Assembly (NCBI RefSeq): GCF_003003285.1
Contig: NZ_PVTP01000005.1
Span: 124,001-188,000, forward strand
DNA length: 64,000 bases
Direction: 5' to 3'
Source: Yoonia maritima
GTDB lineage: Bacteria > Pseudomonadota > Alphaproteobacteria > Rhodobacterales > Rhodobacteraceae
The notes under the pieces are model-generated. The model saw nothing but the letters and a program-made list of their open reading frames with translations, was not told where the DNA came from and did not search any database. The position numbers were made by a program, and so were the translations under genes. Positions 1 through 64,000 of this stretch are shown here, piece by piece; within the stretch, counting starts at the first letter, position 1; every line of letters starts with the position of its first letter.

Positions 1-436
1 CTTGGGACATCCATGACAGGAACGGATATTCGTTGCCAAAGAACCAGACGCCAATGGTTTTGCCGCGGAAATCTTCGACACTTTCAATACCGGTATCTTT
101 CCAGCAGGTCAGCATCAGTCCCGATGTTTTGAACGGCTGCGCGATGTTCACAACAGGCAGACCTTTTTCACGCGCGGACAATGCGGACGGCATCCAGTTC
201 AGCATGACGTCAGCGCCACCACCAGCAAGCACCTGCGGCGGTGCGATGTCAGGGCCACCTGGCAAGATCGTCACGTCCAGCCCTTCTTCCTCATAAAACC
301 CTTGGTCGAGCGCCACATAATAGCCCGCGAATTGGGCTTGCGTGACCCACTGCAACTGCAGTGTTACTTCGTCGTCGGCAGATGCTGCATTGCCTAAACC
401 CGCGGCAAGAGCTGCCGCCATCATCAGTTTCTTCAT
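1..436 (-). CDS. ABC transporter substrate-binding protein, NMT1/SsuA type (partial, C-terminus off window)
   Basis: This is the periplasmic binding component of the ABC importer encoded just upstream. The start has a good ribosome binding site (GGAGG, then TCAAA, then ATG). Residues 1 to about 20 form a signal peptide with a basic start, an Ala/Leu core and an ASA cleavage region. The mature part opens with LQLQWVTQAQFAGYYVALDQ, which is typical of the NMT1/THI5-like fold that binds pyrimidine-like and hydantoin-like ligands. About 145 residues are visible; the family is usually 310-340 residues long. It is the last visible gene of the pyrimidine/hydantoin operon, so uracil, hydantoin or a related ring compound is the inferred ligand. 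The family call is firm; the ligand is inferred from neighbours. Confidence 0.85.
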   Translation of the reverse strand, partial: MKKLMMAAALAAGLGNAASADDEVTLQLQWVTQAQFAGYYVALDQGFYEEEGLDVTILPGGPDIAPPQVLAGGGADVMLNWMPSALSAREKGLPVVNIAQPFKTSGLMLTCWKDTGIESVEDFRGKTIGVWFFGNEYPFLSWMSQ

Positions 437-475
437 TTTGACCTCCAAGTCAGATTAGAGCCCTCTTTTCGGGGC

Positions 476-1333
476 TTAAAGTTGTTTTCTTTGCGAAGGG
501 TGCCAAAATGTGACCCGCCCTTCGATCCATGCCATCAGCCCGTAAAGCGTGCTTCCGGCGATTGCTGCCACCACAATTTCAGCCCAGACCATATCCAGCG
601 CAAGCTGCCCGACGCTGGTAGATATGCGAAAGCCCATCCCAACCGTCGGAGAGCCGAAAAATTCAGCAACAATAGCCCCGATAAGCGCAAGAGTTGTCGC
701 AATCTTTAGCCCGTTGAAAATGAATGGCATCGCAGCTGGCAAACGCAATTTAAACAGCGACGGCCAGTATCCGGCACCATAAGTCCGCATCAAATCACGC
801 TGCATCGCGGTCGTGTCTCGCAACCCGGCAACCGTGTTCACAAGGATCGGGAAAAACACCATGACCCCAACAACAGCCGCTTTGGATTCCCAGCCGCTAC
901 CAAGCCATTTAACAAAGATTGGCGCGGTCCCGACGATTGGCAGCGCCGCCATAAATCCACCAACCGGCAAGATACCACGCGTCAGAAAATCTGAACGATC
1001 AGCAAGGATGGCAACAGCAAACGCAGCAACAGCACCAAAGAAGTATCCGGTCATCGCGCCTTTGATAATGGTCTGCTCAAAATCAGCCCAAAGGCGCGGT
1101 AGCTCGCTTACAAACCGCACACCAATCGCCGATGGCGGCGGTAGGATCACCGCATTCACCTCCAACATGCGAACTAGCCATTCCCACATTAGCAAAAGGG
1201 TCAATCCGAATATGATAGGCACAAGCAGGCCTACCAAGCGGGCGTCAGACTTTGGCCCATTTGCCAGCCGCGTGTTAATAAACCACCCAACAGCCCAAAT
1301 GGCCAAGGCCCCGATGATTGCGACCCAAGTCAT
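476..1333 (-). CDS. ABC transporter permease (SsuC/ThiX-type)
   Basis: Integral membrane permease of 285 residues for the pyrimidine/hydantoin importer. It shows a membrane helix at the N-terminus, a second at about residues 33-53, and the five-helix binding-protein-dependent transport domain. The cytoplasmic coupling loop near residues 180-210 (MRTYGAGYWPSLFKLRLPAA) fits the EAA motif with its trailing KLRLPAA. The start codon overlaps the stop of the preceding permease by four bases (ATGA), so the two permeases are probably translationally coupled and form a heterodimer. A 39-base gap separates it from the binding-protein gene. Family assignment is secure; substrate comes from context. Confidence 0.88.
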   Translation of the reverse strand: MTWVAIIGALAIWAVGWFINTRLANGPKSDARLVGLLVPIIFGLTLLLMWEWLVRMLEVNAVILPPPSAIGVRFVSELPRLWADFEQTIIKGAMTGYFFGAVAAFAVAILADRSDFLTRGILPVGGFMAALPIVGTAPIFVKWLGSGWESKAAVVGVMVFFPILVNTVAGLRDTTAMQRDLMRTYGAGYWPSLFKLRLPAAMPFIFNGLKIATTLALIGAIVAEFFGSPTVGMGFRISTSVGQLALDMVWAEIVVAAIAGSTLYGLMAWIEGRVTFWHPSQRKQL

Positions 1334-2250
1334 GCGCGCACCATCCCCATCCGACGTAAGGTCAGACGCTCTAACAGGCTAAACAGTCCGACCAACGCTG
1401 CGGCCGTGATCGCCGCAGCGAACAAGGCCGCCCAAGTCACAAGCGGCTGACCATATTGATCACCCACCAACATGCGTGCGCCGAATCCGGCCCGTGCACC
1501 CGTAGGCAATTCAGCCACGATTGCACCAACAAGCGATGCGGAAATACCAATCTTCAATGACGCAAACAGGTAAGGGACAGATGCTGGCAACCGTAGTTTC
1601 CAAAACCCTTGGGCGGGGCTGGCATGATAGGTGCGTAGCAAATCAAGCTGCATACCATCGGGGCTACGCAGTCCCTTTACCATCCCTACGACCACAGGAA
1701 AGAAGCTAAGATAAGCGCTAATAATCGCCTTCGGCAAAAGCCCCTGAATCCCAATCGCGCCCAGCATGACGATAATCATCGGAGCCAAAGCAAGGATCGG
1801 GATCGTCTGGCTCGCAATCGCCCAAGGCATCACGCTCATATCCATTGCGCGGTTGTAAACGATACCCACGGCAAGCAAGATTCCCAGCCCAGTCCCAATC
1901 GCGAAGCCAAGCAGAGTCGCGGATAGCGTCACCCAACCATGGTAAACAAGCGACCGCTTCGACGTGATTTTCTTCATCACAATCGTATCCCACATCTCAA
2001 CCGCAACCTGGTGGGGCGAAGGCAGCCGTGGGCGTTCTTGAACAAAGGTCAGACCCAACAACGAAGGATTGCGAAGCGACAGCCCCAAACCGCTATGATC
2101 TTGGCGCTCTGCCGGTGTTTCCGGTGACACAGCCAGCCCATCACGCTGCGCCTGATCCGCAGTCAGATGCATATTCATCGGAATAACCGCCAACACCCAG
2201 ACGAATAAAATCGCGGCAACAATAGTCAAAACTGGAAGGACAGATTTCAT
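1330..2250 (-). CDS. ABC transporter permease (SsuC/ThiX-type)
   Basis: Second membrane permease of the importer, 306 residues. After a first helix (about residues 5-25) comes a hydrophilic stretch of about 75 residues, then the conserved transport domain. The coupling loop LRTYHASPAQGFWKLRLPAS again fits the EAA motif. The stretch between helix 1 and the core domain is longer than in the partner permease and probably faces the periplasm. It lies between the ATPase gene and the second permease, overlapping the latter by four bases. A GGGAG ribosome binding site precedes the ATG. Confidence 0.88.
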   Translation of the reverse strand: MKSVLPVLTIVAAILFVWVLAVIPMNMHLTADQAQRDGLAVSPETPAERQDHSGLGLSLRNPSLLGLTFVQERPRLPSPHQVAVEMWDTIVMKKITSKRSLVYHGWVTLSATLLGFAIGTGLGILLAVGIVYNRAMDMSVMPWAIASQTIPILALAPMIIVMLGAIGIQGLLPKAIISAYLSFFPVVVGMVKGLRSPDGMQLDLLRTYHASPAQGFWKLRLPASVPYLFASLKIGISASLVGAIVAELPTGARAGFGARMLVGDQYGQPLVTWAALFAAAITAAALVGLFSLLERLTLRRMGMVRA

Positions 2251-2295
2251 ACGGCCACTCCCTCATCTTGCCCAAAATACTTCCGCCGGAGGCTC

Positions 2296-3081
2296 CTACA
2301 CATCGTCATGCCCCGCCCTCAATCCATCGCGCACGCGATGGGCAATCTCGATAAATTCCGCACTGTCGCGAATATCCAAGGGGCGTTCTTTAGGAAGCGG
2401 GCTTTCGATGACATCGGTAATGCGACCGGGCCGCGGCGACATAACGACAATCTTGGTCGACAGATAAACCGCCTCGGGGATCGAATGTGTCACAAAGCCA
2501 ATAGTCTTTTCTGTCCGCGCCCACAGCTTCAAAAGCTGCTCATTCAGATGGTCGCGGACGATTTCATCAAGCGCGCCGAACGGTTCATCCATCAACAGAA
2601 TATCAGCGTCAAACGCCAACGCCCGCGCAATCGACGCGCGCTGCTGCATACCGCCCGATAGCTGCCACGGGAATTTCTTTTCAAACCCAGCCAGATCAAC
2701 CAGCTCCAAAACACGCCCAACGCGTTCAGCCTGTTCTGACTTAGAAAAACCCATAATCTCAAGCGGAAGCTTGATATTCCCACCAATCGTCCGCCAAGGA
2801 TACAGCCCAGCCGCCTGAAATACGTAACCATAGGCACGCGCGCGACGGGCCTCGTCTGGGGTCATTCCGTTAACAGTGATCGCACCCGAAGTTGGCGTCT
2901 CTAACCCGGCAATACAGCGTAAAAACGTCGTCTTGCCGCACCCCGAAGGCCCGATAAAGCTGACAAAATCACCCTTCTTGATCTCTAAATTCACACCCTT
3001 CAGCGCGTGCACCGGGCCGTCGTTCGTTTCAAACGTCAGGTTTAGCCCCTGCGCATTTATTATTGTTGGCTGGCTCAACAC
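2296..3081 (-). CDS. ABC transporter ATP-binding protein (SsuB/TauB-type)
   Basis: Nucleotide-binding subunit that powers the importer. It carries Walker A GPSGCGKTT (about residues 44-52), the signature LSGGMQQR, Walker B ILLMDEPFGALDE and the switch His in FVTHS. I start at the GTG that follows an AAGG ribosome binding site by six bases. A GTG two codons upstream (at 3087) is open but would overlap that site. The gene begins about 15 bases after the dihydropyrimidinase stop and so belongs to the same transcript. Its closest families are nitrate/sulfonate/taurine ATPases, whose members in this setting serve pyrimidine or hydantoin uptake. Confidence 0.9.
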   Translation of the reverse strand: MLSQPTIINAQGLNLTFETNDGPVHALKGVNLEIKKGDFVSFIGPSGCGKTTFLRCIAGLETPTSGAITVNGMTPDEARRARAYGYVFQAAGLYPWRTIGGNIKLPLEIMGFSKSEQAERVGRVLELVDLAGFEKKFPWQLSGGMQQRASIARALAFDADILLMDEPFGALDEIVRDHLNEQLLKLWARTEKTIGFVTHSIPEAVYLSTKIVVMSPRPGRITDVIESPLPKERPLDIRDSAEFIEIAHRVRDGLRAGHDDV

Positions 3082-3096
3082 TTGCACCCTTATAAA

Positions 3097-4551
3097 TTAG
3101 ACCCCAGTCGCCGGAATGCCGGTGCGTTCCACAGGCCGCGGAGCGGTTAGGTCTTTCCATTTCGACAGCGCAGTGTTCACCGTGCCATTTGGATCGCGGG
3201 CGACGAATTCGCCGTGGCCTTCTTTGGCTTTTAATTCGCCATTGTCCACCGCGACGTAACCGCGGGTTAGCACATAGCGAGGGGTCGCCGAAACTTCGAC
3301 GCCTTCAAATACGTTATAGTCAATCGCAGACGCTTGGGTGCTGGCCGAAATGGTTTTCTTGGCGTTCGGGTCCATCACTACGATATCCGCATCTGCGCCC
3401 ACAAGGATCGCGCCTTTCTTTGGATAGCAGTTCAAGATTTTCGCGATGTTGGTCGATGTCACGGCAACAAATTCATTCATCGTAATACGGCCTGTTTCGA
3501 CACCGTAGGTCCACAGCACAGGCAAACGGTCCTCTAGCCCGCCGGTCCCGTTGGGGATTTTTGAAAAATCGCCCACGCCATAGCGTTTTTGATCGGTGGT
3601 AAAGGCACAATGGTCGGTCGCCACGCATGATAACGTGCCCGACGCCAAACCAGCCCAAAGGCTATCCTGATGCTGTTTGTTCCGGAATGGGGGTGACATT
3701 ACGCGGCGCGCGGCATGGTCCCAATCTTCATTGAAGTATTCAGATTCGTCCAAGACAAGGTGCTGCACCAATGGTTCACCCCAAACGCGTTTGCCCTGCA
3801 TTTTGGCGCGACGGATCGCTTCGTGAGATTCTTCGCAAGACGTGTGCACGACATACAGTGGCGCACCTGCCATATCGGCGATCATAATCGCGCGGTTGGT
3901 GGCTTCGCCTTCGACTTGGGGCGGGCGGGAATAGGCGTGTGCCTCGGGGCCCGTGTTGCCTTCAGCCAGTAATTTAGCGGTTAGTTCTGCAACAACATCG
4001 CCGTTTTCGGCGTGGACCAACGGCGTTGCGCCCAGTTCAGCGCAGCGCTTGAAGGATGCGTAAAGTTCATCATCGTTCACCATCAACGCGCCTTTATAGG
4101 CCATGAAATGTTTGAACGTGTTGATGCCGTGTTCTTCGGTGATGGTCTTCATGTCATCAAAGACCTGTTCGCCCCACCATGTGATCGCCATGTGGTAGGA
4201 ATAATCGCAGGCCGCGCGGCCCGATTTGTTATCCCAAACCTTGAGCGCATCCAGCAGGCTGTCACCCGGGCTGGGCAGACAGAAATCAACAACCATCGTG
4301 GTACCACCAGCCAGCGCAGCACGGGTACCCGTGGCAAAGTCATCTGCGGAGTAAGTGCCCATAAACGGCATCTCAAGATGCGTATGCGGGTCAATCCCAC
4401 CCGGCATGACAAAGCAATCGGTCGCATCTAGAACTTCATCGCCCGACAGGTCCGGCCCGATCTCAATGATCTTGCCGCCGTCAATCAGCACGTCTGCCTT
4501 ATAAGTCAGATCAGCGGTGACGACGGTTCCGTTTTTGATGACTTTGGTCAT
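3097..4551 (-). CDS. hydA: Dihydropyrimidinase (D-hydantoinase)
   Basis: Cytoplasmic metal-dependent amidohydrolase of 484 residues, the usual family length. It opens the ring of 5,6-dihydrouracil and dihydrothymine, and of hydantoins, to N-carbamoyl acids. Metal ligands are visible: His56 and His58 in GGIDPHTHLE, the Lys to be carboxylated in FKHFMAYKGALM near residue 150, later His residues in PLVHAEN and YVVHTS, and the Asp of ATDHCAF near 315. The N-carbamoyl product is the substrate of the M20 hydrolase encoded two genes upstream. The ATG overlaps the stop of the 115-residue gene by four bases (ATGA). Confidence 0.93.
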   Translation of the reverse strand: MTKVIKNGTVVTADLTYKADVLIDGGKIIEIGPDLSGDEVLDATDCFVMPGGIDPHTHLEMPFMGTYSADDFATGTRAALAGGTTMVVDFCLPSPGDSLLDALKVWDNKSGRAACDYSYHMAITWWGEQVFDDMKTITEEHGINTFKHFMAYKGALMVNDDELYASFKRCAELGATPLVHAENGDVVAELTAKLLAEGNTGPEAHAYSRPPQVEGEATNRAIMIADMAGAPLYVVHTSCEESHEAIRRAKMQGKRVWGEPLVQHLVLDESEYFNEDWDHAARRVMSPPFRNKQHQDSLWAGLASGTLSCVATDHCAFTTDQKRYGVGDFSKIPNGTGGLEDRLPVLWTYGVETGRITMNEFVAVTSTNIAKILNCYPKKGAILVGADADIVVMDPNAKKTISASTQASAIDYNVFEGVEVSATPRYVLTRGYVAVDNGELKAKEGHGEFVARDPNGTVNTALSKWKDLTAPRPVERTGIPATGV

Positions 4552-4895
4552 TTTTTGTTCTCCGAGGGGGGGTAATCTATAGGGCCCGTGTTTGAATAGT
4601 GCCTACCATTTTTAGGGGTAGGGGCGTTGAAATGGACCGGAACTTGAAATGAAATCCGATTAGCCGCTTCACGAGACGCACTTCCTTTGAGTTCTCCGAT
4701 CCCTAACACAGAAATACCTCCACCACCTTCACCTGTTACAGTTACATCAACCTCAAATGTTACGAACTGTCCTTCAGTTTGTTTTTCACCTTCAACAAAA
4801 CCCGGGGCTACGTATAGAAGGCTTTCATCTTGGGCTTCGGATACACCCTTGGTGATATCTAATAGTGTGTTCTTTACGAATTCGTCTAATTTCAC
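4548..4895 (-). CDS. Uncharacterised 115-residue protein inserted in the pyrimidine operon
   Basis: I do not know its function. The start is GTG and overlaps the upstream hydrolase stop by four bases (GTGA); its own stop overlaps the dihydropyrimidinase ATG by four bases (ATGA), so it is coupled on both sides. It has no signal peptide or membrane segment. An N-terminal helix (DEFVKNTLLDITKGVSEAQ) is followed by a beta-rich, Gly-rich middle and a C-terminal strand RISFQVPVHF. From memory, this pattern recurs in a widespread family of hypothetical proteins of 100-120 residues. The gene is visibly richer in A+T than its neighbours, which suggests late insertion into an existing operon. Its reading frame is intact. 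Confidence 0.75.
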   Translation of the reverse strand: MKLDEFVKNTLLDITKGVSEAQDESLLYVAPGFVEGEKQTEGQFVTFEVDVTVTGEGGGGISVLGIGELKGSASREAANRISFQVPVHFNAPTPKNGRHYSNTGPIDYPPSENKK

Positions 4896-6142
4896 CCAAC
4901 AATCCCCGCCGTCTCAACAACCGCATGGAATAGCACGTCTGTTCCCGCAGCCGCCCATTCTTGGCTAATTTCTTCGGCCTCGTTATGTGACAGTCCGTCA
5001 ACGCATGGGCACATGACCATAGCGGTCGGTGTCAGGCGATTGATCCAGCAGGCGTCGTGACCAGCGCCCGAGATGATATCCATGTGGGAATACCCCAGAC
5101 GGTCCGCGGCGTTCCGCACGGCTGTCACGCAACCTTCGTCAAACGTTACCGGGTCAAAATGGCCAACGGCTTCGATTTCCATCGTTAGCCCGAGTTCTTC
5201 AATAATCGGTACTGCCTCGGCCTCTAGTCGTGCTTTCATGCCGTCGAGTTTATCCTGATCAGGGGAACGGAAATCGATGGTAAAGACAACCTTGCCCGGG
5301 ATCACGTTACGCGAATTTGGGTAGACGTCGCAGTGACCAATCGCGCCAACCGCACCGGGCTGATTATCCATCGCAATCGTGTGCACCAGCTCCGTGATCC
5401 GCGCCATGCCAAGCCCTGCATTCACACGCATATTCATTGGGGTCGATCCGGTATGTGCATCTTTGCCCGTAAGGGTGACCTGCAACCACCACAAGCCTTG
5501 GCCATGCGTCACAACGCCGATCTGTTTATTCTCGGCCTCTAGAATTGGACCCTGTTCAATGTGCAACTCAAAGAACGCGTGCATCTTGCGGTCACCAACC
5601 TTTTCTTCGCCCTTCCAACCAATGCGCTCTAACTCTGCGCCAAATTTCTTACCCTCAGCGTCTTCACGGTCATAAGCCCAGTCTTGGGTGTGCATGCCAG
5701 CAAATACACCAGAGGCCAGCATCGCCGGGGCAAAGCGCGTGCCTTCCTCATTCGTCCAGTTAGTAACAACAATGGGGTGCTTGGTTTTGATGTCGAGATC
5801 ATTCATCGTGCGCAGCAGTTCCAACCCACCTAACACACCCAGAACACCATCATATTTGCCACCAGTCGGCTGCGTGTCCAAATGCGATCCGACATAAACG
5901 GGCAACGCATCGGGGTCGGCACCTTCACGGCGGGCGAACATGTTGCCCATCTGATCGAGCCCCATGGTGCAACCTGCATCCGTGCACCACTTCTGAAACA
6001 GGTGACGACCTTCACTATCTTCGTCGGTCAGAGTTTGGCGGTTGTTACCACCGGCGATACCCGGGCCAATCTTGGCCATTTCCATCAGACTGTCCCACAA
6101 ACGTGCACTATTGATCTTTAAATTTTCGCCTGGGGCTGCCAT
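4892..6142 (-). CDS. Zn-dependent beta-ureidopropionase / N-carbamoyl amidohydrolase (M20 family)
   Basis: Cytoplasmic hydrolase of 416 residues that removes the carbamoyl group from N-carbamoyl-beta-alanine or related N-carbamoyl amino acids, releasing CO2 and ammonia. Metal-binding motifs typical of the M20 hydantoinase/carbamoylase group are GSHLDTQ (residues 85-91), KYDGVLG (Asp98) and NEEGTRF (Glu132 and Glu133). The dimerisation-lid region includes HIEQGP and GKDAHTGSTPM. It is the first gene of the operon and lies just downstream of the predicted RutR operator. Allantoate amidohydrolase is an alternative, but the dihydropyrimidinase partner favours pyrimidine or hydantoin catabolism. 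Confidence 0.9.
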   Translation of the reverse strand: MAAPGENLKINSARLWDSLMEMAKIGPGIAGGNNRQTLTDEDSEGRHLFQKWCTDAGCTMGLDQMGNMFARREGADPDALPVYVGSHLDTQPTGGKYDGVLGVLGGLELLRTMNDLDIKTKHPIVVTNWTNEEGTRFAPAMLASGVFAGMHTQDWAYDREDAEGKKFGAELERIGWKGEEKVGDRKMHAFFELHIEQGPILEAENKQIGVVTHGQGLWWLQVTLTGKDAHTGSTPMNMRVNAGLGMARITELVHTIAMDNQPGAVGAIGHCDVYPNSRNVIPGKVVFTIDFRSPDQDKLDGMKARLEAEAVPIIEELGLTMEIEAVGHFDPVTFDEGCVTAVRNAADRLGYSHMDIISGAGHDACWINRLTPTAMVMCPCVDGLSHNEAEEISQEWAAAGTDVLFHAVVETAGIVG

Positions 6143-6172
6143 GAGTTATCTCCGCCGTAGAACAAGTCTAAT

Positions 6173-6188
6173 TTGACCATTCGGTCAA
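6173..6188. promoter_or_regulatory. Predicted RutR operator
   Basis: The site reads TTGACCATTCGGTCAA, and the flanking bases extend the dyad to TTT...AAA. It matches the known RutR consensus TTGACCA-NN-TGGTCAA at every position but one. It lies between the divergent pyrimidine operon and rutR, about 30 bases upstream of the hydrolase start. RutR is released from such sites by uracil, so the simplest model is uracil-induced expression of the operon. Confidence 0.88.
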
Positions 6189-6313
6189 AGTGAGGCTAAC
6201 AGAGACATAGGCCCAGTCAAGTTTTCCGCGCAGAGAACATGCAGTTGCCGCAAAAGGATGCAAATACGCTAGGCAGTGACCACCGACGCCCTAAAATTGA
6301 GCAAGTACATACT

Positions 6314-6925
6314 ATGAGTAAACCTGAGACACGTATTCAACAACGCAACCGCGCCGCAATTTTATCTGCAGGGCTAGATATTTTTTCTCAATTTGGCCTT
6401 CGAGGATCGACGCTTGATCAAATCGCTGACGCCGCAGGGTTATCGAAGCCCAATTTACTTTATTACTTTAAGTCGAAAGACGCGATTTATACCGCACTTT
6501 TGGAACGTCTTCTGGAAACATGGCTTGATCCACTTCAGAAAATGGACGCCAACGGAGATCCCATAAAAGAAATACTTGGTTATGTGCATCGCAAACTGGC
6601 GATGAGCAAAGACTACCCCCGCGAAAGCCGTCTGTTTGCGAACGAAATCTTACAAGGCGCTCCGCATATTGCTGATCACCTCAGTCAAGATTTACGACAA
6701 CTGGTCGATGAAAAAGCAGTGGTGCTAAAGACATGGGAAGCAGCCGGAAAGATCGCGCCTATCGACCCTCATCATCTTGTCTTCTCAATTTGGGCAATGA
6801 CACAACACTATGCGGATTTTGATGTGCAGGTCCGTGCTGTTTTAGGCGACAAGGACCCGTTCGAAGATGCGATGGCCTATCTTGATACGCTATTTCGCCG
6901 GATGCTAACCCCTCCCAATTCATAG
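6314..6925 (+). CDS. rutR: Uracil-responsive TetR-family regulator RutR
   Basis: DNA-binding regulator of 203 residues. The N-terminal TetR helix-turn-helix covers about residues 15-60 (TLDQIADAAGLSKPNLLYYF). The C-terminal part strongly resembles E. coli RutR as I recall it: SKDYPRESRLFANEILQGAP, IDEKS-like VDEKAV, and GKIAPIDPHHLVFSIWAMTQ followed by HYADF. I chose the ATG at the conserved MSKPETR; an upstream in-frame ATG would add 25 unlike residues. It is divergent from the pyrimidine operon with a RutR-type operator between them, so autoregulation is likely. Confidence 0.9.
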   Translation: MSKPETRIQQRNRAAILSAGLDIFSQFGLRGSTLDQIADAAGLSKPNLLYYFKSKDAIYTALLERLLETWLDPLQKMDANGDPIKEILGYVHRKLAMSKDYPRESRLFANEILQGAPHIADHLSQDLRQLVDEKAVVLKTWEAAGKIAPIDPHHLVFSIWAMTQHYADFDVQVRAVLGDKDPFEDAMAYLDTLFRRMLTPPNS

Positions 6926-6938
6926 ATTGAGAATAGGT

Positions 6939-6971
6939 TTGGCCTTGGCAACGTTCACCTGCCAAGGCCAA
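6939..6971 (+). terminator. Hairpin downstream of rutR (probable terminator)
   Basis: A perfect 12-base inverted repeat (TTGGCCTTGGCA / TGCCAAGGCCAA) with a nine-base loop begins 14 bases after the rutR stop. The U-tract after it is poor (TTGCGTTAG), so termination may be partial or the hairpin may protect the mRNA 3' end. Confidence 0.6.
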
Positions 6972-7087
6972 TTGCGTTAGAAATGCGGCATCTTTTACTA
7001 TACGATGCATGAGCAAGAACCGATTATGAAAGCTAACGCTAGCGTCAGGGCTTGCGATCCCCGCCCTGCTACGGCACCACTACTTTT

Positions 7088-7948
7088 ATGACCCATACAC
7101 TTCTTTCTTTCGGTCACGGCTTTAGCGCGCAGGCGCTTGCCCGTGTTTTGCTGCCGCAGGGCTACACGATTATCGGAACAACGCGCTCCGCTGATGGCGC
7201 TGCCGAGGTCGCAGAAACAGGGGTTGAGGCTATGCTATGGCCCGGCACCGATATGGTACCTGCACTGGATAAGGCGACGCATCTGCTGATCTCGACCGCG
7301 CCCGGCGATGATGGTGACCCTGTGCTTGCCGCCCTGAAAGATGAGATCGCGGCACGTGCAAAACAATTCGAATGGGTCGGCTATTTGTCCACCACTGGCG
7401 TTTACGGCGATCACGCTGGTGATTGGGTTGATGAAACCACGCCGCTAACCCCAGCAACAAAACGCGGCATCGCGCGAGTCAAGGCAGAGGCCGCTTGGGC
7501 AGACATCCCCGACCTCCCCCTGCATATTTTCCGGCTTGCGGGCATCTACGGTCCCGGACGTGGACCATTTTCTAAGGTTCGCAGCGGTAGCGCACGGCGT
7601 ATCATCAAGAAGGGTCAGGTCTTTAGCCGCACCCACGTTGATGACATCGCACAGGTTCTTGCAGCTTCTATCGCCAAACCGAACCCCGGTGCGGTCTATA
7701 ACGTCTGCGACAACGACCCGGCGCCACCTGAAGACGTCATCGGTTACGCGGCCGAATTACTAGGGTTACCACTGCCCCCCGCCGAAGACTTTGAAACTGC
7801 CGAGATGACACCAATGGCCCGCAGCTTTTACGCAGAAAGCAAAAAGGTACGTAACGACAAGATCAAAGACGAACTTGGCGTTCGGCTCATCTATCCTGAT
7901 TACCGGAGCGGACTTAAGGCGCTATTAGCGCAGGAAGAAAACGCCTGA
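7088..7948 (+). CDS. NAD(P)-binding SDR-type epimerase-like protein (YeeZ-like)
   Basis: Soluble protein of 286 residues with an N-terminal Rossmann fold. The nucleotide loop reads SFGHGFSAQALARVL, as in the atypical short-chain dehydrogenases related to E. coli YeeZ. Extended-SDR landmarks follow: STTGVYGDHAGDWVDE, then RLAGIYGPGRGPF and TRTHVDDIAQVL. The classical catalytic YxxxK is not obvious, so activity is uncertain. I start at MTHTLLSF, because the 12 upstream in-frame residues are not protein-like. The end overlaps the convergent membrane-protein gene by 35 bases. No substrate can be named. Confidence 0.8.
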   Translation: MTHTLLSFGHGFSAQALARVLLPQGYTIIGTTRSADGAAEVAETGVEAMLWPGTDMVPALDKATHLLISTAPGDDGDPVLAALKDEIAARAKQFEWVGYLSTTGVYGDHAGDWVDETTPLTPATKRGIARVKAEAAWADIPDLPLHIFRLAGIYGPGRGPFSKVRSGSARRIIKKGQVFSRTHVDDIAQVLAASIAKPNPGAVYNVCDNDPAPPEDVIGYAAELLGLPLPPAEDFETAEMTPMARSFYAESKKVRNDKIKDELGVRLIYPDYRSGLKALLAQEENA

Positions 7949-8567
7949 CGGTCCACGCGATGGCAGCGAATAGTAGCAAAAGAACAACGGCGATCGCTAA
8001 GTTTGATCCATAAAAAATCATGCGTTGCGGTAGTTCTAGATTGTTCAAGAACCGATAAGGCAGTCCGCTTGTCACTGCGCCCATAGGGGTTGCGTTAGTT
8101 GGACTAATCACAAGTTCGGTCCACAACACGTAGCCACCAATCACCCCGACAAGCCACGCCAAAGGCGCACCCAACCGCCGATAACTGCGATGGATAAAGA
8201 GCGTGTCAATCAGCTGAAGCAACGGTCCGAACAGATGCAAGTACAGTTCTAAATGCCATGCCATCAGCTGCCCATTGTCGGTCACTGATGTTGGGTCTGC
8301 GAAATACAACCGCCAAAACAAGAATACGACCATCGTGTTGATCACGGCGGTCATGCAGACAAAACCGTCCCAGCGCCTTTCGCTTCGGCCCTCTTGGATT
8401 GCCATCATACGGCTTGCCGCAAAGAAGGATGCGAAAAGCGCCCAGACGGTCAGATACCTCAGCGGTCCACCAAACCCATCATAATTGCCAAAAATCAAAG
8501 TCCGCAGGACGTAACCGCCGGCCAACAAGAAAACCACCCACCGATAGATGTGAACAAAATGCGTCAT
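7914..8567 (-). CDS. Pr6Pr-type integral membrane protein
   Basis: Membrane protein of 217 residues with about six hydrophobic segments, at roughly 8-25, 37-55, 68-85, 100-120, 137-155 and 185-205. The spacing and residues such as W near the helix ends and LAWLVGVIGGYVLWTELV fit the Pr6Pr/FAR-17a-AIG1-like membrane family, whose bacterial members are uncharacterised. It has a clear ribosome binding site (GGGAGG) upstream of its ATG. It is convergent with the YeeZ-like gene and divergent from the sodium channel gene. Function unknown; the family name rests on memory of the pattern. Confidence 0.72.
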   Translation of the reverse strand: MTHFVHIYRWVVFLLAGGYVLRTLIFGNYDGFGGPLRYLTVWALFASFFAASRMMAIQEGRSERRWDGFVCMTAVINTMVVFLFWRLYFADPTSVTDNGQLMAWHLELYLHLFGPLLQLIDTLFIHRSYRRLGAPLAWLVGVIGGYVLWTELVISPTNATPMGAVTSGLPYRFLNNLELPQRMIFYGSNLAIAVVLLLLFAAIAWTVRRFLPALIAP

Positions 8568-8756
8568 ATAGATCCTCCCGACGCTTATGCTGCGTTGGTT
8601 GTGGATATTCGGTCCATAAGAACGCTACGTCGGGCGCGCTAACGGCCCGTCAGCGCCACCTGATGCGCAGTGCACACATTTGCGCGAATAGCCCCGCCGA
8701 TCACTTGCGTATTAAACCGGCCCGCGCCATATGAAACCAACAATTTTGGCGGACCG

Positions 8757-9542
8757 ATGACTTACAAAGAAACGCTTGCGCACTACCTTAGCTTACCCTT
8801 CACACGCAATTTCATCATCGGTGTCATTCTATTTAATGCCCTGATACTTGGCCTCGAAACATCCGACGCCATCATGAGCCGTTTCGGTGGTTTGATCGAA
8901 GCACTCGACACGCTGTGCCTTACAATCTTCGTTATCGAAATCGCTGCAAAGCTGGTCGCGCACGGTCGGCAATTCTTTCGCAGTGGCTGGAACCTGTTTG
9001 ATTTCATCATCGTTGGCATCGCCTTGATCCCAGCAGCCCAAGGCCTTGCCGTGTTGCGTGCCCTTCGAATTTTGCGCGTGATGCGGATCATGTCAGCCGC
9101 GCCCAGCCTTCGCCGCGTTATCGAAGGTTTCGTAACCGCGCTTCCCGGGATGGGCAGTGTGTTTCTTTTGATGGCGATCATTTTCTATATCGGATCGGTC
9201 ATGTCGACCAAGCTATTCGGCGATAGCTTTCCCCAATGGTTCGGAAGCCTAGGCCAATCGGCCTATTCGCTGTTCCAAATCATGACGCTTGAAAGCTGGT
9301 CCATGGGGATCGTCAGACCCGTGATGGCGACCTACCCTTATGCGTGGGCGTTCTTTATCCCATTCATCATGGTCACAACTTTTGCTGTCGTGAACCTACT
9401 GGTGGGTCTGATCGTGAATTCAATGCAAGACGCCCACGCCGAAGAAGCAAACGCAAGCACAGACGCCTATCGTGACGCCGTTCTACAGCGTTTGATCGCG
9501 ATCGAAAAACACTTGGATATGAAGAACGCGCCTGAGGACTAG
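8757..9542 (+). CDS. Voltage-gated sodium channel (NaChBac/NavSp family ion transport protein)
   Basis: Inner-membrane ion channel of 261 residues, the usual length of bacterial homotetrameric sodium channels. Segments S1-S3 lie at about residues 18-95. S4 carries arginines at 101, 104, 107 and 110 ([10 protein letters not shown]), the spacing of a voltage sensor. The pore has the diagnostic selectivity filter TLESWSM (177-183), then S6 and a C-terminal coiled coil (about 232-255). The start MTYKE is chosen because the 29 residues upstream in frame look non-coding. Marine roseobacters commonly carry this family; a role in motility or sodium/pH homeostasis is inferred. Confidence 0.92.
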
Positions 9543-11452
9543 GCGCGTTTTCCGATTACTTCAACGCCCAAGACATCCAAAACCTTGGCTTCGATATCAT
9601 CGGCGTTCAGTCCCGCAGTGTCATACATCGCGCGTGGGCTGGCCTGATCAATAAAGGTATCAGGCAGCACCATGGACCGGAATTTCAGGCCGTGATCGAA
9701 CACGCCCTCATCCGACAATAGCTGTGCGACATGTGACCCAAAGCCACCGACACTGCCTTCTTCGATGCAGATCAGTGCCTCGTGATCAGCGGCCAGTTTC
9801 AGGATCATGTCTTTATCAAGCGGCTTAGCAAAACGTGCATCAGCCACGGTTGGATTGATGCCCTTTGCAGATAGCGCTTCGCAGGCGGCGGTCACTTCTT
9901 GCAGCCGCGTCCCGAAAGACAGGATCGCAATGCGCGATCCTTCTTTGATCATCCGGCCTTTGCCGATTTCCAGCAGTTCTGGATTTTGCGGCATCTCGAC
10001 ACCCACGCCTTCGCCCCGTGGGAAACGGAACGCAATCGGACCGTCGTCATAGGCGGCAGCCGTGGCAACCATGCGCACCAATTCAGCCTCATCAGCGGCG
10101 GCCATCACGACCATCCCTGGCAAGTTCGCCAAGAACGCCACATCGAATGCACCCGCATGAGTCGCGCCGTCAGCACCAACAAGCCCAGCGCGGTCAATCG
10201 CGAAACGGACGGGTAAACGCTGGATCGCAACATCATGCACAACCTGATCATAGCCACGCTGCAGGAACGTCGAATAAAGCGCACAGAACGGACGCATCCC
10301 GCCAGCGGCAAGACCCGCACTAAACGTCACCGCATGTTGTTCGGCGATACCAACGTCAAAGCAACGACTGGCGTAGCGTTTCATGAAACGGTCAAGGCCA
10401 GTTCCGTCAGGCATCGCAGCGGTGATCGCGCAAATCTTGGGATCATTGGCGGCCAGATCAATCAAAGTCTCAGCAAATACCGAAGTATAAGACGGCGCGT
10501 TACTTGGCGCTTTCTTTTGTTCGCCAGTAACAACGTCGAACTTTGCGCGGGCATGACCCTTATCGCTCGCATCTTCGGCGGGGGCGTATCCCTTGCCCTT
10601 TTTGGTAATCGCGTGGATCAGGATCGGGCCATCTGCGCGTTCTTTGACGGTGCGCAGCACAGACAAGAGCTGATCCATGTCGTGGCCGTCGATGGGGCCG
10701 AGGTAGGAAAAACCAAGTTCTTCGAACATCGTGCCACCGACGGTCATATGCTTCAGCATATCCTTGGCGCGTTTGGCACCTTCGCGGAATGGTTCGGGCA
10801 GCAATGACACTGCACCTTTTGCAGCCGCTTTGAATTCCTGAAACGGTTCGCCCGCGTATAGACGTGACAGATATGAAGACATCGCGCCAGTTGGCGGGGC
10901 AATCGACATTTCATTGTCGTTCAAGATCACGATCAAACGCTTGCCTAGATGACCTGCGTTATTCAGCGCCTCATAGGCCATACCAGCCGACATCGCGCCA
11001 TCACCGATTACGGCAATCGCATCGCCACCTTCGCCGCCCAGGTCACGTGCAACGGCAAAGCCAAGTGCCGCAGAAATCGACGTGCTCGAATGCGCAGCGC
11101 CGAACGGGTCATAGGGGCTTTCAGATCGTTTTGTAAAACCGCTTAGCCCACCTTCGGTCCGCAGCGTGCGAATACGATCACGACGTCCGGTTAGGATTTT
11201 ATGTGGGTAACATTGGTGGGATACATCCCAGATGATCTTGTCCTTGGGCGCATCGAACACAGCGTGCAAGGCGACGGTCATTTCAACCACACCCAGCCCA
11301 GCGCCCAAATGCCCGCCGGTCACGGACACCGCTGCGATAGTTTCGGCGCGCAGATCATCGGCCAGCTGCCGCAGCTCCGCGTCCGATAGCTGCTTCATGT
11401 CATCTGGCGTATTCACGCGATCCAAAACGGGGGTAAGTGGCTGGCTGGTCAT
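9539..11452 (-). CDS. dxs: 1-deoxy-D-xylulose-5-phosphate synthase
   Basis: Cytoplasmic thiamine-diphosphate enzyme of 637 residues that condenses pyruvate and glyceraldehyde 3-phosphate, the first step of the MEP isoprenoid pathway. Visible landmarks are [14 protein letters not shown], the ThDP motif [15 protein letters not shown]...NDNEMSI, the transketolase pyrimidine domain (FAETLIDLA...[10 protein letters not shown]) with its catalytic Glu, and a C-terminal domain. An ATG with AAGG eight bases upstream decides the start; a TTG five codons earlier overlaps the preceding stop. It directly follows the prenyl synthase gene, so precursor and chain-forming enzymes are co-expressed. Confidence 0.96.
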
Positions 11453-11463
11453 CTTGCTACCCT

Positions 11464-12327
11464 TCAATGCGTCCGCGAAATCACAAAGCGGGCGGCTTCT
11501 TTTAACGTCTCAGCGTCGTCTCCATAGACAGATAGCGCATCACAGGCAGTTTTTACTAGGTCCGCAGCGCGACGTTTCGCCCCGTCCAGCCCTAAATGCG
11601 ACACAAATGTCGCCTTGCCTGCTGCGGCATCCTTGCCGACGGCCTTACCTACTTGCTCAGCGTCGCCTTCAATATCCAAAACATCGTCCCAGATCTGGAA
11701 CGCAAGGCCAAGGGAATCCCCGTATTGCTTAAGCGGCGCTGTATCAGCTTGGGCCATACGTGCACCTGCCATCGCAGACCATGAAATCAAAGCGCCGGTC
11801 TTACCCGCCTGCAACGCCATCACCTGTCCAAGGCTGAGCGGTGCACGTGCAGTCTCGGCTGCGATATCGGCGGCCTGTCCACCCACCATCCCGCGAACGC
11901 CAGCGGCCCGCGCCAAGGTCTGTGCTAATACAATGCGTGCGTCAGCTGCGATATCGGGGCGCAGAACACACTCGAACGCAAGCGACTGTAATGCATCCCC
12001 GACAAGTACAGCAATCGCCTCGTCCCATTTCACGTGCACGGTCGGTTGGCCGCGGCGCAGCGCATCGTCATCCATGCAAGGCAAATCATCATGCACCAGT
12101 GAATAGGCATGCATGCATTCGATCGCGGCAGCAACGGGCAGCGCTGAGGTTATCCCGTGCAGCTTGGCCGTTTCCAACACAAGAAACGCGCGCAACGCTT
12201 TGCCGCCTTGCGTCGCATATACCATACCCTTGCCGATTTCGCCGGGCAGGTTGTCCAGTTCACCAGCAATATATCGTTCAGTTTGCGCGGCGGCGGTCCG
12301 TAGCGCGACTTCAAATCCCTTAGCCAT
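11464..12327 (-). CDS. ispA: Polyprenyl (farnesyl/geranyl) diphosphate synthase
   Basis: Cytoplasmic prenyltransferase of 287 residues that joins isopentenyl diphosphate units to make C15 (or C10/C20) diphosphates. Both aspartate-rich motifs are present: DDLPCMDDD in the first (about residues 80-88) and [12 protein letters not shown] in the second (about 220). The two residues between the aspartates of the first motif fit bacterial IspA-type farnesyl synthases. The start [10 protein letters not shown] overlaps the xseB stop by eight bases; an upstream ATG would lie inside xseB. It lies in a four-gene run: HDAC-like, xseB, ispA, dxs. Confidence 0.93.
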
Positions 12328-12556
12328 CCAGCGGTGCAGTCCCTTTGGGTTCACCATTCTCGCCAAACGTAATACGGGCGACTTTTTCTTCAGCTTCTTT
12401 CAGCTTTGCCTCGCAGCGCGCCTTTAGCGCAGCACCGCGTTCATAAAGGGCAATCGATTGATCCAAGGCCACATCACCACGCTCAAGCTGGCCAACAACA
12501 GCCTCTAGCTCTTTCATTGCGTCTTCAAAGCTCATCTCTTCAACAGGCGTGGTCAT
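12320..12556 (-). CDS. xseB: Exodeoxyribonuclease VII small subunit
   Basis: Small helical protein of 78 residues, the normal size, that binds XseA to form the single-strand exonuclease VII. The family core is clear: SFEDAMKELEAVVGQLERGD, then LDQSIALYERG and LKARCEAKLKEAEEKV. It overlaps the HDAC-like gene by four bases at its start and ispA by eight bases at its end. The xseB-ispA-dxs order is common in alphaproteobacteria; xseA is not in this window. Confidence 0.95.
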   Translation of the reverse strand: MTTPVEEMSFEDAMKELEAVVGQLERGDVALDQSIALYERGAALKARCEAKLKEAEEKVARITFGENGEPKGTAPLDG

Positions 12557-13476
12557 CGGCCTCTTTCCTCCAATACGCTGACATGGGCGCGGGCAGCATC
12601 GCCCAGTGCGTTCAGGTCATACCCACCTTCGAGCATGGACACAACGCGGCCTTCGCAATGTTCATCTGCCAGATCGCACAGACGCTGTGTTACCCAGCCA
12701 AAGTCGTCGGTTTGTAATCTCATACCCGCCAATGGATCATCTTCATGTGCATCAAATCCCGCCGATATCAGCAGAAGTTGAGGAGAAAACGCAGCAACGC
12801 GCGGGAAGACCACACGATCCATCACATCGCGGAAAGTGGCTGACCCCGTCCCTTCGGGCAATGGCACGTTCAAAACGTTGCCTACACCCGTTTCATGTGC
12901 GGCCCCGGTACCGGGATATAGCGGCGATTGATGCGTTGAACAAAAGAGGATGCGCGGATCATCCTCGACCAAATCCTGCGTGCCATTCCCGTGGTGCACG
13001 TCAAAATCAACGATGGCGACACGATCCAAACCATGGTGGTCCAGCGCATATTTCGCGGCAATCGCGATATTCCCAAAGAAACAAAACCCCATGGCGGTTT
13101 CACGTTCCGCATGATGCCCGGGGGGGCGTGTCGCACCAAACGCATTGCTAACATCACCAGACATGACCATATCAACACCACGAACAGCAGCGCCCGCCGC
13201 ACGATAGGCCGCCTGCAAAGTACCAACAGACATATGCGTGTCAGCGTCCAGTGACCGCCAACCATTTTCAGGGGCAGCGTCCCTGATCGCGGCAACGTGC
13301 GATTTGGGATGCGCACGCAGCAGATCATCTTCGGCCACAAGCGGGGCCTTCACCCTATACAAATCTAAATCGGATAGCGCATTAAGAACCGCATCCAACC
13401 GCGCCACCTGTTCAGGGTGACCCGGTGGGGTCACATGATCGTAGCAATCGTCATGGGTAATCAATGCGGTGACCAT
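12553..13476 (-). CDS. Histone deacetylase-like amidohydrolase (class II/AcuC-HDAH type)
   Basis: Zn-dependent deacetylase of 307 residues, acting on acetyl-lysine, acetylpolyamines or another acylated amide. Motifs in order are TPPGHPEQ near the N-terminus, RPPGHHAE (active-site His pair, about 116-123), VDFDVHHGNGTQ (Zn-binding Asp and His, about 154-165), ISAGFDAHEDDPLAGM (second Zn Asp) and LEGGYD with a late catalytic-side Tyr. It begins the xseB-ispA-dxs run by a four-base overlap. Its substrate in these bacteria is not known; the enzyme class is secure. Confidence 0.9.
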   Translation of the reverse strand: MVTALITHDDCYDHVTPPGHPEQVARLDAVLNALSDLDLYRVKAPLVAEDDLLRAHPKSHVAAIRDAAPENGWRSLDADTHMSVGTLQAAYRAAGAAVRGVDMVMSGDVSNAFGATRPPGHHAERETAMGFCFFGNIAIAAKYALDHHGLDRVAIVDFDVHHGNGTQDLVEDDPRILFCSTHQSPLYPGTGAAHETGVGNVLNVPLPEGTGSATFRDVMDRVVFPRVAAFSPQLLLISAGFDAHEDDPLAGMRLQTDDFGWVTQRLCDLADEHCEGRVVSMLEGGYDLNALGDAARAHVSVLEERGR

Positions 13477-13534
13477 AGCGCAGCCTTTCGTCCGAAGTGC
13501 AAACTCTCGATAAGACTAACCTAATAAATGTCGC

Positions 13535-13549
13535 GCGCCCACAGGGCGC
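13535..13549 (-). terminator. Short GC hairpin after petR
   Basis: GCGCCC-ACA-GGGCGC forms a six-base stem with a three-base loop 10 bases beyond the petR stop. On the minus strand it is followed by GCGACATTTATTAGG, a weak T-rich tail. It may end the petP-petR transcript before the HDAC-like gene. Confidence 0.45.
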
Positions 13550-13558
13550 ACAACGAGG

Positions 13559-14260
13559 TCACTCCGGAGCGAGCATATACCCAGCACCCCGAACGGTTTG
13601 CAGGTAGCGGGGTTGCTTTGGGTCCGCTTCAATCTTGCGACGTAGCCGCGTGATTTGCACATCAACTGCACGTTCTTGAGTCTGACCACCAGACCGGCTT
13701 AGCTCTTCAACCAATTGCGCGCGGCTAATCGGCTCTCCCGGATGCCCTGAGAAAATACGCATGAGCTGGCTTTCGGTTGCGGTTAAACGCACCAAGGCGT
13801 CACCTTCCCAAAGCTCTCCACGCTCAATATCGTAGCGGACAGGGCCCATGTGCATAACCTTGGGCAGAACGACGACAGGTTCGGCTTCTGGCATCCGGCG
13901 CAAGATCGCATTGATCCGCAGCAACAGCTCTTTGGGCTCAAAAGGCTTCGCTAGATAATCATCTGCACCAGCCTCTAGCCCTGAAATACGGTCATCCGTT
14001 TCCGCCTTAGCCGTCAGCAACATGATTGGCGTTGTCAGCTTTTGGCGCAGATCGCGGCACAGCGTGACACCGTCTTCGCCCGGCATCATCACGTCCAACA
14101 CAATCAGGTCAAATTCCAAACCTGACAAAATACGCCGCGCATGCGCCGCGTCACGTGCTGTCGTTACAAGAAAACCACTTCTGACCAAGAATTTACGCAA
14201 CAGGCTGCGAATACGTTCATCATCGTCCACAATTAATAAATGGGCGTCGTCAGCCTTCAT
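13559..14260 (-). CDS. petR: OmpR-family response regulator PetR
   Basis: Two-domain regulator of 233 residues. The receiver domain (about 5-120) has the acidic pair in LLIVDDDERI, the phosphoacceptor Asp in LIVLDVMMPGEDG (near 57), a Thr/Ser region in MLLTAKAE and Lys in DDYLAKPFEPKEL. The C-terminal winged helix ends with RAVDVQITRLRRKIEADP and LQTVRGAGYML. It overlaps the MarR gene by four bases, which is the petP-petR arrangement known from Rhodobacter capsulatus, where the pair affects cytochrome bc1 expression. No histidine kinase gene is adjacent. Confidence 0.87.
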   Translation of the reverse strand: MKADDAHLLIVDDDERIRSLLRKFLVRSGFLVTTARDAAHARRILSGLEFDLIVLDVMMPGEDGVTLCRDLRQKLTTPIMLLTAKAETDDRISGLEAGADDYLAKPFEPKELLLRINAILRRMPEAEPVVVLPKVMHMGPVRYDIERGELWEGDALVRLTATESQLMRIFSGHPGEPISRAQLVEELSRSGGQTQERAVDVQITRLRRKIEADPKQPRYLQTVRGAGYMLAPE

Positions 14261-14763
14261 TCTGTTCTATCCTTCATCGCCTCATAATGGTGACGCGTTT
14301 GGTCATCCATCATGGCCTCCAACACTTGCCGAAACCCCGCCACCGCGTCAGGTCCAACAGTACGATATGCCGCCCGCATTCGATCACGTTGCGCATCCGA
14401 CAATGCACGTTCTAACACAGCTCCCTCTGGTGTTAGATGCAAATGTCGTTCTCGCTTGTCCTTTTTACCGACAGTGCTCGCCACCAAACCGTCTTCGATC
14501 AATGTACGCAACACACGATTAAGCGATTGTTTTGTAACACCCAGAATTGACAGCAGGTTATTTACCGTCGTGCCAGGACTGCGATGAATGAAATGGATTG
14601 CGCGGTGATGTGCCCGACCATAAGATTTTTCTTCAAGGATACGGTCTGGGTCAGCGGTAAATCCACGATAGGCGAAAAACATCGCCTCGATCCCCTTACG
14701 CAACTGTTCGTCCGTCAGAAAAAGCAGACTTTGTCCCGTCTGTGGCTGCGGCCCGTCACTCAT
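14257..14763 (-). CDS. petP: MarR-family transcriptional regulator PetP
   Basis: Winged-helix DNA-binding protein of 168 residues. The MarR core is visible: RAHHRAIHFIHRSPGTTVNN, the recognition helix in ILGVTKQSLNRVLRTLIEDG, the wing GKKDKRERHLHLTPEG, and a helical dimerisation tail. Its coupling to petR (ATGA overlap) gives it the PetP identity. It is divergent from ilvE, so the shared intergenic dyad could influence either side. In R. capsulatus petP and petR lie upstream of the bc1 genes; here they sit beside ilvE and the isoprenoid genes. Confidence 0.85.
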   Translation of the reverse strand: MSDGPQPQTGQSLLFLTDEQLRKGIEAMFFAYRGFTADPDRILEEKSYGRAHHRAIHFIHRSPGTTVNNLLSILGVTKQSLNRVLRTLIEDGLVASTVGKKDKRERHLHLTPEGAVLERALSDAQRDRMRAAYRTVGPDAVAGFRQVLEAMMDDQTRHHYEAMKDRTE

Positions 14764-14850
14764 GCGCGTACTCCTTTTAACTCAAGGAACAATACGTCAG
14801 CTTTGTTGACATTCCAAGAATCAACTGCTAGCGAAACCCACAAAATACGC

Positions 14851-14876
14851 AATATTATGTCCAAAACGGACCTAAT
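14851..14876. promoter_or_regulatory. Dyad operator shared with the gltD-uppP region (putative Lrp-type site)
   Basis: An imperfect dyad lies between petP and ilvE, ending 34 bases before the ilvE start: ATTATGTCC, a five-base centre, then GGACCTAAT. A closely similar sequence occurs at 28934-28961. Shared bases include AATATTA, GTCC, ACGGAC and TA at the same spacing. Both target genes belong to amino-acid/nitrogen metabolism, hence the Lrp suggestion. The similarity is seen in the sequence; the regulator is a guess. Confidence 0.5.
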
Positions 14877-14910
14877 GTCGTAACAAATGCAAATTCCCGT
14901 GGAGGCGATG

Positions 14911-15780
14911 ATGGCTGGTGCATATGATGACCGTGATGGCAAAATCTGGATGGACGGCCAATTGGTCGAATGGCGCGATGCCAACGTTCACATTCTGACC
15001 CACGCTATGCACTATGCGTCATCTGTCTTTGAAGGCGAGCGCTGCTACAATGGCAAGATCTTTAAATCCGTCGAACACTCTGAACGCCTGATCAAATCAG
15101 GCAAGCTGTTGGACATGGAAATTCCATACTCAATCGAAGAAATCGAAAAAGCAAAATATGACGTTCTAAAGGCCAACGGTTGGGAAGACGCATATGTCCG
15201 GGTGGTCGCATATCGTGGCGCAGGTGAGGACATGGGTGTCGCATCCAACAAAAACCCAGTGCGCATGGCTGTCGCAGCGTGGGAATGGGGTGCCTATTAT
15301 GGCGACGCCAAGATGAAAGGCGCAAAGCTGGACATCGCGAAATGGAAACGCCCGTCACCGGAAACGATCCCAACAGCGGCTAAGGCCGCCGGTCTTTACA
15401 TGATCTGCACAATGTCCAAACACGCCGCCGAAGCCAAAGGCTGCTCGGACGCGCTGTTCATGGATTATCGCGGCTATGTCGCCGAAGCGACTGGCGCAAA
15501 CATCTTTTTCGTCAAAGACGGCGAAGTGCACACACCTGATCCAGATGCGATCCTGAACGGGATCACACGCCAGACCGTGATCGGCATGCTCGAGGCCAAA
15601 GGGATCAAGGTCAACGTGCGCCGCATCATGCCAGAAGAGCTAGAAGGGTTTGAGCAATGCTGGCTAACCGGCACCGCAGCAGAAGTAACCCCAGTAGGCC
15701 AGATCGGTGATTACACATTCGAAGTTGGCGCGCTTACACGCGAGATCGCCGAAGACTATGAAAAACTCGTTCGCGCTTAA
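14911..15780 (+). CDS. ilvE: Branched-chain amino acid aminotransferase
   Basis: PLP-dependent class IV aminotransferase of 289 residues, interconverting Leu, Ile and Val with their 2-oxo acids using glutamate/2-oxoglutarate. Family features are ILTHAMHYASSVFEGERCY near the N-terminus, AYVRVVAYRG, and the cofactor-site segment from MSKHAAEAKGCSDALFMDYR to GYVAEATGANIFFV. LNGITRQTVI and WLTGTAAEVTPVGQIG follow. GGAGG lies five bases before the chosen ATG; the ATG one codon earlier is too close to it. It is divergent from petP. Confidence 0.95.
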   Translation: MAGAYDDRDGKIWMDGQLVEWRDANVHILTHAMHYASSVFEGERCYNGKIFKSVEHSERLIKSGKLLDMEIPYSIEEIEKAKYDVLKANGWEDAYVRVVAYRGAGEDMGVASNKNPVRMAVAAWEWGAYYGDAKMKGAKLDIAKWKRPSPETIPTAAKAAGLYMICTMSKHAAEAKGCSDALFMDYRGYVAEATGANIFFVKDGEVHTPDPDAILNGITRQTVIGMLEAKGIKVNVRRIMPEELEGFEQCWLTGTAAEVTPVGQIGDYTFEVGALTREIAEDYEKLVRA

Positions 15781-15817
15781 CAGTGAACTGCGCTGATCAT
15801 CGGTTGGCTATCACGCT

Positions 15818-15997
15818 TCATGCGTGCAAGCGCTGGACCCGATAAGCATTGATCCGACCGTCGCTGGCCCTCGCCCGGCGGCGGCGCTGCAATGCTAGAC
15901 TTTGCTGACTCGGCTTCGCATTTCTTACAACAGCAATGAGTCGTCCTAAAGTGAGTCTGGTGGGGCTTTCTGGTTGATCAAGCATTTGTTTTGTCAT
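15818..15997 (-). CDS. Small uncharacterised basic protein (59 residues)
   Basis: The gene encodes MTKQMLDQPESPTRLTLGRL and continues through a central segment (IAVVRNAKPSQQSLALQ) into an Arg cluster, ending RVQRLHA. An excellent ribosome binding site (GGGAGGACAAC before ATG) supports translation. It has no signal peptide or membrane helix; the Arg-rich C-terminal half could bind nucleic acid. It fills most of the gap between ilvE and the DUF4274-like gene and is convergent with ilvE. I do not recognise a family. The remaining bases up to 16155 hold only its upstream region and that of the next gene. Confidence 0.6.
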   Translation of the reverse strand: MTKQMLDQPESPTRLTLGRLIAVVRNAKPSQQSLALQRRRRARASDGRINAYRVQRLHA

Positions 15998-16155
15998 GTT
16001 GTCCTCCCAAGTAGACCCTTAGGATAGCATATTTTGCACGCCTTAGGTGTAATCTGGGCAACTTTTTCTACATAAATCGATCATCTCATAGTTGATGGAC
16101 AAAATTCGGCCAGTTTTCAAAGTATAACCGGCCCGGTAACCAGTTCTTTGAGACG

Positions 16156-16773
16156 ATGAGAAGACGCAAGAATATGCATTCGACACGACACAAGCATGAC
16201 CAACTGAATGCAGATCTTTCTATCAGACATATTCTAAAAGGTGCGCCCCAGGATTTATGGCTAGACACGATTAGGCGCGCAAAATACGCGTCACACAATA
16301 CGCTCATCTCGTGGATGCTAAGCCAACCCGAATGTGACTTTGCAATCGCAGTTCATGCGTTTTATCGCAGCAATCCCGCAAAACATTTGGATGACCCGAA
16401 ACCGCTGCCAGCCCATCCAGAACCCGACGACATATTCTCTCGGGTCTTGATACAATGGGACATCGGTTTTTATCGCACTCACCGCCTCATGGTTGAAGAC
16501 CGCGATGCGCCATTGCGCCAGATCGCACGACTAAACCAAAAAGTTATTGCGCGCCCACGTGGGTCGTTGCCATTTCAGGTACCTACTCGCTTTCTAGAGC
16601 CAAAGGGCGGAACGAACATTAGCATCCCAGCGCACCTTTCGCCGACAGATGTGCATAAAATCTGGAAGAAATACGCTGATGCGGGACTTGATGTGCCAAC
16701 TGCGGCACCCGGCCTACCTCGCCAGATCGCTCAGATTAAGAACCGGTTCCTGCGACGGACAGAACGTAACTAA
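16156..16773 (+). CDS. Hypothetical protein, DUF4274-like segment
   Basis: Soluble protein of 205 residues with no signal peptide. Residues about 46-75 (HNTLISWMLSQPECDFAIAV, HAFYRSNP) resemble DUF4274, a short domain of unknown role with the pattern W-x-L-x-x-P-x-C-D-x-x-x-A. The C-terminal half is basic and has no recognised motif. The start could instead be the ATG six codons downstream; neither has a strong ribosome binding site. It is convergent with the DMT exporter gene, with a two-base gap. Function unknown. Confidence 0.65.
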   Translation: MRRRKNMHSTRHKHDQLNADLSIRHILKGAPQDLWLDTIRRAKYASHNTLISWMLSQPECDFAIAVHAFYRSNPAKHLDDPKPLPAHPEPDDIFSRVLIQWDIGFYRTHRLMVEDRDAPLRQIARLNQKVIARPRGSLPFQVPTRFLEPKGGTNISIPAHLSPTDVHKIWKKYADAGLDVPTAAPGLPRQIAQIKNRFLRRTERN

Positions 16774-16775
16774 AA

Positions 16776-17696
16776 CTAGCCGCCCACGTTTCCTGTCGCC
16801 TTGCGCTGTTGGGACCGCTTAAGCCCAAGCTGCCGTTCGCGCCAGATAATCAGCACACCGGCTGCAATAACAACCGAAGCCCCTAACAACATCGTTCCTG
16901 TCGGAACTTCGTCAAAGATGAAATATCCGATAACAAGCGCAAGAATCATCGAACTGTAATCAAACGGCGCAACAAGCGAAGCATCCGCGAAACGATAGCT
17001 TGAGGTCAGGAATATCTGCCCGATACCTCCGAAAAGCCCTGCAAAAATCAACATCAACGCCATTGACGCTGACGGTATCGTCCAGCCCCACGGAATCGTA
17101 AACAACGCCATGACCGACGATGTAATGGTGAACCAAAACACAATCGCGGCGGTGCCCTCAGTATTGACCAGTTTACGGACAAACACCTGCGCCAAAGCCG
17201 CCATGACCGCCCCCATCAGCACAACGAGTGCGCCTAATGTTTCGGATGCGCCCAACGACGCACCAACCGACAATCGGGGCGACAAGACGATCAAAACACC
17301 AACCATCCCCAATGCAACCGCAGACAACCGAAAAACACCAACCTGCTCGTTTAAAAACATCGCGGCAAAGATAACGACCAACAGCGGCGCTGCATAACCA
17401 ATTGCCGTCACTTCTGGCAAAGGCAGCAATCCCAGCCCGGTAAAGCCTAAGCCCATTGCAGACGTTCCAACCAAGCCGCGCCAAAAATGCCCCATCGGAT
17501 TACTTGTCTTCCAACCATGGCGCAGCTCACCCCGCAAAGCGAGCCAGCCAAGTATAATAGGAAGCGCGAAAAACGACCTAAAGAATACCGCCTCTCCCGG
17601 TGGTACATCAGCCGACGCGGCTTTGATCAAGCTCGCCATCGCCATGAACATACAGACTGACATCACCTTGAGAAGAATTCCGCGTAGGGGCTGCAT
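16776..17696 (-). CDS. DMT-superfamily (EamA) transporter
   Basis: Membrane protein of 306 residues with about ten predicted helices forming two EamA repeats (about residues 8-140 and 155-285). Typical phrases are ADVPPGEAVFFRSFFALPII in the first repeat and SSYRFADASLVAPFDYSSMI with GYFIFDEVP in the second, as in RhaT/EamA-type metabolite exporters. Substrate cannot be read from sequence. It is divergent from the desaturase gene with about 110 bases between them. Confidence 0.87.
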   Translation of the reverse strand: MQPLRGILLKVMSVCMFMAMASLIKAASADVPPGEAVFFRSFFALPIILGWLALRGELRHGWKTSNPMGHFWRGLVGTSAMGLGFTGLGLLPLPEVTAIGYAAPLLVVIFAAMFLNEQVGVFRLSAVALGMVGVLIVLSPRLSVGASLGASETLGALVVLMGAVMAALAQVFVRKLVNTEGTAAIVFWFTITSSVMALFTIPWGWTIPSASMALMLIFAGLFGGIGQIFLTSSYRFADASLVAPFDYSSMILALVIGYFIFDEVPTGTMLLGASVVIAAGVLIIWRERQLGLKRSQQRKATGNVGG

Positions 17697-17809
17697 GATT
17701 GTCTCCTTTTGGGCACCCTAGGACGCATACCCAACACATTGAAGCCTTTATTGCTTGCTACCGCTCAGCGTTAAGGTATCCGTTACACAGTCACAATAAG
17801 AAGCACTGC

Positions 17810-18835
17810 ATGCCCTCAGATAATAACTCCCCGACATCGCCTAGCCCACGTGATTGGGTACGAATTCTCGCGAACTATCGTGAACCCAGCAGCCTGCGTA
17901 GCAGCATTGAACTGATGATAAGTTTTGTTCCGTTCGTTGGCCTATGGATATTGGCCTGCCTCGTGGCTCCTTACAGCTATATCGGCGCATTTTTGATCTC
18001 TGCGTTTAACGGCTGCTTTCTTCTTCGACTTTTCTGCATTCAGCATGATTGCGGGCACGGATCATTCTACGGCAACCGGACAGTCAGTGACTGGGTCGGC
18101 CGCGTTTTGGGCGTTGTTACACTGACCCCCTACGATGTATGGCGCCGCACACATTCGATCCACCATAGCCACGCCGGTGACCTTGATCATCGCGGCATTG
18201 GTGACGTGATGACACTGACCGTTGAAGAATATCATCAACGCACCGCATTTGGTCGTTTCATGTACCGCGCTTATCGCCATCCGCTGGTCATGTTCGGCCT
18301 TGGCCCGACATATTTGTTCATCCTCCAGAACCGTCTCCCACTTGGATTGATGGACCAAGGTAAAAAGTACTGGATCAGCGCCATGGGGACAAACGCAGCA
18401 ATCGTCGCAATCCTCGGCACGATCGTATATTTCGGCGGATTGCAAGCACTGTTCCTTGTCTTTCTTCCAACAACTCTGATCGCCGCGTCCATTGGTGTTT
18501 GGCTGTTCTACGTTCAACATCAGTTTGAAACCACGCACTGGGAACAGGCACCAGATTGGCAACTACACGAGGCCGCGCTTCACGGCAGCTCTCACTATGA
18601 TTTGCCACCAATCTTGCGTTGGTTCACTGCGAACATCGGGATTCACCACGTACACCACCTGTACAGCCGCATCCCCTTCTATCGCCTGACAGAAGTTCTG
18701 CGCGACCACCAAGAACTGGTCGAAGTTAGCCGCCTGACAATGCTGCAAAGCGTCAAGTGCGCGAGCCTTGATCTTTGGGATGAGAAAAAGCGTCGGTTGG
18801 TTTCATTCGCTGCTGCGCGCCGCGCTACTTCCTAA
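17810..18835 (+). CDS. Membrane fatty acid desaturase
   Basis: Integral di-iron desaturase of 341 residues. The three His boxes are HDCGH (79-83), HSIHH (115-119) and HHVHH near residue 283. Hydrophobic pairs lie before the first box and between the second and third, the topology of acyl-lipid delta-12/omega-3 type desaturases. It probably inserts double bonds in membrane acyl chains, useful for cold adaptation. I start at MPSDNNSP, preceded by AAGAAG; the 37 upstream in-frame residues look non-coding. Its end overlaps queG on the other strand by 33 bases. Confidence 0.87.
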
Positions 18836-19849
18836 ACGGTCTAATGCCCACCGTGCAGCTTCGGCGACGGTGGGATCCGAATCGCCAATCAATCGGGCGA
18901 CCGCACCAGCAAGGGTTCGGTCGCCCGAATTGCCTATGGCATATGCGACATTGCGCACAAACCGGTCACGACCGATGCGTTTGATAGGCGACCCCGAAAA
19001 CCGCGCCCGAAATGCAGCATCGTCAAGCGCAGCAAGCTCGGATAACGGCGGCGCGATTAGATCTTCGCGTGCGGCATATTTCGCGTCACGGCCCGTGTTT
19101 GCGAATTTGTTCCACGGACAAACACCCAAACAGTCATCACAACCGTAAATCCGGTTCCCCATCAAGGCACGTAATTCGAGGTCGACCGGACCTTTGTGTT
19201 CAATCGTCAGATAGGAAATACAGCGCCGTGCATCCAACTGATACGGGGCGGGAAAGGCCGATGTTGGACAGACATCAAGGCACGCCGTGCAGCTACCGCA
19301 GTGGCTGACCTCTGGCGTATCCGGCTCAAATTCAACCGTCGTAAAAATCGCACCGATAAAGAACCAAGATCCAAGATCGCGCCCCAAAACATTGGTGTGT
19401 TTTCCCTGCCAACCCAGCCCGGCAGCTTGGGCTAATGGCTTTTCCATAACCGGGGCCGTATCCACGAAAACCTTGATCTGGGCCTCTGGCACTTGTTCGA
19501 TCAGCCAACGCCCCACACGCTTTAGCCGTTTTTTCACAACATCATGGTAATCGCGTCCTTGGGCATAGACGCTAATCGCTGCACGGTCAGGATGATCTAA
19601 TACCTCGAGCGGGTCATGTTCCGGCGTGTAAGGTTCAGCCAGCATGATAACCGATTTTGCCTCCGGCCAAAGCGCGGCAGGGTTGCCTCGCCAATGCATC
19701 CGTTCGGCCATCCATTCCATTTGTCCATGCATCCCTGCATCAACAAATGTCGCTAATCGGTCGGCAATCTCAGGAACTGAATCCGGGCGGCAGATGCCAA
19801 CTTTAGCAAAACCCGCCTCTTGGACGTATGTTACCAACCGGTCCTTCAC
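18803..19849 (-). CDS. queG: Epoxyqueuosine reductase
   Basis: Cobalamin- and iron-sulfur-dependent reductase of 348 residues that makes queuosine in the wobble position of tRNA from epoxyqueuosine. Two 4Fe-4S motifs are visible: [16 protein letters not shown] and [13 protein letters not shown]. The N-terminal half holds the cobalamin-binding domain, and a HEAT-like tail follows ([12 protein letters not shown]). The start is GTG with a weak ribosome binding site. The GST gene lies upstream by 30 bases in the same direction. Confidence 0.95.
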
Positions 19850-19879
19850 AGGATTACAGCAGAACGTGTTCCGCGACCT

Positions 19880-20545
19880 TTAGAAATCCAGATCAGCATA
19901 ATGCGCAGCCGGTTGGAAACCAGGCACCTCATCCGCCAAAAGCGACCGGAACGCCGGACGCGATTTAATCTTGGCGTACCAGTCCTTCACGACCTCGTGG
20001 CGATTCCAGTCAACATCACTTGTGTAATCTAGGCAGGACAAATGCGCCGCTGCCGCGAAATCTGCGATAGTCATTTCGTTGCCAGCAAGCCAACGGCGGT
20101 CTTCCAGCAAATAGGCCATGTAATCGAGATGGTACTTGATCGCACGCGCCCCTGCTTTGACGTTCGTGCTGTCCGGGTAACCCGTCCCCATCACCTTGCG
20201 ATATACACGTTCGCCGATCAGCTTTGTTGTGACCTCGTGATAAAATTTATCGTCGAACCAGCCAACAAGGCGTCGCGCCTCGTAACGGGCATCCAACTCG
20301 CGCGGCAGAAGAGCTGGCGTTGGGTGCAGTTCTTCGAGGTACTCAAAGATCGCATTGCTGTCCGCCATCATGCGACCATTCATTTTAAGAACAGGAATTT
20401 TTCCGGCCGGATTACGGCGCAAAAATTCAGCGTCTTGTTCCCAATAGCGTTCTTCGACAAGACCGACTTCGATCTTCTTTTCGGCAAGGCACAACCGCAC
20501 TTTGCGTGAATACGGAGACAACGGGTAATGATACAGGGTGTTCAT
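19880..20545 (-). CDS. Glutathione S-transferase family protein, possibly FzlA
   Basis: Soluble protein of 221 residues. The thioredoxin-like N-terminal domain (about 1-80) has YHYPLSPYSRKVRLCLAEKK and the cis-Pro/Glu-Ser-like region GKIPVLKMNGRMMADSNAIF, then an all-helical C-terminal domain with LAGNEMTIADFAAAAHLSC. The N-terminal pattern and the position beside queG, with uppP and the NDUFA9-like gene nearby, resemble FzlA, the GST-fold protein that binds FtsZ in Caulobacter. I infer FzlA from synteny and memory of the motif; an ordinary GST is the alternative. Confidence 0.82.
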   Translation of the reverse strand: MNTLYHYPLSPYSRKVRLCLAEKKIEVGLVEERYWEQDAEFLRRNPAGKIPVLKMNGRMMADSNAIFEYLEELHPTPALLPRELDARYEARRLVGWFDDKFYHEVTTKLIGERVYRKVMGTGYPDSTNVKAGARAIKYHLDYMAYLLEDRRWLAGNEMTIADFAAAAHLSCLDYTSDVDWNRHEVVKDWYAKIKSRPAFRSLLADEVPGFQPAAHYADLDF

Positions 20546-20609
20546 GACGGACTCACAAATCGGTTTTACTCTTCAATGCAGCAAGGGCGCGTCCGGATCA
20601 ATGGTTGGA

Positions 20610-21359
20610 TCAGCTTTCGAAACAATCCGCGCGACCATCCGCCTTGATTGTTTGGGCTCCGCTGATGATGGCAGAGGTCCGATCGCGAGTGTATGGGCTG
20701 GGGTTTGATGCCGAACGGGTTTTCGGTGCGGGTAGAATCGCGGCAAGCCGTGCGGCCTGTGTCGCAGACAGATTCGCAGCATCCACGCCAAAGTAATGGC
20801 GCGCAGCAGCCTGTACACCAAACACACCCTCATCGAATTCAGCGACGTTTAGGTACAGTTCAAGAATACGGCGTTTGGTCCAAACCGCCTCTGACAATGG
20901 GGTCCATAATGCCTCCATCGCTTTGCGCAGCCAGCTACGCCCGTGCCAAAGATAAACGTTCTTGATGACTTGCTGTGAAATCGTCGATGCGCCACCGCGG
21001 CCACGATCAATCGCGGAACGGATAGCATTGACGTCCAGCCCCCAATGCAAACAGAAATTGGCATCCTCTGCTGCCACGGCAGAGCGCGCCATCACTGGTG
21101 CGATATCCTCGATCGGGGTCCAATCATATTTGATTGAACCCAAACGGCTGCGTTCCGAGAACATATATGGCGTCGTTGGCGGCGGGACGACCGCGTAAAG
21201 CAAGGTCGCTAACAACACGAATCCAAGCACTGCAAAGCCAAAACCCCAAATCACCCGGCGCACCATTTGCCAGCCCCGCTCAACCAAGCTGGGCTGTTTT
21301 TTCCGCGTATTTCGCTTTTTGGGCGTGGGTTTCTTTTTGGGTGTTTTACGCTCTGCCAT
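20610..21359 (-). CDS. mtgA: Monofunctional biosynthetic peptidoglycan transglycosylase
   Basis: Inner-membrane anchored GT51 enzyme of 249 residues that polymerises lipid II into glycan strands. A Lys-rich cytoplasmic tail (about 1-20) precedes one membrane helix (about 35-58). The catalytic motifs are AAEDANFCLHWGLD and GRGGASTISQQVIKNVYL, then KRRILELYLNVAEFDEGVFG. There is no transpeptidase domain. The start MAERKTPKKK is chosen; an ATG three codons earlier is equally open, and neither has a strong ribosome binding site. Confidence 0.92.
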   Translation of the reverse strand: MAERKTPKKKPTPKKRNTRKKQPSLVERGWQMVRRVIWGFGFAVLGFVLLATLLYAVVPPPTTPYMFSERSRLGSIKYDWTPIEDIAPVMARSAVAAEDANFCLHWGLDVNAIRSAIDRGRGGASTISQQVIKNVYLWHGRSWLRKAMEALWTPLSEAVWTKRRILELYLNVAEFDEGVFGVQAAARHYFGVDAANLSATQAARLAAILPAPKTRSASNPSPYTRDRTSAIISGAQTIKADGRADCFES

Positions 21360-21404
21360 CAGCACCATAAGCCACGTGCCGGGTTGTGTGGTCAAGAAGC
21401 AGAT

Positions 21405-21434
21405 CGCCCCCACACTTATTTCAGTGCAGGGGCG
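21405..21434 (-). terminator. Terminator hairpin after gltB
   Basis: The arms CGCCCCCACACT and AGTGCAGGGGCG pair over 12 positions, two of them G-U on the RNA, around a six-base loop. It begins seven bases past the gltB stop. On the minus strand it is followed by ATCTGCTTCTTG; on the plus strand by TTGTTTTTA. It separates gltB from mtgA. Confidence 0.7.
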
Positions 21435-21440
21435 TTGTTT

Positions 21441-24400
21441 TTACTCAGCAGGGATTGCAGCGTCTTCGATGCTTAGCGGATGCTTCAGATGCACTAGCAT
21501 TTCTTTCGGGCAGATTTGGACAAAGTTGCCTTTCTCCAGTTCCCAGTGTTGCAAGATGTCAGCAGCTTTGCGGCTACCTGTTTCTTTCGCGTGGCGTTCG
21601 ATCAGGCCTTTTAGTTGATCGAGCCAGTGATCCACGGTCACAGGGTTCGTCACCAGTGTTTCCATGTTGATCAGGTCGGCGGCCTCGCCTTTTGGATCGT
21701 ATAGATAGGCCATACCGCCCGTCATACCGGCACCAAAGTTCGCACCAATTGACCCGAGAATTACCGCAACACCACCAGTCATGTATTCACAACCGTTAGT
21801 TCCGCAGCCTTCGATCACGACAGTCGCGCCAGAGTTCCGCACCGCGAAACGTTCGCCTGCACGGCCCGCCGCAAACAGATAACCGTCAGTCGCACCGTAC
21901 AGAACAGTGTTCCCGATGATCGTGTTATCGGCAGCAACCAGCGGGCTAACCATTGGTGGACGAACCACGATTGTACCACCCGACAGCCCCTTACCGACAT
22001 AGTCGTTCGCGTCGCCAGAAACCTCGAGCTTGAGGCCCGGCGCTGCAAATGCACCCAGCGACTGCCCAGCAGAGCCACGTAGTTTGACCGTTAGGTGATC
22101 GGGCTGCAGTTCATTACGCATGCCAAAGTTCTGAACGATGTGGCTGGATGTGCGTGTACCGATGGTCCGCAGTGTGTTTTGCACTGCATAATCCAACTGC
22201 ATCTTTTCGCCCTCGTTCAAGAAGCGCGCAGCATCCTGAACGATTTGCGCATCCAACGTGTCATCGACAGCGTTACGTGGCTTGTTGCGGTCATAAGTGA
22301 TCTTTTCAGCGCCATCGACTGTGATCAGCAATGGGTTCAGGTCAAGGTCATCAAGATGCGCAGAACCACGACTAACCTGCGTCAACAGATCGGCACGGCC
22401 GATAACATCATCCAACGAACGCGCACCGATGCTAGCGAGGATTTCGCGTACTTCGGTTGCGTAGAAGGTGATCAGGTTCACGACCTTGTCCGCGTTACCC
22501 GTGAACTTGTCGCGCAGTGCTTGGTCTTGTGTACATACGCCGACGGGGCAAGTGTTTGACTGGCACTGGCGCACCATGATGCAGCCCATCGCGATCAGCG
22601 CAGCGGTACCGATGCCGTATTCCTCGGCACCAAGCATCGCAGCCATGACGATGTCGCGACCAGTGCGCAGGCCACCATCTGTCCGCAATGTGATACGTTC
22701 ACGCAGGTTGTTCATGGCAAGCACTTGGTGTGCTTCGGTCAGACCCATTTCCCATGGCAGACCAGCGTATTTGATCGATGTACCCGGTGATGCGCCTGTA
22801 CCGCCGTTGTGACCTGAAATCAGGATCACATCGGCCTTCGCCTTTGCAACACCAGCAGCGATCGTACCAACACCAGACGCAGCAACCAGTTTCACGGTGA
22901 CCTTACAGATCGGGTTGATCTGCTTGAGGTCATAAATCAACTGGGCCAGATCCTCGATTGAATAGATATCGTGGTGCGGCGGCGGTGAAATCAGCGTCAC
23001 GCCTTTGGTTGAGTGGCGCAGCTTGGCGATCAAGTCAGTGACCTTCATGCCGGGCAGCTGCCCACCTTCGCCAGGTTTTGCACCCTGCGCAACTTTGATC
23101 TCAAGCTCTTCACAAGCCAGCAGGTATTCGGCTGTGACGCCGAAACGACCAGACGCGACCTGTTTGATCTTTGCAGAAGCGTTGTCACCGTTTGGTTCTG
23201 GTGTGAAATCCTCTGGGCTCTCGCCGCCTTCACCAGAATCCGACTTTGCGCCGATACGGTTCATCGCAATTGACAGCGTACGGTGTGATTCTGGGCTAAG
23301 CGCACCCAAAGACATGCCGGGCGTCACGAAACGCTTGCGGATCGCCGTGATGCTTTCGACCTCTTCAATCGGCACAGGTTTTGCCATTGGTTTGATCGCC
23401 AATAGATCACGCAGGTGGATTGGCGGGTTCGCCTGCATTGATTTACTGTACTGCTGCCACATCGGATAGGATGCGTTGTTACAAGCAGCCTGCAACATAT
23501 GCATTGTCTGCGCTTCCCAAGCGTGCTTTTCACCTGAACGGCGGGCTTTGTAGAAGCCACCGATTGGCAGGATGTCAGTTGGGTTTTTCCAACCGCGCGC
23601 GTGGACTTCTTCCAGCTTGGTTTGGATACCGCTTGTACCGATACCAGAGATACGGCTTTGCATACCCGGGAAGAATTCCGCAACCATCGCACGTGACAGA
23701 CCGACTGCTTCAAAGTTCAGACCACCACGGTAAGACGCAAGAACCGAAATCCCCATCTTGGCCATGATTTTCAGCAGGCCTGCATCAACTGCTTTGCGAT
23801 AATGGCTCACTGCTTCGGCAAGGGTACCTTCTAGCAATCCACGTTCAACGCGGTTCGCAATCGAATCCTGCGCCAGATAAGCGTTCACAGTCGTTGCGCC
23901 ACAGCCAATCAACACCGCAAAATAATGCGGGTCGATACACTCCGCAGAACGCACGTTGATCGAACAGAATGTACGCAGACCTTTTGATGTCAGACCAGAG
24001 TGCACAGCAGATGTCGCAAGGATCATCGGCATTGGCACGCGGTCAACGTTTTGATGCTGATCCGTCAGCACCAAATGCCCTGCACCTGAACGCACGGCAT
24101 CCTCGGCCTCTTCGCGAATACGCTGAAGACCTGCGGAAAGCGCGCCGCGCCCTGTTTCAAAGGTACAGTCGATAAAGGCAACGTTATCGCCGAAATGGCG
24201 CACCATTTCATTGAATTCGCCGTTTGAAACGAACGGGCTTTCCAGTACGAGAATTTCTGCTTGCGAAGAGTTTTCGTCCAGCACATTTTTCAGGTTACCA
24301 AACCGTGTTTTCAACGACATGACGCGTGTTTCACGCAAACTGTCGATTGGCGGGTTGGTTACTTGGCTAAAGTTCTGACGGAAAAAGTGCGACAGCGGAC

Positions 24401-25973
24401 GGTAAACGCTTGAAAGAACCGCAGACGGGGTATCGTCGCCCATCGACGCGATCATTTCTTTGCCGTCTTCGGCCATCGGCGCAAGAACTTGCTCTAGGTC
24501 TTCGATAGAATAGCCCGCAGCAACCTGACGCTGACGCAAATCTGCGTCTTTGAACATGGCCTCTTCTGCTACATCGCCCATTGAATCAGTTAGATCGATA
24601 ACTTTTTCGATCCAGTCACTAAATGGCTGCGCGCCAGACAGGACATCTTTCATTTCAGTGTCGTGGAACAGTTTGCCTTCTTTCATGTCGACGGCAATCA
24701 TCTGACCGGGGCCAAGCGCGCCCTTTTCGACAACAGTGGCTTCGTCGATTGGCACCATGCCAACCTCAGAACCTGCGATCAGTAGACCGTCACCTGTCAC
24801 AACGTAACGCAGTGGGCGCAGACCGTTCCGATCCAGACCACCACAGACCCAACGACCGTCGGTCATCGCTAGCGCGGCTGGGCCATCCCATGGCTCCATC
24901 ACGGCGTTGCAATAGCTATACATGTCCTGCCACGCCTGTGGCATGTCAGATGCTTGCTGCGCCCATGCTTCGGGAACCAGCATCGTTTTCGCCATCGGCG
25001 CGTTGCGGCCTGCTCGTACCAAAACCTCAAAAACAGAGTCTAACGCAGACGAATCTGACGCACCCGACGGAATGATCGGCTTGATATCTTCGGCTTTGTC
25101 GCCGAATGCACCAGACGCCATCCGGATTTCGTGGGACTTCATCCAGTTGACGTTACCCTTCAGCGTGTTGATTTCGCCGTTGTGTGCCAACATGCGGAAT
25201 GGCTGTGCCAGTGACCACTGCGGGAAAGTGTTTGTGGAATAACGCTGGTGGTAGATCGCGAATGCCGATTCAAAACGTTCGTCGAGCAGGTCTGGATAAA
25301 ACTCTGCAACCTGCTCGGCCAGCATCATGCCTTTATAGATGATCGAGCGGCAAGACAGCGAACAAATGTAAACGCCGTTGATCTGCGCGGCGGCAGCTGC
25401 TTTTTCGATACGACGACGGATGATGTACAGTTCGCGCTCGAACTGCTCTTCGTCGATATCCTTTTCACAGCGGATAAGAATCTGTTCGATCTCTGGACGT
25501 GTGGCGTTCGCCTTTTCACCTAAACATTCGGTGTTCACCGGAACGTGGCGCCAGCCATAGATATAGTGACCGAGGCGCAGAACCTCGGATTCAACGATTG
25601 TACGGCAGCGTTCTTGGGCACCGAAATCGGTACGTGGCAGGAACACCTGACCAACCGCGATCATTTCACCGTCTTCTGGCTCGTGACCAGTACGACGGAT
25701 TTGATCTTGGAAGAATGGAACAGGGATTTGAACGTGGATACCCGCGCCGTCACCTGTTTTGCCGTCGGCATCAACAGCACCACGGTGCCAAATCGCTTTT
25801 AGCGCATCGATACCGTTTTCGACAACGCCACGCGAAGGTGTACCATCGATGGCAACCACAAGGCCAACACCGCAAGACGAATGTTCGTCTTCATCAGCAT
25901 AAAGACCGTTTTCGGTCATCCATTTGCGCTTAGCTTCCTCAGCCGCGACCCAAGCTTGATCATATGTGGTCAT
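21441..25973 (-). CDS. gltB: Glutamate synthase (NADPH) large subunit
   Basis: Large subunit of 1510 residues that, with GltD, makes two glutamates from glutamine and 2-oxoglutarate. A short propeptide precedes the class II amidotransferase nucleophile in DEHSSCGVGLVV. Further domains are the central domain, the FMN synthase domain (SGHNGGTGASPGTSIKYAGL), the 3Fe-4S motif CIMVRQCQSNTCPVGVC, and a C-terminal GXGXG beta-helix. GAGG before the ATG supports the start at MTTYDQ; a longer frame lacks this. That ribosome binding site lies inside the end of the upstream secreted-protein gene. Confidence 0.97.
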   Translation of the reverse strand: MTTYDQAWVAAEEAKRKWMTENGLYADEDEHSSCGVGLVVAIDGTPSRGVVENGIDALKAIWHRGAVDADGKTGDGAGIHVQIPVPFFQDQIRRTGHEPEDGEMIAVGQVFLPRTDFGAQERCRTIVESEVLRLGHYIYGWRHVPVNTECLGEKANATRPEIEQILIRCEKDIDEEQFERELYIIRRRIEKAAAAAQINGVYICSLSCRSIIYKGMMLAEQVAEFYPDLLDERFESAFAIYHQRYSTNTFPQWSLAQPFRMLAHNGEINTLKGNVNWMKSHEIRMASGAFGDKAEDIKPIIPSGASDSSALDSVFEVLVRAGRNAPMAKTMLVPEAWAQQASDMPQAWQDMYSYCNAVMEPWDGPAALAMTDGRWVCGGLDRNGLRPLRYVVTGDGLLIAGSEVGMVPIDEATVVEKGALGPGQMIAVDMKEGKLFHDTEMKDVLSGAQPFSDWIEKVIDLTDSMGDVAEEAMFKDADLRQRQVAAGYSIEDLEQVLAPMAEDGKEMIASMGDDTPSAVLSSVYRPLSHFFRQNFSQVTNPPIDSLRETRVMSLKTRFGNLKNVLDENSSQAEILVLESPFVSNGEFNEMVRHFGDNVAFIDCTFETGRGALSAGLQRIREEAEDAVRSGAGHLVLTDQHQNVDRVPMPMILATSAVHSGLTSKGLRTFCSINVRSAECIDPHYFAVLIGCGATTVNAYLAQDSIANRVERGLLEGTLAEAVSHYRKAVDAGLLKIMAKMGISVLASYRGGLNFEAVGLSRAMVAEFFPGMQSRISGIGTSGIQTKLEEVHARGWKNPTDILPIGGFYKARRSGEKHAWEAQTMHMLQAACNNASYPMWQQYSKSMQANPPIHLRDLLAIKPMAKPVPIEEVESITAIRKRFVTPGMSLGALSPESHRTLSIAMNRIGAKSDSGEGGESPEDFTPEPNGDNASAKIKQVASGRFGVTAEYLLACEELEIKVAQGAKPGEGGQLPGMKVTDLIAKLRHSTKGVTLISPPPHHDIYSIEDLAQLIYDLKQINPICKVTVKLVAASGVGTIAAGVAKAKADVILISGHNGGTGASPGTSIKYAGLPWEMGLTEAHQVLAMNNLRERITLRTDGGLRTGRDIVMAAMLGAEEYGIGTAALIAMGCIMVRQCQSNTCPVGVCTQDQALRDKFTGNADKVVNLITFYATEVREILASIGARSLDDVIGRADLLTQVSRGSAHLDDLDLNPLLITVDGAEKITYDRNKPRNAVDDTLDAQIVQDAARFLNEGEKMQLDYAVQNTLRTIGTRTSSHIVQNFGMRNELQPDHLTVKLRGSAGQSLGAFAAPGLKLEVSGDANDYVGKGLSGGTIVVRPPMVSPLVAADNTIIGNTVLYGATDGYLFAAGRAGERFAVRNSGATVVIEGCGTNGCEYMTGGVAVILGSIGANFGAGMTGGMAYLYDPKGEAADLINMETLVTNPVTVDHWLDQLKGLIERHAKETGSRKAADILQHWELEKGNFVQICPKEMLVHLKHPLSIEDAAIPAE

Positions 25974-26670
25974 AGGTATTCTCCTCAGAAAGTGGTGCGG
26001 ATGAGATCGCAACCCCACAGCCGTGCTTTGGCCGTGTACTTAGAAAACCCGGTTCCCCGGGAAAGATGAATTCGACAGGGCGGTCGTCGTGTTCGAACTG
26101 CCCTTCGGGTGTTGTTGTGACCCCAGTGCCAGACAAAAATATGCGCCAGTCTGGGTGAATAAATTCGTTGCCTTCGCCGGACCAAATCACGGTGCCGTCG
26201 TCCGCAGTCGCGGTCAGGTCATAAGTCGTTTCAAGCAGCGTAACGCCGTCAATCGTGATTTCGCGCCCGGTCAACGTGTCCTGACCGACGAAATGCGTTG
26301 CACCGAACTGGTCAGACATTGTGCTGAAATCATAATCATCAACACCATTCGCGATCAGATCAGACAGTGACGCTGGCTCTGCCGGGTTCGACATAAGCTG
26401 CTCGCTGTGACCTGTCAGCGCGTGAAAGCTGGCGATCCACTGCGTTTCGGCATCGATTTCACCGGCGTAGGTCATGCCCTGTTCATCCAGCGAAACACGA
26501 CGTTGGTGTCCCGGCGCGTCGCCTTCGCAGGTAAAGTGATGATCAACCTGACAGCTTTCTGCCTGCACCGTTAAATACGCAGTACAGCCAGCGGGCAGAC
26601 CAAAGGTCGCCCGACTGTCCTGCGCAGCGACGGGACTGGCAGCGATCAAAAGACCAAGTGTGATCCTCAT
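25960..26670 (-). CDS. Predicted secreted protein in the glutamate synthase operon (paralog 1)
   Basis: Unknown protein of 236 residues with a signal peptide (MRITLGLLIAASPVAAQ). The mature part has four N-terminal-half cysteines (GC, SC and TC contexts), the segment LTGREITIDGVTLLETTYDL, and PVEFIFPGEPGF near the end with a late Cys. The same landmarks occur in its upstream neighbour, so the two arose by tandem duplication. The last 14 bases overlap the gltB start, and its final codons contain the gltB ribosome binding site, so translation is probably coupled. The periplasmic location is at odds with the cytoplasmic GltBD enzyme. Confidence 0.8.
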   Translation of the reverse strand: MRITLGLLIAASPVAAQDSRATFGLPAGCTAYLTVQAESCQVDHHFTCEGDAPGHQRRVSLDEQGMTYAGEIDAETQWIASFHALTGHSEQLMSNPAEPASLSDLIANGVDDYDFSTMSDQFGATHFVGQDTLTGREITIDGVTLLETTYDLTATADDGTVIWSGEGNEFIHPDWRIFLSGTGVTTTPEGQFEHDDRPVEFIFPGEPGFLSTRPKHGCGVAISSAPLSEENTYDHI

Positions 26671-27338
26671 GGCTGATAGCTCGTTTCGATCTCGTTACAT
26701 TCGTAGACTGGTTGGTCCGCAAAGAAACCGGGCTCGTCTGGGTAGATGAATTCAACTGGAGACATGTCAGTGATTTGATCGGGGTCTTCTTCCGACCAAG
26801 ATTGACCGAAAAAGAACAACCGGTGGTCTTCGCTGACGTATTGGCGACCGCTGCTTGCGTCTAAAACATTGCCGTCCGCGTCAATTGTCTGACCCTGATA
26901 TTCGGTTTCAAACAATGTCTCGCCATCGATCACAATCGTTTCGCCGGTTAGCATGTCAAAACCAACGTTACGCTCCGCGCCACCTTCGGTTTCGATTGTG
27001 AAATCCCATGTATCCACCTGATTAGCGAATAGTTCGGTCAATGATGACGGGTCTTCAACGGGCTCTTGCAGCGCCTCATTCCCGAGAACGGAATAGGTTT
27101 CCATCCACTGAAATTCGTCGTCAACACGTTGCACGCTAAACACGCCTGTCTGGCCGATCAAAGCGATCCACTGGTCGCCTTCGCTATCGGCTTCACAGGT
27201 CCACACATTAACCATCACGCAGCCCTTTTGCTGAACAGTCAGCTTGGCTTCGCACCCTTCGGGCGCGGCAAAGCTTTGCTGCGCAGCAACGGGAGAGGCC
27301 AACATCAATGTGGCGATGGTCAATACGGGCTTCATCAT
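26667..27338 (-). CDS. Predicted secreted protein in the glutamate synthase operon (paralog 2)
   Basis: Unknown protein of 223 residues with a signal peptide (MMKPVLTIATLMLASPVAAQ). It shares with the next gene the pattern C-x-(A/Y)-x-LTVQ, a TCE motif, LTGETIVIDGETLFETEYQG and PVEFIYPDEPGF with a late Cys, in the same order and spacing. The protein is acidic and has no recognised catalytic motif; a beta-rich periplasmic domain is likely. It lies 39 bases downstream of gltD and overlaps its paralog by four bases. Confidence 0.8.
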   Translation of the reverse strand: MMKPVLTIATLMLASPVAAQQSFAAPEGCEAKLTVQQKGCVMVNVWTCEADSEGDQWIALIGQTGVFSVQRVDDEFQWMETYSVLGNEALQEPVEDPSSLTELFANQVDTWDFTIETEGGAERNVGFDMLTGETIVIDGETLFETEYQGQTIDADGNVLDASSGRQYVSEDHRLFFFGQSWSEEDPDQITDMSPVEFIYPDEPGFFADQPVYECNEIETSYQP

Positions 27339-27377
27339 GTCTTAACCTTTCAGGTCAGTATAGTGATGTGGCGAAGT

Positions 27378-28805
27378 TTATTCGGCTGCGACGGCGGCAG
27401 CCTCGTTCAGATAGTCCAAGATTGCAGTGGCTGTGTCACGTCCATCACGGATGGCCCACACAACAAGCGACGCACCGCGCACGATGTCACCTGCGGCATA
27501 AACGCCTTCAAGGCTGGTCGCGCCTGTGCCGAACTCGGCTTTGACGGTGCCCCAACGGGTGACTTCCAAACCTTCGGTCCCCCAAAGCGTCGGAAGATCC
27601 TCTGGCGAGAAGCCAAGCGCCTTAATCACAAGGTCAGCAGGTTCAACATAGTCAGCGCCTTCGATAACTTCGGGTGCTTGACGGCCAGTCGCATCGGGTG
27701 CGCCAAGACGCATCTTTTGCACCTTTACGCCGGAAACAGGTTCACCTTCGAACCCATCTGGGGACGCCAGCCAAACAAACTCTACGCCTTCTTCTTCGGC
27801 GTTCTGAACCTCGCGCTGAGAACCGGGCATGTTGGCACGGTCACGACGATACAGACATTTCACGCTTTCAGCGCCCTGACGAATAGATGTTCGGACACAG
27901 TCCATAGCCGTGTCACCGCCGCCAATCACGACGACGCGCTTACCAGCTGCGTTCAGCTCTCCGCTGTCGAATTCAGGCACAACGTCGCCAAAGCTTTGGC
28001 GGTTGCTCACTGTCAAAAAGTCGATCGCGTTCACGATACCTTCGGCATCGGAATCCGGCAGATCACGTGTTTTATATACACCTGTCGCAATCAGAACCGC
28101 GTCGTGTTTGCCACGGATCGCGTCAAAGGAAAGGTCTTCGCCGACATTGCAGTTCAAAACAAACTGTACGCCGCCGTCTTCCAATTGGGCCATGCGCTTC
28201 ATGACCACGTCTTTTTCCAGCTTAAAGCCGGGAATACCGTAGGTAAGAAGACCGCCACCACGATCATAGCGGTCATAAACAGTGACCTGAACACCCTGAC
28301 GACGCAGCATGTCTGCCGCAGCCAAGCCACCCGGGCCAGCACCAATGATGCCAACGCTTTCTGAACGCTCAGCGGTTGGACGGATTGGCTTCACCCAGCC
28401 TTCCTCGAACGCTGTGTCAGTTACGTATTTTTCAACCGAACCGATGGTCACAGTACCGTGGCCAGACTGTTCGATCACACAGTTACCTTCGCACAAACGG
28501 TCCTGCGGGCAAATGCGGCCACAGATTTCTGGGAAAGTGTTTGTTGCCTGAGAAATCTCATAGGCTTCTTCCAGACGACCTTCGGCAGTTAGGCGTAGCC
28601 AGTCCGGGATGTTGTTGTGCAGCGGGCAGTGCGACTGACAATACGGCACACCACACTGAGAACAACGGCTCGCTTGCTCGGCTGCTTTCGCAGTCGCGAA
28701 CTCGGCGTAGATTTCACCAAAATCCTGCTTACGCAAATTCGGCGGACGCTTTTCCGGCATCTCGCGGTCGACCGCAGTGAATTTTAGCATTTTCTGGCCA
28801 GCCAT
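27378..28805 (-). CDS. gltD: Glutamate synthase (NADPH) small subunit
   Basis: Flavoprotein of 475 residues that passes electrons from NADPH to GltB. The N-terminal cysteine motifs CSQCGVPYCQSHCP and CGRICPQDRLCEGNC bind the 4Fe-4S clusters. FAD binds at GAGPGGLAAADML and NADPH at VVVIGGGDTAMDCVRT. The C-terminal FAD loop is GVYAAGDIVRGASLVVWAI. A strong ribosome binding site (GGGAGGAC) marks the chosen start; the longer open frame begins inside the promoter region. It is the first gene of the gltD-secreted pair-gltB operon. Confidence 0.96.
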   Translation of the reverse strand: MAGQKMLKFTAVDREMPEKRPPNLRKQDFGEIYAEFATAKAAEQASRCSQCGVPYCQSHCPLHNNIPDWLRLTAEGRLEEAYEISQATNTFPEICGRICPQDRLCEGNCVIEQSGHGTVTIGSVEKYVTDTAFEEGWVKPIRPTAERSESVGIIGAGPGGLAAADMLRRQGVQVTVYDRYDRGGGLLTYGIPGFKLEKDVVMKRMAQLEDGGVQFVLNCNVGEDLSFDAIRGKHDAVLIATGVYKTRDLPDSDAEGIVNAIDFLTVSNRQSFGDVVPEFDSGELNAAGKRVVVIGGGDTAMDCVRTSIRQGAESVKCLYRRDRANMPGSQREVQNAEEEGVEFVWLASPDGFEGEPVSGVKVQKMRLGAPDATGRQAPEVIEGADYVEPADLVIKALGFSPEDLPTLWGTEGLEVTRWGTVKAEFGTGATSLEGVYAAGDIVRGASLVVWAIRDGRDTATAILDYLNEAAAVAAE

Positions 28806-28866
28806 ACGCCGTCCTCCCGTATTACAGAGCGAACTGCCTTTTAAATCGGAACTTCCGAAATGAAAA

Positions 28867-28881
28867 GTCAGCATGGCTGAC
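28867..28881. promoter_or_regulatory. Small dyad upstream of gltD
   Basis: GTCAGC-ATG-GCTGAC is a perfect inverted repeat with six-base arms, 61 bases upstream of the gltD start, beside the A+T-rich stretch CTATATTAAAATAAATT that could hold the promoter. It could be an operator or a leader hairpin. No regulator is recognised. Confidence 0.35.
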
Positions 28882-28933
28882 CTATATTAAAATAAATTCA
28901 CCCCATCAAGCCCATTCGACCTTTAGATTCGCG

Positions 28934-28961
28934 AATATTAGGTCCGATACGGACATACATA
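28934..28961. promoter_or_regulatory. Dyad operator shared with the ilvE region (putative Lrp-type site)
   Basis: ATTAGGTCC, a five-base centre and GGACATA form an imperfect dyad between gltD and uppP. It aligns with the element upstream of ilvE (14851-14876) with the same half-site spacing. It lies 128 bases from gltD and 62 from uppP. A nitrogen-related regulator such as Lrp acting on gltD would fit both targets; this is inference. Confidence 0.5.
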
Positions 28962-29023
28962 TTCCCTTCCCCCCAATTTCCATCAGGTTAGGTTGAGAAA
29001 AAGCGAATCGCGGGCACATTCAG

Positions 29024-29827
29024 ATGACAACATTTAACCTCCTCTTTGTGGCACTTATTCAAGGGATCACCGAATTTTTGCCGGTTTCTTCGTCTGGGCA
29101 CTTAATCCTACTACCTTCGCTGACAGGGCTAGATGACCAAGGACAAACCATCGACGTCGCGGCCCATGTCGGAACGCTTGCTGCTGTTGTCCTATATTTC
29201 TGGGCGGACGTTCGGGTTGCTATCGGCGGCACGCTGCGGCTAACCCAAGGCAAGGCAGACACACAAGGCGCAAAACTGGCCTTAGGTCTGATTGCCGCAA
29301 CCATTCCGGTCATCGTATTTGGACTTTTCCTGAAAGTTACCGGAATATCAGACCACCTGCGTGGAATTGCGGTAATCGGATGGACCATGACGATCTTTGG
29401 AGTGGTGCTATACTGGGCAGACCAAACCGGGCCCACAGCCAAAACAACAGATGAATGGACCATAAAAGACGCGATTAAGATGGGTGTCTGGCAAGCTGTT
29501 GCACTTATCCCCGGCACGTCGCGGTCAGGCATCACCATCACCGCAGGGCGCCTGCTTGGCTACACGCGTACAGATGCCGCAAGACTATCGATGTTAATGT
29601 CGATCCCAACTATCATTGCGTCAGCCAGCCTGCTTAGCCTTGATCTTATTGGCACGACAGACGTGGGCGCGCTGCGCGACATTGGCATTGTCGTGGTGAT
29701 GTCATTTCTTGCCGCTCTCATTGCGCTGACACTGATGATGAGACTACTGCGTGCAGTAAGCTACACGCCCTATGTCGTTTATCGACTGGTGTTGGGCGTG
29801 ATACTTTTGTGGATTGCCTATACTTAG
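29024..29827 (+). CDS. uppP: Undecaprenyl-diphosphatase
   Basis: Polytopic membrane enzyme of 267 residues that removes a phosphate from undecaprenyl diphosphate and so recycles the lipid carrier of peptidoglycan. Both signature regions are intact: ALIQGITEFLPVSSSGHLIL (about 9-28, with catalytic Glu and the SSSGH motif) and the PGTSRSGITITAGRLLGY segment with its Arg near residue 165. About eight membrane helices are expected. It is divergent from gltD and shares four terminal bases with the convergent NDUFA9-like gene. Confidence 0.95.
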   Translation: MTTFNLLFVALIQGITEFLPVSSSGHLILLPSLTGLDDQGQTIDVAAHVGTLAAVVLYFWADVRVAIGGTLRLTQGKADTQGAKLALGLIAATIPVIVFGLFLKVTGISDHLRGIAVIGWTMTIFGVVLYWADQTGPTAKTTDEWTIKDAIKMGVWQAVALIPGTSRSGITITAGRLLGYTRTDAARLSMLMSIPTIIASASLLSLDLIGTTDVGALRDIGIVVVMSFLAALIALTLMMRLLRAVSYTPYVVYRLVLGVILLWIAYT

Positions 29828-30804
29828 GCTTTTAAGTTTTTCGCAGATTCTTTGATTGCGTCGTACTGACCCGACGGACGAAAGCGCCACAGGTAATCAG
29901 GAAGAACAGCATCAAGCGACGTCGCCTGAATACCAAAGGCATCCAATCCCTTGGCACCTTCGGAGACGACATTATCAACCGTTAAACTTGCAACCTGATC
30001 CTTAGTGACTGGCCCCTTGACCAAACCAAACGACAAGGCACGACCAACGCCAAAGCCCCACGCCATGATCCGCGCAATCCAAAACGGAATGTTCAAGATC
30101 AAACGACGGCGACGCACAACACCCAGCATCTTTTGCATCAAGCTGCGGAAACTATGAACATCTGGCCCACCCAATTCATAAACACCTGCTTCAGCCTCGC
30201 CCAATACCGCCTTAGTCGCAGCAGCGGCTACGTCATCGACATAAACCGGCTGGAACCGCGCATTCGCGCCCACGATTGGCAGCACAGGACCAAAACGGGA
30301 CATGCTTGCGAAACGGTTAAAGAACGTGTCTTCGGGGCCAAATATAATTGACGGACGCAATATGACCGCACCCGGAAATCCTGCCAGTACAGCGGCTTCG
30401 CCTGCTGCTTTGGTACGACCATATGCACTTGGCGCTTTTTCATCAGCGCCAATAGCCGAGATGTGGACCATACGTGCAACGTTCAAATCTGATGTAATAC
30501 GAGCAATGCGCCCTGCGCCATCGGCATGAACGGCGTCAAAGGTATTCTTACCCGCCTCGTCCAAAAGGCCAACACAGTTAACAACCACGTCAGCGCCTTC
30601 AGTAACTGCCGCTACGCTTGCGTCATCACGGATGTTGCAGAAAATTGGTTCAACCTGCCCCACAACACCGTAGGGACGGACAAACATCGCCTCGTTCACA
30701 GACCGCACAGCGACGCGAACGCGCCACCCTTCAAGGGCCATGCGACGGGCAATATAACGCCCCACAAAACCGGAACCGCCGAAAATGGTGACTAGCTTAG
30801 ACAT
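29824..30804 (-). CDS. NAD(P)-binding protein, complex I NDUFA9-like
   Basis: Atypical extended SDR protein of 326 residues. The Rossmann loop is TIFGGSGFVGRYIARRM. Further landmarks are VVNCVGLLDEAGKNTFDAVH, HISAIGADEKAPSAYGRTKA and ILRPSIIFGPEDTFFNRFA, typical of the NDUFA9/YcgG-like group. Mitochondrial NDUFA9 is a complex I subunit; bacterial members may help assembly or quinone-related metabolism, but the role here is not established. The start MSKLVTIFGG fits the fold; nine upstream in-frame residues are not needed. Stop codons of this gene and uppP overlap tail to tail. Confidence 0.87.
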   Translation of the reverse strand: MSKLVTIFGGSGFVGRYIARRMALEGWRVRVAVRSVNEAMFVRPYGVVGQVEPIFCNIRDDASVAAVTEGADVVVNCVGLLDEAGKNTFDAVHADGAGRIARITSDLNVARMVHISAIGADEKAPSAYGRTKAAGEAAVLAGFPGAVILRPSIIFGPEDTFFNRFASMSRFGPVLPIVGANARFQPVYVDDVAAAATKAVLGEAEAGVYELGGPDVHSFRSLMQKMLGVVRRRRLILNIPFWIARIMAWGFGVGRALSFGLVKGPVTKDQVASLTVDNVVSEGAKGLDAFGIQATSLDAVLPDYLWRFRPSGQYDAIKESAKNLKA

Positions 30805-30923
30805 GGCAAGGCCTCTTTGCTCGTTTGCCACGGTTTACCCGGCCACCTATTGCCAGACAAGCGGCATTTGAAAGGTTTCATGCTACGTTCCTTTAACTAT
30901 CGCATATTTCCGGCCGAATCGCG

Positions 30924-30952
30924 TTGACAGCACCGCGCCACCACCTTAAGTC
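30924..30952 (+). promoter_or_regulatory. Promoter of tRNA-Leu
   Basis: A consensus -35 box TTGACA, a 17-base spacer and a -10-like TAAGTC end 16 bases before the tRNA 5' end. The position and spacing are what a sigma-70 type stable-RNA promoter needs; the -10 box is weak. Confidence 0.6.
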
Positions 30953-30968
30953 GCCCCCTACGACACCT

Positions 30969-31055
30969 GCCCAGGTGGCGGAATTGGTAGACGCGCCAGC
31001 TTCAGGTGCTGGTGTCTGTATGGACGTGGAGGTTCGAGTCCTCTCCTGGGCACCA
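30969..31055 (+). tRNA. tRNA-Leu (anticodon CAG)
   Basis: The cloverleaf is complete. The acceptor arm GCCCAGG pairs with CCTGGGC. The D arm contains GGAATTGGTAGACGC. The anticodon stem CCAGC/GCTGG holds the loop TTCAGGT, giving anticodon CAG for CUG codons. A long variable arm follows, typical of Leu tRNA, then the T arm with GGTTCGAGTCC. CCA is encoded. No integrase or second att-like copy is seen nearby. Confidence 0.96.
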
Positions 31056-31145
31056 AGTCGTTTTTCCCGACAGCTAATAAATCGCGAACGCGCACAAGAA
31101 AGCGCCACAATAGATTTGCGTCTATCGTAGCGCTGGAATTTGCGT

Positions 31146-31170
31146 GATTCTGGCGATGTCCGCCAGAATC
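31146..31170. terminator. Inverted repeat between tRNA-Leu and the aldehyde dehydrogenase gene
   Basis: GATTCTGGCG-ATGTC-CGCCAGAATC has perfect ten-base arms and a five-base loop. It lies nine bases past the dehydrogenase stop on the minus strand and about 90 bases after the tRNA on the plus strand. T-runs are poor on both sides, but it could end both transcripts. Confidence 0.55.
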
Positions 31171-31178
31171 ATCCTGTC

Positions 31179-32702
31179 TTAGCCCTGCAAATCAGCAGGA
31201 AGCAGTGCTTCTGGTATGCCCTGGAAACAGACTGGGCGTACGAACCGTCGGATCGCCATTGTGCCTACGCTAGTCGCGCCAAAGTTCGTTGACGCAGGGA
31301 ACGGTCCGCCGTGAACCATTGCATCCGCCACCTCGACCCCGGTTGGGAAACCGTTCACCAGAATTCGGCCTGCCTTGCGTTCAAACACTGGCATCAATGG
31401 CCGGGCTGCGTCGGTGTCAGCATCATCCAACTGCAACGTGACAGTCAGCTGACCGTCCAATTGTGTCGCGATTTTTTGACGTTCTTCTGCATCTGCTGCG
31501 AAAATCAAAATACCGGCAGGACCGAATACCTCATGCGCCAGCTCAGGATGTGCCAGCCAGTCGGCACCAGACACGCGGAAAACAGCGGGAGCGGCACAAC
31601 GTGCTGGTGCCTCGGCTGGTGTATTTAGCGCAGTTGCGACGCCGGCGTCAGCCAGCGCCTGAACACCGCGTCCGTACGCAGCGGCGGTTCCGTCTGTCAG
31701 CATGACCTGCGGGGCGACATCTCCCAATGCAGCGGCTGCTATCGTAGCAAATTGCTCGGCCGCATCACCAGCTGTCAAAACCACAACGCCCGGGTTGGTA
31801 CAAAACTGTCCCACGCCCATGGTTAATGATCCGGCCCAACCTGTCGCGATATCGTTCCCGCGTGCCGCCAATGCGTTGTCCATTACAAACACAGGGTTGA
31901 TTGCGCCAAGTTCGCCGAAGAATGGGATCGGTTCGGGGCGCGACATTGCGATATCGAACAGCGCCTTACCGCCCCCATACGAACCAGTGAAGCCTACCGC
32001 ACGGATCAATGGGTGCTTAACGAGAGCAGTGCCTGCCTCGTTCGTGTTTGATTGTACGAACCCAAATGTACCGGCTGGCATGCCAGTCTTTTTGATCGCA
32101 GCATCAATTGCGCGGGCAACCAATTCGCCGGTACCGGGGTGACCGGGGTGACCCTTGAACACAACCGGGCAGCCTGCAGCTAGCGCAGATGCTGTGTCGC
32201 CACCTGCTGTTGAAAACGCGAGTGGGAAGTTTGACGCGCCAAACACGCCGACGGGACCGATTGGTCGTTGGATCATGCGCAGGTCAGGACGTGGAAGTGG
32301 AGCACGATCCGGCAGCGCAACATCGTGACGTCGATCAAGACACTCACCCTTACGGATGTGGTCCGCGAATAGACGAAGCTGACCACATGTGCGGCCGCGT
32401 TCGCCCTGCAAACGAGCCTCTGGGAGGCCTGTTTCCGCATGACCAATTGCCGTCAGCTGATCGCCACGTGCGTCGATCTCTTCAGCAATCGCCTCAAGAA
32501 ACGCAGCGCGTGTTTCGCGGCTGGTCCAACCATAGGTCAGATACGCGTCTTCGGCAGCTTCCACCGCAGCATCAACTTCGGCCTGACCACCGCAAAGAAC
32601 AGTCATTGCTTCGCCACTAGCGGGATCAGACTGAAACGGCGTTCCGCCATTCACCCATTCGCCCGCAATAAGATGTTGTCCGGTAAGAGTTGTATCGGTC
32701 AT
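31179..32702 (-). CDS. 2-oxoglutarate semialdehyde dehydrogenase (NADP+)
   Basis: Aldehyde dehydrogenase of 507 residues. Motifs are FGASNFPLAFSTAGGDTASA (cofactor side), the Lys of VVFKGHPGHPGT, GFTGSYGGG, the general base in FFGELGAINP and the nucleophile Cys in GQFCTNPG. This subgroup oxidises 2-oxoglutarate semialdehyde to 2-oxoglutarate, the last step of oxidative L-arabinose, D-xylose or hexarate breakdown. It is the final gene of a run that also holds a sugar dehydrogenase, a pentonate dehydratase and an AraD1-type protein, which supports that role. Confidence 0.88.
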   Translation of the reverse strand: MTDTTLTGQHLIAGEWVNGGTPFQSDPASGEAMTVLCGGQAEVDAAVEAAEDAYLTYGWTSRETRAAFLEAIAEEIDARGDQLTAIGHAETGLPEARLQGERGRTCGQLRLFADHIRKGECLDRRHDVALPDRAPLPRPDLRMIQRPIGPVGVFGASNFPLAFSTAGGDTASALAAGCPVVFKGHPGHPGTGELVARAIDAAIKKTGMPAGTFGFVQSNTNEAGTALVKHPLIRAVGFTGSYGGGKALFDIAMSRPEPIPFFGELGAINPVFVMDNALAARGNDIATGWAGSLTMGVGQFCTNPGVVVLTAGDAAEQFATIAAAALGDVAPQVMLTDGTAAAYGRGVQALADAGVATALNTPAEAPARCAAPAVFRVSGADWLAHPELAHEVFGPAGILIFAADAEERQKIATQLDGQLTVTLQLDDADTDAARPLMPVFERKAGRILVNGFPTGVEVADAMVHGGPFPASTNFGATSVGTMAIRRFVRPVCFQGIPEALLPADLQG

Positions 32703-32717
32703 GTTTCGTCCTTGAAT

Positions 32718-33644
32718 TTATTCATGAAATGGCGCGACTGTTTTGCGATCACCCAGCATGAAAGCGTCAGCCACGTGTAAAAGTGGGCTGATGTCCACAT
32801 CTGAAAGACCTGCTTCGATCAATTCTGCAAAGCGGTGATAAAGGCCGGGGTATTCGCCTGCCTCTGGCAGGGTCTGGGCCACACCGTTTATCGCCAGCGT
32901 CGCACCGCCATCGGTTAGCTTTAGCGTGCCTTCCGTGGTTTCGGCGGTGATGTTCCACGTTTGCGGACCTTCTTGACGCCAATCGAAATCCGCTTTGACA
33001 GTCATCCCTGCGGGTCCAGCAAAGGTCAGATCAGCCGCAATTGGCGTTGCACGGTTTTCCGGAAACGACAGCGTCGATGCGGTCAGGTGCACGGGGTTAG
33101 GCAGGATTTCTGTCATGATCGACAAGGCATTGATTCCGGGATCAAACACACCCAGACCGCCTGCTTGCCAAATCCAGTCTTGGCCGGGATGCCAGCGGCG
33201 CACGTCTTCTTTCCAGTCGATTTGAACCGAGGTGATCTGCCTATCAAACAGCCAACCACGTGCGGCAGCGACGCCAGCACCGTAACGCGAATGCCACGTC
33301 GCAAATAGGGTCACGTCCTTTGCCTTGGCCAGTTTTTCAAGCTTCAGAACCTCGGACACCGTCGCACCGGGTGGTTTTTCTAGCATCGTGTGCTTGCCAG
33401 CCATCAGCGACTTTACTGCAATGTCATAGCGTGGCTGCGGCGGCATACACAGCGATAGCGCGGCGATATCCGAACGCCCTGCAATCAACGCGTCGATATC
33501 AGCATAGTTATCCACGCCATCAATACCGCCGGAGCGGCTGACGGTCGCGGCAAGCTCCATCGTTTCGTTACCAGCAATCGCTGGAATATGTTGATCGCGG
33601 GCAATTTTGCCCACGCCTAGAATGGCAATCTTAGTGGCTGTCAC
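32718..33644 (-). CDS. Gfo/Idh/MocA sugar dehydrogenase (L-arabinose / D-galactose 1-dehydrogenase)
   Basis: NAD(P)-dependent oxidoreductase of 308 residues. The Rossmann motif AILGVGKIARDQHIPAIAGN opens the protein. The family lysine lies in MLEKPPGATVSE, and a C-terminal beta-sheet domain follows with WIWQAGGLGVFDPGINALSI. Azospirillum and rhizobial relatives oxidise L-arabinose and D-galactose to the lactone, the first step of the pathway completed by the neighbours. GAGG six bases before a GTG sets the start, overlapping the dehydratase stop by 14 bases; a GTG six codons earlier (33662) lacks a site. Confidence 0.85.
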   Translation of the reverse strand: MTATKIAILGVGKIARDQHIPAIAGNETMELAATVSRSGGIDGVDNYADIDALIAGRSDIAALSLCMPPQPRYDIAVKSLMAGKHTMLEKPPGATVSEVLKLEKLAKAKDVTLFATWHSRYGAGVAAARGWLFDRQITSVQIDWKEDVRRWHPGQDWIWQAGGLGVFDPGINALSIMTEILPNPVHLTASTLSFPENRATPIAADLTFAGPAGMTVKADFDWRQEGPQTWNITAETTEGTLKLTDGGATLAINGVAQTLPEAGEYPGLYHRFAELIEAGLSDVDISPLLHVADAFMLGDRKTVAPFHE

Positions 33645-35373
33645 GGGGTACCTCGTTTCCACGTTGTCCTTTTAGAACGTCAAAGTCCGCACCAGTGTCC
33701 GCACCTTCGACATGGTCGAGATACATCCGTGTGTAGCCGCCGACCACACTATTCTTAGGGGCTTGCCACGCAGCCAGTCGTGTTGCCAATTCTTCGTCGC
33801 TGATATCAAGGTGAACCCGCCGCGCTGCGACGTCCAGTTCGATCATGTCTCCGTTCTGAACGACGGCCAGCGGACCACCTGCTGCGGCCTCGGGCGTTGT
33901 GTGCAAAACAACGGTGCCATAGGCGGTGCCAGACATGCGCGCGTCAGAAATACGAACCATATCGGTGATCCCCTTTTTCAGCACCTTGGGCGGTAGCCCC
34001 ATGTTGCCGACCTCGGACATACCGGGATAACCCTTTGGCCCGCAGTTTTTCAGGACCATCACGCAATTTTCGTCGATATCCAGCGCATCATCGTTGATCT
34101 TGGCCTTATAGTCGTCGATGTCCTCGAACACGACAGCACGACCACGGTGTTTCATCAAATGCGGGCTGGCGGCAGACGGCTTTAGCACTGCACCATTGGG
34201 TGCAAGATTACCTTTCAGCACGGCAATCCCGCCAGACGCGGCAAGCGCCTTTTCGACGGGCAGAATAACGTCTTCATTCCAGTTGGTCGCTTCTTTGACT
34301 TCGTCCCAGATAGCATCACCGGATACAGTCAGAGCGTCTTTGTGCAACAACCCTGCCTCGCCCAGACGTTTTAGAACAACAGGCAGACCACCCGCATAAA
34401 AGAATTCCTCCATCAGGTATTTTCCAGATGGCATCAGGTTCACAATGGTCGGCACGTCACGTCCGCAACGATCCCAATCATCTAGCGTCAGATCAACTTC
34501 GACCCGACCAGCAAGCGCGAGAAGGTGGATCACTGCGTTGGTCGAACCGCCAATTGCGCCATTGGTGCGGATAGCGTTTTCAAAGGCTTCTTTGGTCAAA
34601 ATATTGGATGGTTTCAGGTCATCTTTTACCATCTGCACGATCCGCCGACCCGTCATCTGTGCCATCACCTTGCGACGGCTATCAACGCCGGGAATTGCCG
34701 CGTTCCCTGACAGGGCCATGCCCAGCGCCTCGGCCATTGATGCCATCGTGGAGGCGGTACCCATCGTGTTACATGAACCCGATGAACGGCTCATGGCTTG
34801 TTCTGCCTCAAGGAAATCTTCTTGGGTCATTTTTCCTGCTTTGATGTCTTCGGACATTTGCCAAAGCGCGGTGCCCGATCCGACGCGTTCACCCCGGAAC
34901 CAACCGTTTAACATCGGCCCGCCTGTCACAACGATAGACGGAATGTCAGTGCTGGCGGCACCCATCATCAAGCTAGGCGTTGTCTTGTCACATCCGACCA
35001 AAAGCACAGCACCGTCAATCGGCTGTGCGCGCATGACTTCTTCAACCGCCATCGCAGCAAGGTTACGGTACATCATTGCGGTGGGGCGGAAGGTGTTTTC
35101 TGATGCTGAAAATACAGGAAGCTCGACAGGGAAACCGCCTGCCTCCCAAATCCCAGCTTTGACCTTTTCGGCCAGTTCACGCAGGTGACCGTTACAAGGG
35201 GTCAATTCAGACCACGTGTTCAAGATACCAATAACCGGCCGCCCGTCGAAAAGGTCATTCGGGTAACCTTGGTTTTTCAGCCAACCACGGTGGTAAATAT
35301 TATCGCGCGAATTGCCCCCGTACCATTCTTGAGAACGCAGCTTGCGGGGCCATTCAGCGGGAATAAATGTCAT
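33631..35373 (-). CDS. IlvD/Edd-family sugar-acid dehydratase (L-arabonate dehydratase)
   Basis: Iron-sulfur dehydratase of 580 residues. Cluster and active-site landmarks are VGCDKTTPSLMMGAASTD, SGSCNTMGTASTMASMAEA and GGSTNAVIHLLALAG. The length and the phrases YMEEFFYAGGLP-like and GYPGMSEVGNMGLP place it with pentonate dehydratases rather than biosynthetic dihydroxy-acid dehydratase. It should convert L-arabonate (or D-galactonate/fuconate) to the 2-keto-3-deoxy acid. Neighbours on both sides belong to the same pathway. The exact sugar acid is inferred. Confidence 0.88.
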   Translation of the reverse strand: MTFIPAEWPRKLRSQEWYGGNSRDNIYHRGWLKNQGYPNDLFDGRPVIGILNTWSELTPCNGHLRELAEKVKAGIWEAGGFPVELPVFSASENTFRPTAMMYRNLAAMAVEEVMRAQPIDGAVLLVGCDKTTPSLMMGAASTDIPSIVVTGGPMLNGWFRGERVGSGTALWQMSEDIKAGKMTQEDFLEAEQAMSRSSGSCNTMGTASTMASMAEALGMALSGNAAIPGVDSRRKVMAQMTGRRIVQMVKDDLKPSNILTKEAFENAIRTNGAIGGSTNAVIHLLALAGRVEVDLTLDDWDRCGRDVPTIVNLMPSGKYLMEEFFYAGGLPVVLKRLGEAGLLHKDALTVSGDAIWDEVKEATNWNEDVILPVEKALAASGGIAVLKGNLAPNGAVLKPSAASPHLMKHRGRAVVFEDIDDYKAKINDDALDIDENCVMVLKNCGPKGYPGMSEVGNMGLPPKVLKKGITDMVRISDARMSGTAYGTVVLHTTPEAAAGGPLAVVQNGDMIELDVAARRVHLDISDEELATRLAAWQAPKNSVVGGYTRMYLDHVEGADTGADFDVLKGQRGNEVPRDSH

Positions 35374-35381
35374 GACGGCTC

Positions 35382-36365
35382 CTATAGTTTGCGGACGGCG
35401 ACAGCGCCGTTAACCGCAGGGGTGGTGGAAAGTGCATTTCTTAACGGTAGTCCAAAGGCTGGCGCGCTTATCTCGAACACATCGCCATCTTGGGGAACGA
35501 TGCCATCGGCAAACGACAGGGTCGCCGTGCCAAACATGTGCACATGAACATCACCGGGCTGGCGAAACACGTCGTACTTGAAATGGTGGTGTTCGAGGTT
35601 CGCAATGGTGTGCGACATGTTGGTTTCGCCAGACAGGAATGGCTTTTCGAATACTACGTCGTCGCCACGCATAATTTTGCTGGTACCTTCCACGCTGTTG
35701 GGCAAATCGCCGACCAACATCTCTGGGCCAACGGAACAGGGCCGCAATTTCGAATGCGCAAGGTACAGATAGTTTTGGCGTTCGGTCACGTGGTCCGAAA
35801 ATTCGTTGGCCAATGCAAAGCCCAAGCGGAACGGCGTGCCGTCTGCGCCGATAATATAAAGCCCAGCCAGTTCCGGCTCTTCCCCGCCATCCAACGCGAA
35901 TGACGGTGATACTAATGGCGCACCCGGTGAGACCAATGCTGCACCCGTGCCTTTGTAAAACCATTCAGGCTGCACACCGACCTGCCCGGCATCAGGCTTG
36001 CCGCTTTCGACACCCATGCGAAACATCTTCATGGAATCTGTTTCTTCGTCCGCTTTGGCATGCATTGAAGCGCGGGTTGACGCAGACCCAAGATGGGTCA
36101 AGCCCGTGCCTGTAAGATGCAGATGTGCCGCGTCCGGGTGGGTCAAAGGTGGGAGCAAACGACCATCGGCATATAACGCCTCAAGGTCAACAGCAGCACC
36201 CAAACCGACATCGGAAATATGTGTATGCAGTGTTGTGCCTTTTGCGGCGCAATCAATCGCCATTTCATACAGCGATTGATCCGATTTTACTTCGAACGCC
36301 TCTGTCCCGTCGCGGGCGACAACCTGAATACGACCATCAGCTTTACGGTATTGTGAAATCAGCAT
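35382..36365 (-). CDS. AraD1/GguC-family protein (fumarylacetoacetate hydrolase fold)
   Basis: Protein of 327 residues in the FAH superfamily. Recognisable segments are PLTHPDAAHLHLTGTGLTHL, GMDSMKMF-like DSMKMFRMGVESGKPDAG, LGFALANEFSDHVTE and DVHVHMFGTATLSFADG. Agrobacterium GguC and the AraD1 proteins share this pattern. They are proposed to act on 2-keto-3-deoxy-L-arabonate in place of the DHDPS-type dehydratase AraD. I start at MLISQYRK, which leaves a four-base gap to the permease stop. The upstream open extension overlaps the permease gene. Confidence 0.82.
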   Translation of the reverse strand: MLISQYRKADGRIQVVARDGTEAFEVKSDQSLYEMAIDCAAKGTTLHTHISDVGLGAAVDLEALYADGRLLPPLTHPDAAHLHLTGTGLTHLGSASTRASMHAKADEETDSMKMFRMGVESGKPDAGQVGVQPEWFYKGTGAALVSPGAPLVSPSFALDGGEEPELAGLYIIGADGTPFRLGFALANEFSDHVTERQNYLYLAHSKLRPCSVGPEMLVGDLPNSVEGTSKIMRGDDVVFEKPFLSGETNMSHTIANLEHHHFKYDVFRQPGDVHVHMFGTATLSFADGIVPQDGDVFEISAPAFGLPLRNALSTTPAVNGAVAVRKL

Positions 36366-36369
36366 CTGA

Positions 36370-37578
36370 TTAGCCTTTCTTCTTGTTGAGAACGTCAAAG
36401 ACAACCGCAGCCAAAAGCACGAGGCCCTTGATGACTTGTTGCCAGTCAATACCGATCCCTAGGATCGACATGCCGTTATTCATCACCCCCATGATAAAGG
36501 CACCGATCACGGCACCTACGACGGTACCAACGCCACCCGCCATCGACGCACCGCCAATAAAGACAGCCGCGATCACGTCCAGTTCGAAACCAAGACCTGC
36601 TTTGGGGGTCGCGGTGTTAAGGCGCGCGGCAAAGACTAGACCAGCCAGCGCCGCCAGTACGCCCATGTTTGCGAAGGTAAAGAAGGTCAGCTTTTTACTG
36701 TTGATCCCAGACAGCATCGCCGCCTTTTCATTGCCGCCGATCGCATAAATCCGTCGCCCCATCGTCGTCCGAGACGTGATGAAGGAATAAACCGCAATCA
36801 ACAGCGCCATTACGATGAACACATTGGGCAAACCGCGGAAGTCAGCCATCAGCCAGCTCATGTAGATAAGCGCGATAAAGATCAGACCATTCTTGGCGGC
36901 AAAGAATACAAAAGGTTCTTCGACACTCCCTGTCTTCGTGGCCTCCATGCGGCTGCGCACGGCCAAGCCCACGATGATAAGCGCTACAAGCACTCCCAAG
37001 AAAAGAGAGAACAGGTTCAGATCTTCACCATTGAACAGGTCAGGGATGAATCCGGACGCGATTAGCTGAAACTGCTTGGGAAACGGGCCGACGGATTGAC
37101 CGGCGAGCAGCCAAAGTGTCAGACCCTTGAACACCAGCATCCCCGCCAAAGTCACAATGAACGATGGAATGCGTAGATAGGCGATCCAGAAACCTTGGGC
37201 CATACCGATGATCCCACCTGCGATCAGGCAAAGCACGGCGGCAATCGGATAAGGGATATCCCAATTCACGATCATCACAGCGGCAAGCGCACCAACAAAC
37301 CCCATAACGGACCCGACGGATAGGTCGATATGGCCCGCGACAATGACCAACAACATGCCCACGGCCATGATGATGATGTATGAATTTTGGAGGATCAGGT
37401 TGGTCAGATTGACCGGCTTTAGCAAAATACCGTCAGTCGTGATCTGAAAGAAGATCATGATCGCGACAAGCGCAAACAGAATCCCATATTCGCGCATGTG
37501 ACTGCGTAGGAATGACCAACTTGATTTGACCTCCATCTTGGGCTGATCGTCGGTGGTATTGGTGGTTGCCTGGGTCAT
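36370..37578 (-). CDS. gguB: Multiple-sugar ABC transporter permease (GguB/MmsB/XylH type)
   Basis: Membrane permease of 402 residues in the ribose/xylose (CUT2) class, with about ten helices from residue 35 to the end. Typical motifs are [60 protein letters not shown] and [20 protein letters not shown]. It works with the adjacent ATPase and ChvE-type binding protein to import arabinose, galactose or related sugars. Its start overlaps the ATPase stop by four bases. Confidence 0.92.
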
Positions 37579-39107
37579 GCCTGGTCCCCTGATTTAATGA
37601 TGGTGGCCATGATTTTTTCTTGTGACGCGTCTTCGGTCGGCATTTCGCCCACAAAACGGCCTTCGTTCATGACATAAAGTCGGTCTGTGATGCCCAGCAG
37701 TTCGGGCAATTCAGACGAGATAACGATGATCGCTTTGCCTGATGCGGCCAGTTCGCGGATCACCGTGTAAATTTCGAATTTCGCGCCAACATCGATGCCC
37801 CGTGTAGGTTCATCAAGGATCAGCACATCAGGGTCGGAAAACAGCCATTTAGACAAAACGACCTTTTGTTGATTGCCCCCCGAAAGGTTCACCGTTTCCT
37901 GCTCAATCGAGCTGGACTTGATATTCAGTCGGTCACGATATTGGTTTCCGACAGCCACCTCTTTGGCGTTGTTCACTACGATCCCATTCGCAACCCCTTC
38001 AAGGTCGGCCAAGGGGACGTTGCGCCGGATCGTATCATCAAGCACCAAACCATAGGTTTTTCGATCTTCGGTCGCGTATGCCAGCCCCGCGTTAATCGCG
38101 CTGCGCACATTGGGCAGATGCACGGGTGCACCGTTGATCGACACCTCGCCACGGATGTGGGCACCATAGCTGCGCCCAAACAGCGACATCGCCAATTCGG
38201 TACGGCCAGCGCCCATCAAACCAGCGATACCAAGAACCTCACCCTTCTTTACAAAAAACGACACGTCTTTGACGACTTCGCGTTCGGCATGAAGCGGATG
38301 CGTGACGCACCAATTCTTGACCTCCATCGCGATCTCATCGCGGGCATGTGGGATGCGCGGCGGGTAGCGGTCATCAAGCGACCGACCAACCATATCGCGG
38401 ATGATATCATCTTCGCTGATGCCCGCACTGCAATCCAATCGCGACACAGCAGCACCGTCACGGATCACTGTAATCGTATCGGCGACGCGGGAAATCTCGT
38501 TCAGTTTATGCGAGATCAAGATCGAGGTAATGCCCCGAGATTTGAACTCTAGCAGCAGGTCCAACAGCTTTTCACTGTCGGTCTCATTCAAGGACGATGT
38601 TGGTTCGTCCAAAATCAAAAGGCGGACGTTTTTCGATAGTGCCTTTGCGATCTCAACCAGTTGCTGTTTGCCTAGGCCTAGGTTGTCGACAATCGTATCT
38701 GGGTGTTCGTCTAATCCGACGCGGGCCAAAACTTCGGCGGCACCTTTGCGGGTACTGCGCCAGTCGATCACGCCACGGTTGGCACGCTCGTTGCCCAAAA
38801 AGATGTTTTCTGCCACCGACAAAAGCGGCACCAGCGCCAGCTCTTGGTGGATAATGATGATACCTTCGTCTTCGCTATCCCGGATGCTGCCAAAGCTTTT
38901 GACTTGACCGTCATAAACAATGTCACCCGTGTAGGTGCCATGTGGGTAAACACCTGAAAGCACCTTCATTAGGGTCGATTTTCCGGCACCGTTTTCGCCG
39001 ACCAAGGCATGAATTTCACCCTTGGCCACGGACAGGTTCACCTGATCAAGCGCTTTAACACCCGGGAATTCCTTGGTGATCGCGCGCATTTCTAGAATTG
39101 TTGACAT
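37575..39107 (-). CDS. gguA: Multiple-sugar ABC transporter ATP-binding protein (GguA/MmsA type)
   Basis: ATPase of 510 residues with two nucleotide-binding domains fused in tandem, as in RbsA/XylG. Domain 1 has Walker [13 protein letters not shown] and Walker [14 protein letters not shown]. Domain 2 has the degenerate Walker [13 protein letters not shown], the signature [15 protein letters not shown] and Walker [17 protein letters not shown]. It follows the chvE gene after a 113-base gap that holds a strong hairpin, and couples to the permease gene. Confidence 0.94.
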
Positions 39108-39135
39108 TTACGGCTCTCGTCTGAGCTAGAATAGG

Positions 39136-39173
39136 TGGTTCCCGCCTTGAAATAGGGGACCGGGCGGGAACCA
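39136..39173 (-). other. Intercistronic hairpin between chvE and gguA
   Basis: A perfect 11-base inverted repeat (TGGTTCCCGCC / GGCGGGAACCA) with a 16-base spacer lies between the binding-protein gene and the ATPase gene. There is no T-run after it. Such hairpins after binding-protein genes commonly stabilise the upstream mRNA or cause partial termination, giving more binding protein than membrane components. Confidence 0.65.
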
Positions 39174-39220
39174 AATTGATGGCAAGCATGAACAACACTC
39201 GCCATCACGGGAGCGGTTGA

Positions 39221-40282
39221 TTACTCGATTTGGTCGGCAGTGTAATAGCCGCTTTCAAGCAGAACAGATTCCCAGTTTTCAGCTGTCACTGCGACAGGCT
39301 CTAACAGGTAAGACGGCACGACTTTTACGCCGTTGTCGTATGTTGTTGTGTCGTTGATTTCAGGCTCGCCGTCATTCAACAGGGCTTCGACCATACCAAC
39401 AGTCACACGGGCCAGTTCACGAGTGTCTTTAAACACTGTGGAATACTGCTCGCCTGCGATCATGGATTTGACAGACGGCACTTCGGCGTCCTGACCGGAA
39501 ACGATTGGCATTGCCATATCGCCAGATCCATAGCCCACGCCTTTCAGCGAAGAAAGGATACCAATCGACAGACCATCATAAGGCGACAGAACACCGTGAA
39601 TTGTTGTGTCGGTGTAGTTGGCAGATAGCAGGTTATCCATACGCGCCTGCGCAACGGAACCATCCCAACGAAGCGTACCAACAGTATCCATACCCATTTG
39701 ACCGGACTGGATCACGATATCACCAGAATCGATCATTGGCTGAAGAACAGACATACCGCCGTCATAAAAGAAGTAAGCGTTGTTGTCGTCTGGGCTACCC
39801 CCGAACAGTTCAACGTTCCAAGGTTTGTCATCAGGGAATCGTTCCTGAAGACCATCAACGATTGTTGTTGCCTGCTGAACGCCAACCTTAAAGTTATCGA
39901 ATGTCGCGTAATAGCTGACGTCGCCGCTGTCGCGGATCAGTCGGTCATAGGCCACAACTTCGATATCGGACGCTGCCGCGTTGGCCAGTGCGTTCGACAG
40001 TGTCGTGCCGTCAATCGCTGCGATAACCAGAACATCAACACCTTTGGTGATCATGTTTTCGATCTGCGCAAGCTGGTTAGGAATGTCGTCTTCTGCATAT
40101 TGCAGATCAACTTCGTATCCGGCCGCTTCAAACTGCTGCACCATGTTTTCGCCGTCAGCGATCCAACGTGCAGATGATTTCGTTGGCATCGCGATACCAA
40201 CATAACCTGCGTCCTGCGCAATCGCGCTTGACCCCAATGCCACCAATGCTGTGGTCGCGAGAATTGTCTTAAAACCAGTCAT
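39221..40282 (-). CDS. chvE: ChvE-type multiple-sugar-binding periplasmic protein
   Basis: Periplasmic binding protein of 353 residues. A signal peptide ([20 protein letters not shown] plus IAQ) precedes the mature N-terminus [20 protein letters not shown]. The class I sugar-binding fold shows in [20 protein letters not shown] and YDRLI. ChvE of Agrobacterium binds arabinose, galactose, glucuronate and other pectin sugars, and the gguA-gguB-gguC order downstream is the same here. GGAGG stands seven bases before the ATG. It is divergent from the LysR gene. Confidence 0.93.
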
Positions 40283-40474
40283 ATTTTCCTCCCTGGCGCA
40301 TCGCAGCACGGAATACAGGCCCGATGCATTGTCCATTTGCCACCTCGCGTGGGATCAATTTCCATCCCCACCACGCTTGGTACGCGCCGGACAGTCGCAA
40401 TCTTCGTCATTGCAATCAAATCAGAAATTAGACATTGGATATATATAATTTGATATATGAAGTGATCAACGCGC

Positions 40475-41443
40475 ATGGCGAAATCTGTATCTGAAACTGG
40501 TCAAACAGCACGACTTATCCAACGTGGGCTTCGGTTCTCTCAACTTCGGCTGATTGTATGCGTCGAAGACACGGGTCAAATCTCGACGGCGGCGGATCAG
40601 TTAGGGATGACACAGCCCGCCGCATCGCGACTGTTATCAGAGCTTGAAAAAACATCTGGCTGCAAACTGTACGAGCGCCATCCACGCGGTGTCGACTTAA
40701 CCGAAGCCGGGCATGTCCTTGCCGCTCGTGCCCGCAAGACGCTTCAGGAACTAGACAGTGCATTCGATGAAATCAGCCTTATTAACAGCGGCGCACGCGG
40801 AATTGTACGGATAGGAACTGTCACCGGACCAGGACTAGAGCTCATCTTGCCGGTCGTAAGGGAACTGCGTGTGACCTATCCCGACATTGAATTTGATGTG
40901 CTGGTAGATACATCCGACAAATTATCCGAGGCGCTGCTTGCGCATAATCTCGATTTCTATCTCGGCCGTGTTTTAGGAAATACCGATCCCCGTGCCGTCA
41001 CATTGCGCCCCGTCGGGCCGGAACCAATCGCGCTCGTTGTGCGAAATGGGCACCCACTTTTGCGGAATACAAACTTAACGCTAAAGGACTGCTTGGCATA
41101 CGATTGGGTCATGCAGGCAACAAACGGCCTCATGCGGTCGGCAACCGAGACATATCTGCTTGAACACGACTTAGAACCGCCAGCGCGGGTGCTGAGTACG
41201 TCATCACTTCTTCTTACGATGGGGTTAATCAGTGACACGAATGCGATCACACCAATTGCGCGATCCGTGGCCGAGCTTTTTACGAATCCTGCCCAACTCG
41301 GCAGCAATGTTCGCATTCTTGATGTCGCTCATGACATGTCCGTTGGGGCATATGCATTAATCCAGCGACGCGGGTCCGACCCAAGCCCCGCCGTTCGACG
41401 TGTGCTAAACCAACTGAAAGCGCGACTTGATCAGATTTCTTGA
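40475..41443 (+). CDS. LysR-family regulator (GbpR-like)
   Basis: Regulator of 322 residues. The N-terminal winged HTH (about 18-80) reads FSQLRLIVCVEDTGQISTAA and DQLGMTQPAASRLLSELEK. The periplasmic-binding-protein-like effector domain follows from about residue 105. In Agrobacterium a LysR protein (GbpR) divergent from chvE controls chvE and senses arabinose, galactose and fucose; the arrangement here is the same. A dyad TTGAT-N10-ATCAA (40450-40469) lies just before the start codon and fits autoregulation weakly. The 3' end overlaps the convergent pectinesterase gene by 13 bases. Confidence 0.88.
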   Translation: MAKSVSETGQTARLIQRGLRFSQLRLIVCVEDTGQISTAADQLGMTQPAASRLLSELEKTSGCKLYERHPRGVDLTEAGHVLAARARKTLQELDSAFDEISLINSGARGIVRIGTVTGPGLELILPVVRELRVTYPDIEFDVLVDTSDKLSEALLAHNLDFYLGRVLGNTDPRAVTLRPVGPEPIALVVRNGHPLLRNTNLTLKDCLAYDWVMQATNGLMRSATETYLLEHDLEPPARVLSTSSLLLTMGLISDTNAITPIARSVAELFTNPAQLGSNVRILDVAHDMSVGAYALIQRRGSDPSPAVRRVLNQLKARLDQIS

Positions 41444-42813
41444 TTATCGAATTCAGCTAGAAAAACAGTATCAGGCGAAACATCTGACAGATCCACAGGC
41501 TGCGCCGGTAGCCAATCAGAAAGGGCAGACGTCACATCGGCTGCGCGGAACTGTACGGGACGAAACCGTGCATTCCACACGCCGGGCGTATATTCACCAT
41601 CACGGCCGAAAGTCCCCCCGTTCCAGTCATCCCATGGCGCTGCCGGGTTGATATGCGCGCCAATTTTAGAACGCAAAATAACACACTTGCCGACGGCTTC
41701 TAGCGTGGCGCGACTGATCGTTCCATTTGGTTCATTGTATTCTGACACATGATCAAGATCACAAGTATAATCCAGTACGGACGGCACGCCATACGGCGTT
41801 GCCCGTACAGATTCGAACCATTGTCGCCCTAAACTGAATCGCCCTGCCAACGCGTTTTCACTGCCATCATGCGCAAACGTGCATGCGCTGAACACAAATC
41901 CAAATGATGTGCGGATATTCGTGCTTGGTGCCGCCACCCACGCATGAAGCGCGCGTGATCCGCGCGACACAATCGTGCAGTCGGTGAAATAGGCAGTCGT
42001 TTGACCAAATATAAAATCCACATCGCCAGCGATTTTACAGCCCTTAAAGTACGACCGTGACGTCGTGAAAGGAGCAGGTGATTTCAGGTAAAGCGTGTCT
42101 TGGAAGCTTTCGAGATGCAGGTTCTCACAATGCACTTGATCTGCACCTGCAACTAGTAAAGCCACAGCCTGATGTTGCCCGGTGCTTTGCTGAAAATCAG
42201 CGCGGGTCGCACCACTATCGTCTGCGCCCTGCGGCAACCGATCCGCGTTATAAGTATTAACCAGTGTCATGTTTCGAAGCTGACAACCGTCGTTTTCAAC
42301 CCGCACCACCGACGTATTCGCCGTCGTGATCTTACTGTGCGCAGAAATTCGGTCAAATATCGCAATAATTTCGGGGGCATGTCCCGTAAACAGACCTGCA
42401 AATCGGTCTTGATATTCCTCCCCCGGCATTTCCGCATCAACATTTGCAGAAATCTTGGTGCGGCTCGGATCCGCGTCCATTCCATAAATCGTGACCGGAA
42501 CAGCCCGGCCCTGCCAAGTAATCTGAGGAATAAAGACCGGACCTTTGTATTCGCCCGGCTCTAAGCCGATATAAATGCGATCAGGACCAGCGCATTCAGT
42601 CACGGCTTGGTTCACAACGTCGGCTAAACCCAGTTCTGGTGTGCCAATATAATCCGGGTCGCACACAACCTGCCCCGCCATGAACTCATCCAACCATGGA
42701 CACCACGGATCAACCGTTTCGTCTCCTGCAACACCTGTACAACGCAACACATTGGCAGCTGAATACTCAACAGCTTGTGCCTTAGTTAATTGAGGACGCA
42801 GAACATTAGCCAA
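41431..42813 (-). CDS. Pectin methylesterase (CE8, PemB/YbhC-like) without signal peptide
   Basis: Carbohydrate esterase of 460 residues that removes methyl esters from galacturonate units. Catalytic landmarks of family CE8 are all present: Gln in GQHQAVALLV, Asp in ESFQDTLYLKS, Asp in GDVDFIFGQTTAYF and Arg in SLGRQW. The length and segment order resemble PemB, which acts on short oligomers, rather than secreted PemA. The N-terminus (MANVLRPQLTKAQAVEYSAA) has no signal sequence or lipobox, so a cytoplasmic enzyme acting on imported oligomers is inferred. It is the last gene of the pectin ABC operon and overlaps the GH105 gene by eight bases. Confidence 0.87.
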   Translation of the reverse strand: MANVLRPQLTKAQAVEYSAANVLRCTGVAGDETVDPWCPWLDEFMAGQVVCDPDYIGTPELGLADVVNQAVTECAGPDRIYIGLEPGEYKGPVFIPQITWQGRAVPVTIYGMDADPSRTKISANVDAEMPGEEYQDRFAGLFTGHAPEIIAIFDRISAHSKITTANTSVVRVENDGCQLRNMTLVNTYNADRLPQGADDSGATRADFQQSTGQHQAVALLVAGADQVHCENLHLESFQDTLYLKSPAPFTTSRSYFKGCKIAGDVDFIFGQTTAYFTDCTIVSRGSRALHAWVAAPSTNIRTSFGFVFSACTFAHDGSENALAGRFSLGRQWFESVRATPYGVPSVLDYTCDLDHVSEYNEPNGTISRATLEAVGKCVILRSKIGAHINPAAPWDDWNGGTFGRDGEYTPGVWNARFRPVQFRAADVTSALSDWLPAQPVDLSDVSPDTVFLAEFDNQEI

Positions 42814-43891
42814 CGGCGCGTTCCTTTTTGATTTCTAAGGATAACGCATAGGCCGTGATTAATGGTGAAACACCTTTGGGATCATCAGAACAAATCTTTT
42901 CGCTGACATAATACTCTGCGCTGCCGTCACGATAGCGCCCTTCGAACGGACCAAGTCCAGCAACCCAGCACATGTCAAACATCTCTAGCTGACCATCGGG
43001 GCGTTGGCGCACGGTTTGATCAATCAGCGTATCGACGAGCTCATCATAATTGGCGGGCAAAATGCCGATCCGTGATGCTTTGACCAGCGCATATACAAAC
43101 ATCGCAGACGCCGAAGATTCTTGATAGTTTTGAACAAGATCGGGGCGGTCAATAACCTGAAGCCACAGTCCGTCGGGCTTACGTAGTTCATAAATTTTCT
43201 CAAGCAATTCAACCGTGTCTTGGCGCAAAGGTGCGAACTCTTGCTCTGATACGACTTCGGCAATATCGACAAGCGCCATGGCAACCCAACCAATTGCACG
43301 AGACCAAAAAGCGGCAGAATGACCCGTCTTTTTATCCGCCCAAGGCTGCATTCGCGCTTCGTCATATGCATGCGCGAATAGGCCTGATTTTGCGTCGCGA
43401 TTGGTATTCAGCGCGGTGGCAATTTGCGTCAGCGAATCTTGCACCATCGCCTGATCACCGATTGCCTGCGCATAACCCACCTGAAATGTCGGCCCCATAT
43501 ACAAACCGTCCAACCAAATTTGCCAAGGGTAACGCAACTTATGCCAATATACGCCAGACTTTGTACGCGGATGATGTTTCAGTTGCAGCGCAAGGTAATC
43601 AGCCGCAACCATATATTTTGGATCACCCGTTTGCGCGTGAAGATAAACCAAAGCGCGCCCAGACAGGATGTGATCAATATTATATTCTGACGGATCGTAC
43701 CCAACCGGCAATGACGCATCGGTTAGTTGTCCGTCGACCAAACGCTTTAGGTGGTCAAGCCAGCGATCTTCGCCCGTCGCCTGATGCATCGCTTCGAGCC
43801 CACGATAGACAAGCCCGTCTTCATAGCACCATGATCCACCTTTATAGTATTTATGATCACGCGCGTAGGCATCAAAATAGTCACTTAGCAT
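42806..43891 (-). CDS. GH105 unsaturated (rhamno)galacturonyl hydrolase
   Basis: Alpha/alpha-barrel hydrolase of 361 residues that releases 4,5-unsaturated galacturonate from the non-reducing end of lyase-cut pectin oligomers. The key acidic residues are Asp73 in EYNIDHILSGRAL and Asp128 in WLDGLYMGPTF. Their 55-residue separation equals that of Asp88 and Asp143 in Bacillus YteR. HPRTKSGVYWHKLRYPWQ is typical of the family. No signal peptide is present. The product feeds KdgF and KduI-KduD encoded in the neighbouring operon. It lies between the GH28 and CE8 genes. Confidence 0.9.
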   Translation of the reverse strand: MLSDYFDAYARDHKYYKGGSWCYEDGLVYRGLEAMHQATGEDRWLDHLKRLVDGQLTDASLPVGYDPSEYNIDHILSGRALVYLHAQTGDPKYMVAADYLALQLKHHPRTKSGVYWHKLRYPWQIWLDGLYMGPTFQVGYAQAIGDQAMVQDSLTQIATALNTNRDAKSGLFAHAYDEARMQPWADKKTGHSAAFWSRAIGWVAMALVDIAEVVSEQEFAPLRQDTVELLEKIYELRKPDGLWLQVIDRPDLVQNYQESSASAMFVYALVKASRIGILPANYDELVDTLIDQTVRQRPDGQLEMFDMCWVAGLGPFEGRYRDGSAEYYVSEKICSDDPKGVSPLITAYALSLEIKKERAVG

Positions 43892-43893
43892 GG

Positions 43894-45393
43894 CTAGATT
43901 TCCTCTGGTGAAAGCACGGTCAGATCACCGCCCAATCTGGCAAATTCAGTAATAATTCCTGCGTGAAGTTCTGGGCCTACGTTGCTAGCCATCACGGGAA
44001 CGCCCGGTGTTGCATTGGGATCGTAAGACACCCAAAATCCATCAACCGAAATCCCTATAATCGGCGCTTCGGGTAACCCGATAAGAGCAGCGGCAGCATG
44101 CTGCACGCCCTTTGCCATCACGTTCCTAAGTGTAATGTCGGTAACCAACGGGGTTGTTTCATCGACTGGTGCGGGATCACGCGTTTGAACTGCATCACTG
44201 CGACCGTCAGGATCGCAAAAGTAAAATGCGTTCACGGCCAAAGGCGTAGCAACATTTTCCATGTGAACCATATCAAGCGCGATCCGTGCGACTTTGCCAC
44301 CGCGCCCGCGCCGGGTCTTAATCCGCACACCACGGTCCGTACCATCAAATGTGCAACGCGTAATCGTCACATCGGTAATGTCACCGCTCATTTCAGAGCC
44401 CAGCACCACCGCACCGTGCCCGCGTTCCATCAGGCAGTTACGGATAGTCAGCCGGGTTGTCGGGGCCAAATGACGGTTATCCCCCTTTTGCCGCTTACCA
44501 GCTTTGACCGCGATGCAGTCGTCGCCGACCGATATCCGCAGCCCAACCACCTGCGTATCAACGCAACTTTCCGGATTGAAGCCATCGGTGTTTGGGCTGT
44601 CTGGCGGATTCTGAATAAACATTGCCGCAGCAGTAAGATTTGAGCAATGAAACGGATGCACCGTCCAAGAAGGTGAATTCGCGACAGTTATCCCGCTTAG
44701 GGTGACATTCTGACAATGTGCCAAAAACAATGTACGTGGGCGTCGCGCGCCATCTCGGGTTTCTTTTGGCCAGCTCCACCAGTCGCCACTATCACCGCCA
44801 CCGTCGATGCGGCCCAGCCCGGTGATCGTCAAATTTTCACACCCGATCGCAGTAATTGGTGACGCAAAACTCGCTTCGGGAAGACCTTCCCAAGTACCGA
44901 CATTCACTCCGTTTTCGTCCCAAGCAGGAAGAATAGGCCAGTCTGTACGGTCACCCGGCGCGGCGATTTCGGCACCTTTCGCCAAGTACAATGTCATATC
45001 ACTGCGTAGAAATATTGGTTTAGCAACATATCTGCCGGCTGGTACGTATAGCGTCCCACCAATCGGCAACGCATCAATCGCCGCCGCAAACGCAGGCGCG
45101 TTATCAACACTGCCAGTAGCTGCACCAAAGTCAGTTAAATCGATTAGGCCTGCACATGGCGGCGTCTGAAACGTTGCCACCCCCATTGCCGCGCGAAACT
45201 CATAGTTTGTGTCAGGCTCTAGCGCATCCAGAAACACTGAAACCGTAGTGGCTTCGCCTGTATGAACGGGTTCATTTCCGGCCCTTGCCAACGACCACGC
45301 AATAGGTTCAGCGAGATGATATAGCGCCTGATCAGGCGATAGCAGTACCGTGGCCGTGCGTGGTGTCACAGCAATAATTTCAATAACAGACAT
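43894..45393 (-). CDS. GH28 exo-polygalacturonase-type glycoside hydrolase
   Basis: Protein of 499 residues. An N-terminal fibronectin III-like stretch (about 1-80) precedes a right-handed beta-helix. GH28 active-site motifs are complete: SPNTDGF, the Asp pair in SVGDDCIAVKAG, GHGAVVLGSE and RIKTRRGRGG. It would release galacturonate (or a digalacturonate) from saturated oligogalacturonides. No signal peptide is visible at MSVIEIIAVTPRT, as in intracellular exo-polygalacturonases of Thermotoga. The longer open frame (to 45444) adds 17 residues with no ribosome binding site. It follows the binding-protein gene by 60 bases. Confidence 0.88.
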   Translation of the reverse strand: MSVIEIIAVTPRTATVLLSPDQALYHLAEPIAWSLARAGNEPVHTGEATTVSVFLDALEPDTNYEFRAAMGVATFQTPPCAGLIDLTDFGAATGSVDNAPAFAAAIDALPIGGTLYVPAGRYVAKPIFLRSDMTLYLAKGAEIAAPGDRTDWPILPAWDENGVNVGTWEGLPEASFASPITAIGCENLTITGLGRIDGGGDSGDWWSWPKETRDGARRPRTLFLAHCQNVTLSGITVANSPSWTVHPFHCSNLTAAAMFIQNPPDSPNTDGFNPESCVDTQVVGLRISVGDDCIAVKAGKRQKGDNRHLAPTTRLTIRNCLMERGHGAVVLGSEMSGDITDVTITRCTFDGTDRGVRIKTRRGRGGKVARIALDMVHMENVATPLAVNAFYFCDPDGRSDAVQTRDPAPVDETTPLVTDITLRNVMAKGVQHAAAALIGLPEAPIIGISVDGFWVSYDPNATPGVPVMASNVGPELHAGIITEFARLGGDLTVLSPEEI

Positions 45394-45453
45394 GGGATAA
45401 CCAATTAGGTTTGAGATAGGTAGCGCCGCAAACCACGGCGCCACCCAAAGGAT

Positions 45454-46719
45454 TTATTTAATGTCTTCAAGCGCCTCGTTGATGCCATACAGCATGTCAT
45501 CGGCGGCGGTTTCCGCGTCGATTTCACCGTAAGCAAATAGCTCTAGGTTATCGGACATCGCTGAACGCACATCTGGGTGCTCCATGAAGGGGTGGATTGC
45601 TGGGCCTTCGGCATCCAGAACCAACTGCTGCGCTGCTGACTGTTCTGGCGCAATAGCACCTGCGTCCGATAGCAATGCCTTTGCCGCGCTTGAACTTGGG
45701 ACGCCACGTGCGGTTCCCATTGCAGCAACACCTTCGGGTTCATTCAACAGGCAATTCAGCACTTCTGCCGCGGCCTCTTGGTGATCCGAGTTAGCCGAGA
45801 TCGAGAACACCATCGACGACTTGCGATAGATGCCCTCGGTCTGCTGGCCATCCTGGGAAAGGATACCGGTGTAAATGACCTCTTGGCCTTCATCCAAAGG
45901 ATCAGAGATTTTGAAATAGGTTGAATCCCATTGGTAAGTGCCTGCGATTTCACCGCGTGACCAGCGTGGGTTTTCGTGCAAGGCAACGTTGCCTGCAGCC
46001 GCACGATCACGCCATGCTTCGATGACATGTTCATCAACCATTGCTTGATACATCTCGATCGCGTCAACCAGTTCTTCCTTGGTCCAAAGAACTGTGTTTG
46101 TCGCAGGATCAATCAACGGCTTGCCCGTTTTTTGGGTACCGTACAGTGTGATGATTAGCGCGGCGTCTAGACCGGCGGCCTCGAACGGATAAAAATCTTC
46201 GCCAAGCGTGTCGCGGAACACCGGACCAGCAGCCATCAGTTCAGCCCAAGTAGTTGGGATCGCAAGGCCGGCGGCCTCAAAGCTGTTTTTGTTAAACACA
46301 AACAGGCGACCTGTTGTTGAAACGGATAAACCGTTCAACGCACCATTCATTGTGCCCGCTTCGATTTGTGCAGCATCCCAGCTGGATAGATCAATCGTGT
46401 CGGACAGTTGGTTCATGTCAGCAAAACCAGTGCCGTCTGCAGACAGGATTGGTAGCCATGGCCAGTTAATCTGCATGATGTCGGCTTCGGTGCCACCAGC
46501 AACCTGCGTCACGACTTTTTCAAAGTGACCAGACCAGCCTGTGAATTCTGGGCTGATTGTATGACCATGCTTTGCACCACAAACCTCAAGCGCAGCCTGG
46601 GTTGCAGCGTGACGGCTATCACCGCCCCACCAGCTCATGCGGAGTTCGTCTGCGGTGGCCGATCCGGCCAAAATAGTCGAGGTCAGCGCGACCCCTAGAA
46701 GTGTCTTCATATGCGTCAT
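45454..46719 (-). CDS. Sugar ABC transporter substrate-binding protein (pectin oligosaccharide, TogB-like)
   Basis: Periplasmic binding protein of 421 residues. The signal peptide (MTHMKTLLGVALTSTILAGS, ending ATA) is followed by DELRMSWWGGDSRHAATQAA. The class fits family 1 extracellular binding proteins (CUT1), with ADIMQINWPWLPIL and WDSTYFKISDPLDEG in the expected places. GGAGG precedes the ATG. Unusually, it lies after the ATPase gene rather than at the head of the cassette. Co-transcription with GH28, GH105 and CE8 enzymes points to oligogalacturonides as ligand, as for Dickeya TogMNAB. Confidence 0.87.
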   Translation of the reverse strand: MTHMKTLLGVALTSTILAGSATADELRMSWWGGDSRHAATQAALEVCGAKHGHTISPEFTGWSGHFEKVVTQVAGGTEADIMQINWPWLPILSADGTGFADMNQLSDTIDLSSWDAAQIEAGTMNGALNGLSVSTTGRLFVFNKNSFEAAGLAIPTTWAELMAAGPVFRDTLGEDFYPFEAAGLDAALIITLYGTQKTGKPLIDPATNTVLWTKEELVDAIEMYQAMVDEHVIEAWRDRAAAGNVALHENPRWSRGEIAGTYQWDSTYFKISDPLDEGQEVIYTGILSQDGQQTEGIYRKSSMVFSISANSDHQEAAAEVLNCLLNEPEGVAAMGTARGVPSSSAAKALLSDAGAIAPEQSAAQQLVLDAEGPAIHPFMEHPDVRSAMSDNLELFAYGEIDAETAADDMLYGINEALEDIK

Positions 46720-46742
46720 TTGGTTTCCTCCCTTTGACGTTT

Positions 46743-47860
<1,118 letters not shown>

Positions 47861-47861
<1 letters not shown>

Positions 47862-48754
47862 TAGCCTTTGACCCCCCCGGTCGAAATACCTTCGATGAAG
47901 TATTTTTGTGCCATGAAGAACACGATCAGTGACGGCGCGAGCGCCAGACAGGACATCGCCAAAATCTGGTTCCAAGCGAACGCCTCGGTCGTGTCGATGG
48001 ACAGTTTCAGCGCAAGGCTGATCGGATAGTTTTCAACCGATGACAGGTAAATCAGCGGCCCTAGAAAGTCGTTCATGGTCCACATGAACTGGAACAAACA
48101 GACCGAGATCAGCGCAGGCGTCAACATCGGCACAACGATGTAGATCAAGGTTTGTAACGTGTTCGCACCGTCCACGCGGGCGGCTTCTTCCATGTCGCGC
48201 GGGATCGCCCGCAGGAACTGGATCAGCATAAAGACAAAGAACGCATCGCCAGCCAGCGCCGAAGGCACCCACAGCGGCAGAAAGCTGTCCAACCAACCGA
48301 TGTCACGAAACAGCAGGTACTGCGGAATGCGCGTTACAACGTTTGGCAGCAGCAGCGTTGCTATCACCGTCGAAAAGATGATCTTTTTAAACGGAAAGTC
48401 GAACCGAGCGAACCCGTAAGCAACCAATGTACATGAAATCGCTGTCCCGATCATTTTCGGAATGATGATCATCATCGAGTTCATAAAGAACTTTGCAAAG
48501 GTGTACGGCGTCGATGTTTTCCAACCGTCGATGTAGCCTTGGACGGTGGGTTCTTTTGGCCAGAACGACGGGCTCGAGAAGATCTCGGCGTTGGTTTTGA
48601 ATGATGCACCAAACATCCAGACCAATGGGTAAACCATGATCAATCCGACAATGATCAACAGGCTATATCGAAAGGTCGAAGATATTCGTGCCCGACGCCG
48701 CTGTTTTTCCATATTCGCAAGAGTATCTGCGCTGATTTGTGGCATAGCTGTCAT
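47861..48754 (-). CDS. Sugar ABC transporter permease (MalG/TogN type)
   Basis: Inner-membrane permease of 297 residues with six helices. The EAA coupling loop is PRDMEEAARVDGANTLQTLI. A long periplasmic segment after helix 1 (FGASFKTNAEIFSSPSFWPK) is typical of MalG-like subunits. A ribosome binding site AAGAGGAG lies in the gap of four bases after the partner permease stop. Forms the channel with the MalF-like subunit encoded upstream. Confidence 0.92.
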
Positions 48755-48758
48755 GCGC

Positions 48759-49643
48759 TTAGCTCCTCTTGTCGCCGGCGTAGTAGACCCATTTCTTTGA
48801 TGACCAGAAGGCGATCAAAGTTAGGACCATAATAATTACGAAAAGCACCCAAGCGATCGCGCTCGCATAGCCCATGTCAAAGCTTTTGAAGGCCTTGTCG
48901 TAGATATAGAGCGGCAGCAAATAGGTCGATTTCAGCGGGCCGCCTTCGGTGATGATGTAGGGACCGTTGAATTCTTGGAACGCCTGCACCGTCTGCATGA
49001 TCAGGTTAAAAAAGATGACCGGTGTGATCAGCGGCAGGGTAATATAGCGGAACAATTGCCATTTGTTCGCACCGTCAATCGACGCGGCCTCGTACAAGGA
49101 TTTATCGACTGACTGCAGCGCGGCTAGAAAGATCACCATCGCAGAGCCGAACTGCCAACAACGCAACAGACTGATGGTAAACAACGCGTTTTCGGGATCG
49201 CCGAACCAGTTCACACCTTCCAGCCCGACACCTTCAAGCATCATGTTCACGAGGCCCGTATCAGCAAAGATGTAGCGCCACAAAACCGCAATCGCGATTG
49301 AACCACCCAAGATCGAAGGCACATAAAACGCTGTCCGAAATAGGCCGATCGCGCGTAGGCGATAATTCAAAATCACCGCGATGAACAAAGCAAACGCCAG
49401 CTTTAGCGGCACCGTCATAAACACATAGGCCAAGGTAACCTTGAGCGACTTGTCGAACGTCCGGTCACGCGTGAACAGCTTTTGATAGTTATCGAGGCCG
49501 GTCCATTCCGGCTTTGACAGCAGATCGTAATCTGTAAAGCTAAGATAGAAGGACGCAACAAACGGAAACGCCGTGAACAACAACAACCCGATGACATAGG
49601 GCGCGACATACCAAAGCCCTAGATATTTACTGTCACCACCCAT
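48759..49643 (-). CDS. Sugar ABC transporter permease (MalF/TogM type)
   Basis: Inner-membrane permease of 294 residues with six helices, from GLWYVAPYVIGLLLFTAFPF near the N-terminus. The EAA loop is KSLYEAASIDGANKWQLFRY. A ribosome binding site GGGAGG sits eight bases before the ATG, within the end of the small open frame upstream. The lack of a nearby binding-protein gene on its 5' side is unusual for this class. Confidence 0.92.
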   Translation of the reverse strand: MGGDSKYLGLWYVAPYVIGLLLFTAFPFVASFYLSFTDYDLLSKPEWTGLDNYQKLFTRDRTFDKSLKVTLAYVFMTVPLKLAFALFIAVILNYRLRAIGLFRTAFYVPSILGGSIAIAVLWRYIFADTGLVNMMLEGVGLEGVNWFGDPENALFTISLLRCWQFGSAMVIFLAALQSVDKSLYEAASIDGANKWQLFRYITLPLITPVIFFNLIMQTVQAFQEFNGPYIITEGGPLKSTYLLPLYIYDKAFKSFDMGYASAIAWVLFVIIMVLTLIAFWSSKKWVYYAGDKRS

Positions 49644-49913
49644 TTACGCGGCCTCCCTAACTATTTCTTTCGGAAGATGGCCCACCGTGGCAGTCTCCAT
49701 ATCCCGATAAAGCGCGTGCAAAAGACGGTCGTCCAGACGTGTGCTCAACGGATTAGCGCGAAGTAAGTCTGCCCCGGCCGCAACACCCGGAAAATCGCAA
49801 GAAGCGGTAGATATGCCTTTAAAAGGGGCAACAACCAGCGCTGCTACGCGGTTGTTCACACCTTTGATGGCATAGGCAGTTGACACGGGAGTACCGTGTT
49901 CGGAATTATTCAT
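49644..49913 (-). CDS. Doubtful small open frame (89 residues) at the head of the pectin ABC operon
   Basis: An intact frame runs from MNNSEHGTPVSTAYAIKGV to LPKEIVREAA, with its stop directly abutting the permease ATG (TAAATG). It has no signal peptide, membrane helix or recognised motif. Its ATG has only a weak upstream GGGG. It might be a leader protein, a remnant of a displaced gene or chance. The permease ribosome binding site is inside its last codons, so it need not be translated. Confidence 0.3.
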   Translation of the reverse strand: MNNSEHGTPVSTAYAIKGVNNRVAALVVAPFKGISTASCDFPGVAAGADLLRANPLSTRLDDRLLHALYRDMETATVGHLPKEIVREAA

Positions 49914-49937
49914 GCATTAAACCCCAAACCCATCGAT

Positions 49938-49977
49938 CGCACGTCAGTGCGGTAAATAGGTAAGGCTCCTCCCTTAC
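49938..49977 (-). promoter_or_regulatory. Leader hairpins with an orphan ribosome binding site upstream of the pectin ABC operon
   Basis: Two small stems lie in the 5' leader. CGCAC-GTCA-GTGCG is at 49938-49951. GTAAGG-GAGGAG-CCTTAC (minus-strand sense) is at 49960-49977. The loop of the second is a strong Shine-Dalgarno sequence, yet no start codon follows at a usable distance. It could be a relic of a lost first gene or a regulatory structure. Confidence 0.35.
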
Positions 49978-50021
49978 TGCAAATTCAGGTGAATCTTGCA
50001 GACGATTTGTTTCTTGCCTGT

Positions 50022-50037
50022 TATGTTAGTCTGGTAG
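50022..50037. promoter_or_regulatory. Shared 16-bp element, copy 1 (putative pectin-regulon operator)
   Basis: TATGTTAGTCTGGTAG is identical to the sequence at 59751-59766. This copy lies 36 bases before the AraC-type gene and about 110 bases before the small open frame that heads the ABC operon. Both copies are in divergent promoter regions of the pectin locus, which points to a common regulator. Confidence 0.65.
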
Positions 50038-50073
50038 CAGTGACCCTTTGAATGAACAGTATGCAACAAAAAG

Positions 50074-50943
50074 ATGGATAAAATCGAACATTCACTTCTT
50101 TCAGCGATGCCCGTCCAAGCATTTTCACTAAAATTGGCCCGCACAGCGATTCGAATGACCCACACACCAAGCTGGAAAATAAACAAAATCAATCCAGACC
50201 ATGACTTGGTTATTTGCCTGTCCGGGTCGGCAGTTTATGATTTGGATGGCGAAAAGACCGAGCTCAGGCCGGGCATGGCGATGCTTATTCCCGCCTACCA
50301 ACGTTTTCTTGGACAGTATGCAGGGTCCGGCGAGATGCTGACAGGCGTAGCGCAACATTTTTCGCTAGAACTATTTGGTCGCGGCGATGTTGTCGGACAA
50401 ATGAATTTGCGGCGCTGTGTTAAGCTAAGTAATTGGGACGTACTTGAACCGCTAGTCAGGCACTTTCGGAACACGCCACAAGGTACGACAACAACACTGG
50501 CAGCGCATCACCAATTCATGGTGTTACTATTAGCCTATCTAGATGATGCGTTAATTGAATGGCGCACAGCCGCTAACCCGCAGCACGACCAAGATCGGCT
50601 ATCGCTTCAGATTATGCTAACTGCATCCCGGCTTGCCGCGGACCCCGTTGGCGCTGGCGGCCTGACCGAAGCACTGGCTGCCGTCCCATACAACCCTGAC
50701 TACTTTCGTCGTGCGTTCCGTGATCGGATTGGCATGACCCCGCAAAAATACCGCGAACTCAAACGTATGGAGTTTGCAGTAAACCGTTTGGGCGTTGGAT
50801 TGTCAGTGAAAGAAGTTGCCGCAGAACTGGGTTATTCGGACCCGTATTTCTTTAGCCGGATGTTCAAACAATACATCGGAGCGAGCCCGTCGCGGTATCG
50901 TTGGGCGGGCTCGTCACCGATTGATGCAGACGAAATCGCCTAG
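50074..50943 (+). CDS. AraC-family transcriptional regulator
   Basis: Regulator of 289 residues. An N-terminal cupin-like sensing domain (about 20-110) is suggested by DHDLVICLSGSAVYDLDGEK and LRPGMAMLIPAYQ. The C-terminal double helix-turn-helix (about 190-280) reads LTEALAAVPYNPDYFRRAFR, then VKEVAAELGYSDPYFFSRMF and GASPSRYR. It is divergent from the oligogalacturonide ABC operon and convergent with uxuA (four shared bases), so control of pectin uptake is likely. Effector unknown. Confidence 0.87.
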   Translation: MDKIEHSLLSAMPVQAFSLKLARTAIRMTHTPSWKINKINPDHDLVICLSGSAVYDLDGEKTELRPGMAMLIPAYQRFLGQYAGSGEMLTGVAQHFSLELFGRGDVVGQMNLRRCVKLSNWDVLEPLVRHFRNTPQGTTTTLAAHHQFMVLLLAYLDDALIEWRTAANPQHDQDRLSLQIMLTASRLAADPVGAGGLTEALAAVPYNPDYFRRAFRDRIGMTPQKYRELKRMEFAVNRLGVGLSVKEVAAELGYSDPYFFSRMFKQYIGASPSRYRWAGSSPIDADEIA

Positions 50944-52115
50944 TCTACGTGCGATAATCCCGCGATCACGCCACGCAACTCTGCCAGCCCGCGCAACCGC
51001 CCGATCAGCGGATAGCCCGGATGCGTTTCGCGATCAGCGTCAGACAACAGATCATGACCATGGTCAGGACGAAATGGGATTGATGCATCGGCGCGACCTT
51101 CGGACTTGCGCCGCTTTTCTTCATCCAACAGCACCTTGATCAGCGCGACCATATCGGTGTCACCTTCCAGATGTGCCGCTTCTTCAAACGCGCCATCTGG
51201 GTCTTTGCGCACGTTCCTCAGGTGCGCGAAATGGATACGGTCAGCGTGGGCAGCTGCTATCGCTGGAACATCATTTGCGGGATTAGCGCCAAGCGACCCC
51301 GCGCAAAGCGTTAGCCCGTTTGCGTTACTGTCATGTGCGGACATGATCCAATCGATATCAGCAGCATTCGACACGATCCGGGGCAACCCCAAAATGTCGC
51401 GCGGGGGATCGTCTGGATGAACGCAAAACCGCATCCCAAGGTCTTCAGCGGTTGGAATGATCTCGTTAAGAAACCTACGATAGTTCGCACGCAAAGCATC
51501 GCGGTCCAAGCCGTCGTATAACGTCAGCGCATCACGCAACCCATCCACATCGTATCGGTCGTAGGCACCCGGAAGTCCTGACATAATCGCGTGAAGCAGC
51601 GCTTCGCGGTCGGCGTCGGTCGATTTCTGGAACCAAATCGCAGCGCGATGACGTACTTCTTCGGGGTAATCGTCCTCGGCTTTGGCACGACCCAGCATGT
51701 GAATTTCGAACGCAGCCATGCGGTAGGCTTCGAACCGCAGACATGTCCCACCGCGTGCAACGGGCGCGGCAAGATCGGTACGTGTCCAATCAAGCAAGGG
51801 CATGAAGTTATAGCAAATAACCTGCACACCAGCCGCAGCCAAATTCGCCATCGACTGACGGTAGTTCGCGAACAGTTGTGTCAGATCGCCTTCGCCACGT
51901 TTGATACGTTCGTGGATCGGCAGGCTTTCGACGACCGCCCAATCAAAGCCAGCCGTCCGAATTTCATCCGCGCGGGCGTTGATGGCCTCGGGCTTCCAAA
52001 CTTCGCCATAGGGGATTTCGTGCAGGGCGTTCACGATGCCGGTCGCGCCGGTTTGCGCGACCTCTGGCAGTGTGATTTTGTCAAAAGGCCCGTACCAACG
52101 CCAAGTTTCTTGCAT
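50940..52115 (-). CDS. uxuA: Mannonate dehydratase
   Basis: TIM-barrel dehydratase of 391 residues that converts D-mannonate to 2-keto-3-deoxy-D-gluconate. Family landmarks are MQETWRWYGPFDKITLPEVA at the start, WAVVESLPIHERIKRG, VICYNFMPLLDWTRTDL, MRFCVHPDDPP and IHFAHLRNV. Metal ligands are expected among the His and Cys of these segments. The start overlaps the uxuB stop by one base (TAATG). It is the last gene of the nine-gene uronate operon. Confidence 0.95.
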   Translation of the reverse strand: MQETWRWYGPFDKITLPEVAQTGATGIVNALHEIPYGEVWKPEAINARADEIRTAGFDWAVVESLPIHERIKRGEGDLTQLFANYRQSMANLAAAGVQVICYNFMPLLDWTRTDLAAPVARGGTCLRFEAYRMAAFEIHMLGRAKAEDDYPEEVRHRAAIWFQKSTDADREALLHAIMSGLPGAYDRYDVDGLRDALTLYDGLDRDALRANYRRFLNEIIPTAEDLGMRFCVHPDDPPRDILGLPRIVSNAADIDWIMSAHDSNANGLTLCAGSLGANPANDVPAIAAAHADRIHFAHLRNVRKDPDGAFEEAAHLEGDTDMVALIKVLLDEEKRRKSEGRADASIPFRPDHGHDLLSDADRETHPGYPLIGRLRGLAELRGVIAGLSHVD

Positions 52116-53566
52116 TAGCTAAACCCTTGAACCGTTGCCCGCGCACCGTCGTGGCTCAGGCGCATGAATGCGTCGGTCACAGCGTTACGGAAAACTGGGT
52201 TGCCCGCCAGTTCCGGCGCAAAAACCTCTTTGATTGCCAACAAGGCCAACACCTTTTCTTCTGGATCGTCGCTGCTGTCATAGGCGGCGCGCAACTGATC
52301 AGCGAGCGGGTCTTTCACCTCAATCGCCGCACCTTTTTCATCGACACCGCCGACGTAGCGCATCCATCCGGCGACACCCAGTGCGAGCCCGGGAATACCC
52401 CTACCAGCGGCCAGATTATCAACAACAGTACCAAGCAACCGTTGCGGTAATTTTTGCGAACCATCCATCGCAATTTGCCATGTGCGATGTCTGATCGCAG
52501 GGTTTTGGTAGCGTTCTAGCAAAGCCGCACAATAGGCCAACAAATCCTCACCTTCAGGCTCCGGAACAGTGGGTGTGATTTCGTTTTTCCACAGTGCGTT
52601 GATAAGATTGGCGAACGCCGGATCTGCAACTGTATCGGCGATCGTTTCATATCCTGCCAAATAACCAAGATAGGCCAGCGTCGAATGGGTGCCGTTCAGG
52701 CAGCGCAGTTTCATCAGCTCGAACGCCTCAACATCGTTGACCAATTGCGCACCAACGCCACCCCAGTCTGGGCGATCGCCGTTCACAAAGTCATCTTCGA
52801 TGACCCACTGCCGAAACGGTTCATGCATCACGCAAGCATTGTCGATGTACCCTTGGGCCGTCGCAAGCGACGCAATATCAACGGGGGTCGTCGCTGGTGT
52901 GATCCGATCAACCATTGTCGCGGGGAAACGCCCGTTATCGGTGATCCATTCCGCTAATTCCGGGTCTAATGCACGGGCAAAGTCCAAAATTACGCTGCGT
53001 GTCAGCGGACCGTTATTAGGTAGATTGTCACATGGCATCAACGTGAAGGGCGCATGTCCTGCCAAACGCCGACGGTTCAATGCGTGAACGATATAGCCAA
53101 TTGCGGAACGCGGCGCTTCTGGGTGGCTCAAATCGTGCACAATATCGGGATGGTCCATCAATAGCGCGCCCGTTGCTGGGTTGTGGCAATATCCCTTTTC
53201 AGTGATCGTCGTTGATACGATCTTTACCTGCGGGTCCGCCATCGCCGTCAGCACGGCTTCGGGGTTTTCAGGGGCAACCAACACGTCATCGATGACCTCG
53301 ACCACGGTGTATTCAGCGCCATCTGGTGCCAGCTTTACCGCTGTATAGGCGCAGCCTTGCGGCTTTAACTTTTCGCGGATGTCACTGCTGCGCAGACTGA
53401 CAGTTAGAATACCCCAGTCGCCGCCGGATTTCTCCATTGCCTCTGCTGTGAACGGCGCATTGAAAGCCCGGAAAAATGCGCCCGGCCCAAGGTGAACAAT
53501 ACCCACCTTAGGACGCGGCGTATCAGAGCGCTGCAAATGTGGTTCAGCGGGCAAGCCAGCCTCCAT
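52115..53566 (-). CDS. uxuB: Fructuronate reductase (mannitol dehydrogenase family)
   Basis: NAD-dependent polyol dehydrogenase of 483 residues that reduces D-fructuronate to D-mannonate. The Rossmann entry is KVGIVHLGPGAFFRAFNAPF. The catalytic region is the family segment LMKLRCLNGTHSTLAYLGYL. An ATG within the end of kduD is used here. A TTG four codons later (53554) follows GGAGG and could be the real start. Tagaturonate reductase UxaB belongs to the same family, but coupling to uxuA favours UxuB; activity on both ketouronates remains possible. Confidence 0.88.
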   Translation of the reverse strand: MEAGLPAEPHLQRSDTPRPKVGIVHLGPGAFFRAFNAPFTAEAMEKSGGDWGILTVSLRSSDIREKLKPQGCAYTAVKLAPDGAEYTVVEVIDDVLVAPENPEAVLTAMADPQVKIVSTTITEKGYCHNPATGALLMDHPDIVHDLSHPEAPRSAIGYIVHALNRRRLAGHAPFTLMPCDNLPNNGPLTRSVILDFARALDPELAEWITDNGRFPATMVDRITPATTPVDIASLATAQGYIDNACVMHEPFRQWVIEDDFVNGDRPDWGGVGAQLVNDVEAFELMKLRCLNGTHSTLAYLGYLAGYETIADTVADPAFANLINALWKNEITPTVPEPEGEDLLAYCAALLERYQNPAIRHRTWQIAMDGSQKLPQRLLGTVVDNLAAGRGIPGLALGVAGWMRYVGGVDEKGAAIEVKDPLADQLRAAYDSSDDPEEKVLALLAIKEVFAPELAGNPVFRNAVTDAFMRLSHDGARATVQGFS

Positions 53567-54272
53567 CAACGTTTAGAACAGCACCATGCACATAGTTCGC
53601 AGCCGAAGACGCTAGGAAAACAGCAGCACCACCCATGTCAGACGCGTCCCCCCAACGGCCCACAGGAATACGGTCAAGGATTGCTTTGTTGCGTTCTTCG
53701 TCCGCGCGCAATGCGGTCGTGTTGTTGGTCGAAATGTATCCGGGCGCCAATGCGTTCACGTTGATGCCTTTGGCAGCCCATTCGTTTGCCATCAGCTTGG
53801 TCAGGCCCGCGACACCATGCTTGGACGCCGTGTAAGACGGCACACGAATCCCCCCTTGGAACGACAAAAGCGAGGCGATGTTGACGATCTTCCCGCCAGT
53901 CCCACGTGCCAATGCCGCCTTCGCAAATGCTTGGCAGGTAAAGAACACAGCCTTTAGGTTCACGTCCATGACGTCGTCCCAGTCAGCCTCGGAAAAATCG
54001 ACGCTATCGTCACGGCGGATGATTCCCGCATTGTTGACCAGAATGTCGATCTGCTGATTCGCAAAGATGCCCGTCGCGGCCATCGGATCAGCAAAGTCTA
54101 GCTTTAGCGCGGTCCCATTTGGGACCATCGCGAGCGTTTCATCCATGCCGGATCGCCCGGCACAAACCACCTCTGCCCCAGCATTCCCCAAGGCGACCGC
54201 AATCGCCTGCCCAATGCCCGTGTTCGCACCCGTCACAAGGGCGCGTTTTCCAGTGAGGTCAAACGGGTTCAC
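53544..54272 (-). CDS. kduD: 2-dehydro-3-deoxy-D-gluconate 5-dehydrogenase
   Basis: Short-chain dehydrogenase of 242 residues that reduces 2,5-diketo-3-deoxygluconate to 2-keto-3-deoxygluconate. The cofactor loop TGANTGIGQAIAVAL, NNAG, the catalytic Ser in NIASLLSFQGG and Tyr/Lys in YTASKHG are all intact. GYISTNNTTALRADEERNKA and GRWGDASDMGGAAVFLAS are characteristic of KduD. The GTG start overlaps the kduI stop (GTGA). Follows kdgF and kduI in the operon, in pathway order. Confidence 0.94.
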   Translation of the reverse strand: MNPFDLTGKRALVTGANTGIGQAIAVALGNAGAEVVCAGRSGMDETLAMVPNGTALKLDFADPMAATGIFANQQIDILVNNAGIIRRDDSVDFSEADWDDVMDVNLKAVFFTCQAFAKAALARGTGGKIVNIASLLSFQGGIRVPSYTASKHGVAGLTKLMANEWAAKGINVNALAPGYISTNNTTALRADEERNKAILDRIPVGRWGDASDMGGAAVFLASSAANYVHGAVLNVDGGWLAR

Positions 54273-55093
54273 CGCAAGTCTCCCATCGCGATCATATCCA
54301 TGTCAGTGAAATCAACGTTGTCGCCAGCCATCGCCCAGCAGAACGTATAAGACCCGGTGCCTGCGCCGCAGTGGATCGACCATGGTGGGGAAATGATAGC
54401 CTCTTCGTTGGCAATCACCATGTGACGTGTCTCTGATGGTTCACCCATAAAGTGGAAGACCCGCTGATCAGGATCCACGTCAAAATACAGATATGCTTCC
54501 ATCCGGCGGTCGTGACGGTGTGCAGGCATTGTGTTCCACAATGAACCCGGCTTGAACTGGGTATACCCCATCAACAACTGACAGCTTTTGCAAACATCTG
54601 GATGTAGCACCTGAATGATGACGCGCTCATTAGCTTGCTCGCGCGAACCCATTTCAACGCGGCGTGCATCAGATTCTTTGATGTGCGTGGTTGGGTAGGT
54701 TTGGTGCGCAGGGGCCGACAGAATGTAGAAACGGCCAGCGCCAGAAAACTCAACAGCGCCACCGCCCATACCCACATACAGAACTTCGCCTTTGGCCAAT
54801 TCGTACGCAGCGCCATCGACTTTGACCGTCCCGGTTTCGCCGATGTTCAGCACAGCCATTTCACGACGTTCAAGAAACGTCTTCGTGCCGGTTTCGGGCA
54901 TGTCAGTCAGCGTCAGCGTACCTTTGCCCGGAACAGCCGACCCAAGGATCAAGCGGTCATAGTGGCTATAGACCAGACGAATTTCACCGTCGGCAAATAG
55001 ATCGCCAACGTGAAAATGGCTGCGTAGCCCCTCGGTATCGAGGGTTTTCGTGGTTGCGGGATCAATGGCGTAACGGGATTCAGATTTCAGCAT
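54269..55093 (-). CDS. kduI: 5-dehydro-4-deoxy-D-glucuronate isomerase
   Basis: Cupin isomerase of 274 residues that turns 5-keto-4-deoxyuronate (DKI) into 2,5-diketo-3-deoxygluconate. The Zn-binding region is WNTMPAHRHDRRMEAYLYFD with a further His in SPPWSIHCGAGTGSYTFCWA, both typical of KduI. An ATG with AAGG nine bases upstream is used as start; a TTG six codons earlier is open but less likely. Its substrate is produced by KdgF, encoded just upstream. Confidence 0.95.
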   Translation of the reverse strand: MLKSESRYAIDPATTKTLDTEGLRSHFHVGDLFADGEIRLVYSHYDRLILGSAVPGKGTLTLTDMPETGTKTFLERREMAVLNIGETGTVKVDGAAYELAKGEVLYVGMGGGAVEFSGAGRFYILSAPAHQTYPTTHIKESDARRVEMGSREQANERVIIQVLHPDVCKSCQLLMGYTQFKPGSLWNTMPAHRHDRRMEAYLYFDVDPDQRVFHFMGEPSETRHMVIANEEAIISPPWSIHCGAGTGSYTFCWAMAGDNVDFTDMDMIAMGDLR

Positions 55094-55107
55094 GGGGAGG
55101 TTCCTTT

Positions 55108-55419
55108 TCAAAGAAAATCATCACGGCGCGGCGTGAAAGTGTCGATCAAGCGGCCGTCTTCTAGGCAGCGGCAACCGTGAACAGCGCGGGATGGAATTAC
55201 AAAGCTATCGCCGGGGCCGACTTCGGTTTCGACACCGTCGACGGTGAAAGCAAAGCGACCGGATTCCACATAGGTGGACTGGACGTGCGGATGGCTGTGC
55301 AGTTTGCCTTCGCCATCTTTGTCAAAGGTGAAAGCCACTACCATCAGTTCGGGGCTTTCGGACAGGACTTGGCGTGTGACGCCGGGATCAGCCTGCACGA
55401 TGGGGAATTTCTGGGTCAT
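55108..55419 (-). CDS. kdgF: Cupin-domain uronate linearising enzyme KdgF
   Basis: Single-domain cupin of 103 residues, the KdgF length. The metal-binding cupin motif is LHSHPHVQSTYVESGRFAFT, with a later His in SRAVHGCR. KdgF turns the 4,5-unsaturated galacturonate released by GH105 enzymes into the open-chain DKI form. Position between a TRAP transporter and kduI-kduD supports this. A ribosome binding site (GAGG) precedes MTQKFPIV; the upstream open extension lies within dctM. Confidence 0.88.
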   Translation of the reverse strand: MTQKFPIVQADPGVTRQVLSESPELMVVAFTFDKDGEGKLHSHPHVQSTYVESGRFAFTVDGVETEVGPGDSFVIPSRAVHGCRCLEDGRLIDTFTPRRDDFL

Positions 55420-55426
55420 AGTTTCC

Positions 55427-56707
55427 TCAGTGAAAGAGTGACGGCAGCCAAAGCGACAGCGCCGGAATATAGGTGACAAGCATCAGTGTACCAAAGGCAG
55501 CACCGTAAAACGGCCAGATGGATTTGACCGCATCAAAGATTGGGATGCGCCCAACCGCACACCCCACGAACAGCACAGCGCCAACGGGCGGCGTACAAAG
55601 CCCTATGCCAAGGTTCAGGATTAGGATCACACCAAAGTGTACCGGATCGACACCAAACGCTGTGGCAACTGGTAGGAAGATAGGTGTCGTGATGACGATC
55701 AGGGGCGACATATCCATGAATGTTCCAAGGATTAGCAGGACCACGTTCAGCAACAGCAAAATGACGATAGGGTTGTCAGACACACCTTGCAGCATTTCAA
55801 CCATCGCGGCGGGCACTTTGAGATAAGCCAACAGCCATCCAAATGATGCTGCGCACCCGATCACCAACAGTACCATCGCGGTTGTGCGAACAGCAGCGAA
55901 TGTTGCTTCGACAAAGTCATGCCAGCTAAGGCTGCGATACACAAAGAACGTAATCAGCAACGCATAGACAACCGCGATGTTGGACGATTCAGACGCCGTA
56001 AAGATACCGGACCGGACCCCGCCAAAGATGATCGCAACCAAGATCAAACCAGGGGCAGCGGACACAAACAAAGTGCCCATCATAGCAAGACCGGGAAATT
56101 TTTCAGTTGGGTAACCACGCTTTTTGGCAACAAACCATGCAGCAGTCATCAGCGACATTGCCAGCAAGAAACCCGGAATGATCCCTGCAGTGAACAGATC
56201 AGCAATCGAAATACGGCCACCAGCCGAGATCGAATAGATGATCATGTTGTGCGAAGGCGGCAACATCAGCGCAATGATCGAGCTGACGACGGTAATGTTT
56301 ACCGCATAGTCCACGCCATAGCCGCGTTCTTTCATTTGTGGGACCATCAAGCCACCCACGGCAGATGCATCAGCCGCAGCCGACCCAGACACGCCACCAA
56401 ACATGACAGAGGCGAGAATATTCACCTGACCAAGGCCGCCGCGCAAGTGTCCAACAAAGGCACCCGCAAGTGCCACCAGCCGCCGCGCGATATCGCCGCG
56501 CACCATCAGGTCGCCTGCGTAAATAAAGAACGGGATCGCCATCAGCGCAAAAACGGACACGCCAGAATTCAGACGTTGGAACACCACCACCGGCGGCAGG
56601 CCAAGATAGGCAACCGTGGCAAAGCTAGAAACGCCAAGACAGAACGCAACAGGCGTACCAATCAGAAGCAGGAACACGAATGTTCCAAAAAGGACGTAAA
56701 GCTCCAT
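55427..56707 (-). CDS. dctM: TRAP transporter large permease subunit (DctM)
   Basis: Membrane protein of 426 residues with about 12 helices, the ion-coupled channel of the uronate TRAP system. DctM landmarks are FFIYAGDLMVRGDIARRLVA, GGVSGSAAADASAVGGLMVP and MLPPSHNMIIYSISAG. The start MELYVLFG follows the dctQ stop by one base. Extra upstream codons in frame overlap dctQ. The sodium- or proton-driven uptake of an acidic sugar is inferred from operon context. Confidence 0.93.
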   Translation of the reverse strand: MELYVLFGTFVFLLLIGTPVAFCLGVSSFATVAYLGLPPVVVFQRLNSGVSVFALMAIPFFIYAGDLMVRGDIARRLVALAGAFVGHLRGGLGQVNILASVMFGGVSGSAAADASAVGGLMVPQMKERGYGVDYAVNITVVSSIIALMLPPSHNMIIYSISAGGRISIADLFTAGIIPGFLLAMSLMTAAWFVAKKRGYPTEKFPGLAMMGTLFVSAAPGLILVAIIFGGVRSGIFTASESSNIAVVYALLITFFVYRSLSWHDFVEATFAAVRTTAMVLLVIGCAASFGWLLAYLKVPAAMVEMLQGVSDNPIVILLLLNVVLLILGTFMDMSPLIVITTPIFLPVATAFGVDPVHFGVILILNLGIGLCTPPVGAVLFVGCAVGRIPIFDAVKSIWPFYGAAFGTLMLVTYIPALSLWLPSLFH

Positions 56708-56708
56708 C

Positions 56709-57221
56709 TTAAGTCGCCTCGCTGTTATCGTCGCCAAAGCGGGCGGTGGGCAGGCCTGCGGCACGGCGCGCGATACGCTCGACCGAGAACAGCGCGACAA
56801 GAACGCCGCCAGCAACGATAGGAATAAAATCAAAGGCACCAGAAATGCCCAAAGACGGCAGCGTATTTCCAGCGGTCTTTTCCGCAAGCTGCCAGCCAAA
56901 CCAGATCATGCCAATGCCAAAGCAAGTCACGACCAGATCGGAAAGAGAATACAGGAACATCTTGCCCTTGTGCGGGATCACATAAAGCAGCACGTCAAAC
57001 GACAGGTGATACCCTTCACGGATACCGACTGCTGCACCCAAGAATATGAACCAACCCATGATCATCACCGACGCAGGTTCAGTCCACGAAATACTGTCAT
57101 TCAGCACGTAACGCCAAAACACTTGCGCAGCGATCAACACCGTCATTAACACCAGTCCCGTACCAGCTGTCCAAAGCGCGGCGCGCCCGATCAAGCCCGT
57201 CAGAACTGCAATTTTCATCAT
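56709..57221 (-). CDS. dctQ: TRAP transporter small permease subunit (DctQ)
   Basis: Small membrane protein of 170 residues with four helices, the partner of DctM. QVFWRYVLNDSISWTEPASV is the family signature, and FLGAAVGIREGYHLSFDVLL follows. Two adjacent ATGs (57221 and 57218) could start it; AGGG lies upstream of both. A strong palindrome separates it from the binding-protein gene. Confidence 0.9.
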   Translation of the reverse strand: MMKIAVLTGLIGRAALWTAGTGLVLMTVLIAAQVFWRYVLNDSISWTEPASVMIMGWFIFLGAAVGIREGYHLSFDVLLYVIPHKGKMFLYSLSDLVVTCFGIGMIWFGWQLAEKTAGNTLPSLGISGAFDFIPIVAGGVLVALFSVERIARRAAGLPTARFGDDNSEAT

Positions 57222-57255
57222 AAAGCCCTGCAAAGGCGTTCCCCCCGAAAGTTTC

Positions 57256-57279
57256 GGCCCGCAACAGCTGTTGCGGGCC
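57256..57279 (-). other. Perfect 24-base palindrome between dctP and dctQ
   Basis: Twelve-base arms beginning GGCCCGCAACAG are followed at once by their complement, so the RNA can form a stable stem with a tiny loop. It starts 11 bases after the dctP stop. A weak T-rich stretch follows on the plus side only. It probably protects dctP mRNA or gives partial termination, matching the hairpin after chvE. Confidence 0.65.
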
Positions 57280-57289
57280 AAATTTGGTA

Positions 57290-58270
57290 TTATTCAGTTG
57301 CCTGAATGTCAGCGACCATCTGCTGAAGCACAGGTGAAGTTACGTATTTTTCGTAAACTGGAACCATAGCTTCGATGAATGGTGTCTTATCGATGTCTGT
57401 GACGATCTCGACACCAGCAGCACGAACGCGTGCTTCGGATTCAGCTTCACGCGCAGCCCAAAGTTCACGCATCACAGGAACGGAATCGCGCGCTGCTTGG
57501 CGTACGATTTCCTGATCTTCGGCTGACAGCTTATCAAAGCTGGATTTCGCCATCACCAGAACCTCTGGCACGATCAAGTGCTGATCAAGCGTGTAGTATT
57601 GTGCAACTTCAAAGTGACCAGAGCTGTCGTATGAAGGCCAGTTGTTTTCCGCGCCGTCGATAACGCCCGTTTGGATCGAAGAATACACTTCGCCATACGG
57701 CATCGGTGTCGCGTTCGCGCCCAGCGCAGAAACCATATCAACAAACATGTCAGACTGCATCACGCGGAACTTAAGACCCGCCAAATCTTCGATGGAATTG
57801 ATCGGCTTTTGCGAATTGTAGAAGCTACGTGAACCGCCATCAAAGAATGCCAGACCCACCAGATCATGGTCGCTGAATGCTTCCAGAATCTGATCGCCAA
57901 CAGGGCCATCCATCACTTTGTGCATGTGCTCAACTGAACGGAAGATATACGGCAGCGAAGGGATTTGTGTTTCTTCGATGATGTTGTTGAACGGCCCAAG
58001 CGAAACACGGTTCATGTCGATTACACCGAACTGTGTCTGCTCGATCGTGTCCTTTTCCTGACCCAGCTGCGCTGAGTGGGATACTTCGATGCAAAGACGC
58101 CCGTCAGTGCGCTCTTCCAACAGATCGCCCATGTGGTTCACGGCAGCGACGGTTGGGTAACCGTCAGGGTGCGTATCGGATGAACGAAGCGTTACTTCAC
58201 ACGCTGTTGCAGCCGAAGCCATCGCAACGCTGGCCAGCAACGCTGCACCAATAGTTTTTGTAAAAGTCAT
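57290..58270 (-). CDS. dctP: TRAP transporter substrate-binding protein (DctP), probable uronate binder
   Basis: Periplasmic binding protein of 326 residues. A signal peptide ([20 protein letters not shown], ending ATA) is followed by [18 protein letters not shown]. The carboxylate-binding Arg lies in [18 protein letters not shown] and is followed by [20 protein letters not shown], as in DctP proteins. GGAGG precedes the ATG. Known relatives bind galacturonate or glucuronate, which agrees with its place directly after uxaC. Ligand is inferred. Confidence 0.92.
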
Positions 58271-58300
58271 TATTTTCTCCTCCCAGAAAAAATGGCCCTT

Positions 58301-59707
58301 TCAGAGCCGGTAAGCCTGCTTAGCAAGCCGGTAAGTGAGGTCATGTGCGACCTCATGTGCATCCGCCAAACCAAGCCGCCCCGTCGCGACAAGATTAGCC
58401 AGATACGCACAATCCGACCGCCGGGCGACGTCGTGCCGGGCGGGAATTGAACAAAATGCGCGGGTGTCGTCGTTAAAGCCGACGGTATTGTAAAACCCGC
58501 ATGTTTCAGTTGTTGCTTCGCGGAACCGCTTGATCCCTTCGTTGCTGTCAAAGAACCACCAAGGCGGCCCCAAACGCAGCGCCGGGTACGCACCAGCAAG
58601 CGGTGCCAATTCGCGGCTGTAGCTGGTTTCGTCCAACGTAAAGACGATGATCGTCAGCGACGGTTCCATTCCAACCGCATCCAAAAGCGGCTTTAGCGCG
58701 TGCACGTAGTCAGTCTGGCTTGGGATATCGAAACCCTTGTCACGACCAAAGCCCGCAAAAACACTGGCCGAGTGGTTGCGGAACGATCCGGGATGGATTT
58801 GCAGAACCAACCCGTCATCAAGGCTCATCCGCGCCATTTCAGTTAGCATTTGCCCGCGAAATGCGTCCGCCTCGTCCGGGGTACATGTCCCCGCCAATGC
58901 CTTAGAGAACAGCGCCGCCGCATCGGCCTGCAACATATCTTCGGTACGGGCAGTCGCGTGGCCGTGGTCGCTGGCGGTCGCGCCATAGGCTTTAAAGAAC
59001 GCGCGACGGACCCGGTGCGCCTGAAGATACCCTTCCCAAGTAGAGGTATCTTCGCCAGTCAGTGCGCCAAACTGCACGACGTTATCAGCGAAACCTTCAA
59101 ATTCAGGGTCAACAACATTGTCCGGGCGATAGGTCGTTACGACCCGACCATTCCAATCGCTGTCGCCGATCATTTTATGCCACGTCAGATCATCCAATGC
59201 GCTTTCGGTCGTCGCAAGCAGCTCAATCCCAAAGCGATCAAACAACGCCCGCGGGCGGAACGCATCCTCTGCCAGTTTGGCGTCGATGTGATCGTAATAT
59301 GCATCAGCGGTATCAGCCGACAGACGCTCATCCAGATCGAACACGTGTTCGAAAGAATGATCCAACCACATCGACGATGGGGTGCCACGTAGCAGGTGGT
59401 AGTTTTCTGCAAAACGACGCCAGATTTTGCGCGGATCATCCTCGACAGCGCGACCATCCACGCTTGGAACACCCAGATCAGCCATCGGCACGCCTTGGGA
59501 CACGAGCATCCGGAATACGTAATGGTCCGGAACCACGAACAATTGCGCAGGATCGGGAAAGCGCTCGTTCTTTGCAAACCAACTTGGATCGCAATGACCG
59601 TGAGGGCTAATGATCGGCAACTCCGCGACGCTTTCGTACAATTCACGCGCCAGCGTTCGCACCGCTGATTCGACCGGAAAAAGACGGTCCGGATCAGTTA
59701 ATTTCAT
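58301..59707 (-). CDS. uxaC: Glucuronate/galacturonate isomerase
   Basis: Metal-dependent isomerase of 468 residues in the amidohydrolase superfamily. It converts D-glucuronate to D-fructuronate and D-galacturonate to D-tagaturonate. The metal motif is LPIISPHGHCDPSWFAKN near residue 30, and the late part has RLGPPWWFFDSNEGIKRFRE and ETCGFYNTVGFNDDTRAF, typical of UxaC. The start MKLTDPDRLF follows a GGGGGG-rich ribosome binding site. It heads the nine-gene uronate operon and is divergent from the GntR gene. Confidence 0.95.
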   Translation of the reverse strand: MKLTDPDRLFPVESAVRTLARELYESVAELPIISPHGHCDPSWFAKNERFPDPAQLFVVPDHYVFRMLVSQGVPMADLGVPSVDGRAVEDDPRKIWRRFAENYHLLRGTPSSMWLDHSFEHVFDLDERLSADTADAYYDHIDAKLAEDAFRPRALFDRFGIELLATTESALDDLTWHKMIGDSDWNGRVVTTYRPDNVVDPEFEGFADNVVQFGALTGEDTSTWEGYLQAHRVRRAFFKAYGATASDHGHATARTEDMLQADAAALFSKALAGTCTPDEADAFRGQMLTEMARMSLDDGLVLQIHPGSFRNHSASVFAGFGRDKGFDIPSQTDYVHALKPLLDAVGMEPSLTIIVFTLDETSYSRELAPLAGAYPALRLGPPWWFFDSNEGIKRFREATTETCGFYNTVGFNDDTRAFCSIPARHDVARRSDCAYLANLVATGRLGLADAHEVAHDLTYRLAKQAYRL

Positions 59708-59750
59708 TAGATTTCCCCCCAAAGCACTTGCGATACCTCTAGTCATCTAA

Positions 59751-59766
59751 TATGTTAGTCTGGTAG
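59751..59766. promoter_or_regulatory. Shared 16-bp element, copy 2 (putative pectin-regulon operator)
   Basis: TATGTTAGTCTGGTAG, identical to the copy at 50022-50037. It lies 43 bases before uxaC and 22 bases before the GntR gene, where a repressor could block both promoters. The obvious candidate to bind it is the adjacent GntR/FadR protein, although the FadR-type consensus TNGTNNNACNA is not fully met. Confidence 0.65.
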
Positions 59767-59788
59767 ATACGTCAAACTGGAAATTGCC

Positions 59789-60481
59789 ATGCCCGCGCTA
59801 GCCTCACTTGCCCAACTGCAGACGACGACAGCCACTGATCAGGTGTTTCAGGCACTTTATTCTGCGATCATCACGCTGGAACTTGCGCCGGGCACAAAGG
59901 TTTCCGAGGCTGAAATTGCGCGCAATCTTGGCGTTTCTCGGCAGCCGGTACGCGATGCGTTCTATCGACTATCTGAACTCGGCTTTATGTTGATCCGCCC
60001 ACAACGCGCGACAACGATCACATATATCTCTGAACAAGCGTTGCTGGATGCACGTTTCATCCGCACCGCGCTCGAGGTCGAGTGTATGCGTACTGCTATC
60101 TCTAAGATTACAGATGACGATATTCTGCGCCTTGAAGGGCTCATCAATCAGCAAGAGGCCGCGATAAAGACTGACGACAGGTTAGGCTTTCACGCACTCG
60201 ACGACGAATTCCACGAAGTCATCTGCGAAATTGCGGGGCATCCAAACGCGTGGAACCTGATCCACGAACAAAAGGTCCACCTTGATCGCGTGCGTTACCT
60301 GTCCCTTGCATTTGGTGCGCAAAGTGCGCTGGATGATCACCGCGCCATCATGCAGTGCATCCGCGACCGTGATCCGGACGGCGCTGAAAAACAGCTGCGT
60401 ACGCATCTTTCCCGCATTCTGAACATCCTTGAACAAGTCAGCGCTTCCCACCCAGAGCTGATGGAAAGCCAACAGAAATGA
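59789..60481 (+). CDS. GntR-family regulator (FadR subfamily)
   Basis: Regulator of 230 residues. The N-terminal winged helix (about 15-75) has SAIITLELAPGTKVSEAEIA and RNLGVSRQPVRDAFYRLSEL. The all-helical FCD effector domain (about 90-215) has metal-binding-type residues in FHALDDEFHEVI, and a His near SALDDHRAIMQCI. FCD regulators beside uronate genes often sense uronates or ketouronates. It is coupled to kdgK (ATGA overlap) and divergent from uxaC, next to one copy of the 16-bp element. Confidence 0.9.
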   Translation: MPALASLAQLQTTTATDQVFQALYSAIITLELAPGTKVSEAEIARNLGVSRQPVRDAFYRLSELGFMLIRPQRATTITYISEQALLDARFIRTALEVECMRTAISKITDDDILRLEGLINQQEAAIKTDDRLGFHALDDEFHEVICEIAGHPNAWNLIHEQKVHLDRVRYLSLAFGAQSALDDHRAIMQCIRDRDPDGAEKQLRTHLSRILNILEQVSASHPELMESQQK

Positions 60482-61374
60482 CCAATAAGATATTGGCGAT
60501 CGGCGAATGCATGGTCGAAATGGCCCCGCAAGCGCAAGGTGGCTATGCGATGGGATTTGCTGGCGATACGTTCAATACCGCTTGGTATCTGCGCAAAAAC
60601 CTACCTGCCGATTGGGAGGTCGCATATCTGACCGGCGTCGGAACAGACGCAATGTCAGAGCAGATGACTAACTTCATCAGTGGCGCAGGCATTACGCCAG
60701 AGCTGCTGACGGTGCCGGATCGCACGGTCGGGCTTTATATGATTTCTCTCAAGGACGGCGAACGTAGCTTTAGCTATTGGCGTAGCGTCGCCGCAGCACG
60801 CAAGCTGGCGCAGCATCCTGCGCCTATTGATGCGCTGGAAAAGGGTGATGTCGCTTACTTTTCCGGGATCACTGTTGCGATTGTCGAACCCGAGGACCGC
60901 CAAGCATTGCTTGATACGCTGTCCGCTGCCCGCGCACGTGGAGTTACCGTCGCGTTTGATCCAAACCTTCGCCCGCGGCTCTGGGCTGGCACCGATGAAA
61001 TGCGCGACTGGATCATGAAAGCCGCGGCCGTTTCCGACATCGCCCTGCCATCGTTTGAAGATGAAGCAACTGTTTTCGGCGACGCTGACAAGGCCGCGAC
61101 ACTTGCCCGCTATCAAAATGTCGGGGTGACTTGTGTTGTGGTCAAAGACGGACCCGACGATGTTCTGGCGCAAAACGGATCGGCCGCGCCCGTTACGGTA
61201 AGCCCCGTGCTGAACCCCGCGCCAGTGGACACCACTGCCGCAGGGGATTCTTTTAACGCAGCCTTCCTTGCCGGTCACTTGCGCGGCGAATATCTGTCAC
61301 TCGCAATTGCCGCAGGCTGCGCCCTGTCGCACAAAGTTGTGTCGCACAAGGGCGCATTGGTCGACGTAACCTAA
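60478..61374 (+). CDS. kdgK: 2-keto-3-deoxygluconate kinase
   Basis: PfkB-family sugar kinase of 298 residues that phosphorylates KDG, the common product of both uronate branches, to KDPG. N-terminal motif is ILAIGECMVEM with GFAGDTFNTAWYL. The C-terminal PfkB signature is DTTAAGDSFNAAFLAG, with the catalytic Asp and the oxyanion-hole Gly pair. It is coupled to the GntR gene and convergent with rhaI by four shared bases. KDPG aldolase, needed next, is not in this window. Confidence 0.94.
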   Translation: MTNKILAIGECMVEMAPQAQGGYAMGFAGDTFNTAWYLRKNLPADWEVAYLTGVGTDAMSEQMTNFISGAGITPELLTVPDRTVGLYMISLKDGERSFSYWRSVAAARKLAQHPAPIDALEKGDVAYFSGITVAIVEPEDRQALLDTLSAARARGVTVAFDPNLRPRLWAGTDEMRDWIMKAAAVSDIALPSFEDEATVFGDADKAATLARYQNVGVTCVVVKDGPDDVLAQNGSAAPVTVSPVLNPAPVDTTAAGDSFNAAFLAGHLRGEYLSLAIAAGCALSHKVVSHKGALVDVT

Positions 61375-62645
61375 ACGATCCCACCACCAGCGCCCGAAGA
61401 CACGGGCCGTGTTTCAGCGACCTGCGCCCGATACCCGGACGCACGGTAAGTCGCGACCGGGTTAATCGCACTGCCCTTTTCAAAACGCGCCATCGCAAGG
61501 ATCGGCTCGACGTCAGTGCGATAGGCCTGCTTGAGCGTCTCGCTCGCCATCAACGCATCATTCCCATCTTGAAAGCCCGACAACGCATCGCGGTCCACGA
61601 TCAGCGCTTGTGCATAGGCACGCTGCACTTCGATCGCTGATGACATCAGGCTTTCGATTGGGTCGGTTACGTTGTGGCTTTGGTCAAGCATATGGGCGGG
61701 GTTAAATCCTAGGGTACCAGCCGCATCAACCAACTCGTTAAACACAAGAAACAACTGATAAGGGTTGATCGACCCCGTATCGAGATCATCATCACCGTAT
61801 TTGCTATCGTTAAAATGAAAACCACCCAATTTACCAAACCGGATTAACCGGGCGACGATCATCTCGATGTTCACATTTGGCGCATGGTGCCCCAAATCAA
61901 CAAGACATTGCGCGCGATCACCCAATTCGGTCGCTATCAGATAGTTGGTGCCCCAGTCTTGAACCACGGTCGAATAAAACGCGGGTTCAAAGATTTTATG
62001 CTCAGTCAATAATCGCCAATCATCTGGGATCGCCGCATAGACCTCTTTCGCGCTATCAAGGTAGCGGTCAAACTGGCGAATGAAATGCGCCTGCCCCGGA
62101 AAGTTGGAACCATCGCCGACCCAAACCGTCAAAGCCTCTGACCCGATTTTTTGACCCAGTTCGATGCAGTACAGATTATGTTCAATCGCTTGCTGACGGA
62201 CGGCTTTGTCCGTGTGTGAAAGAGAACCATATTTGTAGCTGTGCGCCTGATCCGGTTGATCCTGAAAGGTGTTCGAATTCATCGCATCGAACGCCAAATT
62301 GGTTTCTTCGGCCTTTGCCAACAGATCAGCAGCAGGGGCGTCATCCCACGGGATATGCAGGGACACCTTTGGCGTCGCACCCGTTAGCTGATGAATGACA
62401 CCGCAGTCATCCATCTTATCAAAGATATTTGCGGGCTCGCCCGCGCCCGGGAACCGGGCAAAGCGGGTGCCGCCGGTGCCGGTGCCCCAAGATGGAATGG
62501 CAACGCCGTAATCCGACACCTGTGCCTTGATCGCGGCAATATCGATACCGCGACGATCAAGCTGTTCGCCCAAGGCATCGTAATCCGTACGCAGCGCTGT
62601 TTCAGCCTGCGCATTGGCGGCGGAAATGTGGTCAGTCTTAATCAT
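61371..62645 (-). CDS. rhaI: L-rhamnose catabolism isomerase
   Basis: TIM-barrel sugar isomerase of 424 residues, of the RhaI type found in rhizobia and roseobacters, that makes L-rhamnulose from L-rhamnose. Family phrases are YGVAIPSWGTGTGGTRFARF, KVSLHIPWD, LTVWVGDGSNFPGQ, the metal-site region LTEHKIFEPAFYSTVVQDWG, and GGFHFNDSKYGDDDLDTGSI. It follows rhaD by 12 bases with a GGGGG ribosome binding site. L-rhamnose is a backbone sugar of rhamnogalacturonan, which fits the pectin locus beside it. Confidence 0.93.
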   Translation of the reverse strand: MIKTDHISAANAQAETALRTDYDALGEQLDRRGIDIAAIKAQVSDYGVAIPSWGTGTGGTRFARFPGAGEPANIFDKMDDCGVIHQLTGATPKVSLHIPWDDAPAADLLAKAEETNLAFDAMNSNTFQDQPDQAHSYKYGSLSHTDKAVRQQAIEHNLYCIELGQKIGSEALTVWVGDGSNFPGQAHFIRQFDRYLDSAKEVYAAIPDDWRLLTEHKIFEPAFYSTVVQDWGTNYLIATELGDRAQCLVDLGHHAPNVNIEMIVARLIRFGKLGGFHFNDSKYGDDDLDTGSINPYQLFLVFNELVDAAGTLGFNPAHMLDQSHNVTDPIESLMSSAIEVQRAYAQALIVDRDALSGFQDGNDALMASETLKQAYRTDVEPILAMARFEKGSAINPVATYRASGYRAQVAETRPVSSGAGGGIV

Positions 62646-62657
62646 TGTATCCCCCGA

Positions 62658-64000
62658 TCAACGCGTGAACGCTTGGACATTGCCCGCGTCCACGTTGATG
62701 ATGTTCCCTGTCGACTTTGCACTGACATCGGCGGCAAAGAAATAACACGCCTCTGCAATATCTTCGGGCAGGACCGACCGTTTTAACAACGACCGCTGAC
62801 GATACATTTCCTCTAGCCCGTCTTTGTCTGTGTCATAGGTCGATGCCCGTTGCGTCAACCATTCGCCTGACCAGATTTTGGACCCTTTCAACACCGCATC
62901 AGGGTTCACAACATTCACGCGGATACCATCAGGCGCGCCTTCCAATGCTAAACAGCGGGCAAGGTGAATTTCGCTAGCCTTAGCCGTGCAATAGGCGGAT
63001 GCGCCCGGCGATGCAGCCAACCCATTCTTGGACGCGACAAAGATCATGGACCCACCGATGCCTTGGGTCTTTAGCAGTTTGAATGCCTCGCGAGCGACAA
63101 GGAAATAACCGGTCGAAAGGATCGACATATTCTTGTTCCATAGCTCTAGCGTGGTGTCTTCGACTGTGGCGGATGATGCGATCCCTGCGTTGGACACGAC
63201 GATATCGACGCCACCGAATTCAACCGCCATATCCGCGTAAGCTTGGGCAACGGCATCTTCCGAGGTGACGTTCATTTCGACGGTGCGCACAACATCAGCA
63301 CCGTATTTCGCGGCTAAGCCTTCGCTCGTTGAAGCCAATGCATCAGCATCAATATCGGCAAGCACGACACATGCACCGTCCATTAGATACCGTTCGGCCG
63401 TTGCGGCCCCGATGCCACCAGCACCCCCAGTCACAATGGCAACGCGGCCAGCCAGCGCTTTTGGTTTTGGCATGCGCTGCAGCTTTGCTTCTTCAAGCAA
63501 CCAGTATTCGATATCAAACGCCTCTTGCTCGGGCAGACCTTGGTATTCGCTGATTGCGTGTGCGCCGCGCATCACGTTGATCGCATTAACATAGAATTCG
63601 CCAGATACGCGCGCCGTCGCCTTGTCCTTCGCGAAGGTGATCATGCCAACGCCGGGCACGAGGTACACAATCGCATTGGGGTCACGCATGCCCGGGCTGT
63701 TATCGTGTTTGCAACGTTCGTAATAGGCGGTGTAATCCGCGCGGTAATCAGCGACCATGCCAGCCAAACCCGCCAATGTCCCGTCAATATCAGGGTTCGC
63801 TGAATCGAAATCGACAACAAGCGGACGGATCTTAGTGCGCAAAAAATGGTCAGGGCATGACGTGCCCAGCGCCGCCAACGGCTCCATATCATTTGAACCG
63901 ACAAATTGCAGGACAGCGTCCTGATCATCGAAATGACCAACCTTGTGGCTATCCTCGGAAATCATACCGCGGATCGCGGGCATCAGTGCTGCTGCGACAC
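62658..64000 (-). CDS. rhaD: Bifunctional rhamnulose-1-phosphate aldolase/short-chain dehydrogenase (partial, N-terminus off window)
   Basis: The frame is open to the right edge, so the true start lies outside; about 447 residues of a protein usually near 700 are seen. The visible aldolase part contains ALMPAIRG and NSPGMRDPNAIVYLVPGVGM. From about 62658 to 63470 lies the dehydrogenase domain: VAIVTGGAGGIGAATAERYL, SNAGIASS, the Ser of FVASKNGLAASPG and Tyr/Lys in YCTAKASE. The enzyme splits rhamnulose 1-phosphate and oxidises L-lactaldehyde. An ATG at 63983 is internal. Co-transcribed with rhaI. Confidence 0.93.
   Translation of the reverse strand, partial: VAAALMPAIRGMISEDSHKVGHFDDQDAVLQFVGSNDMEPLAALGTSCPDHFLRTKIRPLVVDFDSANPDIDGTLAGLAGMVADYRADYTAYYERCKHDNSPGMRDPNAIVYLVPGVGMITFAKDKATARVSGEFYVNAINVMRGAHAISEYQGLPEQEAFDIEYWLLEEAKLQRMPKPKALAGRVAIVTGGAGGIGAATAERYLMDGACVVLADIDADALASTSEGLAAKYGADVVRTVEMNVTSEDAVAQAYADMAVEFGGVDIVVSNAGIASSATVEDTTLELWNKNMSILSTGYFLVAREAFKLLKTQGIGGSMIFVASKNGLAASPGASAYCTAKASEIHLARCLALEGAPDGIRVNVVNPDAVLKGSKIWSGEWLTQRASTYDTDKDGLEEMYRQRSLLKRSVLPEDIAEACYFFAADVSAKSTGNIINVDAGNVQAFTR

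Follow-up and report, generated by a model that had tools for sequence, protein, structure and literature searches.

A small AT-rich, Trypco2-like gene at the M20-hydA joint of Yoonia maritima as a probable mobile passenger of bacterial operons

In this study, we show that a 115-codon gene (X) lies between the genes of an M20 amidase and of dihydropyrimidinase (hydA) in a stretch of 64,000 nucleotides of Yoonia maritima, hereafter the window, and that its presence among relatives is patchy, its difference from the closest congener is a clean indel, its composition is AT-rich, its protein is constrained, and related copies occur in unrelated operons, in Tn3 elements and in phages. These observations make us confident that X travels and is not a part of the pathway in whose operon it resides. 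On balance, we favor the overall reading in which X, from a divergent Trypco2-like family, moves as a solo passenger gene, docks in operons and takes part in biological conflict. The conflict role itself, a stand-alone action against phages or mobile elements in superinfection exclusion, defense or counter-defense, is offered only tentatively. In this reading, X has lodged at the M20-hydA joint and draws its start codon from the terminal bases (G-TGA) of the amidase gene; with its 3' end running into the start of hydA, it would probably be expressed by translational coupling from the promoter of the host operon. We infer the expression, the mobility mechanism and the function of X.

The features of the window that bear on this reading are the following.

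3097..4551, minus strand: hydA, dihydropyrimidinase, host gene downstream of X (TIGR02033 above cut-off)
4548..4551, minus strand: ATGA, stop codon of X overlapping the start of hydA (read in the sequence)
4548..4895, minus strand: X, Trypco2-like solo gene, 115 aa, GTG start, AT-rich
4561..4890, minus strand: segment without counterpart in the closest congener, G005 (colinearity of window 1-10549)
4892..4895, minus strand: GTGA, stop codon of the M20 gene doubling as GTG start of X, the landing pad (read in the sequence)
4892..6142, minus strand: M20 hydantoinase/carbamoylase-family amidase, host gene upstream of X (NF006769 and TIGR01879 above cut-off)

The preliminary description of this DNA had reported 4-bp overlaps on both sides of X, an intact frame and an A+T content above that of the surroundings, all of which hold. 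The M20 gene ends in GGG TGA within the context ggGTGAAA, the GTG of GTGA being the start of X, and the ATG within ATGA, in the context AAAAAATGAcc, is the first codon of hydA. Four-base overlaps are common in bacterial operons and are therefore unremarkable alone. The reading frame at 4548-4895 (-) is open across all 115 codons. The GC content of X is 0.445 versus 0.538 in the 8-kb flank and lies under that of every flank window tested, and its GC3 is 0.35 versus 0.59 and 0.62 in the two neighboring genes. Neither terminal repeats nor a transposase were found with the window copy. A TetR-type regulator at window positions 6239-6925 (+) is divergent from the M20-X-hydA genes; its nearest model is RutR, with 243.2 bits, below the model cut-off of 368.

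In the genus, hydA is present in 48 of 56 genomes, and the M20-hydA junction was read for the best 30 of 49 hydA matches. X occupies a single one of these 30 junctions, the window's own, so that a conserved presence with hydA in close relatives is not seen, and the proposal of the preliminary description that X could be an accessory or scaffolding subunit sits poorly with its absence from the other 29. The remaining junctions hold a GIY-YIG gene (12/30; PF01541 for the L087 copy), a lipoprotein-like gene (7/30; no Pfam hit for the L099 copy), four different other ORFs (4/30), or a short gap of 56-96 bp only (6/30). The M20-hydA junction is a docking site which holds different small genes in different congeners. 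The GIY-YIG gene (L079, L080, L083, L085, L087-L090, L093, L094, L100, L105) resembles X in being a small guest of the same junction, but its protein is unrelated and its start, preceded by a stretch that looks repetitive (frames reading PDLIRDL...GPGSSPG), is approximately 130 bp from the beginning of the gap, whereas X starts at the M20 stop. Other, unrelated junction ORFs (L081, L082, L084, L086) and lipoprotein-like ORFs (L091, L097, L098, L101 with GTG, L102 with TTG) also begin on the M20 stop overlap. Capture of the start codon by genes other than X is suggestive only, because these starts were assigned mechanically as the first start codon in frame; the X homologues instead share the N-terminus MKLDEFVK.

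The closest congener by protein, G005 (hydA 99.4%, M20 97.6%), is colinear with window 1-10549 (approximately 10.5 kb), the one exception being 4561-4890, in place of which G005 has 55 bp. At L078, the next closest of the empty sites, 10 nt are shared with the start of the X gene and could be the scar of a deletion. Thus far the difference between G005 and the window may represent either a gain in the window or a loss in G005. A recombination tract at the junction, considered in view of lower identity nearby, was dropped when longer flanks showed a similar baseline. Elsewhere in the window's own genome (L122, G000:C1, near 143.6 kb), soxB joins through TGATG to an unrelated putative ORF of 169 aa with a GC content of 0.53, beyond which lies soxD; this soxB-soxD interval looks like a second docking joint.

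Searches with X alone were positive in 2 of 60 relatives and in 8 of 394 genomes of the family, the window's own genome being counted in both. A 9-row profile detected the gene in 15 of 394 genomes at the family level and 10 of 385 at the class level, a 39-row profile in 7 of 398 at the phylum level, and a scan of named-species genomes gave 19 loci. We studied 44 distinct loci, the window among them, and could assign a genomic setting to 32; a host operon gene contains or directly precedes X in 27 of the 44. The M20-X-hydA arrangement was seen at 13 of the 44 (Rhodobacteraceae, Rhizobiaceae, Phyllobacteriaceae, Tepidamorphaceae and others), a count inflated by the seeding of the named-species scan with the M20-hydA subfamily. 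The distance between X and hydA is at most 12 bp in 12 of these 13 loci, the 3' gap of X is at or below zero in 8, and the two-sided overlap is rare (3/13). In the family-wide survey, 13 of 15 hits were at operon sites (M20-hydA 5, sox 5, and glp, rplP and suc one each). In the class-wide survey, X had neither M20 nor hydA within 5 kb in 9 of the 10 positive genomes. The preliminary description had stated that a gene occurring mostly outside pyrimidine operons and lacking without effect in close relatives would be a passenger, and this is the distribution found in the class and in the congener junctions. Its passenger alternative is thus supported, with the qualification that the M20-hydA site is favored.

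The other homes of the family are diverse. X follows soxB, with soxD and soxA downstream, in 5 of the 44 loci (L016 and L017 assigned by reading of the sequence region), and its start there is the ATG of TGATG in all three measured. At the glp site (2/44; L015 matched by eye) it lies between glpQ, a glycerol-type ABC permease gene, and DUF2160, and in Sulfitobacter sp. W074 it shares one base with each neighbor. It follows rplP in two further loci (L053 by profile, L071 by eye), and single loci show SufB..X-SufC, SucB-X-MAPEG-lpdA (lpdA by eye), ClpA-X and PutA-X. A GatA-X-GatB locus (L116) has 4-bp overlaps on both sides, the anatomy of the window in a different operon, and its hosts are genes of the essential tRNA amidotransferase; this copy is only distantly related (39.8 bits against the profile, on a long tree branch). 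A tRNA gene lies within 150 bp of X in three loci (L042, L048, L054).

Several loci deserve mention in their own right. The S10 ribosomal-protein operon is seemingly interrupted after rplP in L053 and L071, from two Rhodobacterales-type genomes, where the distant X homologues are followed by ORFs of 204-208 aa, alike by eye, on the other strand. In L011, a GH114 glycoside hydrolase gene (PF03537) is inserted between M20 and X. In L046, from a low-GC alphaproteobacterium, the homologue lies approximately 1.4 kb upstream of an ORF that by eye resembles a type I restriction subunit. The copy at 8001-8318 of L075 is frameshifted mid-gene; its surroundings seem, on inspection by eye, to include a plasmid replication gene and an IS66-type transposase.

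It seems that the foreign composition of X accompanies it everywhere. Its GC content is below that of the 8-kb flank in 43 of 44 loci, by a mean of 11.7 points (L114 is the exception) and by more than 5 points in 40 of 44, and its GC3 is below that of the measured neighbors in 24 of 24. Low expression or amino-acid make-up could account for part of the low GC. With regard to constraint, dN/dS is 0.057 between the two Tn3 copies (L063/L064), the sole pair with measurable dS; in the other nine pairs dS is saturated or nearly so, and pN ranges from 0.075 to 0.382 versus 0.746-0.841 for pS. X is a real gene, since its homologues at M20-hydA sites are 43-69% identical to it. A foreign make-up everywhere, combined with a constrained protein, agrees with a passenger that has its own function. 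Site labels on the X tree require 8 changes versus a shuffled mean of 19.1 (none of 200 shuffles as low); the sox copies fall on one side of a branch, and glp and rplP take two changes each. Therefore, copies appear to stay long at a site and also to arrive independently. The X and hydA trees disagree for the Rhizobium and Roseivivax/Alterinioella copies (AU p 0.06, 0.039 and 0.083), which is weak incongruence.

The sole Pfam match of the window protein is to Trypco2 (PF19631; E 0.011, 16.4 bits), below the gathering cut-off of 24.2 bits, and the earlier statement that X encodes no known motif was therefore nearly right, apart from this sub-threshold match. PADLOC, NCBIfam and PHROGs gave no match at the limits used. 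Among the relatives that X retrieves, 21 of 39 have a Trypco2 match at E<=0.01, which indicates homology to the members of that family. Among the 10 relatives scanned against the cut-off, L054 (25.0 bits) and L117 (26.5 bits) pass it and L010 falls narrowly under it (23.9 bits), and a Sulfitobacter copy carries the annotation 'trypco2 family protein'. Because of its own weak match and those of its relatives, we call X Trypco2-like, that is, homologous to the family and not a certified member. The widespread unnamed family invoked in the preliminary description does exist: it is named Trypco2 and is only just detected here. The AF2 model of X is of low confidence (mean pLDDT 69.8, pTM 0.52), with a helix at 3-25, strands at 43-53 and 77-92, and a poorly modeled loop at 55-75. 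The Foldseek comparison of a predicted structure that had been proposed earlier gave no match at E<=0.001 in PDB or BFVD. A profile search of PDB sequences returned two designed beta-trefoils (E 1.5e-5 and 3.3e-5), with no single stretch passing alone, and a chitodextrinase (E 0.0022); we took these as composition or chance.

With regard to vehicles, a Tn3 transposase-X-resolvase arrangement was found in 2 of 44 loci (L063 by profile, L064 by eye), in which X overlaps the resolvase gene by 4 bp and shares 58 and 62% identity with the window protein. These two form the nearest connection of the operon copies to a mobile element. The window protein itself matched one plasmid, no phage by tblastn and no viral contig in IMG/VR. 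Distant relatives reach further: the L054 protein matched 6 phage records and the Bacteroides phage copy, which is 39.5% identical to L054, matched 7, and 6 viral-contig loci carry distant relatives. Three phage regions were examined. The homologue begins 6 bp downstream of a gene annotated as regulator or repressor, on the strand of that gene, in two of them, Bacteroides phage BS-TP2 and Porphyromonas phage006a; in Riemerella phage PJA1 no regulator is annotated beside it. The position beside a repressor is like that of phage morons, with the difference that the phage relatives are distant and that no phage was found with the window protein. The phage homologue at PQ571275.1 28049-28438 (L118 5001-5390) is labeled 'PhnM' by structure alignment and looks misannotated.

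We considered whether X might instead be translated together with HydA as a subunit of the pyrimidine-degradation enzymes, with an accessory, scaffolding or regulatory task. Recurrence of the M20-hydA site in Rhodobacteraceae and in Rhizobiales relatives and the tight placement against hydA suit such a subunit and speak against a passenger, as does the clustering of site labels on the X tree, since long residence at a site is also compatible with a local function; the protein-level constraint suits the subunit as well. However, the congener junctions lacking X hold unrelated small genes instead, relatives also reside with sox, glp, gat, suf and suc genes and elsewhere, and the composition is foreign at each of these other sites that was measured. 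We rejected the subunit as unlikely on this patchiness and these unrelated homes. A translational valve, in which the frame of X spans the leader of hydA and controls its expression through termination-reinitiation, is more doubtful still: in the window the last codons of X do cover the place where empty sites show the hydA ribosome-binding region, and the 3' end of X often abuts or overlaps hydA, but a valve would not need a conserved protein, whereas that of X is constrained, and at soxB the same family is loose downstream and tight upstream. A spurious or decaying ORF, as the AT-richness, the sporadic presence and the frameshifted L075 copy might suggest, can practically be dismissed in the face of intact, constrained homologues with a common N-terminus.

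Membership of a VMAP/trypsin ternary conflict system, the setting in which Trypco2 was originally reported, with X acting in trans, is likewise very improbable. According to the accessible parts of PMC7159879, Trypco2 (trypsin-co-occurring domain 2) is defined by its gene neighborhood with trypsin-like peptidases, and PMC7159879 and PMC10907252, as far as their accessible text goes, name it after its neighbors in conflict systems. The weak profile match of X favors such a system. However, a search for trypsin_2 (PF13365) near X gave no match within 5 kb in 29 genomes, some of whose contigs end near X; the nearest match was approximately 9.8 kb away (G792), and VMAP-C was above cut-off in none of the 29 and sub-threshold once (G1074). 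X differs from described Trypco2 members in lying alone in host operons, and its membership of the ternary system is unsupported. The stand-alone conflict role proposed within the mobile-passenger reading is based on the Trypco2 likeness, the phage and Tn3 contexts, the sporadic presence and the AT-richness; the missing partners, the lack of a PADLOC hit and the uninformative structure count against it. A near precedent is that of restriction-modification genes such as PabI, which insert into operons (PMC4615327, PMC10273834, in the portions available). X, as a putative horizontally moving conflict gene, shares with them the same-strand position within a functional metabolic operon (glutamate or histidine for the restriction-modification genes in those portions) and the absence in relatives. 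In contrast to these toxic pairs with a proposed addiction effect, as described there, X is a single small gene adjoining M20 and hydA, with no restriction/modification or toxin/antitoxin pair, and, in operons of many kinds, it starts on the stop codon of its host. X works like the restriction-modification operon guests but is not a member.

A bolder extension of the mobile-passenger reading, which we regard as doubtful, would be a landing-pad immunity, in which solo Trypco2-like genes act as single promoterless conflict proteins at coupled stop-start joints of core operons, and loss of the protein senses phage shutdown of host expression or proteolytic attack, with Tn3 and temperate phages as vehicles. 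The joints would be those of pyrimidine breakdown, sarcosine oxidase, glycerol uptake, Fe-S assembly, tRNA amidotransferase and ribosomal proteins, and the borrowed stop codon, serving as the start, would keep the protein at the level of the core operon.

We found no reports of operon docking of this type in searches of an open-access literature library. It is usual to take every gene of an operon as acting in its pathway. The X family breaks this assumption in many operons at once, such that guilt by association would mislead its annotation. If docking is general, joints such as M20-hydA and soxB-soxD would be a hunting ground for uncharacterized promoter-free mobile conflict genes. Moreover, X would present on its own a domain that is otherwise known only from multi-gene conflict systems, as one of their partners, and it is small enough to be tested alone.
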